NCBI GenBank assembly: GCA_030248135.1
Contig: JASANC010000231.1
Location: forward strand, 26,503 to 90,502
DNA length: 64,000 bases
Reading direction: 5' to 3'
From: Theristus sp. LFF4_11
Lineage: Eukaryota > Nematoda > Chromadorea > Monhysterida > Xyalidae
In this document: positions 1 through 64,000 of the stretch, in pieces
How positions within the stretch are numbered: position 1 is the stretch's first letter
Layout of the letters: every line of letters starts with the position of its first letter
Position numbers and translations under genes: made by a program
Notes under the pieces: model-generated
Database searches by the model: none
Told to the model about the DNA's origin: nothing
What the model saw: only the letters and a program-made list of their open reading frames with translations

Positions 1-30
1 CGGTTTCCTCAGTGTCCCATCATTTCGCAG

Positions 31-414
31 GTCAGTCTGATCGTCGACCTATTGGGCACCCCTAACGAGCAGATCTGGCCCGGCTTCAATCAACTGCCGC
101 TCGTGCAGAACTTCACCCTGAAACACCAGCCGTACAACAATTTGCGCGCCGTTTTCTCCGGCGTCACTGATTCCGGTTTGAAGCTACTGCATGCGCTGTT
201 CATGTACGCCCCGGAGAAACGCGCCACGGCAATGGAGTGCCTCGAATGGGAGTACTTTCGCGAGCCGCCGTTGCCCTGCGATCCGTCCTTGATGCCGTCG
301 TTTCCGCAACATCGAAATCTGAAACGAAAACGAACCGGTCGAAAGAATGAGGACACGAAGAAGAAGGATGATATTGGCGGTATCCTGGGTGGCGCGTTGA
401 AGTTGAAAAAGTGA
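31..414 (+). CDS. CDK10: Cyclin-dependent kinase 10, C-terminal exon (partial)
   Basis: This is the last coding exon of a CDK10-type Ser/Thr kinase, a cyclin-M partner acting in cell-cycle and transcription control; the rest lies left of the window. A splice acceptor (TTTCGCAG) ends at base 30 and opens a 127-residue reading frame to TGA at 412-414. The frame shows the kinase C-lobe motif [13 protein letters not shown], the helix segment [16 protein letters not shown] and the CDK10-type tail [15 protein letters not shown]. This tail and the [12 protein letters not shown] segment fit CDK10 better than CDK11, whose equivalent reads differently. The protein ends in a basic Lys/Arg-rich stretch, possibly a nuclear localisation signal. 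Catalytic residues are upstream and not visible. Confidence 0.9.
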
Positions 415-1238
415 AACGGGACTGTGAGTTGATGAATCGGTTTGAAGCTGAATTGTTATTGTTACTGTTGTGTGTGTTTCGATTTCACAGTACATTCCAG
501 TCAAGTACTCGTTCTGTATATGTTGATTCAGTCACGTGATTTTGTTTGTGTTCGGAAATTTGCAAAATCAAGACAATACAATGCGTCAGTTTGAGTCTAA
601 CGTGTCGGAACTGACGTATATTCGTACCACGTTCCGGCACAAAACACGCGTTCAGTGTTCAGCTGTGCAGCTTTTCCACAATTCCATTCAACATTACTCC
701 GTCTCCTTTGCACAAAAAGGTAATATATATCCGCAATAGCATTCATTCTGCTTGCTATTCTTAATTTGTCGAAATTTGCGAATTGGCAGTATCCGATTAC
801 AATTTTCTTGGAACATAAATCTGGCGCATGAACGCACGTAGCAAGGACAACAAACACGAAGACGGAAAGCTGGTGTTTCTAATGAGCCACTGTTCTTCCA
901 CGTGCACTCCATTACGACCAAACGTTCTTTTTCAGTTCCATTTTGAACCGCGTGTTTTCGGTTCCTGTCCAAGAGTAAATGCTGTCCTAGCTGAATCATG
1001 TAAATGTGCATGAAAAGTAATTGCTGTGCTTTCGTTCCAAGTGGTTGAGATCGGTCGTGTGGTGTGTGGGGTCTGCCGCAAGTTCTCACTACCTGGCTAA
1101 CAGTTTCGGCTATTTGCAGTCCAAAACTGTCGATTAAAAAAACAGTTTGGTCAAGAAAAAGTTCTGGGCCCGCACCGAAACGGCAGGTACGGTGCAACAC
1201 AGCGTTCGGCAAGTGACTCCAAAACCAGAGCACGCCAA
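415..1238. other. Intergenic, no gene seen
   Basis: Spacer between CDK10 and the ionotropic receptor gene, both on the plus strand. It should hold the CDK10 3' UTR and the receptor promoter. The open frames here lack recognisable motifs and I see no clear polyadenylation signal or repeat. Confidence 0.5.
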
Positions 1239-4200
1239 ATGTCTAGCGCATTTCGAGTGTCGTTCCTGTCAAACGCACCATCGCCGTTTGTTGAGCCGTG
1301 TGTCAATCGACATTTGAAGAGCAACAACGAACTACTGACGCCAGACCCTCGTTGTCAACATCCGGGTGGTTGTCTTGTCTTTTCTCAGATTTGAAATCAA
1401 TCTTTTCTCAAGTCTGTGATGAACACCGTTTGTCAACGAACTGTTCGACAACAAGCGCGGACTAAAATGTCAAGCAAAAAGGAAAATCATATGACCTCGG
1501 GATAGGCCTTGTCGCCTTTTTGAGTGACAAAAAAGTAACCAGTGGTAGCAATTCCGTGTCCTGTGTCTGTGACCAAATGATTTTATTCATTTTACGCATC
1601 CAACTACAGTGGAACTTTAAATTTTAGGTAATCCAGCAGACTGGTTGGGGATCATGTGACGCATTGCTGTGGAGGCGAGGCGGAGTCTATCCCGCACGGA
1701 AAGCATGCATCGCCGTGCTCACCAACCAATCAGCTGATTGTCTATAACTTAGAGTTCGACTGTACCATGATCTTCTGTCGCAGGCATTGCGCTGCAGCTG
1801 ATTCAGCTGCTGTTTCATTGGCTCGGTCCGATGCCGAATCACACGTCGACAGTCGTTGAGCGGCTCCCTTGGAACGCCCGATTTTCAGACGCCATGGCCA
1901 GCGTCATTTATGATGAGACGATCTCAACGTTTCAGTTCACGTCCGTTCTGCCGACCGTTACTAATGATTCGAACATCAACTATCGGTTGGTGGTTTTTGG
2001 GGATTTTTTTCTCATTACTCAAGACGGTTGTTCGTGCAGCCAGTTTTGCAGCAAGCGCTAAAAACGTACATATGTACCCTAACATCAAAATGTCATTGAC
2101 TGGTTTTCTCAGCGACACTCAACGGTTGCCGTACATTTGCGTTTCTGTCCCACTCAGCTACACCGTGCCCGTCTACAACGCCCACCCAGCCGTCATTGGT
2201 AAACGTGTTGCGCCGACCGTTTTCACGTCAGTCGCGCTGCCATTCCGCGTGTTCCACCCGTTCCTGTGGGCGATATTTTTCGTGATTTTGGCCGTTTCCA
2301 TCTTCCTGCTGACCACCATGGCGTATTATCACCACCAAACTGGCCCGCAACAGCGGCAGCGAATCTGGCGACTGCTGCGACTAGCGATTCCGAATCAGGT
2401 TTGTTTCGCTGGAGCTGAGCTGCCATGGCAGTTGACTTGTGGCTCTTGGTTTTACATGTCACCCCTGCGTTTGCGTTCCTTCATTTCTCAATAGCAACGT
2501 TTGCTGCACCAAACTACCAGTGTCTACAAGGCTATTTGTTGGGCTCAAGCTTGCATCCATTGTGTCGCTTTACATTTCCCAATTCTCTTGTTTCTTTTCG
2601 TTCGTGTTGCATTCAACTCCAAAGTCAGCTTGTCCATCCAACATCTGTTCTCATTCACACACAGGCGGACAGCGGTGTGCCCGACGTCGCCGCCTCCGGG
2701 CGTATCGTGCTCATGATCGTTGGTCTCACGTTGACGGTGATCTACAGTTTGTACCAGGGCTATTTGTTGGGCTCAATCTTGCATCCACCGTCTCGACCAT
2801 TTCTCACCGACACCGATGGACTGATTCAAATGCTTCGAGAACGCCAGGTAGAGGTGGTTTCTGATAACCGCGCATTTTGTTTGGAAAAGTGCTTGTCTGA
2901 AGACCTTGCACACTTGTAATGTTGCACAGTCACACTCAAACATTCGGTGGTGTTTGTGGTTGCACATTCAAACATTCAAACACATCCAAACACATACGTA
3001 GTGTTTGCAAACTGTGCAACATTACTGTGTGCACGGTGTTAAAAAGAAATCTGATACGGTACATTGTATTATTGAGTGATTTATTGTGTCTGAACTTATA
3101 ACTTTTTCAATTCGCATTTCGCAACGATTGTTTATCCCGGCAGTACCTAAAATGTTTGAATTTGAGTTTTTTCATCAATACAGGTGCACCTGATATCGCA
3201 CGACAACTTTCATCCAGTTCTGACCAGCATCCGACAGGCGCGCACGCGGCAAACGCAACAGTTGAAGCTGGTGTTGAGTTTTTTCTGTTTTCCAATGCAC
3301 TTAACAGCAATAAATAACTACGTGTCAAACAATCGAATATGTTTGACATCGTCCAATGGCGATGACATCAAGATGGGACATCGTCTAATTTGCTGACACC
3401 ATCATTCACGTCTGTCAATCACCAGTCAACAATTTTTCCAGTCAACCGACGTAGTTTTGACAACAAATCTGCTCTGTCATTCGTTCTGCGACGACCAAAC
3501 AGCGCTCTTTTGTATGTACGGTATGGCCTATTTTTTTAAACGTGTCCCACTGAAATGACGTCATGTGCCACAAAACATGCGCTTGTCGTTCACAGCAAAC
3601 CAGACTATCCGTTTAGCCGATTTCTTCCCGTAAACAAACGGTGAATGTCGAATCAGTCACACCAAACTGAAATTTTAGTGCCTGTACTTTGACAAACGGG
3701 CGTTTTTAAATAAAATGACGTCACGTTAGTCCGGACACGTTTGAATAAATCCACTATACTTACTTATACTTATCCCTTTGCAGAAAACAACCCGGTCGAA
3801 ATCGTCACGAACGCGTCCGAAATCGCCGAGCGCATCAATGGCGGCGGTCATTTGGTGGTTGCGGTCAGTTCGGACGCGCCCTCCGTCATTGCGCAGTTCG
3901 ATCCTTGTGCACGTCACAGCTTACAGTGGATTCCATTGCCAGGTGATTGATTTTAGTTTGTGTTTGTTTTTGTGTTTTTTTGAAGTGCATACTTTTCTCA
4001 TTATAATTATCACCTGAAAACTGTCAGATTTTTCAGAAGTCATTTTCAAAGTTTTTGTTTCAACATTTAGATCTGCACGTCACTTATCGTCTGGCATTCG
4101 TGCTGAATCGAAACATGAGTCAACCGCTGATCGATGAAATCAATAGTAGAATATCGCGAAATTTCCTGTCGATTCAGCGAGTGTTCGACTACTATCTAAA

Positions 4201-4803
4201 TGGGTTCCGACGCGCCGAGTCATTGGTCTGCCATGAGAGGCAAGCGCTGCAAGACAACCAGTCGAGGTTATTAGAATCCATAAATCCAACCAATCCCAGA
4301 AACAGCGCTTGCACGTTGTATTATTACTAAGTTGAATATGAAAAGTCCGGTTTCCACTTGAAACTGAACTATGAAAGCGTCTTGTATGTGCAAGTATGTG
4401 GGAATGTTGCAATGTATGTGGGAACGCGTGTATCTTCATGAAAGCAAGACAAGTTTTTTCTATTCGTTTTTTGGCAATCAAAGATCGAATCTAAAGATAT
4501 TGAGACAACATATTTCAAGAAGCAAACTTGCTCTTCAGGACGCCAGCGCTACCGTTTCAACCGCTGGGCATGATCGCACTATTCGGCGCGTTTGTGTTTC
4601 TCGCAATCGGCTTGGGCGTCGGGGCGGTCGTTAATGTCGGCGAAACGGTGCTAGAAAACGGTATTCACCGTCTTCGACTGCGGAACGCCGCCGACGTCGA
4701 TGAAACGGAGACGATCGCTGCGGATCTGGCCGCAAAGCCTGTCGCATCCACCGCACGTTTACAGCGACTTGGGCACAGCGGTCGAAATTTAGTGAAATCA
4801 TAA
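1239..4803 (+). CDS. Divergent ionotropic glutamate receptor / ionotropic receptor (IR-like)
   Basis: Likely a ligand-gated ion-channel subunit at the plasma membrane. Exons: 1239-1365, 1784-1985, 2113-2398, 2665-2847, 3184-3277, 3784-3942, 4071-4266, 4539-4803; phases close over 1512 nt (503 aa). The order is that of an iGluR: ligand-binding lobe S1 (FRVSFLSNAPSPFVEP, then GIALQLIQLLFHWLG), first membrane helix (FLWAIFFVILAVSIFLLTT), the M3 region (SGRIVLMIVGLTLTVIYSLY), lobe S2 (YRLAFVLNRNMSQPLIDEI) and the last helix (LGMIALFGAFVFLAIGLGVG). There is no amino-terminal domain and no obvious signal peptide, so it resembles divergent IRs, or a 5' exon is missing. The SYTANLAAF signature of canonical glutamate receptors is absent. 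The 3277 donor (GTTTTT) is the weakest junction. Ligand unknown. Confidence 0.8.
1605..1764. mobile_element. MITE, family M1 (long form)
   Basis: The ends are imperfect inverted repeats: left TACAGTGGAACTTTAAATTT, right the complement of TACAGTCGAACTCTAAGTTA. Inside lies the palindrome-like CCAATCAGCTGATTG. It sits in intron 1 of the receptor gene and ends 19 bp before the exon 2 acceptor. A close relative is at 43498-43693. Confidence 0.75.
2513..2575 (+). repeat. Partial duplicate of receptor exon 4 inside the preceding intron
   Basis: This stretch shares CTATTTGTTGGGCTCAA and TTGCATCCA with the coding exon at about 2750-2800, and in the matching frame reads QGYLLGSSLHP against QGYLLGSILHP in the exon. 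It is a fragment without its own splice sites, so a relic of a local duplication rather than a working exon. Confidence 0.75.
2916..3026. mobile_element. MITE, family M4 (AATGTTGCACAGT ends)
   Basis: Left AATGTTGCACAGT and right ACTGTGCAACATT are perfect inverted repeats around a CA-rich core. It lies in intron 4 of the receptor. Relatives are at 11005-11155 and, less well kept, near 14325 and 27465. Confidence 0.7.
3517..3745. repeat. Dispersed repeat, copy 1 (inverted copy at 49.2-49.5 kb)
   Basis: About 230 bp in the receptor's intron 5. Its reverse complement recurs at 49203-49490 with shared blocks such as ACAAAACATGCGCTTGTCGT and TAGTCCGGACACGTTT-like ends. No coding capacity seen. Confidence 0.7.
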
Positions 4804-5135
4804 TTACATGGTGATCTCATAAACGCTAGCCAGGCAGCTTCTCAATAAACCTCAAGCAACTCAGGCAGCGCGCCAGTATCTCAATTTTGTGAAACACTTG
4901 AGGAGAATCAAAAAACCGCGATCATAAATAAATCACTAGCACGCGCACAAGGGCACAACCACCATAGACGAAACGAATCAATATTGCCAATCTAGCCCAA
5001 AGGGGTGAAGACATGCGCGCCTCCGTCGGAAGCCATGAGCTCATTGGGATCCCGACATTTGCCCCTGGCATCCGCGTAACGGGCGCCGCTAAACGCCCTT
5101 CATTATTTCGGCGAATCACCTTTGGCAACCTTTGT

Positions 5136-5285
5136 CACCCTCGTGGCCTGGGTGGTAGCGCGTTAGACTCGTTGTCTGTGCGTTCGGGGTGATCGAGCCC
5201 GGCCGAAGGGTGTATGGGCACTTAATGACAGAGAAAACTCGATGGGCGCCGTACTGTGCGCTTTAATGGATAGCCCTGGCTAAGA
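5136..5285 (+). mobile_element. tRNA-derived SINE-like repeat, copy 1
   Basis: The head reads like a tRNA promoter: a box A-like TGGTAGCGCGTTAGACTC and a box B-like GGTGATCGAGCCC, followed by an unrelated tail ending near TAGCCCTGGCTAA. A second copy in the opposite orientation is at 5918-6055. It lies just downstream of the methyltransferase gene. Confidence 0.6.
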
Positions 5286-5436
5286 ACATCGGCTGAAATC
5301 CTCAACAACATCCTGCTATACTTCCGGTGCTCATCACCAACTTTTGCCATCTCATATAACGGATAGTGCCGCAAACAACAAACTGGCAGGTAAGCACGAT
5401 GCCTATACATGTACACCCTTACACAATCAAATTTCG

Positions 5437-7663
5437 TTATTCGTTTTCCGGTCGAAAAATCAAATCAATCGGCCCGTCGTCCGCCAGAACGGTGTCGACG
5501 TGGCGGTAACCGAACTGCGACATGATGCGCCGCCAGTCACGGATCGCCTGCGCGCTGGTCTTGCACGGATTGCACTCGATTTGAAAGAAGCGAATCACGG
5601 GCGCACGGCGCCAGTCGATCGAGCGCAAAATGTTCAACTCGTGACCCTCGACGTCAAGCGTCACCAGATCGAAGTGCGGCCAGTTTAGGGCGTCGAAGAC
5701 CGCTTGCAACGGGACACACGTGACGGTCGCCTGTTTCGCGTCGGCTCGACGGTCGTGCATGGCGGCGCCCGTGCCGGACGGCGACATGAAGCTGCAAATA
5801 AGCACTTAGGTCCAATACGCACAATAATAAGTGACGTTACATATAAAGAACAACACGTCCATACTGACGTACGCGGACCGTAACGTCAGCGGCACGTGCG
5901 AATTCAGGCACTGTTTTTAGCCAGGGCTAACCACCAGAAAAGCGCACAGAACGCCGTCGAGTAGGGCGCCCATTGAGTTTTCTTTGTCATTGGTGCCTGC
6001 CTATACACCCTCGGCGGGGCTCGATCCCCCCCCCGAACGCACTGACAATAAATAGTCTGCGCATACGTTAGTACGGATGGACTCAGTTTAAACTACAGGG
6101 TGAGGGTGACCAAAAAACGTCAAAAAACTAAACGGCTGGCATTCAGAACTGAAGCAACATTTTGAGATGAAACTTACAGTCATGAAAGAAGTGTATAGTT
6201 CAATACTTGCCATTTGTTGTGTTAAAGTTTCAGCTAAAATGGTTGACGCTATTAGTCGCGGGCGTAGCAGACAATTCAAACCCCCGATTTCGCGTGTGTG
6301 ACACACACAGTTTTTTTGTAAAAACTCTGTATTTTGCGAGAAAATGTGACGGATATAAACAAACATACAGTAGTGTACACTTATTACCGAGCAACTGGCG
6401 CACGAACGTCATCCAAACAGGCGTGCAACAGGTGCGCGTTGCGCTTTTTCGTGATCAATTTTCGGTAGTTGTCCGGCGCTGCCTCGATCAGAACACCGGT
6501 CCAATTGTGATGCAGCTCGAGACCGAGCGAATTCGACAGCCATTCGCCGTCGTACGCGCCGACCTGCACGATTGTTACAGATACAGTCTATCTCGCTAAC
6601 ATATATGCAACTAGATGATTGGTTGGTCATGAGCAACTCTCAGCGCTGATTGGTTTGTCATGAGCAATACTCAGCGCTGATTGGTTGGTCATCACGTCAT
6701 GTTGCATGTACAATGTATTATCCAGATGGACTGTATGTTCAGCTAAAATTGGTGAATTGTGTCAACGAATGTGAATGAAATTGTTCAGACTGCCAGCGGT
6801 GCAGCTTTCGGAATGTGATACAGCGTTCAGTGATTTTGTGCTGCTGCGCAGTGGCAGCTTTGCGAAATGTTGAGCAAAATTGTTGTCCGGTCGTTCTGGG
6901 TGTGTGAACTTAACCTAACGTGCATTATTGTACCGCACAATACGTGAATGTGAACGCACAAAACACGCAAGCAACTTTGGCAACAAAACGCGCACGATCA
7001 AAACTGTGCGATATTCTTTGGCTTCTCAGTGATATTCCGTGCGTTTTCTTTGTTTTTTAAATTTCAGCATTACAATATACAGAAACCGTGGTACACGTCT
7101 GTTATAATTGGGTCTTTTCACCTCCAGAAATCGTCCATTTCGCCTGTGTTTCAGATGTTTCTCAAGTAGCAACGTGGTCTGACCGAATTGCGAGTAATCC
7201 TTTTTGTTTGATTCTGCCAAATTCGGCGGCCCACTGGTAGGCGGTACCAAATTACTCCGTACCCATTGGACGGATCTTGCAAATTCGACCTGTTATGTAA
7301 CAACAACAAGAGATGCGGTATCTTCAAACCTGAAGCAGTCTCGGAATAGTTATATTCCGTATACTTTCACAATTTTTATCAACTTGGCGAGTGAGAAAAG
7401 TTGCTCAATACTTCTCTTTGCAGTGTTCAGTAACTTTTTTCGTTTGAGCGTTTTTCTTTGTTAACAAGTCAAAAGTTTTAACGTAATCTGTAGTTTATCT
7501 GCGAGATTCAGTTGGAATTGTTGGTGGGTGACCAACGCAGTGAACAAACACCAACCTGATTTTCGGCACCATTTTCAGATAATCCTTCAAATGAGTTAAG
7601 GCGATATCGATAGATTAACAGAGTAACGAAAAAACACAAACAAACACTGATAATAGCTTTCAT
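5437..7663 (-). CDS. FkbM-family methyltransferase with N-terminal signal anchor
   Basis: Predicted SAM-dependent methyltransferase of the FkbM (Methyltransf_21) family. Exons in transcript order: 7663-7556, 7199-7122, 6563-6388, 5791-5437 (717 nt, 238 aa). The N-terminus is a single hydrophobic helix (MKAIISVCLCFFVTLLIY), so it is probably a type II membrane or secretory-pathway protein. Family motifs: YSQFGQTTLLLEKHL, the SAM-binding VGAYDGEWLSNS, WTGVLIEAAPDNY, and the FkbM hallmark LVTLDVEGHELNIL. The layout matches the invertebrate Star/FkbM-like group; the substrate cannot be told. The exon 2 acceptor is purine-rich and uncertain by a few codons. A MITE (6582-6735) sits 16 bp upstream of exon 3, and a SINE copy occupies the last intron. 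Confidence 0.85.
5918..6055 (-). mobile_element. tRNA-derived SINE-like repeat, copy 2
   Basis: Reverse-complement copy of 5136-5285, sharing GTGCGTTCGGGG, ATCGAGCCC and AAACTC-ATGGGCGCC blocks and the CCCTGGCTA end; most of the box A half is missing. It lies in the last intron of the methyltransferase gene. Confidence 0.6.
6582..6735. mobile_element. MITE, family M1 (short form)
   Basis: Ends: left TACAGTCTATCTCGCTAAC, right the complement of TACAGTCCATCTGGA. The core has three near-copies of CAGCGCTGATTGGTTGGTCA. A sister copy is at 38228-38395. Confidence 0.8.
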
Positions 7664-9021
7664 CGACGAAAAAAATGCGGTGTGGGTTTCTATTTCTAGC
7701 CACATGCGCAGAGTTAGATTGCCTTTGCTTTGCCTTGTACACCTGTGTACCGTGCGGTTTATCAAGCAAGTTTATAACAAGTGACACACAAAAAATATTG
7801 ACAATAACAAGTGAAGATCGTAAAGCTGAGCAAATAACGCTTGTTAAAAAAGTCCGACGGGAAGAACGACCGAAGGGCAAAAATAAAAGTCCCACATTGT
7901 GCTTAAAAAAAGTCCTATATATCGTGCGCGATGGCAGGACCGAAACTTCGCAATGAAGTCCGTCGCTGTAATCGGTGAATTAACAATACAAAATTACACC
8001 GCTACAATGTATGGTTATTACGCAGTGTTATGCAGGGTGGTCCACAAGTTATGATACCAACAAATTTCAACAAATAGGTAGGTAGAACTTAGATTCCGTA
8101 TAATTTTTAACTGAACATATCAAACTGCTTTCACCACGCCGAATTGAAAACACGGAAAACAGTAATTAAGTTGCATGAAACTGAGTGGATGAAATCAGTC
8201 GGGACGTTGTTGTCCAAAATATCGACGGACTTTTTCTTCTGTTTGCACAATCCGCAAAACACAAGCTAGCGGACGATGCTTGAGCGTTGAGCCTGATCGG
8301 CCCGTGTTGTAACAGTTTTAGGTCTCCGTATCACATGCTGTTTCGACTTGAGTTTCCTGCTTTTTGTAATGAACGGAAAATGTTGAAAAAAGATATGTAT
8401 GGACGGAGTTTTATTGGGGTTCTCATTCATGATGCCCATTCAGCAGTTGAAATATAAAAACTCAAATTTCAAGCACACCAATCGTTCCTACAAATTTTCA
8501 ACTTCCAATTTGTCATCGAAACTGATTTTCGTGCAATTTCAGCGTGCATCAACATCGTATCGTTGCACGCCGGCGTCTTGCATTTCAATTCTTGCATTTG
8601 TTTTAAAATAGCACTAACATCTGTCCGACAACCGCAAAAAAAGCATTCCACCCAAATCTTCATTTTGGCAACAAGAACAAGCAAGCAAACGCAAGTAAGC
8701 CAAAAAAACAAAGCACCAGAATTCCTCCATTGTTCAAATTCGAACCAGCTGAGAAAATGAAATCCTACCTTTTGTTTTTCTTCTTCAAACAAGCGGTGAA
8801 TAAAACCGGTATCACAAAAATGAAGCAACAAAGAAATAAAAATAAGTTTTCCCGGCTCTAATCAGGACTGGACTAGAAAAAGCACTAATCGACCAAGGAG
8901 GAGACGAATGACGATTCTCATAAAGTGACGAGAGAAACAAACATGACAAACTTCAAAACTTCAATCAACATTGTTTTTCAGACTGTAAACAAGATAGAAT
9001 CTCTTTCAAACAAAAATGCTA
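7664..9021. other. Intergenic, no gene seen
   Basis: Spacer between the 5' end of the methyltransferase gene and the 3' end of PGM2, both on the minus strand. The open frames lack motifs. CAGGGTGGTCCACAAGTTATG at 8035 resembles a transposon end, but no partner end was found. Confidence 0.4.
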
Positions 9022-12000
9022 TCAAGACTTCTTCAGCGGCGGCGGTTTCAAGCCAGATTGTTCCGGTCTCAGCAGCTCGCCAATCACCGCGTCGACCAGA
9101 CGTTGCAGTTCCTCTTGTACTGATTGCACTTCACTGCAAAACACAAAATAAAACCATTGTCAAAACACAAAAACAACCCACTGTAATCTCTACTCAATAC
9201 AATCTTGCGCATGTTTCGCAAACATTCTGGACTGGAAAGCCAGCATTAGTTTTCCGCCTTTTTCCTTCTTCTCATTCGCAAATGAGCTTCACAATTCACA
9301 GACAGCGAGATCCGTCTCCAGACACACCACCACAGACCCAACACGGTAGAAACCGCCTTCATTCGACTCAGTAAGCGTGACTTGCAATTGACGAAAAAAT
9401 CACCAAAATTGCGCGAAAATGCCCCAGTACAATTCGGGCACAAACAAACTCGCAAAAAGTTCAACAAGCACGCACGCAGGCACGCTCACCCGGCCGTTTT
9501 GCCAGGCTCTGTGATCAGTTCGACGTAATATTTCAGCTTCGGCTCCGTGCCACTGCCTCTGATCGTGACGACGCTGCCATTGATGAGCGTGAACGTGATC
9601 ATTTGCGTTGAACTACTGACCGGAAGAATCTGTAAGAATGCAAAACACGCACTGCTAGGTTGTGTGTGTGTGTGAGAACCGGTTGAGTCAAGCATAATCC
9701 TGAGCATTTCAGATCTTGATCCAGATCCTGACCGCAAAACAGTTATCAAATGAAATCAACAAACTCAAACCGAGCGCACTGGTTTATTCTCCGGTTGACT
9801 GTTGTCATAGCCGATGGTCAAGTCGCGCACGCTACGCACCGCACAGCCGCCAATCGTCTTTGGGTACTAAATTGAAACAAAAACTTCCAGAATCAACAGA
9901 AATTATGCAGTTAAAATTTCAAACTGTACAAAAAAGAATTGAACGGACATCTGGTTGGATTGGAATCAGAAACTGTATTTTCTTCTCTCGCTAGCTCTGT
10001 ATATTCCGCAGAAAAAGGCGACAGACATGTTTAAAGCAACCTACTGCACAGTCTTTATTAAAAGCTCTCACCGTAAGCTGCTTCTCCTTGTTGTTCGTCG
10101 CATAATCGCCGCCATATCGAACCCTATCAAAGATACGACGCAACTTATCCGTTTCATAGCACATGAAATATGACACGCACGTCAGATGATAGCCGTATCT
10201 GGAGAAACATAAAAAATCAGAATGTATTTTAAGGCTCCTTTATACTGACGTGTGTATGCGCATACGACACGGCAGGTGACGTCACGTTACGTCAGGTGTC
10301 GGGTTTTGCTACGAACAGGCCTTTACACAGCGCACTGAATGGCTGCACTGATCACTACGTACCCGCAATCGAACCGCGAAACAGCGAACAAGGCAAAAGA
10401 CGGCTAAGCCGAATGCGAAAACAAGCTCACATCCGATACAAATCGTACAGTTGCCCGCTGAGTGTCGTGTTTTTCGCCTCGTACAAATAGGCGCACATCT
10501 CGGCAAACATTGCGGCTGTTAGAACGCCGTCTTTATCGAGGCTGGTGCCAGGCATGTAGCCTAAAAAAAAACAGTTTTGGCATGGTTGGCATGGTATACG
10601 GCATGGAGGCGGTTCAGTGGCATTTGTAATTTGTAAATAAACTAACTGCAAACGCATGACGCTCGTAACATCGCACTGGTCTCTGCACTTGTATATTTGC
10701 TTGTGACCGTGATGTCATGTGACATTACATAACAGTGTTACAACACACTCTTCCTGGTTCCAACTGGGACATCAGTTGTTTCTCGTACCAGGCGAATAAC
10801 AACTTCGTGAATCTAAACTGAATACCACGAAAATTACCACGAAAAATACCATGCCGACCTATTGATTCTTCCCAGGCCAACGGCACCGTGAAGCCGTGCG
10901 CGCGTAGCTGCTCAGCACGATTGCCCATGTACTTGAAGCCAGTCAACGTTTCCTCGTAGTTGAAACCTGTACGAAAGGTTGTTATTTTTCAGCGACAAAG
11001 TCCTAGTTTGAAGACAGTGCCTCAGTAATGTTGCACAGCACAGTCCACAAAAAATGAGCGCTGGTGTAATACCGGATGTGAGCGCCTGTGTTTGTTTGTG
11101 ACTGTGCAACATTTACTGGGTTATAATGAAGTCCACTGTCTTCAAACTAAACGTTAGAAACAAAAACACAGAACAATATTATGCAGTTCAAACATCTGAC
11201 AAAAGCTGACATCAAAAATGTGCAACAAAACAAACAAGCACACGAACCTTCCTTGGCTGCCATCGTGCCAACGAATCGAGTTGACACAGCGCTGTTTAGA
11301 TAGTAGACGTTGGAGGCTGGAAATTTTGAAAGAGTTTCTTGTCCGCATAGTAAAACATCTCAATCCTTGTCCGAATACCGCGCAGTTTCTGTCACAAGTG
11401 ATTTCAATGAATCAGATACATGAACACCAGCACAAAATGCACTTATGCACAACACAAGAGGTTCGTGATTGTGCGCGCAAGAAAAAAACTGTTAGCCAAA
11501 ATTATAAACCTTTCCAACAAATCCAATGAAACGAACGTTCAATGTGCGGCCGATGCTCGCGCAGACACGTCCACGTGTACCACGCAAGCAGACTGCCCAT
11601 TTCGTTGCCGTGCAGAATGCACCATGAGCCGCTGAGAGCAGAAGCAAACATGAAATCCGAAACATACACGACACCCCAATAAAAAGCGTCATTTTAAAAT
11701 TCCATCAATATTCGCAGTTTCCAACGAACGTACTCCGTTCGTTTCTCGGCGATTTGAAATCGATCCGCGTCCGGATCATTCGCGAGAATCAGTTGGCAGC
11801 CAGTCGCGTCTGCCGTTTCGATTGCACATTTCTGCAAGACAGAAAAAAAATTTCACCTTTTTGCTCCGTTTTTTTGACAAACTCCGGCAAGAAGAACGAA
11901 TGTTCGCAACAAAACCACAAAACACAACACGGCCACTCAAGCGTGCCCAACTCGAAAGTCCACCCGCGCCACCGGACCAACCAGCACCGATTCGCCCTCC

Positions 12001-15000
12001 TCCGGGTTTGGAAACGGCGCCGTCGGAAAGTCCGGATCCGGATCTTTCTGTTTCTCGTCGAAAATCAGATTTTCCGCTCGGAAGCCGAACGCGGCCAACG
12101 CGCGCGGGGTGTACGCGAGGCCGACGCCGTGCACGGGCGTGTACACGAACTTCAGTTGAGATCGCTCGTTTGAGGCGCTGAAAAAAAAACCGAAAAACCT
12201 AGTCTGAAGATGCTGCACCCCGTTTATACAGCATATTTTTTCGTGGCACTGTTGTTGTATGGTGACACACAAACACACGACACACACACACCGGTTAGAT
12301 ACGGTGTTTGAAAACCGCATGAAGTTTGAACTGAAACCATGGCGGTTTGAAAAAAGTTGATTGCATCTTCTTGGCTGCACTGGATTGAAACACCGCACAA
12401 AACAACGAACCGTTTCAAATTCAACCAATTAGGCGGCGTCAGAAAAATCTGTTGTTCATAACAAATAAAAAAAGCATTCAATGACCAACCGCCGATAACA
12501 GTATTTGTTGACTTCTTCTTCGTAGTATAGGTCAAGTAAACTCGGTTTCAATCGTAGCGGATCGATTCGCAGAGGTGACGAATCGACCGGTGAAACGTCC
12601 CAGACCCTTTCGTCCGGAACCAACTCGGATTCGAGGATTTTGGCACAAATGTTCTTGTCGTGTGGCGATAGGATCTGGTAAAAAGACAAACAGGGTTGCA
12701 TTGCGCTCGGGATTACGATTGTGGTTGTGGCTTGTGGTGGTTAAGCCCTGGGGCAGTTTCAGTAAACACACGCTCAGGTTTGGCTATTGTTCGGGACTTA
12801 CTCATCATGTGCTGAGGGTCAGATATCTGGCACAGTATCAGAGAAAGTTTTCGAAAGTTAGGCATTTAGGCACTCACAAGTATAACTGCGACACATTAAA
12901 AAACGGATCCAAGTAACTCAGTCGTTCAGAGCATTCATGGTTGATGACGGACAAAGCAGCTTGCCCGATTGTTCAAACGCAATGCAACCAACCAATCAGC
13001 GTGTTGTCAGCGAAACTGCACTCCACCTCTTTCTCAGCATACCTGGGCGCCGTTACTCCAATATGCCTTGTAGCCATTATCGTCCTTTGGATTGTGACTC
13101 GCCGTGATCATAATACCGGCGGCGCATTCATACTTAATGACGGCGTAAGGCTAGAACGGAATCAAAAAAATGGGGACAGTTTTATAAAACAGGAGTTCAA
13201 TAGTGCTACACCACTGATCCCGTAAATGAAATCATGAAACATCACAGTTTTTGTTTTTTCACTTGACTGGATTCGCCAATGTCTGCCGTTCAATGGAAAC
13301 TGGAATGTGTTGTCTTATGATTTCATTCAGGTGTAGCACTATTGAACTGCTGAGCGTTTATGAAACTGGAGTGCGCTTACGTGTCTTACGTTGCCGAATT
13401 CGAAAGTAGAACGTGAAAAGCTCTCTGGATCCGAAACATTTCAAAGTACAAACAGAAACAACCGTGAATTGACGGAAATTCAGCCATTACGCTGTGCCAG
13501 CGAACTTAGGAAAACTTGTCGGTACCAAAATTGAACGTCACATCACCAGAATTTAAAAAAACACACAAACACTGACCACAACTGGCGTGGGGACGTACTC
13601 GGAGAACAGGTAAACCTTGATGCCTCGTAATATGAATGTGTTTGCGGTGACGTGGGCAAATCTGTTGAAAACATTGAAATACGCATCAGTCAAACGGTCA
13701 AACCATTGGGACAATCAGCAAACTTTTGGAGATGAAAACAGAATGCGCCTGATTCAAACACAGCAAACAAACTGGCAACACTTTAACAAATTAGGTAACC
13801 GGGTAACACATCGCGTAACAAAGTGCCACATAGGGCACACACACCGTGGCGTTTGGCGTGGCGTCAGACGCAGCAATGAAACAATTCACCAAACCGACCG
13901 TTTACTGTTATGTCGTGTATCATAGCCAATCGCGACACCGCGCTCCTTCACGCTGTCTCCGCCCACTTGCAGCAGATACGACGCGAACGCCTGCGTTGTT
14001 TGGATGACCGTCAGTTGGTTCATTCGATTGAATCCGGCCTCCATGCGTCCGCGCATTCCTGATGAAAACAGCGGATAAAAAACTATTTTCTTTGGTTCCG
14101 CTTTGATTGGTTTGATCGAAAGGGAAGCATGTTTGCATATGCGGCAACTCTATAAACTGTCAAAGTGACTCAATCGTCGTATCTTAGGGACTGTCTGGTC
14201 ACATCGTGTCTCAGGAACTGTCTGGTGGTCACATCAATTTCCGCGTTGGGGCATGAAACCTACCTTTGGGGCATTCAGTCGCAGAACCAAAAAAGATAAT
14301 ACGATACATGATCAATTCCGTAATGTTGCACAGTTACGAACAAACACGCACACACCACAGACAGTGCTGCAATATCGTGTGTGATCTCCCGTTGTGACAG
14401 TGCAGTGCAATATTCCCGTGTGTGATACACAGTCCATTGTCTCTTCAGACTAGATGGAACCGCATAAGCAAAAGTGCGCGGCCTTCAAAGAGTTTACCAG
14501 CCGTTCCGAAACTGAGCCGACCGAGCAGACGCGATTTCAACTCGTCAACGGCGTCGCTTGTCACGAGTTCGTCGATTTCGCGCCGTGTTTTTGGGTCCTG
14601 AATTTAAAGTAGATAATAGGTGATTAAGGTAGATAATTAGCAGATAATTGGTGATTCCGTTCGTATATAAGTGCCGTGTTTGTGTGATTTGGTGTTGTTT
14701 TGGAGTCAGATAGCGTCTGATAAAGCTTCCACTGTCGACCGCAACCATCGTCCTAACGTTTCTTTAAACAAGAAAAACAGGGTTGCTTTTGAAAAAAACG
14801 ATTTTTACACAACGAATACGAACAAACGAATGGCTGAGTTAGGAACAGAATTTGGAAGAGTGAGGGTCGGAAAGTTGAGATAAGAGCAAAGACTGAAGCA
14901 CATAAGCACGAAAAATCAGTTTTCTTTTTGTCTACTTGGAATCGTATTTTTATACCTTGTCCCACAAAAGCCATTCGGAAACTTTTTTGATCAAATCGTC

Positions 15001-15006
15001 GTTCAT
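9022..15006 (-). CDS. PGM2: Phosphoglucomutase-2 / phosphopentomutase
   Basis: Cytosolic enzyme of the alpha-D-phosphohexomutase superfamily; PGM2 mainly interconverts ribose-1-P (or deoxyribose-1-P) and the 5-phosphates. Exons: 15006-14956, 14597-14498, 14058-13899, 13661-13577, 13150-13043, 12674-12490, 12177-11982, 11831-11734, 11631-11537, 11316-11248, 10966-10859, 10560-10431, 10198-10072, 9866-9771, 9629-9490, 9133-9022; 1860 nt, 619 aa, close to the family's ~612. All key motifs are present: LSFGTAG near the start, the catalytic serine loop TASHNPK, metal-binding [14 protein letters not shown], sugar-binding EESIG and phosphate-binding SGTEPK. The start is the ATG before [16 protein letters not shown], which fits the family. 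Introns carry MITE remnants. It appears intact. Confidence 0.95.
11005..11155. mobile_element. MITE, family M4, copy 2
   Basis: Outer inverted repeat AGTTTGAAGACAGTG / CACTGTCTTCAAACT and inner TAATGTTGCACAG / CTGTGCAACATTTA. It lies in a PGM2 intron (10967-11247). Confidence 0.75.
13195..13350. mobile_element. Inverted-repeat element in PGM2 intron
   Basis: TTCAATAGTGCTACACC at 13197 is mirrored by GGTGTAGCACTATTGAA at 13330, with further pairing of ATGAAATCAT and ATGATTTCAT inside. No second copy was noticed, so this is a MITE or a simple hairpin. Confidence 0.6.
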
Positions 15007-15302
15007 GACAACACCGTTTTCTACCAAATGTTTTCAAGTTCCAGCAAGCCTGAAAAAGTCTGAAGTTGAAATAATGGAGAAGCTTGGTGTGTTGATTCCG
15101 TTTTCCAAATACGTGTTGATTTTTAATCATCAAGATAAAAGATATTGATCTGAAAGATTTGTTGGTGACTGGACTGGCTGTGTCGCTGTAGTGTTGCACA
15201 ACGACAACACTTTTTTGCAAGGTACAAAAAACGATTTGTATACATACTTAAAAGTGATTTTTTTTATTTCTGATCAGAGGTTGCTTGCAATGAGTCGTTG
15301 TA

Positions 15303-15345
15303 GGTTCCTAATCCTAAACCTAATCCTAATCCTAAGCCAAGCCTT
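15303..15345. repeat. Degenerate telomere-like CCTAAT repeat
   Basis: Five or six degenerate units of CCTAAT/CCTAAA/CCTAAG run from TTCCTAATCC to CCTAAGCC. Low-complexity poly-A, poly-T and poly-G tracts follow to about 15420. It lies upstream of the PGM2 start. Confidence 0.6.
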
Positions 15346-15978
15346 TTTGTAAAGGGGAAAAAAAAAATTTTGGTTTTGTGTTTTTTTTTTTGGGGAGGGG
15401 GTTTTTAAAAAGCAAAAAACTCTCACTCGCACCATCTAGTCTCAGACCGATTGTCCGTGATGTGTGAAACTTTACGCACTGCCACTTGTCCTTCTTCAAC
15501 AATGACTTTAGGAAGCAATAGAAAAAGTAAAAAAAAATTAGTTCAGCGGTCAATGGTCTAATAAAAAAAGCATTTTTCAGTTTTGCTCCACTATGACTTC
15601 AAATCTTCAAACAATTTTCGTGTGGTGTAATATGTCGTTTTTCGCGAAATCAGGTTATTGTGATGTGATGCCCAGTGATGTGATGTAAACGTAGTCTGGC
15701 GTCTGGTCTTGCTGGCCAGTGTTTTTCGGGCCAGTTCACTTGGAAAAATGTTACGAGCAAGCACTGTTTCAAATTTTCTGTCCAAAATTTTCTAACAAAG
15801 AACCAGTTTATCGGTTTATTTGCTGTTAAGAAACGAAAAACAATTAAAAAAACTGATGCAAAGCAGTGCGTGGTCGGCGACCAGTCGCGCACAGTCACTT
15901 TTCAAGCGAGCGCAACTGCTTTGCGGTCTTCAAGATCAACACCAGTTGTTTTCATTTTTTACCTTCCAATTGAAAACT

Positions 15979-16733
15979 ATGAGCCACAGAAAGCAAAACC
16001 AGACCATCGTCGGCATAACCTCAATTTTGTTGCTTTTATTATTCGCTGGTTTGTCCGAGCAAGAAGCGAACGGGAGCGGTGACCAACGACAGTTGGAGTA
16101 TTTTGGCACATGTTGTTGGTGTTTTTCTTTTTTTGAAGCAAATGTGTTGGTGACGGGGTCGATTTTCAACAATGCTATTCACTAGATTCCATTCACCATT
16201 CACTATTCACCACAGTAGTCGCCGCTTTCCTCTTCCATTTGCGGAATTCCATTGTGTGTCGAGTGGTGAGCGCAGCGTAGCCAAAGGACAACAACGTTAC
16301 CGGTTCGGCAGCCCAGCTCGCAGTCACCGGACTGACAAGTCGGTTTCAAACTGTCCTTTTTCCTGACAGCCTGCGACGAAACCATCCGAACGGCTTGCGA
16401 GCAATTGAACAAACAATGCCACTGCCGTGAAACGTTCGTTTTGAACGACACAAACGTCGAGTGGCTGCACGGATCAGCTTGCGATACGGTGACGCTGGAG
16501 GCAGAGCGAGACACCGCCGCCGCTGAGAAATGCTGTGAGTTTTGTTCACGTTCATTTCGAAAACTTTGCTTCACTTCAAAAAAAAACAACGCCCGGCGTT
16601 TACTGTTTTCCAAGTTTTTACTGCAGCATGCCAAAACGAGAATGCAATACGCGCCTGCGCTAATGCCGAATGTAATTGTTTTGAATGGACAGATGGAGAA
16701 ACGAAGCAGCGAAAAGAAAGTTGCAAAACTTGA
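15979..16733 (+). CDS. Small secreted cysteine-rich protein
   Basis: Not a recognised family. Three exons, 15979-16078, 16370-16534 and 16627-16733, join in phase to 372 nt (123 aa). The N-terminus is a good signal peptide: basic start (MSHRKQNQT), hydrophobic core (ITSILLLLLFAGL), then a polar stretch. The mature part has two imperfect repeats, each starting with spaced cysteines and a CxC: CDETIRTACEQLNKQCHC and CQNENAIRACANAECNC. The splice sites are good (GTGAGT donor after exon 2). The gene lies tail-to-tail with the serpin, just past its alternative last exons. It may be an extracellular disulfide-stabilised peptide; I assign no function. Confidence 0.6.
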
Positions 16734-16959
16734 TGGCAACAATCTGAAATTCTCCGATTTCCAAGTCTTCGGTGTGCATTGAAAACAAAACTAGCCACAT
16801 GTTTTGCGGTCTTTTGTCTCAATGATGCAGCATTGCCGCTGGCGTTCGAAAAAAAAGTGAAAAATCCCATTTTTTACGTTTTTTTGTTTTTTATCAAGAA
16901 AAACTCAGAATGCCGGAAGAAAATCTCATGGTCGATGCAGTTCCTGATTTAAAAAAGGT

Positions 16960-17004
16960 TTAATTTTTGATTGCAGCTGCTGCCTCGCTGCCGTCTTCAT
17001 TGAC
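16960..17004 (-). pseudogene. Relic serpin reactive-centre-loop exon
   Basis: After an AG acceptor the frame reads VNEDGSEAAAAIKN and stops at TAA. This is the serpin hinge sequence, in the same phase as the two complete last exons upstream, but the rest of the loop and the C-terminal strands are gone. It looks like a third, broken copy of the alternative last exon. Confidence 0.7.
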
Positions 17005-17446
17005 CTCACGTTTTGCCACGATTTTTTGATGACTGTTGAATTGCTGTCATGAAAAAATGCGGGCAGCGGTCACTGTTGTGTCCCAGTTTTTGTTGTTTTC
17101 AGATTTCTCATTCTTGACCAAACACAATCATTCATTAATCAATGGAAGTGACGCGATCCAAAATAAACACGGTTGGTTAGCTGCATTATTATAAAAGATG
17201 AGTGCGCAAGTGATGACTGAAAAGTGACTGACCCAACATAAAAAAGCATACGATCACAACACCGAATACAACTGAAATACCAAAACATTGTACGTCTCAG
17301 CCTTGAAACAAAAAAATCCACGAAAGCAAAACACACATCCGACAAGTATCACATTTTTGAGACAGTGAAAAGGTCGAATCGAACCACAAGTAAACTAAAA
17401 ACTGATCAACACCACACAATTGCATTTAAATCTCGAGCGATGTGCA

Positions 17447-17635
17447 TTATGGCTGCAGCACCCGTCCAAGGAACAGAGTGTTCAGCACGCCATCACCACG
17501 ACGATGCATGATCGCCAGCAGGAATGGATGATCAACGATCACTTGCTTCGGTGGATCTTCGCGCATCGGCATCGCACAGCGATACGTCATCACGACTGCC
17601 GTTGCTGCGGCCGCTTCGCTGCCCTCCTCGTTGAC
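17447..17635 (-). CDS. Serpin alternative last exon B
   Basis: 63 codons including TAA, starting after AG in phase 0 exactly like exon A at 18615-18800. It holds the hinge (VNEEGSEAAAATAVV), a loop that differs from A after VVM (TYRCAMPMREDPP against KKRCRVIHKDPP), then the shared DHPFLLAIMHRRGDGVL and a slightly different end. Counting 17 residues from the first hinge Glu puts P1 at Arg (TYR|C). As the constant exons end in phase 0, either last exon can be used, as in serpins that diversify targets by alternative splicing. Confidence 0.8.
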   Translation of the reverse strand, partial: VNEEGSEAAAATAVVMTYRCAMPMREDPPKQVIVDHPFLLAIMHRRGDGVLNTLFLGRVLQP

Positions 17636-18614
17636 CTTAACGCTTTTTTACATCATCAAAACCGATATTTTACAAAATGAACAGAAAACAACCCTAGTTG
17701 CGATCACTAAAAAAACAATTGGACGATTAAAAACAATGCGACCGTTTTTAGTGACTAAATATGGTAGTATGACCAAAATCCGCACGACCCGAATTTGGAC
17801 TATTCGTATTTTGACAGATAGTTTAATAAGAAACTGTGTAAGTCAGTAAATGACGCATGTGAATCAAGCATGTTCTTTTTAAACATGTTCTGAACGTGTT
17901 TTGAACACCGTTTCTTTTGATACGACATCATTTTGCTGAGAAAAGCGTCATGGAAAATCCAGATGTTACCAATTTTTTTCCGCGGACGTGCTTACAACAA
18001 GACTTGTACTTCGTAGCGGGTGCTCGTTTAGTATTTGTGAGGGTTATCTTTTGCTATCCATTGAGATATTTCGAGTGTGCAAACAAAGAAAAACGCTGAC
18101 AGTGTGTTCATGACGAAAACGGAGGGAAAAAGCACATCGAAACAAGACGGAATCACCAGACTACAACAAACCAACGACAATTATATGATTTAGGAAGTCT
18201 CTACCATAACAAAATTAAAGAAGACCCGAAGAAAAACAAACAGAATCGATGCAAAATCAAAAAGCCAAAGGATAAATAATTCAAATCGAAAAAACTGATG
18301 AATATGTTAATATGAACCTTCAATTGAAAAAGAAGCGAAATCAAGTAACAGCCAAATCTTTCGGAAAATTAAAGCACAAACATCACACTTGATTGACCAC
18401 AAAGAACGGTATAAAAACTTTAAAATTCTTAATCTCGCTTGCGTCACGAATAAAGAAAGATACAATCGCATTCTGTAAGGCGTGTGTTGTGTGTGGTAAA
18501 CCAGTCAGTGCACCCGAATACAAAATAACCAAGAAACCCGCGGAGCCACTCGGTGCAAAAAAAGTAGTATAATTGTGCTAGAACTGAAGAATACGAAGAG
18601 ATGATGCAGAGATT

Positions 18615-21301
18615 TTACGGCTTCAGCAGCCGTCCAAGGAATAGAGCGCTCAGCACGCCATCACCACGACGATGCATGATCGCAAGCAGGAATGGATGAT
18701 CAACGATCACTTGCTTCGGTGGATCTTTGTGGATCACACGACAACGTTTTTTCATCACGACAGCCGTTGCTGCAGCCGCTTCGCTGCCCTCCTCGTTTAC
18801 CTTGATTAAGCCACCCAACTGAGAATTAAATGTCGCCAAGCCTTGGTTTTTTCAGTTGTACCCGTGGATGATATTATGAGTAAAATAAAGTTAGCGAAGC
18901 GTGAAAAATTGCGAAACAATTTTCACCAACAACAGTGCACCGCATGAGCTGAACCGACGTGTCGATGTCACGTTATAAGCACGCTCGAATCATAACCACT
19001 ACCCCGGATAATTTGTGGCATCCGCATTTAGAGTCGCTCAAAAAAATATCTGAGCTGGAAACTGAGCAAGTTTTTGAACGTTCACTGAGCGTCTTGCTCA
19101 GATATTTTTTCTGAATGATGTGTATGCTATTGAGTATTATATATTATATGCTCAAGCTCGACTTAAAAAAACCATCAAATATATCAACCCACCTCCAGGA
19201 ACGCCTTGTGTATCACGTTTGACACGTACAATTCACCCTTCCCGACATTTTTAGCCATATTCGAAAAATCGGCCCGTTTATCGGAAAAGATTTCGCCCAT
19301 TCCCAGCGTCTTCAGGGCATCGCTCAACTCGAACTGATCTTCCATGCGAAATTTCGGCATCGCTACCTAAATATTTTTTTGAAATTCATTTCAAAATCCA
19401 TCGTCTTTCTGGCTCTGCCGCCACCGAGTTGCACATGCACATGCAGCGCAATAATCTGGATTCAAACTGGGACGACGTGTGTGTTGTTACGTCTTGGACT
19501 GAACGGTCGAATGGAAACAAAATCCAAAACCACTTCGCAAAACGCACAACAACATCCATCATTCGTGTCTCGCTGACCAACGCCAGCAATGTATCGCCCG
19601 TCAAACGTTGCACGAACTGCGCCAGTCCGAATCGCTCCTTCGGCAGAAACACGAACATCGCCAACTCTGGTGATTTGTACGGTAGCCCGAGCACCTGTAC
19701 GGCGGCGTCTTCGGCGTACAGAAACTTGCTGTTCTCATGCATCAGGTCCGTCTGGAAAAAAACGATGAATCCAAAAACACAATCGCAAAGAATGATGATT
19801 TTCTGAAAACTGTGCTTCCCTAATGTACCGCAATGTATTGAAGGTTTGACTTAGGAAGCTGACAACGACCTTGTTTTGGTTCAGAATTAGGTTTGGGATT
19901 AGACCAAGGAAATGGCATAGCGGCATTGTTTCGTTTTTGTGGCCATTTTATACGCGACACCAACAATCGGTGCAGGTCGGGAAACGTTTCCGCACTACTG
20001 GATCGAAATGCAAAATTACGGAATTACATAAAACGCTTGTTTTTCAATAAGGTATCGGCAGCCCCCCTCCCCCCTCCAATACCTGAATCTCCTTGCCCGG
20101 TGCCACATAAAACGTCTGCTTGATTGTGCGTTTCTTCTCAAACTGCTTCTGCCAGTCGCCTTTGAAATAAATTGCGTTCACCAGCACCAATCGCGTCATC
20201 GCAGTCAGCACATCCGGCGAAACGAGATTCTTGATTCGATCGTTCGTCTGCGCCTCCACCCATGCGTTGATTTCGCCGGCGATTTTTGCCGATTCCGCTT
20301 TGAAATCGACCTGAAAATTGAATCAGGTCGATTTGAAACCAAAGCCAATTCAGTTTTTCGTCTGTTTGTCATGACTTATGTTGCTCGTTGAAATAAAGAA
20401 TCAGAATCAGAATCAGAATCAGTTGATCGCTAGCGAAACAACTTCGAAGACCGTACACTTCTTCGGTACAGTCCGGCCATCTGCGGATAAAGCAGCACAT
20501 ATTCATTGCTTCTCCGACGATTTCGCAATGCCAGTGTGTTTGTGTGTCGCTGTTGAGCAGTACAACAAATCGCAATAGTGTCAAATCACCAACCAAAAAC
20601 GTACTTTCAGACAAAACACTTTACCAATTGCAACGTGGAATTGTAGTGTGCCAGCAGTTTTTTGACGAATTCTTCAACCAGCTCGAAGTCGTGCTGCGCG
20701 TAGACGCGATTCGCCGTTGACAATTGGTGTCCTTCCTCCTGTTTCGGGTTCAAGATGTCAACCATTGTCTGCATCGCTGCGTGGATGTCGGAGTCGCTCA
20801 AGCCTGCCACAGAAAAAAGCGCTGGCTGCACATCAAGATGCGCACAGTTCTCAAACAAGGACTTTATCAATCGAAAACAACGTCGATTTTCGATCAGTTT
20901 TTTTCTTGCAAACGATAGCCAAGACCTTCGTAGTTTAATCAACCCTTGTGCAAGCGAATCTTTTCACCATTCGCTTTTTGATCCGTGCTTCACCATCTCC
21001 GCACAATTCCTGCTCTGCACAATTTCTCGTGCAATGGTTTTTTTTAATTTATTTTATTTGTACGCTTATTATGGTTGCTGAAAATATTTCGGGTACCTTG
21101 AAACATGACATCGTTCATTTGTTTCTTGGTCGTGTCAGCCGCTCCAATGTACGTCATTGCCAGCGCAACGGAAATCGACATCGGCGACAGGAACGCATTT
21201 GAATCCGGTTTCGCCGCCGTCTTCAGTAAATTCACGGAAAAATCTGCCATCGGTTTCGACAACTGTGCCAGCTGGTCACTCTGATCGCTGGCGGCCGCCA
21301 T
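18615..21301 (-). CDS. Intracellular-type serpin (isoform with last exon A)
   Basis: Serine/cysteine protease inhibitor of the serpin fold. Exons: 21301-21097, 20803-20625, 20310-20083, 19751-19554, 19366-19193, and last exon A 18800-18615; 1170 nt, 389 aa, the usual length. Seen motifs: NAFLSPMSISVALAMTYIGA, LVLVNAIYFKGDWQKQF, VAMPKFRMEDQFELSDAL, hinge EEGSEAAAATAV and C-terminal DHPFLLAIMHRR. The hinge is of the inhibitory type (small residues P12-P9). P1 counts to Arg in MKKR|C, a dibasic site suited to a trypsin-like or proprotein-convertase-like enzyme. There is no signal peptide, so it is probably cytosolic or nuclear. The exon 4 donor is ambiguous by one codon. The last intron is long because exon B (17447-17635) and the relic lie further downstream. 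Confidence 0.92.
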
Positions 21302-22657
21302 TTTTCAGTAAAAAGTTTGCAAAATCAACAGAATTTGAACGTCAGTGCTGTTAAATGTGAATCGGAGCGCTGGAAACAATCAGATTTAGTGTTTTTGATG
21401 ATGAAATTACTGAAAACTGAACGTTTGATCGAGTAGAAAACACGTTTTGGCTGCTGTCTGAAGCACTGAACTGCCACGTTGGACGACTTTTGGATGCAAA
21501 AAAACAGCTCATATAATGTGCACAAAAAATAATCTGCCGAAAGGGGTGTTGTTGTTGTGGTGACTCACCGGCTGAACTGAAACCTGCAACACGAAAAAGT
21601 TGGCGTTTTACAATCCAACCAAGCACACCTGATCAAATAACAAATAGCACCGAAAGGTGTGTGAGCACGTAATGTGTTAGCAGTGTTATCGCGGTCGAAA
21701 GAACAAAAACCAGACCAGCTGTGTCGACAGAGCAGATTTATTAACATTTTATTGCGACATACATGCAATAATGCGATCGAAAATAGTCGAAATTGAAACG
21801 GAATTGCATATATTGGTGTCGAGAACACAGACGAGAATGGGACAAATACAGGTGAAACAATGTTTCAGGAAACACACTTTGAAATTTTGGAAATGTTCAA
21901 AAAATTACGGAATCTCTGATAATTTGAACGACAACGAAAACGAATCACAGGCAGAGCTTGTTCAACAACTTATTTATAAGTTTGAAAAACACTTTTAAAA
22001 CGAAAAGTGTTGTGAAAATGAAGTTTCACGGCATGTATCAGACACTACATTAATGCAGTTTGTTTCACAATAATTACAAAAAAACGAAGAATAACAACCG
22101 GAAGTTAAAGCTGAGCCTTCATTCTAAAGCAAAACAAAATGATACACAACAAAAACGGAAAACAACGAGAGAACACAAGAGTCAGTATCACAGCTCAGAA
22201 GCACAATCAGAATTCGTAAATGCGGCAGATCAAGTCTGAAACTGTCGACATGAAAGTTCCATGTGGATCATTGAAACAGAGATGCTAAAGCTAATAATCA
22301 TTGCTTAATTATCACCCCATCAAATCAAATAAAATCAGTTGAAGACTTCTTGAGGTATACGGGAAAATTGCAGTCTAAAAATTTCTACAGTATCAAATGG
22401 AAAAAACACAGAAAGATATTTGGTTTGTTCGCACGTGTGTCAAAATTGCTTCAAAAAAGCGTAAGATGAAACCAGACCACGGCAAAAGAAGACTCGCTTT
22501 TTAGTAGTTAAGCCTTTTCACAATGGTAAAATCCAAAACAACGGCACGTTTTACCCAGTGGTCTATTTACACCGGGACTGGTTGAACGTTGACCGAGAAG
22601 GGTACCATCGTTTGTTCGCCTGCCTTCAGAATAGAGTTCAAAGAGGGAAAAGGGCCA
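21302..22657. other. Intergenic, no gene seen
   Basis: Spacer between the serpin start and the end of the CCDC92-like gene, AT-rich from 21.7 to 22.5 kb. It probably includes the serpin promoter. No convincing coding frame or repeat was seen. Confidence 0.4.
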
Positions 22658-24622
22658 TCACCCCATGCTATTGCTTTTCGGCAACCAGTTTCGCGGCGAA
22701 TTCTTTCGATTCGCACCAGAGCCAGACGACCGATACGAGCCCTGACGAGCGAACGGTGACGACGCAGCTCCAGCGGTAAATTGCGGTGGTTTTTCGATGT
22801 TTTCGCCGCGCTCCGGTAACGCCGGCAACGTGAACGACGATCGCAAACTCGGCAGATGTCGGGTAGCTACTTTTGAGGTGGACGAACTCCTTGTTTGCGC
22901 CTGGATTCGATTGCCGCGGAGTTGGAAGCTTTCGGAGAATGCTATGGGAGCGTCCTTCGTCGAATGATCGCCACCGCTCAACTCTGCAAACGCGCTGTAG
23001 CGCCGGGTGAGCGGCGTGGCTTGGTTCGGTGATAATTGTCCCGCCCCGGAAGGTTGCGAACTCTGAAAAGCCGTTTGAGTGAAATTGGTTTGTTTCAGAA
23101 TAAAATTTCATTTCGTTTAATTTCCGAGGCCGAGATGCATTAACTTCGATAAAATAGCAAGAACCGCGTTTTATAACATGTCATTGTCGAACTCGAGTTT
23201 ACGAATGAAAGATTTTACCAGGAAACCAGCACATTTTATCTCGCATATTTATTTGACCCATCACTTTTGGTGTTTGTCACATTTTGTCTCGCATATTTGT
23301 TTGACCCATCACTTTTGGTGTTTGTTTTATGAAAAATCAGCGATTTTTTTATGGAGCGGAAAAATTACAGAACCAGAAACCATCATTTTCTAATTTCTTG
23401 CAGATACAAGATAAACAAAATCCCGTTCCCAAAAAGTTAAAAAGAACGAAAGCGTAGAGTGTCAGAATATCCGAATATCGGCACTCCCTCAGCCAATCAG
23501 TTAATGACAGGCGTAACTTTGAGTTGGTCTTACAAAAAAATTTAGTGGTTACGGTCTCAACGCGACTTCTGGTCTTGGTCTCAACGCGATTATCTGGGGG
23601 CACAGAATTAGTCTTGCTGTCTCAGTCTTTTTAAGACCACATCTTGCTTGCTTCCATTATCGTGATCATACGGAAAGAACATTGAAACCAGTGATGTTAC
23701 GGTGGGAAAGTTGAACAAGAAGCACCAATTGCTGTGTCAGTTGGCGGATTTGATCATTTTTCGAGCGCAACTCTTGCTGATAATGCCGATGCGTGCCAGC
23801 CAGTTGACGTTCGAATTCCAGAATTCTGTCATCCTTCCGTCGACACTGCACACGGAGCAGCTCCATCTCCTTTTTCACTTCGACCAACTCATTCGAGAGA
23901 TCTATCTGCGAGTAGTTCATGGTTGACGTCGTTGAGAGATCTGAAAAATACTTCAGGAATTTCTAATTATACGTTTCTGTCCATATGGTATGGTTACGGT
24001 ACTGGGGGACTGCTTACGGCAAAATTTAAATTTGAAATTTGTTCGTCATCGTATCATCTTCCTTTTTGTTGCTGTTACTGTCAGTGGTGAAAAAACCCTA
24101 GTTGTCGAAAATGGCTGGTTCTGGTGCAGTACAGAGATCTATAACCAAAAAGCACGGTGATTTTTTTCTTATGGTTGTCACCACGTTACGGTTTACTGAT
24201 CAATAGAGAAACAAACAAAACGTAAATAAACCGAACGAACGTCGACACAATTTCTGCAGTCTATCCACCTCCGCGTGGAGGCCAACGAGCATTTTCTCGT
24301 GCTGCTGTTGTAGGTGCGCGATCTGCGTGTGCTCATGCTGTCGCCACAAGTCATCACGTTGCTCCAATAACGCCGCCTTCAATTTCGGATCGAGTTTCCT
24401 GATTTGCTCTTGTAGATCGTCGGGAATTTCGTGGGGATTTTGATTGTCGTTGTTCAACGAAAACAGTCGCTCCGTCGCCGTTGACAAAACGCTTCTGGTG
24501 CTCGTTGGCATCGACGGTCGCGCAGTGAGCAAATTGTTCATGAATCGTCGCGGATCAGGAAAATTGCCGTCAGAATCTTTGTTTAAACGCAACGGAAACG
24601 CCACGTTTGTTGAGCCGGCCAT
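22658..24622 (-). CDS. CCDC92-like coiled-coil protein
   Basis: Three exons, 24622-24241, 23940-23726 and 23062-22658, join in phase to 1002 nt (333 aa); vertebrate CCDC92 is of nearly equal length. Exon 1 ends with the CCDC92/CCDC74-type segment HEKMLVGLHAEVDRLQKLC. Exon 2 is a strong heptad coiled coil (VEVKKEMELLRVQC, then RILEFERQLAGTHRHYQQEL). Exon 3 is Ser/Pro/Arg-rich and probably disordered. Family members are linked to the centrosome and cilium; the role here is inferred. The start is the ATG of MAGSTNVAFPLRL. The exon 2 donor (GTGCTT) was chosen because it keeps phase with exon 3 and is the least sure point. Confidence 0.7.
23226..23325. repeat. Two-copy direct repeat of about 50 bp
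   Basis: CACATTTTATCTCGCATATT and the following TGACCCATCACTTTTGGTG occur twice in tandem with one or two changes. It lies upstream of exon 3 of the CCDC92-like gene. Confidence 0.8.
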
Positions 24623-25017
24623 TTTCTTTGAGGGTGTGTTTGCCAGGAGTTTTTTATTTGTCAAACAATCATTCCTTGGTTGTTCAGTTCAAACTTCCAA
24701 ACAAGTTACATCGTTATACATTACATCGTTAAAAAGTTCAAAGTTCAAACGAGATTTTCATACAAACACAGGAAATGAAATTCTGGATGGGATTTTCGCA
24801 CAGCTTTTGGAGGCTTTCAGTCGCGAGACTCGAATCTGTGTTGTTCTATCGAGCAGAAGTCGCGTGACTTTCAATGTACCTCTGTGCTGAAAAAAGTTGC
24901 ATGTTATTCAACGATAAACGACGCACACACATGCAAGGCACAAACACACAAAAGCAAATGTTTCACCTATATTTGCACCAGACATACTGACAGACGCATA
25001 TTTGTTTTGTACCGCAA

Positions 25018-26366
25018 CACGCAACTAGGGTTAGGGGCTTTGAAAAAAAAAAATTTTTTATATTTTTTTTTCGTTTTTTTTAAAAAAAAAATTTGGATTT
25101 TTTTTTCAAACTTAAAAAAAAAATTTGAAAATTTTTTCTTCTACTTTGCTCTGAAAATTCGATTTATGGCATAATTTTTTGAAAGTTCAAACCAAATTTT
25201 CTTCCCAACTTCTTTGTGTGCTTAGGTAAATGTCATTATTTGGTCATTTTGACCGACGTACTCCATGTTTTTCGATTTGGATGACTTCTAGAGTCAATTT
25301 TTAGCGTTGAAATGACTTAACTGAATTGAAATATCGTTTCAGAAATCGTTTTCTTGCAACTTAGAACATGTTTTTCAGTCGGTAGGCCATGAGATGAACA
25401 TGATATCTTGTTGATTGGCGTATGTTATAGGTCTACAATGGAGTTGTGCGATATATTGTTAAACAATTTGAGCGGAGATGTTGGTTAATACCACATCACA
25501 CGACCGTTTTTCAGATACCCGATAACATGGCCACATGTTAAAAGGGCGACCGGGTCGACAGGGGTTGCCGACTTAGCCACAGCAAACAGGAATTTTTGAA
25601 CACAGTCAAATTTTGGTAATTTTCTAAAGAGGAACCACTAAGAACGGTTCAATATTCAAGTACACGTGAAAAATTGCCCTGTTTTACTGTTGAAAATGCA
25701 ACTTTCCCTCTATGAAATGGACATAATTTCAATAAAACACGATTTTCGCTCTTATAGTTTCCCGGATCGTTCTGAAAATAGTCTAGATGAACTCAGCTCG
25801 ACGAGACGCTTCGAACGAACCTACCGTATTACCTCTATTAAACCCCCCCCCAAAATTAAACCCCCCCCCAAAAATAAACCCCCACCCCCTCGACAAGTTT
25901 CCAAATAATCCCCCCCCAAAAATAAACCCCCATGGGGGTTTATTAGAAATCTGTTTGAAACACATACCTAGCGAATTCAGTGGCTGAATGCAGTGACATT
26001 GGTGAAATTGTGCTACCAAAGGCCCCAAAGGGATGAGTTGGCGGTAATTTCATTACAAAAGGCTGTTACCAAAGGAAATCTCTGTGAAAAGTAGAAGTTT
26101 CTGCGACTTCCTTCCTGCCATGGAAGGTATTTTTGCCATTTTGCCCACCCCTAAAATGGTTTCCAAATAAACCCCCCCCCCAAAAATAATCCCCCCCCAA
26201 AAATAAACCCCCACCCCCAGAAGTCGCTGAAGAAATAAACCCCCATGGGGGTTTAATAGAGGTAATACGGTAACTTGTAAAAAAAAATTATTTTTCTTTA
26301 AAAAAAATTTTTTTTTTAATTTAAAAAAAAAATCCGGATTTTTTTTCCCCTAACCCTACACGCAAC
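25018..26366. mobile_element. hAT-like non-autonomous transposon with telomere-like ends
   Basis: The element (25026-26358) has perfect 12-bp terminal inverted repeats, TAGGGTTAGGGG and CCCCTAACCCTA, flanked by the 8-bp direct repeat CACGCAAC (25018-25025 and 26359-26366). An 8-bp duplication and TAGGG ends fit the hAT superfamily. The subterminal parts are long A/T tracts. There is no transposase. A poly-C MITE (25822-26272) is nested inside. The stretch around 25130-25260 resembles 31920-32050 in the Foldback-like element. It lies upstream of TMEM245. Confidence 0.8.
25822..26272. mobile_element. Poly-C MITE, family M3, long copy
   Basis: 22-bp terminal inverted repeat TACCGTATTACCTCTATTAAAC. 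The inside is mostly runs of C alternating with AAAATAAA, and the right part contains AGAAGTCGCTGAAGAAATAA as in the short copy at 53142-53265. The outer TA may be the target duplication. Confidence 0.85.
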
Positions 26367-26499
26367 GGACAGTCTCAGTGAAAATTGTGGAGTGCGCGGC
26401 CAGTGACTGCTGAGTCAGATAGCAATAGCAGAAAAACTCACCCACCTACCACCAGCAAAAATGTAGAGCTTCAAAATAAACGAGAATGCGAATCGACCA

Positions 26500-38930
<12,431 letters not shown>

Positions 38931-40173
38931 CTGAAACATGCGCCCATAATTTCGCATTTTCTTTGTTTTCCAATTGGCTAGTTGGTGCCATCGAACACAC
39001 GACTGTGAAAACTCGAATCGCCGAGGTTAGGTCTCAAAGCGATCTAATTGCTCGCACCCGTGGTTGTGACGACCAGGAAATTTGTTTCTGAACTGAGTGT
39101 CGGTTTCTGAATGGACGTACTGATTGGTTGCATTGGCTTAAGTGTGCAGTTTGATGCAGCCAGTTAGTGTGCAGATAGTTGATAGCATTCTAACAGAAAC
39201 TAAAAACAGTTTAGGGTTAGAAAGGACATTTTTGCTCTGCTGTTGTTCCATTTCCACAAAATGGTAAAACCCTGCGAAATAGTTTGCGTTTGGTTGTAAA
39301 TTCTCAAATGAAAACCGGTGAGTCTAAATTCAGCGCTGTCTTGTTCCTTTTTTTCAGTCACTTGCCACCAATGTGTGTGAATTTATAGTTTTTCCTTTGT
39401 TCATGCTACTTATTCACCCGTGATATTCTTTTTTGGGAATTTTTAAGAAACCCGAGTTTGGAAAGCTCCCCGGAAAGGTTTTTCTTCTTCAATACAACCC
39501 CAGTACTGTTTGTTGATTGTCTGAGTTGATGAGCAAAAAACATTCGGAAAAGTTTGTGGTAGGTAGTTTTTCTGGTTAGATTTTTTTGAGTCCTACGAAA
39601 AACCAGCGTTATTTTTTGAGTATTTCTGAGGTTTAGCTTTGCTTGTGAAAAAAAGAAGATTTGCAGTGCGATACCCCGGTATTATTAATTTTTAGGTTCT
39701 GCGACTCAGTGGATTTGCAGACGTGAAAGGAAGCTAGTTTCAATCTGCGTTTATGTGGCAATTCAAAATTGCCCAATGATTCGGCCCTATTTAGAGGACT
39801 ATTTTCTGATTTTGAATTCCCGCCTCATATATAGAACTTCTATGCGCGCATTGAGCCTCGGTACCAAAATGAAAGATCATAATAGATTTGTTCGTTGGTT
39901 TGTTTTACTTGCGATTTTGTGCTTTCTGCAGTGCTTTAGCAAAAAAGAGAATAAATATAATATTATTGAGGTTCTTTTGAAAATCACAATCACATTAAAG
40001 CACATAATTAACATGACAGTTCGACAATTTTATGCACCGTAACAAAATAAATCAGCTGCCTAATCAAGACACTCAAATCATCATTCAATTTCTTCTTGAG
40101 ATTTCACGAAACTCCGGGCAAAAAACTGAGTGAACTGTTTCAGGCAGCCCGCAACCGACAAATACACTTGCTG
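38931..40173. other. Spacer between convergent genes
   Basis: Lies between the stops of TMEM245 (+) and the TLC-domain gene (-). It holds repeat D copy 1 (39694-39870). Nothing else recognised; both 3' UTRs should fall here. Confidence 0.5.
39694..39870. repeat. Dispersed repeat D, copy 1
   Basis: Shares AGGTTCTG-GACTCA, TTTATGTGGCAATTCAAAAT, GGCCCTATTTAGAGGACT and TATGCGCGCATTGAG with 44447-44640, in the same orientation. TATGCGCGCATT and TTTTGAATTCCCGC flank its right part. Confidence 0.75.
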
Positions 40174-42267
40174 CTAGCTCTGTTTGTCGTGTCCCACAAC
40201 GATTCCATCACGATTGTCGTTGAGATCCGTGGTTTGACCAATCGGTCTGTCAATGTTGTCATAGTCTTTGTGCACTACCAGTCGGTATGCGCCGTGCGTC
40301 ATTTGCCAGAGCCAGTACAGCTGGAATTTTTTCAAAATTTTTCCAGAAAAATGTTTCAACTCGACGGGATAGTGGTGTCTCACCCATCACGAACAAACCT
40401 GCATTCCCAATAGCGTGCCACAGCCCACACGGCATTTCCAAGGTAGCCGAACTAAAATCTCGCCGATTGACAGGTCCGCGTAGCGGGCATACGCGTGGAA
40501 CATGAACGGGAAGATCAGCACACGACAGACGAAGTGCACTGCGATCAGGCAACAGCCGTTCACGGTGTACAGTGCGGTGCGTTTGCGGTGCAGCTGCAGA
40601 GACTCGGTTTGTTGTTGTTGTTCGCTGATTGGCTGCTGTTGAACCAATCATTATGGCGAGTTGCAACCAATCAGCTGGTTACGTACAATGTCAACATTTC
40701 CATACACCTCCGGTGCTGCTGGTTTTGCTATCGGTTTTCTGTTCTTTGAACTTTTGCAATGCGCTCACTTTTACTTGGCGTTAGCACCTTCATGTTTCTT
40801 TTCTCGGCCATGGCCGCAGAAGTTGAAACTTCTTCTCCCGTATAACTGGTGAAAATCAAGGAAAAAACAGAAAACCAACTTCGCTGAGCACAGCACGCAG
40901 CATCAGGAATGGCGATGTGCATTCGTGCAATAGAAAGCAACCGATGAAGAAATCACCCTTGCCGTGCCGGAAATACTGAAACTTTGGAATTCTGTTACTC
41001 ATTGAGCCAAATTTGAAATAAAGCCATAAAAATTTCATTGTTTAAAATTTTCAAAAAAAAAAAGTTGGCAAATTCAACACGTGTTTCTCAGTATTATTCT
41101 CACACTGGTGACGAATACAAGCGGCATTTTAGAAATGTGCATTTTTTAGACCACCCCTAAGAAAAACAACTCTTAAAGGGGCATTCACGAAGCACTATTT
41201 AGTGGCCGCGTAGCTATATTTTAACACAGTTACGCGTCATTAAATACTGCTTCATGAATGCCGCTTTACAAAACAAAGACACAAACCAACCACCACTGCC
41301 GGCAGCGCGTACACCATCAGCCAAACGTGATGCAACACCATCAGTGGTCTGGATTTGGTCGCCGCCACAACTCGGTGCAGCACAGGAGCCCCTAGCAGCG
41401 TCTGGACGTGCTTCTGCGTGTACACCAGGTAGATGCAGTACGTGTCGAAGAGACCGTAGCCCAGCGCCACCCACGGATACCAGCCGATCGCGGGGTGACT
41501 GGTAAAACGGAATTTCAGGTTTTTTGATTGGGCTGGCTTTTCAAACTGTCAAAATTGTTCGGGAGCAAGAACTTCATAAAGTAGCAGTGCCCAGTTTTTT
41601 TTAAATCAGTGGCAGTCTCACATGTTAGCCGATAATTAATGGATGTGCATGCTAAGTGAGTGACTGCCAGCGTATTTAGTATCAGAACGTGTTGGCTGAT
41701 TGAAATGACATCATAGGCTCCACAAACATGTCATTGCGGTCGGACAGTTTTGAATAAATAGACTATACACAAACGAACCAACCGACTGTACATCACGTTG
41801 TCCCATGTTCGTACAATCACCGACACACCCAGGCAGCTTGCGAGCGAGCCATGCACAGCCGAGATGAAACTGAGAAAAACCATTAAATTTGTAAAAAAAA
41901 TAAGTTTTTCGTATTTGTAATTTGAAGCAAACAGCTACAAACCATTCGAAACGCACGCCAAACTGCCATGCACGCTTGAAAACGACAAACCTTGCATTGT
42001 ATGCTGAGGTGATTGGCAACTGTTGACTATTGACACCATGTGCATCACCAATTAACAAATCCAATGCAAACGCAGCCAATCAGCGTGCTGAGAATCCAAA
42101 ACGTCCCGGACAACTTACTAATTTGCGATCTGTAATACTGAAGTAGCCGGTTGTTTCGGCAGAAAACGATGACTCAGCACTCGACTGATAGCGACCAATG
42201 CGGTCAGGCAGGTCAACAGGGTTGCACTGGTTAAACCAAAGCAGTGCAGCAGATGAGAAAAAAGCAT
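40174..42267 (-). CDS. TLC-domain multi-pass membrane protein
   Basis: Exons: 42267-42119, 41869-41783, 41498-41291, 40975-40880, 40593-40399, 40320-40174; phases close over 882 nt, 293 aa. The TRAM-LAG1-CLN8 (TLC) domain is seen as successive hydrophobic helices: FGLTSATLLTCLTALVAIS, SFISAVHGSLASCLGVSVI, GYGLFDTYCIYLVY, the conserved His pair and helix in VLHHVWLMVYALPAVV, GDFFIGCFLLHECTSPFLML, then the last helices ending in an acidic tail. It resembles the TLCD (FAM57/TMEM56) group rather than full ceramide synthases. Known members act in ER or plasma-membrane lipid metabolism; the role here is inferred. The start is the ATG just before LFSHLLHCF. Three donors are GTTGGT. No break seen. 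Confidence 0.85.
41175..41268. mobile_element. MITE, family M2, copy 3
   Basis: Left AAAGGGGCATTCACGAAGCA, right complement of AAAGCGGCATTCATGAAGCA, with TACGCGT in the core. It lies in an intron of the TLC gene, about 23 bp past the exon 3 donor. Confidence 0.85.
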
Positions 42268-43150
42268 CGCTTTTCAGGTCGGAAATCAGAAAGGTAAATC
42301 GCCGGTTCTGGAGACCAGTAGGCCGATTGGCTGGGGGGATCCGCAGACGGCGAATCAATGAATTGTTAAAAAATATGCAATCATCTTCGTCAAATTTGGT
42401 TTGGCAAATAGAAGACCCAAGAGAATGCAGTGGTTTAGTCAGATCAGAAAAACTCAGAACAGGAGAACGAATCAATTCATTTTCTTGATCTACTATTTCG
42501 GGTTTTTTCAAACTTCTGAACTTTTTTCAGCGCACCAATGTTGCTTACTAAAGTCTTTTCTCTCGCAAAAGCGTAAAAAATGTTTCTATAGGTGCCGACT
42601 GTAAATATCCACTTAGCATCGAGTTGTTTTTCGCAACCATAGTAACACGCGGCAGCTAGCTGCTGAGCTACTGGGAATCAGTCTGTGAAACGGTCCATTA
42701 AATAAATTATGAATGAGTGTTTTCGAATTCACTTGACGATGTTTGCTTATTCAGTTGACATCAAAATAGCCACGCGTATTTTTGAACGCTGTTAATGAGC
42801 AAAGTAAACGTAATAAAAACAAAGATAAAAACTCGGCCAGATCGACTTTTATTCAACTTCAAAGTTGACATTAAAAAATTGAAAAAGCACCACAATGAAC
42901 TTTCAATGCACGTCACGTCATCACCAACACCAACAATAAGGAAACACTGGAATGAAACAATGTGGATAATTGGAAAACACCAAGAGAAGTCATGATTGAA
43001 CGCAGCGCAAGTTGATGGCGGGCAGTGTTGAGTTACTAGTGATACACTGCTCACCAACCAGCCAACGTCCAACGATCAACCAACACTATTATTGAGCTGA
43101 GCAATGAGGAAGCAGAATGCATTCATTATTACAAACAAGCAACGCCAAAA
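42268..43150. other. Spacer between the TLC gene and the WRN-like gene
   Basis: Covers the TLC-gene promoter side and the WRN-like 3' UTR. AT-rich with no recognised coding sequence or repeat family. Confidence 0.4.
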
Positions 43151-46100
43151 TTACAATCTCAGTGTCTTGCGCCGTTTCACCGGAAGCGGAGTCGCGGAAA
43201 CGTTTTTCGCCGAACTTTGCGATTTCCGCAGCTCTGACCGATCACTCGATTGCATCCAGTTCGGCAAGACGCGTTTTTCGTTGGTTTCCGCATTTTCGCC
43301 GGTTTTCGCCGGCTCATCGGTGTCTCCAGAAGACGCCAGCGGCGGCGCTTCGCGTTCGAGGCCGAACTCGTAACGAAGCACGTTTACGGCCGCTCGCAAC
43401 TGGCCGTACGTTGGCCGATCCGCCTCGTCGAACTGCGCCATGATCGGCGCCAAACGACTGGCGTCTGAAAGTGTGATGGTTGATATCAGTTCGTTACACA
43501 GTCGAACTCTAAATTATAGGCTATCATCAGCACTAGCGGATTGGTTGGTGACCACGCGATGCCGGCTTTCTCTTTCTGTGTGCAGGTGATGCTGTGGAGG
43601 TGGAGTCTGTCGGTCCTGTGCAGAACGCATGCATTATCACGTAATCACCACCAGCCAATCAGCTGATTGCCTAAAATTTACAGTTCGACTGTAGCAAGCT
43701 ATTGTTTCCGTCTCCAGCAAACCTTCCGCTTGCAAACCTGAGTTCACGTCGTTCGATCGAATCTTCCTCTCCACCGTTGCCACAAAGTTTCTGTCGATTC
43801 CGAAGTGAGCGCTCAAGTCTACGGGCAAGCCGAGCGCGACGGCCTCGGCCAAATGCCGCTGCACGGTCGACGGCGACAAGTTGCGTTGTTGTGCGATGTC
43901 GGCCTGCAAATTTGGGCCAAAAGTACCCAATTTTCATAAAATTACCCAAATTTATTCGCTGGTCTGATCGATTAACAACAGCCAGCCACATGGGATTCGC
44001 AGATTGAAAAACGTTTTAACCCAGCTTAAGCACATTCATTGATGGAATAACGCCGGTGAGGTAAAACCAAGATGCTCATAAAAACTGACCATAATCAGTA
44101 AATCTGCTCAGGATAAAAAAGCTGGGTGAAAAGGTCGGTTTGAAATGATTATCACAGTGGGAGTGAAAAACCATCGTTCGCTTCGCCCTGTTCAAATTCG
44201 AAGTGGTGAAAATGTCCCACCAACCACGTTCATTTCATCTAGCACCGCCATATCATACGAGTTTGCAGCGGTCGGTGGGAGCTCGTCACGAAGGGACATC
44301 AGGTGACCGGGTAACTGAAAGACATTGAAAATGACACGCCTTACACAGATGCACTGCTTCACTGAAAACGGTGCACTTTCTTCAGTGTGTTCTTTGTTCT
44401 TTTGAACAAAAAACACAATTACCACTACTACTAAAATCAATCTGTCAGGTTCTGAGACTCAATAGGTTAGCAGGCGTGAAAGGGAACTATTGTTTCCATG
44501 TTTATGTGGCAATTCAAAATCGACAACGTGACCTGGCCCTATTTAGAGGACTCGGATAACTCTGTCAATTTTGAATTCCCGCGTCATGTCTGAAACTGTT
44601 CACCTATCTATGCGCGCATTGAGTCACGGGACTAAAATAATGACAATACAACTGCTACTCTCACTGCTGGACAAAGAAAAATCCACGCGACCAATCGTCC
44701 AGTGGCACGAAATGCCACGAAAACTCTCGCTTCTACAGAACACTCGTAATATCGACGTTAACTTTTATTGGAACGCGACAATTCATAAGTTTTCTCACAG
44801 TTGGCAGTGACAAAAAGCAACAGCGCACCGCATTCCTGCGTCCAATCGGCCGACTCGCACTGTGTCGATCCTTCGGCACGTCCATCTTCAGTTGGCGTTC
44901 ACCGCAGAACTCCGCGATCACTCGCAGGAACTGCCGCCCATAATCGTGCACTTGTTTCGTCGACAACTCCGCTACCGTCGACAAACCGGACTCGCTAGAC
45001 GGACGCTGATTGGCCAGTTCGGTCAAGGATTTGTTTGAGGCGATCATGTAGGGCGCCACTTCGAGGTCACGTGACAACGCCGTGCGCGCTTTGTTCAGTG
45101 CAACGTAAAGGTCGGCGGCTGCCTGGGAATGCACATATGGAAACTGCAGTGTGCCCGAATGAACCTGGCACTTTTACCGCAAAATGCGCGCTTTGCTTCA
45201 GAGCTACTTTTGTGACACAGATCGGCGATTGCCTGGAAACATAGAACCCCAGATCTCACATTTTGCAAGTAGGTGGAAGATTTCTAAATTTTTTTGGTTC
45301 TTTGTCTTTCCTTACTTTTGTTTTTCTGAAAATGTATTACCACCACACTGACTCTAGGTAATCTGTGTTTACTCTATGTTTACCACCACACACGTAATCC
45401 TCTTTTTATGCCACTCATCACACATGCAATTAATTCACCTTGCTGAACTCAAACCATGCAGCCAATCAAATCAACTGACAAGTGACTGAGATATTTTTTT
45501 AAAACCTTATCGGAACCTTTCCCTCGGCGGCACTATCGTCATTACTTTTGTCGGATTCAGCTTGGATGACAATGTTGTAGTGAGCGCAATCATGCCACGT
45601 ACGCAGTTTCTGTGTGCCAAGGAAACTGAAAGAAATGAGAAAAACTGTGTGACCACAATGCATGGTAAAAGTTCAAATCGGATTCATGAAGACGGTGCAC
45701 TTTGGTTTACCACAGCAATGTGAATGTTGCACTGCCATGTGTCATCAAGCGGAGCGCTCTTCAGCAGAAGTCGTGATAGAAAATACAATCCAAAGCCAAA
45801 CTAACGTGTTGTCACTCTTTTCAGCATCTTTCCTTCGTGCACCGCCGCCACGACCAAACACTCGACTGTCATTCGCTGCGTTTGAATTTGCGGAAATTCC
45901 CGCCAACACTTTCGATTTCTCCGCTTCGAGCAGAGTGCTGCTTGGCGTCAACATCAGTGGCGTCGTGGAATTGGATCGAACGAACTGGTGTCCTTTTGCA
46001 GTGAGACCAATCGTGTGCGCGAATTTGTTGAATTCGGAGCGTTTCTCGTGCAGGAAACCGTTCAGCAGCAACATGCGACCTGTGATGCGTTTGGTGAATT

Positions 46101-49100
46101 GAAATGTGGCATGTTGATTGGCTGTGATATGGCGATTTGGCCAATCAGCTTGCCCGAGTCAAAACGCAGCCAATTCTGGAGGAGTGTGCAAAGATGTCGT
46201 ACTCACCACTCAGCTTCTTGTGTGCACAACCGTGCGTTTGTTAAAAAATTGCAAATTTTTAAGCTTTTTTTCAAAAAAAATATTTTACCAAATGCAGTCC
46301 ACCAAGCCTGCGACTGCTGTTTGACAGCACCAAACTGCGCATCGTTCACAATGCGACTGTTGAACGAATTGTGCGTCTGAAATATTCAACTTTCTTTCTG
46401 TCAATTCCGATGGTCAGCAGCCTAAAAAAATACTCGATAATTTCACTGCCATTAAAATACGCAGAAATAAAAAAATCCGACCAACCCCGCCACGGATGAA
46501 CTGAATGTAGCGCGCCAAGCCGAAGTGCTCGTGGAAAACCTGCAATAAAAAGAAAGGTCAATAAGTAAAAAAAAAGTTGTAAAAACACAAGTTGTCTATG
46601 TTGTTCTGTTGAACACAAAGACCTCTGTTGTTATGTTTGATCCCAGAATTGAAATAAGACATCAAACAAACCTCACTCAGAGAGTCAGATACGTGTCAGG
46701 GCGTGACATGGAAAATTCAAGGCAGGTCTGTCGGAGTCTGTGGAAGCCGACAACAGCTAACATGTCCCAAAACAACAACTTCCTGCTTCATTCATCAACC
46801 GCACAATCAGCACGTGTAACGTCACCAGTCACCGAACTCACCCTTGTACAAGTATCCATCAGTAAACGGGCTTCGACACTGAAATCGCGCGGTTGTGCTG
46901 TGTGGCTGACCATCGATGCAATGGAAACGCCGCGACTTCTGACATGCACAAGAAAAGTTAAAACACAGCGCTGATTGGCTACATTCCTTCAAACTTAAAA
47001 GCAATATAAGAAATTTGAAAAAGTAGTTGAACAAAATGTTTCTTGAAAACAAAACATGAATTTCACCTCGCCACTTCACAATTATCACAGCAAGACTTCG
47101 GATCACATGCCTGAGCGTCCAAGCGTTCACCGAAGTATGACAGAAGTAATCTGTGCGAAAAAGTAATTTTCATGAACTTTACTTTTCCTGTAAAGTCAAG
47201 TTGTAGCCTAGTGCGCTCATGAGAATCATAAAAGTGGTTTGTTGATTTTGGCAATTTCACTTAGAAACGGCGGCCCGTGAATGATTGGACTGACATTTCT
47301 GTGAATTGTGCAATGCCTCAATCGCATCACGCTGATTGGCTGCAGATTGGCCCTGCTTACAGTGCATGCAAACAAGCAGCCAACAACGTTCAATACAAAA
47401 TCTTTCCAACCTTTCAATATGAGACTAGATTAACAAAAATGACAATTTCACTCACTTTCTTCGACACAGCGACGTCGTCATATACTCTTCGAGTTTGTTG
47501 AACAGCTGCAGTTTGAACGTGCGATATTTCTCGTTGGTGATCTTGTTCGCGTGAATTCTAAAGTTGGTGTACACCATTTGAGTTCTACATGCTGATTGGC
47601 TGAGCCGACCGGTCAATATCAACCAACCAGCGTACTGAATTCTAAAATTCAAACAACCGAAATTCACCTTGCGATCGCTCGGTCACTGTTCACCTGCGAG
47701 AACAGCACACATTCACATCGATCGCCGTCACGGCCGCCACGCCCGATCTGCTGGTAGTAGGACTCGATGTCCGTGGGCGCTGCAACAGAAAATAAGTGAC
47801 TCACAACCATTTACGCTGCGACCAATCAACATTCTGTGCTCAAATGCAGCCTGCTCAAATGCTCAATGCTGAAATGCACAGGATATACAACGATTTTGTG
47901 ATTATGTCTGGGTTGGATTGTGATGACTCCCAGTTTCCTCCATTCGTTGCTGCTCCGCGCAGGTGGTATCAGTTCATCGTATTTCTTCTCCATTCACAGT
48001 GTTCGTTAAATAAATTCAAATGTGTTTTATTTCGCCAGCTGTTCTCGCACCAGCCAATCACCAATCAGCACATTCCTCAATTCCAAATGCAACAAATCCC
48101 ACCACAACAATCTTCCCCCACGCACTGCCACTGCACATGCACCGCCCCACCAATCAGCACCACCAAAAGCAGCCAATCAGCTGATCACCACACGACAACA
48201 GTCGATTCCAACCGACCAACCCCCATAATGGATGACGTGTCGTATGTCCGGCTTGTCGATGCCCATTCCAAAGGCCACAGTCGCCACGATCGTCGAGCGT
48301 TCATCAGTCACAAATTGACGGTGCGCTTTGCGCCGCGCTGACGCGCTCATGCCCGCGTGGTACATGCACGCTGGCACGCCGAACCCTGCGGCAACGTTCA
48401 TTCACAGTGGCATTTCTTGTTTAATACAACCATAATAGAACAACAGTGATGCAGAGTGTTTCGAAATTAGGTGCAGACAGTCAAATTGTAGGTTCTCTCA
48501 TTTTAGGAGCACCCCCTACACGTTCCAAACAGTTCGATCTGGTTTTCTCATTCAAATTTGTTACCACAGACGCGGGCTCGAACTCCACTAGACATCACAC
48601 GTTGTTTTCGACGGTTCTCTGAACCCGTTTTCTACTTCTGCACAGAATTATTTCTTGAACCATAATCCTAAATCTTTATCTAAACCATTCACCATTACCC
48701 AGAAGTTTTTACCTCTGACAGTGGAATGAACTTCAGCGGTGCTATCGCGAGTGGGACAATAAATGATCGTCGGTCCCCCAAAACTGGGTGGCTCCGCGAT
48801 GTCATCCGTGTCGTCCACCAACAATGGCCTGAGGTCGTTGGCGACAGTTTGGCCCTTCTTTTTAACGCGCAACATCAGGTTGGGTCTGAAAAGGACCGAA
48901 AATCACTTTATTTGCATCGTTCGCACTTTTTTGTTGAAAGTCGATAGTCGCAGAAGGTGATGATTCTGTGGTATATTATAGTGTCGTGAGTTGGTGTGCT
49001 TTGGTTTGAATCAGTCAATCAGTAAAGCTTTCTTTGGTTTCTTCTATTGTTCATTGTTCAATACCACCTTGAGATTTTATATCATTTTTGGGCTGTGACC

Positions 49101-51715
49101 AAGAAAATATGATGACGAAATTGACCACTGATGTTGGAAAGAACTGTTATCATAGTCCGTGGTAATGAGGCTAAAAATTATCTTTCCCCAAAATTGTAAC
49201 TCTAAATTGTGGATTTATTTAGCAAACGTGTCTCGGACTAACGTGACAAAAAGAGGGTCATTTTATTTAAACGATTGAGCACCCGTTTGTCGATTTAGAG
49301 TACAGGCACTATATTTTCAGTTTGGTGTGACTGATTTTCGACAAAGCATTCACCATTTGTTTCACGGGAAGAAATCGGCTGCGAAAAAGGGTTTAAAGTC
49401 TTTTTGGTAAAATTGCTGTGAACGACAAGCGCATGTTTTGTGGCACATGACGGCATTTCAGTTAGTACACGTTTAAAACCGCCAAGGGGGGATGGCCAAT
49501 CATAGTCCGTGGCATAGCTGATTGACCATAACTAGCTGATTGAGTGTCTGGCTGGCTACAAAAAAAAAGAAACATGCCGATTGATCGCACTCCCACAAGC
49601 TTTACGATGAGAACAACAATTTTTTAACTCGATTTTTTGTCCAACCACCGCACCAACCGATTAAACGACGACACCGTGACCAGCGCATTGACCAGATTCA
49701 AGTTCGCCAGAATGTCATTTCTGACGTCTGGCGTTGCAGTGGCCGTCAACGCCATGAACGGAATCCGCTGGCCGCTGGAATTTTTGGGTAAACTCTGGCG
49801 GATTCGCCCAATTCGACGATAGGACTCGCGAAAATCGTGGCCCCACTGCGAGACGCAGTGGGCCTCGTCAACCGCGATCAGGCAGAGATCTGCGCGGGAA
49901 AATGCAAACTTTAAATTTTTTAAAGTCAAAACGATCCACCAAAGCACGTCGGCTGGCGTTTTAAGCGGCATTCATGAAACAATATTTTGTGACGCGTAGC
50001 TGTGTTAAAACAAAGCTACGCGGTCACTAAATACTGCTTCATGAATGCATCTTTATGAGCGTCATGACTGTTTGGCAAAAAACTGAATGAAAAGCATTCA
50101 ATTCCACCAATTACATGTTTTTATGATATAATTATAAGTTCCACCAAAACATAAGTATTTTTCTAATTATTTGTTTTGAAGTCAGACGAAATCAACACAC
50201 TCTCTCACTCTCACTCACTCTTTATTCTTGAAATCAGCTCCAGGCCATAGTCGCCGGTGGCAAACTCGGGCGTCACGTAGATGACACGGCAGTCGCCGCT
50301 TGAAAATAAAAAAAAGTGATTGGTTGGTTGGTTGGTTGATAATGGTGCTTGGTGGACATTTAACTCTCTATTTTGCACAGGCGTAGCCATTGGATAGAAT
50401 TAGCTGAAAGGGAGAATCCAGCCAAAATTTTAGAATGTTTTATTTAACTCTCGTTTTTTTAATTTTCCTTCAAAGTTACACCCTTACACTATCACTCTGC
50501 GTTACATCCACAATTATAATTTCTACCTTTCAATCGACGAAAGCGCGTTGTCCTTGTGCTGCTGTGACGAACCGAGGAACGTCGCGCAAATGCCCATGGT
50601 GCTTCAATTGAAAGAGAGCGCAGATTTCGAAAATTTGTGAAATAATTGTGATGCAATGTGTACAGTCTAACTCTAAAACATATGCAACTCGCTGATTGGT
50701 TGGTTTGGTGGTCACGTGATGCATGCATTCTGTGCAAACCGAACTCCGGCGAGCTCAGCAATTCATGCATCAACCAATCAGCTAGTTGCATATGTTATTG
50801 AGTTATACTGTATTTATTATTTTTATTTACAAACAAACTGACTCACTTCAACTTCTCCACTTGATCCTCCATCAGTGAGATCAATGGTGAAATGACGACC
50901 GTGCATTGCCTTGTGAAAACGGCCGGAAACTGGTAGCAGACGCTTTTGCCAGAACCTGAACGCAATTAATTCTTGGTGATAAAAAATGTTGAATATTGAT
51001 GCCGTTGGAAATTGTTTTCTTGAAGTGTTTGTTTGCATTCAATCAATGAATCGGAATTCACACCTGTAGCCATCACCACCAGCTGATCCCTGCCGTCTCG
51101 TATTGCGGCACGAATGATACCCCACTGCTTTCTGAAAGTGGAAAAACTTTCCCGATAATGATATTCCGACTGATTGGTTGCAGTTCAAATTTTGACCCAA
51201 TGATTGGCCCCCAGGCCCCAGCATGCCTCATTTCAACCTAAAATTGTCAAACTCACAGATTTGTGGTCTTCATCGTAGATAGCACCATTAAACGATTGTC
51301 AAAGCGGCAATTGCGGTATCCAATTCAAATGCAGCCAATCAGCTGGTAGCATCATTGCACAATGCTCTGTTACTGATTGAGAATGGCGAAAAAAAAGACA
51401 CCAACAAAAACAAAACGAACGCTCTGAACGCCGGATAGCCGAACGACTCTTTCAGACAGGCGAGTTCGGTTGCGCCCGGTTCGGCGTCATGCTGATGAGC
51501 GGATTCCGCGACACCGCCCGAACTGCCCTTTGCACTTTCGCTGGAACACTGCGGCATCTGAAGTCAATGTGAACAAAAGCATTTGACCAGGTAATGTTGG
51601 TTTGCAAACTTGTTTTCCTCAGGGCAACTGGCTGACACGACACGGAACAAATGCAAGCGCCTCGTTTTACCGTCGCCAAAATGTCGTCCATGACGTCATC
51701 GTCCCAGTCGTCCAT
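43151..51715 (-). CDS. WRN: WRN-type RecQ DNA helicase lacking the exonuclease domain
   Basis: 3'-5' DNA helicase for repair, replication restart and unusual DNA structures, in the nucleus. Exons: 51715-51671, 51557-51421, 51131-51064, 50955-50847, 50601-50527, 50298-50219, 49889-49658, 48885-48713, 48385-48221, 47779-47668, 47557-47456, 47150-47067, 46938-46842, 46539-46486, 46376-46289, 46079-45986, 45625-45517, 45122-44880, 44314-44225, 43903-43738, 43464-43151; 2637 nt, 878 aa, phases close. Motifs: Walker [27 protein letters not shown], Walker [46 protein letters not shown], the RQC zinc site [10 protein letters not shown], the winged helix, an HRDC domain (44880-45122), an HTH_40-like segment ([12 protein letters not shown]) and the end KRVLPNWM. 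The protein starts with [15 protein letters not shown] and has no room for the RNaseD-like exonuclease of vertebrate WRN. Confidence 0.92.
43498..43693. mobile_element. MITE, family M1 (long form), copy 2
   Basis: ACAGTCGAACTCTAAATTAT at the left and its complement TTACAGTTCGACTGTA at the right. It makes up about 70 percent of the last WRN-like intron (43465-43737). Confidence 0.85.
44447..44640. repeat. Dispersed repeat D, copy 2
   Basis: Second copy of the repeat at 39694-39870, with an extra ~15 bp near GGATAACTCTGTCAA. It lies in a WRN-like intron. Confidence 0.75.
49203..49490. repeat. Dispersed repeat, copy 2 (inverted relative to 3.5 kb)
   Basis: Reverse complement of 3517-3745, with extra sequence near its right part. 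It lies in a WRN-like intron (48886-49657). Confidence 0.7.
49962..50055. mobile_element. MITE, family M2, copy 4
   Basis: Left TAAGCGGCATTCATGAAACA, right the complement of AAAGATGCATTCATGAAGCA, core ACGCGTAGCTGTG and CTACGCGGTCAC. It lies in WRN-like intron 6. Confidence 0.85.
50661..50813. mobile_element. MITE, family M1 (CAGTCTAACTC form), copy 2
   Basis: TACAGTCTAACTCTAAAACA at the left; complement of TACAGTATAACTCAATAACA at the right. Inside are GCTGATTGGTTGG and CCAATCAGCTAG. It lies in WRN-like intron 4. Confidence 0.85.
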
Positions 51716-51769
51716 CGTTCTAGTAGTATATATGGATGACTTCGCGCGTATTTTTCAAATCACTATTGA

Positions 51770-52560
51770 CAGCTCACTTAATCCGGGTGGTGTGTGGATG
51801 ACTTCCCGCGTATTTTTCAAACCATGCTCACTTAATCCACGTGGTGTCTGGATGACTTCACGCGTATTTGTGTTCAGTTCGGGTGGTGTGTGGACGACCA
51901 CACGCGTATGACAGCTCACTTAATCCGGGTGCTGTGTGGATGACCACACGCGTATGACAGCTCACTTAATCCGGGTGGTGTGTGGATGACTTCACGCGTA
52001 TTTTTCAAACCATGCTCACTTAATCCACGTGGTGTCTGGATGACTTCGCGCGTATTTCTGTAGTGCCCGTGTATTTTTGCAAAAGCTGTGTTTGGTGGGG
52101 GTGCCGGTATATGCGTTTCAGGTGCGAACGCAGTTTGAATGTCACACGCTCACTTAATCCACGTGGTGTCTGGATGACTTCGCGCGTATTTCTGTATTTT
52201 TGTGTTTGTTAGTGTTTGGTGGGGGTGCCGGTACATGTGTTTCAGGTGTGAACACAGTTTGAATGTCACACGCTCACTTAATCCACGTGGTGTCTGGATG
52301 ACTTCGCGCGTATTTCTGTATTTTTGCAAAAGCTGTGTTTGGTGGGGGTGCCGGTATATGCGTTTCAGGTGTGAACACAGTTTGAATGTCACACGCTCAC
52401 TTAATCCACGTGGTGTCTGGATGACTTCGCGCGTATTTCTGTATTTTTGTTTGTTAGTGTTTGGTGGGGGTGCCGGTATATGCGTTTCAGGTGCGAACAC
52501 AGTTTGAATGTCACATGCTCACTTAATCCACGTGCTGTCTGGATGACTTCACGCGTATTT
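51770..52560. repeat. Tandem satellite upstream of the WRN-like gene
   Basis: Two unit sizes share CTCACTTAATCC...GTGGTGT-TGGATGACTTC-CGCGTATTT. Short units of about 50 bp fill 51770-52060. Longer units of about 115-130 bp (52060-52560) add GTGTTTGGTGGGGGTGCCGG and GTTTGAATGTCACACGC. The array begins about 55 bp upstream of the start codon of the WRN-like gene, so it overlaps its likely promoter. Confidence 0.9.
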
Positions 52561-52737
52561 GTGAAACAACGCGCAGTGTATTTTTGACCGGTTATGTTGT
52601 ATGAAATTTTCTGTTTTTTTGTGCAATCATTGATTTTTATGTACTCGCCGATTCGTTTGCAGTGTTGTTGTTGTTGGAGCACAGAGACAAAAATAACCAT
52701 ACAACAAAAAATCAGTGCTTAAAAGGCAAAAATCTTT

Positions 52738-53467
52738 TTATTTGTTGGAGCATGCAGTATTCTTTTTGTGCTTCTCCATACAACCGCGTCGTGCGAATGT
52801 CGCGCCACATCTCGAGCACGTGAATTTTTCTCCTTGGTGAGCAGATCGCACGTGCCTGAGTTTTTTTTACGTGAGTATAATCTTGAGCAGCGACTCAATA
52901 ATGAAAAATAATAATCTTACTCAGCCGTTTTGAACGGCGACTGAAATGTCTTGCCGCAGTGGCAGCATCTTTTCTGATCAACGTTCTCATGCTCCGCGTG
53001 ATCTCGGTTCATATGCCAGCTCAGGAATCGCACTGACTCGAATTTCGAACTGCACAACACGCAGTGAAACTGGAAATCGAATACCATTTTTTATGAGTCA
53101 ATTTACCTCAAGTCAATCAAATTTTACATTTAGAAAAATTATACCGTATTACCTCTATTAAACCCCCCCCAAAATTAAACCCCCCCCCCCCCAAAATAAA
53201 CCCCCACCCCCAGAAGTCGCTGAAGAAATAAACCCCCATGGGGTTTTATTAGAGGTAATACGGTACGTAGCCAACCTTTCGTTTCAGCTGCCGAAACTCG
53301 TCGACTGCTTCGGCGTGCTCTTTTTCGATTTTTTCCGGAAAATCAGCCCATCCAACATACCACAGCAACAGGTAATTTGATTTGCCGTTGATCGTTCGTT
53401 CTCCGACTATGCGGAGAAATTCGTCTTCCGTTTCAAACGTTGGTCGCTCAATGACCCGTGTCATCAT
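52738..53467 (-). CDS. Chromodomain plus C2H2 zinc-finger protein
   Basis: Three exons, 53467-53276, 53069-52921 and 52855-52738, join in phase to 459 nt (152 aa). The N-terminal part is chromodomain-like: FLRIVGERTINGKSNYLLLW, then YVGWADFP and an acidic/basic helix. Three fingers follow: CVLCSSKFESVRFLSWHMNRDH (C2H2; seen as CVLC...HMNRDH), CCHCGKTFQ...HVRSAH across the second splice, and CSRCGATFARRGCMEKHKK, which ends in a Cys instead of the last His. A small nuclear DNA- or chromatin-binding protein is likely. A poly-C MITE sits in intron 1. It lies head-to-head with the virus-like region; whether it belongs to that element or to the host is open. Chromodomains also end Polinton integrases, but no integrase core is here. 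Confidence 0.65.
53142..53265. mobile_element. Poly-C MITE, family M3, short copy
   Basis: Same ends (TACCGTATTACCTCTATTAA) and internal AGAAGTCGCTGAAGAAATAA as 25822-26272, but only 124 bp. It starts 10 bp past the exon 1 donor of the chromodomain gene. Confidence 0.9.
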
Positions 53468-53635
53468 GACCTGTTGACGTGTAATAAAAAAGAAGTATAA
53501 GAATTGAAAAAAAACAGAATGGCACGTGTTGATGTGTGCGCGTGTATTTATAACATTCTGGGTCGAATGGTTAAAAAAAGAGTTTAGCTGGGAGTAGTTT
53601 AACTATAAGCTTTTACAATTCGTGGTCTGCTCATC

Positions 53636-53825
53636 CTGTTGATTTGCGTGCAAAGTCCCGTCTTCAGTTTTTGTGCCCGTTCCAATGATTTGAGTGCAAA
53701 GTCCCGTCTTCATTTTTTGTACCCGTTTCATCGATTTGAGTGCAAAGTCCCGTCTTTATTCTTTTGTAAGCGTTCTGATGATTTACATGCAAAGACCTGC
53801 CCCCTTGTTCTTTTGTACCAATCCT
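53636..53825. repeat. Tandem repeat, about 58-bp unit, 3-4 copies
   Basis: Units of GATTTGAGTGCAAAGTCCCG-TCTTCATTTTTTGTACCCGT with changes. Between the two divergent genes at 53467 and 54507. Confidence 0.85.
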
Positions 53826-54002
53826 CGCACGTGATATTCATTTTGTATTAGTTTTATTTTATACTCACGTTAGACTCAGGTAAGATTACTTCTCATGGTA
53901 CGGCAGCGTTGTTTTCACAGTGAAACCGTTAAGGCTAACGTATATTCATTCATCTCACTGTGCGTTTTTCATGTTTACATGTCTACTGATAAATACGGTG
54001 TC

Positions 54003-54365
54003 GCTTCTGTTTTGATGTTCAGAAATCAGTAAGACTCACCTGCCACATGCGGATTAAAATTTTTTGTTTGGGCATTCATACAGTTCAGTTTGTGCTTGTC
54101 AATTCTGTTTTGATGTTCAGAAATCAGTAAGCCTCACCTGCCACATGCCCCGTTGAAATTTTTGTTTGCGGCATTCACACATTTCATATTGCGCTTGCGC
54201 TTGTCTAGTGTCAAAGACAATGTTGAGAAATCAGTAAGCCTCTTTTACATAAAATAATTTTGGTGCCAGGTTCGGATTGAAATTTTTGTTTGGGCATTCA
54301 TACAGTTCAGTTTGCGCTTGTCAATTCTGTTTTGATGTTCAGAAATCGGTAAGCCTCTTTTACGC
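54003..54365. repeat. Tandem repeat, about 110-bp unit, three copies
   Basis: Units contain TTCTGTTTTGATGTTCAGAA, ATCAGTAAGCCTC, GAAATTTTTGTTTGGGCATT and CAGTTTGCGCTTGTCAATTC. The array lies just upstream of the first gene of the virus-like region and may hold promoter elements or an element end. Confidence 0.85.
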
Positions 54366-54506
54366 GATTAAGCTGCTGCATTCGGGTTTGAAAACGTATT
54401 TATTGGGGTTGTTTGACGCTGACCAGCATTTCAGTTTTGCGTTTCTCTGTTTTCATGCTCGCTTCTCTACCTGTTTTAAGTTCGTACGTTTGAATCAGAA
54501 ATCAAA

Positions 54507-55198
54507 ATGGCAGATCTCCCCGAAACGCAGCCCCAAGATATGATGTACTACTGCGGTGGTGAATTTGAAGAGATTGCTCAAGAAGAAATGAGAAAAGAAA
54601 GTCTCTTCAAAGAAGCCGCTGAACACAAGCGAGTCACTGAGCTCAAGCAGTACAGCATGAGTCAACCTGTGATGATCGACGACGATCTCGGTGTGCGTTG
54701 GTAAGCAATGCAGCAAAAGGCTATCTTTCATTATTCTAGACCAATGCCATTCTCACACAGGACCATGTCGGATCGCCCCACGGTGCTTCGTTTGGGTCAT
54801 TACGTACCTGTGATGCGCAATGGGAATACTGAATGGAAAACTGATGTTAACGCAAAGTAAGATTCAAAAAAAATGTTAAAATATAATTAACTATGCGACA
54901 TATATTCTTTGTTTACAGGTCTTCTATCCCACTGACCACAACTCAGTACCACACGTTCATTTCAAAAATTCCCGAAATCAACCACCAGTTTGCTGAAACG
55001 CTCAAAAACGAAAAGGAGCGTCGCGATCGTGTTGAGGCTGAACGGCTGCTTGAGCAGGAACAACGCAAGAAAGTCGAGCAGCCTCAGCAGCAGGCAGCAC
55101 AGGCGCAGTATCACCGTGCTGGTGTGAAAAAGTTTCATGGAAGTTATGGTGGAAACAACAACTACGGAAGCGGAGCAAAGTTTTCTCGCGGATACTGA
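54507..55198 (+). CDS. Virus-like region, possible PC4-like ssDNA-binding protein
   Basis: Exons 54507-54700, 54761-54856, 54919-55198 join in phase (570 nt, 189 aa). Start is the ATG of MADLPETQPQ. The acidic N-terminus is followed by a segment with the order of a PC4/p15 fold: strands TVLRLGHYVPVM and TEWKTDVNAK, then IPLTTTQYHTFISKIPEIN, comparable to the 'GISL...QW..L' end of PC4. A charged Glu/Arg/Gln coiled stretch follows, then a Gly/Asn/Tyr-rich tail. PC4-like proteins bind single-stranded DNA. The homology is by pattern only; motif residues are not strongly kept. Two short introns (60 and 62 nt), both phase 2. Confidence 0.55.
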
Positions 55199-55528
55199 TA
55201 AAACACTGCATTGCATTTTAATCTTAATCGCAACGTTCTTTGCTGATTGTTTTTATTCATTCCTTCCAGTTTAAATTCTTTTCAGTTCAAGTTTAAATTC
55301 TGTTTCGCTATTTGTTGCAGTTTTGCTTTAATGTAATGTGCTTTTTGATTTAAGCATTATCTCCAATATATTGTGCTTATTTCCAATGTTTCTTTCGCAT
55401 TGTGTCTCTCACCATTTGCGCACGCTCTGCGTTGCTCGTTCTATTGTGCGATTGCTCGCGCTATTTTTAACTTGAACATTATCAATGAATTTGTGTAATG
55501 TTTGAATAAAATTTAGGTTTAAAGAGAC

Positions 55529-56702
55529 ATGAGTGAATACGAAAGTGATTCATCAGCTGATAACGGCGAAGAGCAACAATTGTGGCAAATTGCAACAAAA
55601 AGGCTGGCTGAAGAAAACGAGAGGTAAATTAATGTTTTAAATTCTCCCATGGGTGCAACTATGTTCCTAATAAAAACAACTTTTCAGACGTCGACCGCAA
55701 CCTGTGCAAAACATGGAAGGAGACATGACGACTCAAATATGGCAGTTGACAACTGGCGCCGAAAACGTTGTACGTGAACTGCCACTAACATCGACGACAA
55801 AGAAGCAGGTCGACACTGTACTCAAAAAACTCGTGACTCAATACGGCATGCACAACCTGATATTTGCGTATAAACTCTGCCAAGAAATCTTGAATACGCT
55901 GCAAATTACTGGCATTGACGCATATCAACTGCTGAGCAGCAAGCAAATGATTGACAGGTAAAGTTTTGAATGTTTTTAAGGTTAAGTCGTTTAGAATAGT
56001 AACCTTGTTTGTGTATTAAGCATGGCAAACATGAACCAAGCCTGCTTTGAAATACTGGCGGACGGTGCAAACAGCTCCGATGTGGTTGATATTGCTGAGT
56101 TGTTGGAAAAATATGCCAGCATGAAAGCGAACAATCAACGCAAACGCAATCGCGCTGGTGATGATAACGATGCCCTAGGAGCAAATAAACGACCAGGTGA
56201 TGTGGGCTACGGAGAAAATTATGATGGTTTAGAGCAAGACGATACAGATATGCTGCAGTTTATTCAAGATAACTCGTACATTTTCACTGAATCTGAATGG
56301 TGGTCTAAAAACAAAGTTTTGTTAGTGTACAATTTACCTGTACTGTACAAAAAAGTGGATTTTAAATTGATTAACGAAACTGTGCACATGTTATTTAAAA
56401 AGTATGGAACCAGACTGATGCGCATTCAGATCAGAGGAGGGTGTATAGTTAAAGACGATGAAACTGATGATGTTTTTTATTTGTATCCGAGTGTAAACAC
56501 AACTCTAGATGAAAATCAATATTTTTATCCGGTGTTTATTGATCGCTTGAAAGAATCAAAAGAAATGATAAGAAATAGCTTGGAAGATTTTCAGGAAGTC
56601 GAATTTCTGCAAAAAATCCGTGATCGAATCGCATCGACCAGTAATCAGACATCGTCAGTGCTATCGAATATTGAATTTTATTGTATAATGTCACGTACAT
56701 AA
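55529..56702 (+). CDS. Virus-like region, unknown protein or N-terminal part of the polymerase
   Basis: Exons 55529-55623, 55688-55957, 56021-56702, in phase, with stop at 56700-56702 (1047 nt, 348 aa) if read alone. The start has an acidic N-terminus. A helical, hydrophilic middle (KKQVDTVLKKLVTQYGMHNL) leads to a basic patch (NNQRKRNRAG), an acidic linker and an alpha/beta-looking C-terminal part (KVLLVYNLPVLYKKVDFKL). No family recognised. The next coding block opens only 22 nt after the stop, behind an acceptor. A donor (GTATAA) at about 56683 would keep phase, so this may be the N-terminal region of the polymerase gene instead of a separate gene. Introns 64 and 63 nt, both phase 2. Confidence 0.5.
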
Positions 56703-56724
56703 CTTTATTAAAACTGTTTTTTAG

Positions 56725-59700
56725 CTCGGAAATCATCTATTAAAACATTTGCTTCTGTTGTCCGTTCGCGAAAACATGCAAATCGTTCACTATTATCGTT
56801 ATTCTGCTGCTTATTCTATTCAACTGTAACCGATAATTGTTTGCTTAAATTAATTAAAGAAGAAATGGAAAAATGTTCGTTTCTACCAGATTTTGAATTG
56901 AATGACTGTAATATTAATGAAATTACTAAAATCGCATCTGTATTCCAATTGTCTGTTTGGATATTCGATAAAAAGACAAAAACGATAAAAAATTCTGTGG
57001 ATTTCTTCTCACCGAATCGAGCAGTTCAAATACAATACAACGAAAAAACTAAACTATTCGAACTAATTCAGCGTGTCGATACTTACTTTGCGGTACATCG
57101 TTGTTGTTTCTGCTTTGAACAATTTGCTTTCAAGCAAGGATTACATAAACACTATTTGAGATGTGCCGGTAAAAAGCATTTTGAAAAAACTGGTTTACGA
57201 CTACCGCCTCAGGAGACAGAAATCGTTAACGAAACCGGTCCTTGGCTGCCGAAACAAACTGTTTTTGACAAAGTCAGATCATGCGGAATCGATTTAACAC
57301 AGGAGAAAGAGCAAGAAATGATGAGAACTCTGTTTTGTTGCATCGACAGCGAATCATATTTGCAAAAGTTGAGCGAAGGAGATGCTGAGAGAATGAAAAC
57401 GGAAAAGTCTGTTGTTGTCGAAACACATGAAATGTGTTTTTTAGTGGTTTCGGATAACATTCGGCCGTACGAGAATGGAAAACCTCAAGTCAATGTCTTC
57501 TATCCAAAACATGAGCACGATCGGTTGTGGATATCGGATTGTATTGAGCTTTTGATAACTATCAGTGAAGAGGCAAAAGATATCTACATGGAAAAAGTGA
57601 AATGGTTATTTGATTTATTGGCCGAACGACAGAGTATGGCTAAATTGCAGAATAAACAGGGTTGGTACTTTAAATTGGAAGCTGCTGAAAAAGCTCTCGG
57701 CCGATACTACAGTGTCCTACCAGTCTATACGTGGAACGGGAGCAAGTACGACATCGCTCAATTTCGAAATGCTGGTTTTTTGGCTGTACTAAATACAATG
57801 AATGGACCTATTCGAGCGGTCAAAAAAGGCAACCGATATCTGTCTCTGAGTTCCCAAAATTTATGCTTCTACGATATCATGCTTGTTACAGGTAGGTGGT
57901 CTTACCACTTAGTTAATTTTGTATACACGTGTGCACAATTTTATTCGTTCAGGCACTCGACTTTCTTATTCTGCGTACCTGTCAAAATTCGGATCTCAAA
58001 GTGATCACTATAAAGCATCATTTCCGTATGCTGCTGTGCGAAAATTTCAAAACTTCAAGGATTCGATACCGAGCTACGCAGCGTTCAACGATAGTTTAAA
58101 ACTGACAAATAGTTTGGATTATGATTTCCAGCGATACACATCAGCCCTTGAAATGTACAATGGAAATTCAAAGTCAGCTTTGCTGGCTTGCGGGTTTGAC
58201 AGTATTCCAGACAACGGCTTTAGGAAATACATAGAATTGCGAAAGTTTTGGACAAGCCACGGGCTCACAAGTTTGCTTGAAATTTTAAAACATTATTGTG
58301 TTCAAGACTGTCAACCTATGGTGGCAATGGTTGAAAACGTACTAAAAGTATACCGCGAAGAAAAAGTAGATCTAACATCGTATATGACAATATCGAGCAC
58401 GATGGCAAATGTAGCAAGTCGATGTGTCGCAGAACAGTCGGCTGTGCGAGTGATGCGATTCACCGGTCAATTTCGTGAGCTAGCAGAGTCATCAAAAGTT
58501 GGCGGCTGCTCTCAAGTAAGTGATAATATATTAATGATTTGTACACAATGGCAACGGCGTATCAATGGGTTCTGTTTAGGTGTATAAACGCTACGCGTCA
58601 GTTGGCGAAACACGTATAAAACCACATATTTTCAGCGATCAATCCGAACTCTGTCAATCTATTCAGTGTTTTGACCTAACGTGTAAGTTTCAGCAATAGT
58701 AAAACCAATGATTGCTTGTTTTGATTGATTTTTTGTTTAGCTTTGTATGCGTGGGGCGCAGCTCAACCGCAATATGTCGGTATATATGCGCAACGAGATC
58801 GAGACAATAATTATAGACCAGAACTGCTCGGTTGCAAACGAACAAGCTCAGGTGAGTAGTGATACAGTGCTAAGTCTGCCAATGGCAGACAATGATACAC
58901 TGCTAAGTCTGCCGTCCTACCAGTGGCAGACATGAAAGAGTCGCGGGGCGTCCTACCAGTGGCAGACGATGACATACTGCTAAGTCTGCCAATGGCAGAC
59001 GATCATACCGAGATAGGAATCGCGTCCTACCAGTGGCAGACGATGACACACTGCTAAGTATGCCGTCCTACCAGTGGCAGACGATGACATACTGCTAAGT
59101 CTGCCGTCCTACCAGTGGCAGACGATGACATACTGCTAAGTCTGCCAATGGCAGACGATGATACAGCGCTAAGTCTGCCGTCCTACCAGTGGCAGACGAT
59201 GACATACTGCTAAGTCTGCCAATGGCAGACGATGATACAGCGCTAAGTCTGCCGTCCTACCAGTGGCAGACGATGACATACTGCTAAGTCTGCCAATGGC
59301 AGACGATGATACAGCGCTAAGTCTGCCGTCCTACCAGTGGCAGACGATGACATACTGCTAAGTCTGCCAATGGCAGACGATGATACAGCGCTAAGTCTGC
59401 CGTCCTACCAGTGGCAGACGATGACATACTGCTAAGTCTGCCAATGGCAGACGATGACACACTGCTAAGTCTGCCGTCCTACCAGTGGCAGACGATGACA
59501 TACTGCTAAGTCTGCCAATGGCAGACGATGATACAGCGCTAAGTCTGCCGGCTTCGAATACGTGCAATACATCGACGGTTTTTCAGCATTGAGCTGGCTC
59601 GAATACGTGCGACGGGTTGACGACAGCGTTGTTTCTATTATACAGCATGCAGGTATGCATAAATAAATTGTGGACAAATGTTTCTCTTGTTTCTATATTT

Positions 59701-61584
59701 CTCATTCAGGTAATTATGGAGAAAAAACTGTCTACTTGACTGATTCGAGTGGAAGCGGCCGTGTTGTGAGATTTGACGGCTATTGCATTGATATGCATGG
59801 TGGGAAAAGAGCTTTTGAATATAACGACTGCAATATACGATCACATCATGGTCAATGTAACCGTCACTTGACCGATGTGACCAAAAAAATACTTTACAAT
59901 GGAAAACCGCTGGAAAAATGGAGATTTGAAAGCGATGCTCGAGAGAAACTGATTCGAGCAAATGGTTACCACCTAACCGTAATGTGGAGCTGCGAATGGC
60001 GCGACATGTTGCGAGATAAAACTGTTGCCGAACTCGTGCACATGGTTGACGTTGGCCCACAAATCCGCCAAAAAGAATATACGCAGAACGAAATGATTGA
60101 GGGTAAAATTTCGTGTTAAGTGTGGAAGTGAACTTGCAAAAAAGTGTTTTCCTGTTTTAGCCATCGAAAACGGTGTTGTTGAGGGGTTTTGCATAGCCTC
60201 AATCGTGTTGCCTGAACATTTGCGCAGTCGACATGATGAGTTCCCAGGTAAATTTTAAAAAAAGTCGGTGTACACTCTCTCATATCAAGTTGAACATGTT
60301 TTTAGCATTGTACAAAAAAGTGTTGATTCCGGACGAGATGATAATCGATCGAATGAAAGAATATGCCTCGAAGCACAACATCAAGCGTGTCAAGCAGAAA
60401 ACATTGGTCACGTCGTTTTTTGTTACGGATGCTTTTCTGAGCACAACCTATGTTCGTTACGTAATGGAATTGGGCTATGAAGTTGTTGATTTGCCTACTG
60501 TGTTTCAAATGAACAAAGCGACAATTTTCCACGATTTTATTTACGATCGTTGCGAGAAACGACGCGCTTGCGCGGAGTCTGGTGAAAAATTGCAGGCTGA
60601 AAGTTACAAGCTGCAACTGAACGCAGGTAATAAGCAATGAAAGCGTGTGTGTGTGTGTACGGCTCTGTGCGCAATCGCTAAACTTTTTTCAGGTGTTTTC
60701 GGGTCGAGTTTAATTCGAGCAGACAAGTTTCGCACTACGAAATTTTGCACGACGGAGCAGTTTGAAAAGAAATTTGCCAGTTGTAGCAGATTGGTTGATG
60801 TTTTACCAGCAGATGTTGGTGATGGTGCAGATTCTTTAATTGAAGTCAGCATAAAACCACGAAAAACTTATCGAAAAAACCCCGTCACGATTGGTCTTGA
60901 AGTAAGTGAGATGCTGGGCTTTATTATATGAGTTAAAAATTGAAAGTGTTTTGTTTAGATATTGTGGCTGGCCAAAGTTGCTTTGCTTCGTCTTTGCGCT
61001 GAAAAAATACCTGAATGGTTGGAGCCGTGGTCATATGAATTTATGAATTCGGATACGGATAATGTTTGCCTATCGCTAGCACGGAAATCGATTGAAGAAT
61101 GCGTTAAACCAAGCAAGTTGGCACAATTCAAACGAGAAGAGCCTCAGTTTTTTCAAATGTCGCCTTCACAGCGGTATACTCCAGGTAAGCTTTGTGTATA
61201 TGGCTATGGAAAAGTTTTGCACATTGCTTGTTTTTAGGTCTTTTTCACAAAGAATATGACGCTGAAACGGCTGTGTTTTTGGCGAGTAAACTTCACTTGA
61301 TTTGCAAGGCAGACAGTCAAGGAAACATGCAAAACGTTAAAATCGCTGCCAGAAGCATACCACGTGTTTTGTCGAATATAACTCATTTTTCTCTGACAAC
61401 ATTTCTGGATGCTTTATTCGATAGACACGACGAACAAATTACAACATATGACACTGGTATACGTCAAAAAAATTGTGAAATGGTTACATTTTTACAAAAA
61501 AAGCAATGTTTAAATGCATATTACATTAAGAGAAAATTACTGCCACCTGACTATATTGAAACAACTACGTATCCTGATTTGTAA
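56725..61584 (+). CDS. Family B DNA polymerase, protein-primed type (Polinton/adintovirus-like)
   Basis: Replicative polymerase of an endogenous virus-like element. Exons: 56725-57891, 57953-58515, 58580-58682, 58741-58851, 59587-59652, 59710-60102, 60161-60247, 60306-60626, 60693-60901, 60959-61184, 61238-61584; about 1197 codons in one phase. Seen: a Cys/His site (CCFCFEQFAFKQGLHKH), Exo I (CIDSES), Exo II (TWNGSKYD), Exo III (YCVQDCQ), palm motif A (CFDLTSLY), motif B region (KLQLNAGVFG) and motif C (NSDTDN). All catalytic acidic positions appear present and no frameshift is needed, so it is not visibly decayed. The 5' end is unsettled: the first exon opens with an acceptor at 56722-56724, although an internal ATG exists at 56865. 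Eight of ten introns are phase 1; nine are 53-66 nt, and one is 735 nt. It ends tail-to-tail with a 20-bp overlap onto the next minus-strand gene. Confidence 0.88.
58852..59586. repeat. Minisatellite filling a polymerase intron
   Basis: About ten units of roughly 73 bp built from GTCCTACCAGTGGCAGACGA, TGACATACTGCTAAGTCTGCC and AATGGCAGACGATGATACAG. Each unit contains the dyad GTCTGCCAATGGCAGAC. It lies between a GTGAGT donor (58852) and a TTTTTCAG acceptor (59586), so the intron is about 12 times longer than its neighbours. Confidence 0.9.
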
Positions 61585-62074
61585 TTTTTCGCTTCAAAAT
61601 AAAGTCTCTGACACGTTGATCTGGAATTAGCAAAGTGGGCATTCCACTCTTTGCAATCAAGTCAATAAAAAAGTTAAATCCAATAATCTTGTTTATTTGA
61701 TCTTGTTGTTGTTGTCCAGGTAGGTTTGGTCTCGGTTTTGTGACTGAAATTAGTAAATCGACCAGATTCGACGCCTTCACTGGTTTGCCGTCAACAACAA
61801 GTTCACCGTTTGTGTAATTAAACGCAAAAGAAGGTTGTTTAATCAAATGCGATAAAAGAATAGCAGAGCAGGCTCTTTGGCGTAAAGGAACAGCGGATAA
61901 CAACTCTGACATTACACGGTCGGTTAGATCGACTGTTTCCTCTGTTTGAGTTGAGCTAGTTTTTGTTGGCTCCACTGCAACTTCAATGGGCTGGTGGTGT
62001 TGCTGTTGTTGCTGTGTTAAATCTCGGTATCGTTGCACATCCAAAACCACCATTGGTTTGAAAGCCGTCGACAT
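61565..62074 (-). CDS. Virus-like region, small conserved-type protein
   Basis: Single exon, 169 aa, start MSTAFKPMVVL. A Gln/His-rich stretch is followed by a compact domain: SAVPLRQRACSAILLSHL, FAFNYTNGELVVDGKPV, SNLVDLLISVTK, then FFIDLIAKSGMPTLL. By pattern this resembles an uncharacterised protein often found next to the ATPase in Polinton/adintovirus elements, with a 'P..r..A..ll..l / W...G...dG..i..SNi.dL' layout. Function unknown. Its start overlaps the end of the frame at 61983-62330, and its stop overlaps the polymerase stop by 20 bp. Confidence 0.65.
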   Translation of the reverse strand: MSTAFKPMVVLDVQRYRDLTQQQQQHHQPIEVAVEPTKTSSTQTEETVDLTDRVMSELLSAVPLRQRACSAILLSHLIKQPSFAFNYTNGELVVDGKPVKASNLVDLLISVTKPRPNLPGQQQQDQINKIIGFNFFIDLIAKSGMPTLLIPDQRVRDFILKRKITNQDT

Positions 62075-62330
62075 TTTTTAAGCTCGCAAATATTCGTTTA
62101 AACTTTTGACGTTTTAATAAGAAAAGCCGACAATCGTTAGCATTGGCACATGAAATAAAAGCGGACAAATCACGTCGAATTTTAACGTTCAACTCGAGGT
62201 CTACCGCCGTTTTAGCACAGCACAATATAATTCGAAAAAGGGAGTCGTTACAATGCGTTAATATAGATCGTTTTATGTAGGGTGAAACTGATATATCTAG
62301 TAAAACGTCAAAAAGCTTTTGATTGCTCAT
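61983..62330 (-). CDS. Virus-like region, small protein overlapping the ATPase gene
   Basis: 115 aa, start MSNQKLFDVLLDIS. The start codon overlaps the ATPase stop as ATGA. The likely conserved part is YIKRSILTHCNDSLFRIILC to LFLLKRQKFKRIFASL, helical and basic at the end, similar in layout to a short protein found beside ATPases in Polinton-like elements. The last ~30 codons overlap the next gene's start and are Thr/Ala-rich, so they may be incidental. Function unknown. Confidence 0.55.
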   Translation of the reverse strand: MSNQKLFDVLLDISVSPYIKRSILTHCNDSLFRIILCCAKTAVDLELNVKIRRDLSAFISCANANDCRLFLLKRQKFKRIFASLKNVDGFQTNGGFGCATIPRFNTATTATPPAH

Positions 62331-63001
62331 GGTTGAAATACGTAGCCTTCGTTTTCGCCAAAAAACACGCCAGTTCTGAGCATGAATTTAGAGTCTCGCG
62401 TCGAAATTACAAAATAATCTCTATCTAAAGCATTAAAACAATAATCTGAAACTTGAGCTAAAAATGAAACTGGTTTGTGTGCAAAGTAAATGCGCGACAA
62501 ATTTGCGAGTGCGTCGCTTGTGCAGTTTTTCATGACTATTATATAATGAGCATTCTGACGAATTGTGGGCAAAACGGGGATAGACCTGTCGAATAAACTG
62601 TGTAGCAAAAAAATGTTCATGCTTTTGAAATGATGTGTTAGATTGGTACAAAGACGTCTGATGAGCTGTGACACATTCGGTTTTTTGAACAGGTAGAGCA
62701 AGTCATCGAATACGTTAACAACGATGCCGTCTACATTGGAATTGAAAAAATTGGTATCATTCAAAGCCTGTTCTGGTATCCCGCAAAACGTTTCCACTGT
62801 ACAGTCTAATGACTCCGATATCTGATCGTATATTGGCTGATAGACGTCATAAAAAATTCTGCACAACCCTATTTTTTGACCAGGTGCTGAAAAATTAAAA
62901 TGTTGCAATAGCTTCGCGCAGTAGCTCGTTTTGCGGGACTGACTAGCACCAACAAATACTAATAACGCGTTTTGTCGAAAGAAAAACTCATCGGCGTTCA
63001 T
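62327..63001 (-). CDS. A32-like genome-packaging ATPase (FtsK/HerA type)
   Basis: Single exon, 224 aa, start MNADEFFFRQ. P-loop region LLVFVGASQSRKTSYCAKLL; Walker B-like IVVNVFDDLLYLF; then CTNLTHHFKSMNIFLLHSLF and IRQNAHYIIVMKN, the arrangement of Polinton/adintovirus and poxvirus A32-type packaging ATPases, which pump genomes into capsids. Odd: the Walker A Gly before the catalytic Lys is Arg (SRKT), which may lower or abolish ATP binding or be a lineage variant. It heads a run of three overlapping minus-strand genes (63001 to 61565), which suggests one transcript. Its presence argues that the region derives from a virion-forming element. Confidence 0.82.
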   Translation of the reverse strand: MNADEFFFRQNALLVFVGASQSRKTSYCAKLLQHFNFSAPGQKIGLCRIFYDVYQPIYDQISESLDCTVETFCGIPEQALNDTNFFNSNVDGIVVNVFDDLLYLFKKPNVSQLIRRLCTNLTHHFKSMNIFLLHSLFDRSIPVLPTIRQNAHYIIVMKNCTSDALANLSRIYFAHKPVSFLAQVSDYCFNALDRDYFVISTRDSKFMLRTGVFFGENEGYVFQP

Positions 63002-63094
63002 AATGTAGTCGTTGATGAGTGGTTACTGTAATGACAGTGATTTTGGTGAACGAAACAAACAGCAATTTAAACGTCCCCCTAGTAAAAAAAAGAC

Positions 63095-63214
63095 TCACTC
63101 GTATATCAGCTCACTCATTGACATGTTGACGTAAGCCTCTTGCTGCAGCTGACGTTGTCGGCGTTTTCTAAGCGCATAAATCAATGCACCTCCAGCGATA
63201 GCGATACCAACAAT
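63095..63214 (-). CDS. Possible terminal exon of a small membrane protein
   Basis: After an acceptor (CCTTTTAG) the frame reads a short hydrophobic helix (IVGIAIAGGALIYAL), a basic stop-transfer cluster (RKRRQRQ) and an acidic/polar tail to TGA. Upstream exons were not found. It lies just upstream of the ATPase gene on the same strand. Low certainty. Confidence 0.35.
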   Translation of the reverse strand: MVGIAIAGGALIYALRKRRQRQLQQEAYVNMSMSELIYE

Positions 63215-63234
63215 CTAAAAGGTGACTGAGGTCA

Positions 63235-63400
63235 ACCACGCATTATGCAAATGAACCTCTCGAAAAAACACGAACCGAGCCAAAAAAACGGAACCAAGGG
63301 AAAAGGAGGGGGTTTTGGGGGAAGTGGGGGGCGGGTTAGTTTCGGTGCTGAAAACGGAAACTAGATGTATCTCAGTCTGTACTAAAAACGCCTAAAATGC
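63235..63400. other. Purine-rich low-complexity spacer
   Basis: Contains GGGAAAAGGAGGGGGTTTTG and GGGGAAGTGGGGGGCGGG. No gene seen. It separates the minus-strand and plus-strand genes of the virus-like region. Confidence 0.5.
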
Positions 63401-63499
63401 AACAAAAAAACACACCGCAATACAATCGGTGCTCCAGTCGAATTTTCTTATTTAGCAAACTGTCAGCCTGCAAACATTCGCAGTTGTACGGCCACGAGA

Positions 63500-63848
63500 T
63501 TGATTGAAGGTTTGGCAGCACTGCGATTGCATCAGAGTCAATCTTTGTCGAGCACACTGTTGACATTTTTACAACGTAATCAATTATCCGAATACGATAC
63601 TATAAATCATCCAGTTCAAAAGGCGCGAGTAAACTTTGCTCTGTTTATTGCCTATTCTTTGCTTCGCATATTATTAATGGAGAGTCGCCAACAGCAGTAT
63701 GTCAGCGAGCTAAGACGATATAAACATGTAGGTTTTAGTAAAGTAATAGCAATTCTATAGCAGAAAATCTCTTTTTTTTCAGATTCGGTTTGGTTGTCGA
63801 AACACGTTGATATTCGAAGCGCATTTTTCACATCATCATCTCGGATAG
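63500..63848 (+). CDS. Virus-like region, unknown small protein (5' end unclear)
   Basis: Two exons, about 63500-63727 and 63783-63848, join in phase 0 across a 55-nt intron (GTAGGT donor, T-rich acceptor) to a TAG stop. No ATG begins the visible frame, so the true start or an upstream exon lies to the left. The product is mostly helical (LSSTLLTFLQRNQLSEYDT, VNFALFIAYSLLRILL) with a His/Phe end. No family recognised. Confidence 0.45.
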
Positions 63849-63881
63849 ATAAGCGGCATTCAAAACTGAAGACACTTTACC

Positions 63882-64000
63882 ATGACCGCTGTGGTACATA
63901 CAAACATACGGCTGCCAGAAAACGCTAGCTATGCATATCCTGTTGGTGTTTCACAAACAAACATTGTATTTTTGATTTTGTTCGACGTTAATGCTATAAA
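63882..64000 (+). CDS. Start of a further gene, cut by the window edge
   Basis: An ATG with ACC before it opens a frame that stays open to the last base (39 codons: MTAVVHTNIRL, then NASYAYPVGVSQTNIVFLIL). Too short to identify; it could be a first exon of the next gene of the virus-like region. Confidence 0.35.
   Translation, partial: MTAVVHTNIRLPENASYAYPVGVSQTNIVFLILFDVNAI

What the first reader, a model, noticed from the sequence alone, without database searches (positions are those of the whole stretch)
54507..64000. Intron-rich endogenous Polinton/adintovirus-type element
A protein-primed-type PolB, an A32-like ATPase and small companion genes lie together, as in Polintons/Mavericks and adintoviruses. 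Their replication genes are normally intronless or nearly so, but here at least 15 short introns interrupt the plus-strand genes. The polymerase keeps every catalytic motif after splicing and shows no frameshift. Intact yet intron-filled genes suggest a nuclear-transcribed, possibly vertically kept or domesticated element.
Basis: partly seen in the sequence, partly recalled or inferred. Interest (0 to 1): 0.88.

Follow-up and report, generated by a model that had tools for sequence, protein, structure and literature searches.

The report
Intron-filled nematode Polinton, recently mobile
The right end of this stretch of worm DNA is one copy of a virus-like jumping element (a Polinton) whose polymerase gene is cut by many small introns, although a related element family in the same genome has none there, which makes it a natural test of how introns are gained in a mobile virus-like gene.

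Summary
Two plus-strand genes carry 15 GT-AG introns (2 + 13): 14 of 42-66 bases, one of 735. The contig ends with the window, so other copies in the same genome, a nematode, were read. It is a Polinton/Maverick: related copies supply a retroviral-type integrase, a major capsid protein, an Ulp1/adenovirus-type protease, 2.8-kb inverted repeats and AGTAGT termini. Three copies (window, C3676, C1865) have different left flanks and no substitution in the stretches compared (7,765 positions with C3676; 2,102 with C1865), so the family moved recently as DNA and is no domesticated gene. The window copy lacks about 436 bases that both others have; its protease and membrane-protein genes are broken, its polymerase is not.

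The new point is intron turnover. A homologous polymerase (C3402) in the same genome is one uninterrupted 1,181-codon frame; five other families keep 12 of 13, 9 of 13, 8 of 12, 5 of 10 and 3 of 12 scored window introns and add others. ATPase frames are uninterrupted wherever seen, capsid frames in 6 of 10 copies. Splicing itself is not shown (no RNA data); most gains and losses cannot be told apart.

The parts
51722..52560 (.). left terminus of the element (AGTAGTATATATGG...) and tandem repeats (46- and 124-base units), probably part of the left terminal inverted repeat
   Evidence: same terminus, different flanks in C3676 and C1865; tandem repeats. The window copy's right end is not held.
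54507..55198 (+). gene A: three exons 54507-54700, 54761-54856, 54919-55198; introns 54701-54760, 54857-54918
   Evidence: 100% in C3676, homologous pieces in C1969, C173, C1683. Function not identified.
55529..61584 (+). family B DNA polymerase gene, 14 exons, 13 introns: 55624-55687, 55958-56020, 56683-56724, 57892-57952, 58516-58579, 58683-58740, 58852-59586, 59653-59709, 60103-60160, 60248-60305, 60627-60692, 60902-60958, 61185-61237
   Evidence: two introns placed by eye
58949..59550 (+). 74-base minisatellite, 8 copies, inside the 735-base intron; the same intron is about 1,580 bases in C3676
   Evidence: C3676 length worked out from exon positions
61568..62074 (-). gene G, 169 aa, no intron, tail-to-tail overlap with the polymerase
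   Evidence: homologous in 8 fetched loci; frames of similar length (171 codons) at the like place in C338 and C3402, homology not shown
61986..62330 (-). small gene whose ATG overlaps the ATPase stop (ATGA)
   Evidence: matched in 7 loci besides the window
62330..63001 (-). packaging-type ATPase, 224 aa, no intron
   Evidence: 30 matches in the genome (this copy included), none with internal stops; alignment
63095..63554 (-). remains of a membrane-protein gene (exon 63480-63554 and a transmembrane exon near 63095-63218, the latter read by eye); first exon lost in this copy
   Evidence: deletion relative to C3676 and C1865
63548..63720 (+). truncated, frame-shifted remnant of the Ulp1/adenovirus-type protease gene
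   Evidence: two matches in two frames
63873..63998 (+). start of a 458-codon frame of unknown function, cut by the contig end
   Evidence: 95% identity over 42 residues with C3676

Best explanation
This is one copy of a Polinton/Maverick (polintovirus) family living in a nematode genome. It moves as DNA: the integrase inserts it and its own protein-primed-type polymerase copies it (mechanism inferred from the known family). While resident in nematode nuclei, the polymerase and its neighbour gene acquired, and partly lost again, short spliceosomal introns, to a density like that of nematode genes. Each new DNA copy carries the introns along, so polymerase expression depends on the host spliceosome. 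Shown: gene content in related copies, exon structure, intron presence/absence differences between copies, different left flanks with an unchanged core. Inferred: actual splicing, protein priming, polymerase activity, direction of most intron changes.
For: Integrase (rve 2.2e-7 in C1969; 2.2e-10 in C1022); 2,794-column inverted repeats at 96.85% in C1969; capsid profile of C3676 and kin matches a 561-aa 'F54H12.2-like' protein at 4e-25, over 366 columns by profile comparison; protease: Peptidase_C48 1.2e-4 in C1377, Peptidase_C5 0.0025 (below cut-off) in C1022. Mobility: three different left flanks; 0 substitutions in 4,352 + 3,413 aligned positions with C3676 and in 2,102 with C1865. Introns: C3402 polymerase is one 1,181-codon frame; the last intron (61185-61237) is found with its flanks only in window-type copies (5 places) and is absent at that point in C1969, C173, C2423, C2173, C1683, C485 and C50; the intron 57892-57952 is in window-type copies and C1969 only (sisters, 93/98, just under the tool's own mark) and absent in C173, C2423, C1683, C50, C485 and in the open frame of C3402. 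Host: 84 cuticle-collagen matches, 0 of 14 control genomes.
Against: No RNA evidence. No 6-base target duplication in C1969 (AGTGCT against TCATCG). Integrase, capsid and right inverted repeat of the window copy itself lie beyond the contig end. Outside the compared core the copies do differ: 98.9% over 52269-55000 with C3676, repeats included, 15 mismatches in 63002-63555 and 92-97% identity over the last 448 bases. ATPase, capsid and C3402 polymerase have no telling match to solved structures by sequence; both fold predictions failed (pLDDT 42.8 and 30.7). Deep branches of the ATPase tree are open, so gain or loss of most introns is undecided. The SL1 leader was not found with up to one mismatch.
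Confidence: 0.85

Rival explanations
1. The intron-rich state is ancestral for these nematode Polintons, and families such as C3402 lost all polymerase introns (for example through a cDNA copy).
For: Some introns are old: the one inside motif A (58683-58740) is in all 6 intron-bearing families scored (window, C1969, C173, C1683, C50, C485). An intron at residue 89 of the 59712-60101 exon is in C173, C1683, C50 and C485 but not in window or C1969, which looks like a loss. In nematodes losses exceed gains (PMC9169325, passages seen).
Against: The last window intron and the 57892-57952 intron would need several independent exact losses. Other genes of C3402 (ATPase, G-like frame, basic protein, a 309-codon frame that looks penton-like by eye) are also single frames, as expected of a virus without introns; its capsid gene is rearranged. 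Polintons elsewhere are thought to have few introns (recalled).
Confidence: 0.25
2. A domesticated, vertically inherited viral gene cluster serving the host.
For: Intact polymerase exons; nematode-like intron density (2.8 per kb, against 3.65 for C. elegans in PMC9169325).
Against: Multi-copy; three left flanks with an unchanged core; terminus present; related copies with integrase and capsid.
Confidence: 0.04
3. The apparent introns are decay or assembly artefacts.
For: The contig ends inside the element, and the window copy has a 436-base deletion and a broken protease.
Against: All 15 have GT-AG, exon lengths add up in frame, and the same exons are conserved at 43-79% protein identity in C1969 with spacers of 55-77 bases at 12 of 13 polymerase junctions.
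Confidence: 0.03

Closest known systems
Nematode Polintons (Polinton-1 of Caenorhabditis briggsae; Jeong et al. 2023, known to me only from reference lists, passages in PMC11071308 and PMC12220804, and recall; the paper is not held)
   Same: host phylum, long protein-primed-type polymerase, Polinton gene set
   Different: whether those polymerases carry introns, and how many, could not be checked here
Nematode Mavericks with a putative fusogen and cargo genes (Widen, as told in PMC10680173, one passage seen)
   Same: host phylum, Maverick gene set
   Different: no fusogen, wosp or krma gene was sought; the membrane-protein gene here is short and of unknown function; one related contig carries a deoxynucleoside kinase
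Adintoviruses (recalled; paper not held)
   Same: polymerase plus capsid plus ATPase gene set
   Different: no phylogeny done; integrase and 2.8-kb inverted repeats in C1969 point to integrated Polintons
Ginger1 transposons (PMC2836005, passages seen)
   Same: DNA transposons with a related integrase whose coding sequence can hold 1 to 4 introns
   Different: cut-and-paste, small, fewer introns; no polymerase or capsid (recalled)

Membership tests
Polinton/Maverick | family B DNA polymerase with exonuclease and polymerase motifs | tested here: met
   window exon below cut-off, homologous C3402 frame above cut-off; motif letters
Polinton/Maverick | protein priming (TP domain, TPR1/TPR2) | not testable with these tools
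   needs a whole-protein fold; joining the exons was left out
Polinton/Maverick | retroviral-type integrase | tested here: met
   in related copies: C1969 (31.5 bits, cut-off 32.6), C1022 (above cut-off), C1683 by homology; the window copy is cut off before this region
Polinton/Maverick | major capsid protein | tested here: met
   C3676 capsid profile to an F54H12.2-like protein, 4e-25; that this protein is a Polinton capsid is recalled; fold not shown; no Pfam or solved-structure match
Polinton/Maverick | packaging ATPase | tested here: inconclusive
   conserved P-loop/DD pattern, no decisive family match
Polinton/Maverick | Ulp1/adenovirus-type protease | tested here: met
   C1377 (1.2e-4, above cut-off) and C1022 (0.0025, below cut-off); the C3676 frame itself has no telling Pfam match and was named by its pattern of letters (recalled); broken in the window copy
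Polinton/Maverick | terminal inverted repeats | tested here: met
   C1969, 2,794 columns, 96.85%; only the left end is held for the window copy
Polinton/Maverick | 6-base target-site duplication | tested here: inconclusive
   not seen in the one copy with both ends (C1969); the window copy has no right end
Adintovirus | grouping of capsid and polymerase with adintoviruses | not tested
   no reference sequences held; no relatives found in viral contigs
Domesticated viral gene | single locus kept by descent, no mobility | tested here: not met

The most novel reading that the evidence does not exclude
Polymerase introns are kept because they help the element: in the nematode germline a spliced transcript resists small-RNA silencing, so an active Polinton lineage has been selected to gain introns in its integrated, chromosomally expressed polymerase gene, while capsid and ATPase genes, needed only after replication, stay largely uninterrupted. 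A second, different polymerase type in the same genome (C1022) is also split over several frames beside uninterrupted capsid, integrase and protease frames.
Probability: 0.2. Interest if true: 0.85.

Novelty: new variant of a known kind. Interest (0 to 1): 0.56.

Why it matters
Intron gain is rarely caught in the act. Here one genome holds homologous polymerase genes of virus-like elements with none to thirteen or more introns, some probably gained recently, since sister copies show the uninterrupted site, in an element that still moved recently. That allows direct tests of when and why introns enter a mobile viral gene, and whether splicing shields it from germline silencing.

Tried and rejected
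Host by SL1: Rfam SL1 (silent in the controls too) and the leader with one mismatch found nothing; cuticle collagens point to a nematode (that the domain is nematode-typical is recalled). Protein homologues of the ATPase and of the capsid alone: none; the capsid alignment gave one. Viral contigs: no relatives for ATPase, a polymerase exon or the 561-aa protein. Phage records: none for two capsids. Source of the youngest intron: only the element's own five copies. Papers: Jeong et al. 2023 and the adintovirus paper are not held. Searches touching introns or nematodes and Polintons listed no paper on intron-rich Polinton polymerases (PMC12220804 reports group I introns in protist Polinton-like viruses, passages seen), but the key papers are not in the library, so no claim of 'not in print' is made. 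Passages were also seen in PMC6431247, PMC3671162 and PMC4028283, which do not treat introns of Polintons. The uneven spread of introns over genes (15 of 15 in A plus polymerase against none in ATPase, G, capsid and the 458-codon frame; p 2.6e-4) was grouped after looking, and integrase, protease and membrane-protein genes also seem interrupted, so it is only descriptive. Rows not counted: some internal introns for weakly aligned pieces (A3 and distant A1; P2 in C2423; P3 in C1683 and C50; P4 in C2423 and two in C50; the second P7 intron in C1969; weak pieces in C2173, C338 and C3402) are taken as alignment noise. In one search the rows for C485 and C3402 failed; one search was used for C485, and the open frame for C3402.

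Full report
Where it lies. The window is C138:26503-90502 of a 159-Mb assembly, and the contig ends where the window ends.

The observation. 13 junctions have a single frame-consistent GT-AG choice; two were placed by eye. Fourteen introns are 42-66 bases; one is 735 bases and is mostly a 74-base minisatellite. The summed polymerase exon length is 4,620 bases, divisible by 3, and the density is 2.8 introns per kb. C. elegans has 3.65 per kb and nematodes range from under 1 to over 9 (PMC9169325, passages seen).

What it is. The element's left terminus is at 51722. The window copy cannot show its right side, so other copies were read. C3676 continues about 4.2 kb further and gives a 415-codon capsid frame, a 458-codon frame, a protease frame and a basic protein. 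C1969 (59% identical ATPase) has both ends: 44433-67572, about 23.1 kb (counted), with inverted repeats of 2,794 columns at 96.85%, AGTAGT termini and an integrase frame (rve 2.2e-7, 31.5 bits against a cut-off of 32.6). A profile of five capsid sequences found one protein with E <= 0.001 in the 5.8-billion-protein database (5,684 candidates scored), 'uncharacterized protein F54H12.2-like' of a mayfly, at 4e-25 (profile comparison over 366 columns). That such proteins are Polinton capsids is recalled; PMC4028283 (passages seen) describes the Polinton capsid in general. Proteases in C1377 and C1022 match Peptidase_C48 (1.2e-4) and Peptidase_C5 (0.0025, below cut-off), and the C3402 polymerase matches DNA_pol_B_2 at 3.1e-8. 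This is the gene set given for Polintons in PMC11071308 (passages seen).

Mobility. The window copy, C3676 and C1865 share the terminus but have three different left flanks; right flanks are not held. In the compared core there is no substitution: 4,352 + 3,413 aligned positions with C3676 (minisatellite left out; 2 indel columns, non-coding) and 2,102 with C1865. Outside it the copies differ: 98.9% over 52269-55000 with C3676, a stretch that begins with tandem repeats, 15 mismatches between 63002 and 63555, and 92-97% identity over the last 448 bases (read). Array length in the minisatellite intron differs greatly. The window copy lacks about 436 bases at 63554/63555 that both others have; this breaks the membrane-protein gene and the protease gene, which is also frame-shifted. 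So the polymerase is intact but this copy is not. The 30 scored ATPase matches in the genome have no internal stops (only best candidates are scored there).

Intron turnover. Exons were aligned one by one to six other families. Of the 13 window polymerase introns, C1969 has 12 of 13 scored; C173 9 of 13 (its first exon aligns weakly); C1683 8 of 12 (one of them a spacer of about 460 bases); C485 5 of 10 (one junction ambiguous, two off the contig); C50 3 of 12; C3402 0 of 10, its polymerase being one 1,181-codon frame, with the near-identical C338 copy open over 993 codons in the stretch fetched. C2423 is a near copy of C173 (98.6%) and is not counted apart; C2173 is partial (2 of 3 scored). 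Copies have further introns at other points: C1969 one, C173 four, C1683 four clear ones, C485 seven, C50 about seven. The intron inside polymerase motif A is in all 6 intron-bearing families. The last intron (61185-61237) occurs only in window-type copies (5 places). C50 and C485 have an intron about eight codons further on, at a distinct point. The intron 57892-57952 is shared only with C1969, the likely sister (93/98; the tree is rooted at the midpoint for drawing only). These two read best as gains; an intron at residue 89 of exon 59712-60101, present in C173, C1683, C50 and C485 and absent in window and C1969, reads best as a loss. Deeper branches are unresolved.

Which genes are cut. The ATPase is uninterrupted in the copies found, and G and the small gene next to it in the loci matched. 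The capsid frame is uninterrupted in 6 of 10 copies seen (C3676, C2173, C1683, C1377, C338, C1022); it is frame-shifted in C1969, broken up in C50, rearranged in C3402 and cut by the contig end in C2423. Integrase (C1683), protease and membrane-protein genes seem to hold introns (borders not mapped). In C1022 a different polymerase type (DNA_pol_B_2 4.8e-21) is split over several frames (introns not mapped), while its integrase, capsid and protease frames and a frame that looks penton-like by eye are whole. So polymerase genes look like the intron hot spot in two groups, with one group free of them.

Mechanism. The likeliest reading is a resident, DNA-mobile Polinton whose polymerase has taken on nematode-like introns and must be spliced by the host. 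Because copies move as DNA, introns travel with them. Whether introns are neutral residue of long residence or are favoured is open; a favoured role is suggested by work whose title says that introns are a barrier to nuclear RNAi in C. elegans (PMC5554785, title and start of abstract in the listing only).

Novelty. Nematode Polintons are known. A range of none to thirteen introns among homologous polymerases of one genome was not found in the listings searched, but the main nematode Polinton paper is not held, so this is rated a new variant of a known kind.

Noticed in passing
L028:4759-5364 (C1377): A deoxynucleoside kinase (Pfam dNK 2.9e-24) lies on the contig between the Polinton capsid/protease frames and a frame matching the polymerase's third exon: probable cargo gene of a Polinton.
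   Followed up: partly
window:58852-59586; L009/L010: The same intron is 735 bases in the window copy and about 1,580 bases in C3676, although the compared coding and other intron sequence has no substitution: a hypervariable minisatellite inside a polymerase intron.
   Followed up: partly
L030:3101-5144 (C3402): The capsid gene of this copy appears as two overlapping frames with a repeated middle part, unlike its near copy C338.
   Followed up: no
L033:5451-9399 and L034 (C1022): A second Polinton group in the same genome with a different polymerase split over several frames and whole integrase, capsid and protease frames.
   Followed up: partly
window:19386-19850: Exon of a host serpin gene on the minus strand (Pfam 2.1e-9).
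   Followed up: no
L012:6603-7004 and kin: A very basic, lysine/arginine-rich protein lies next to the capsid gene in several copies, perhaps a DNA-condensing virion protein.
   Followed up: no
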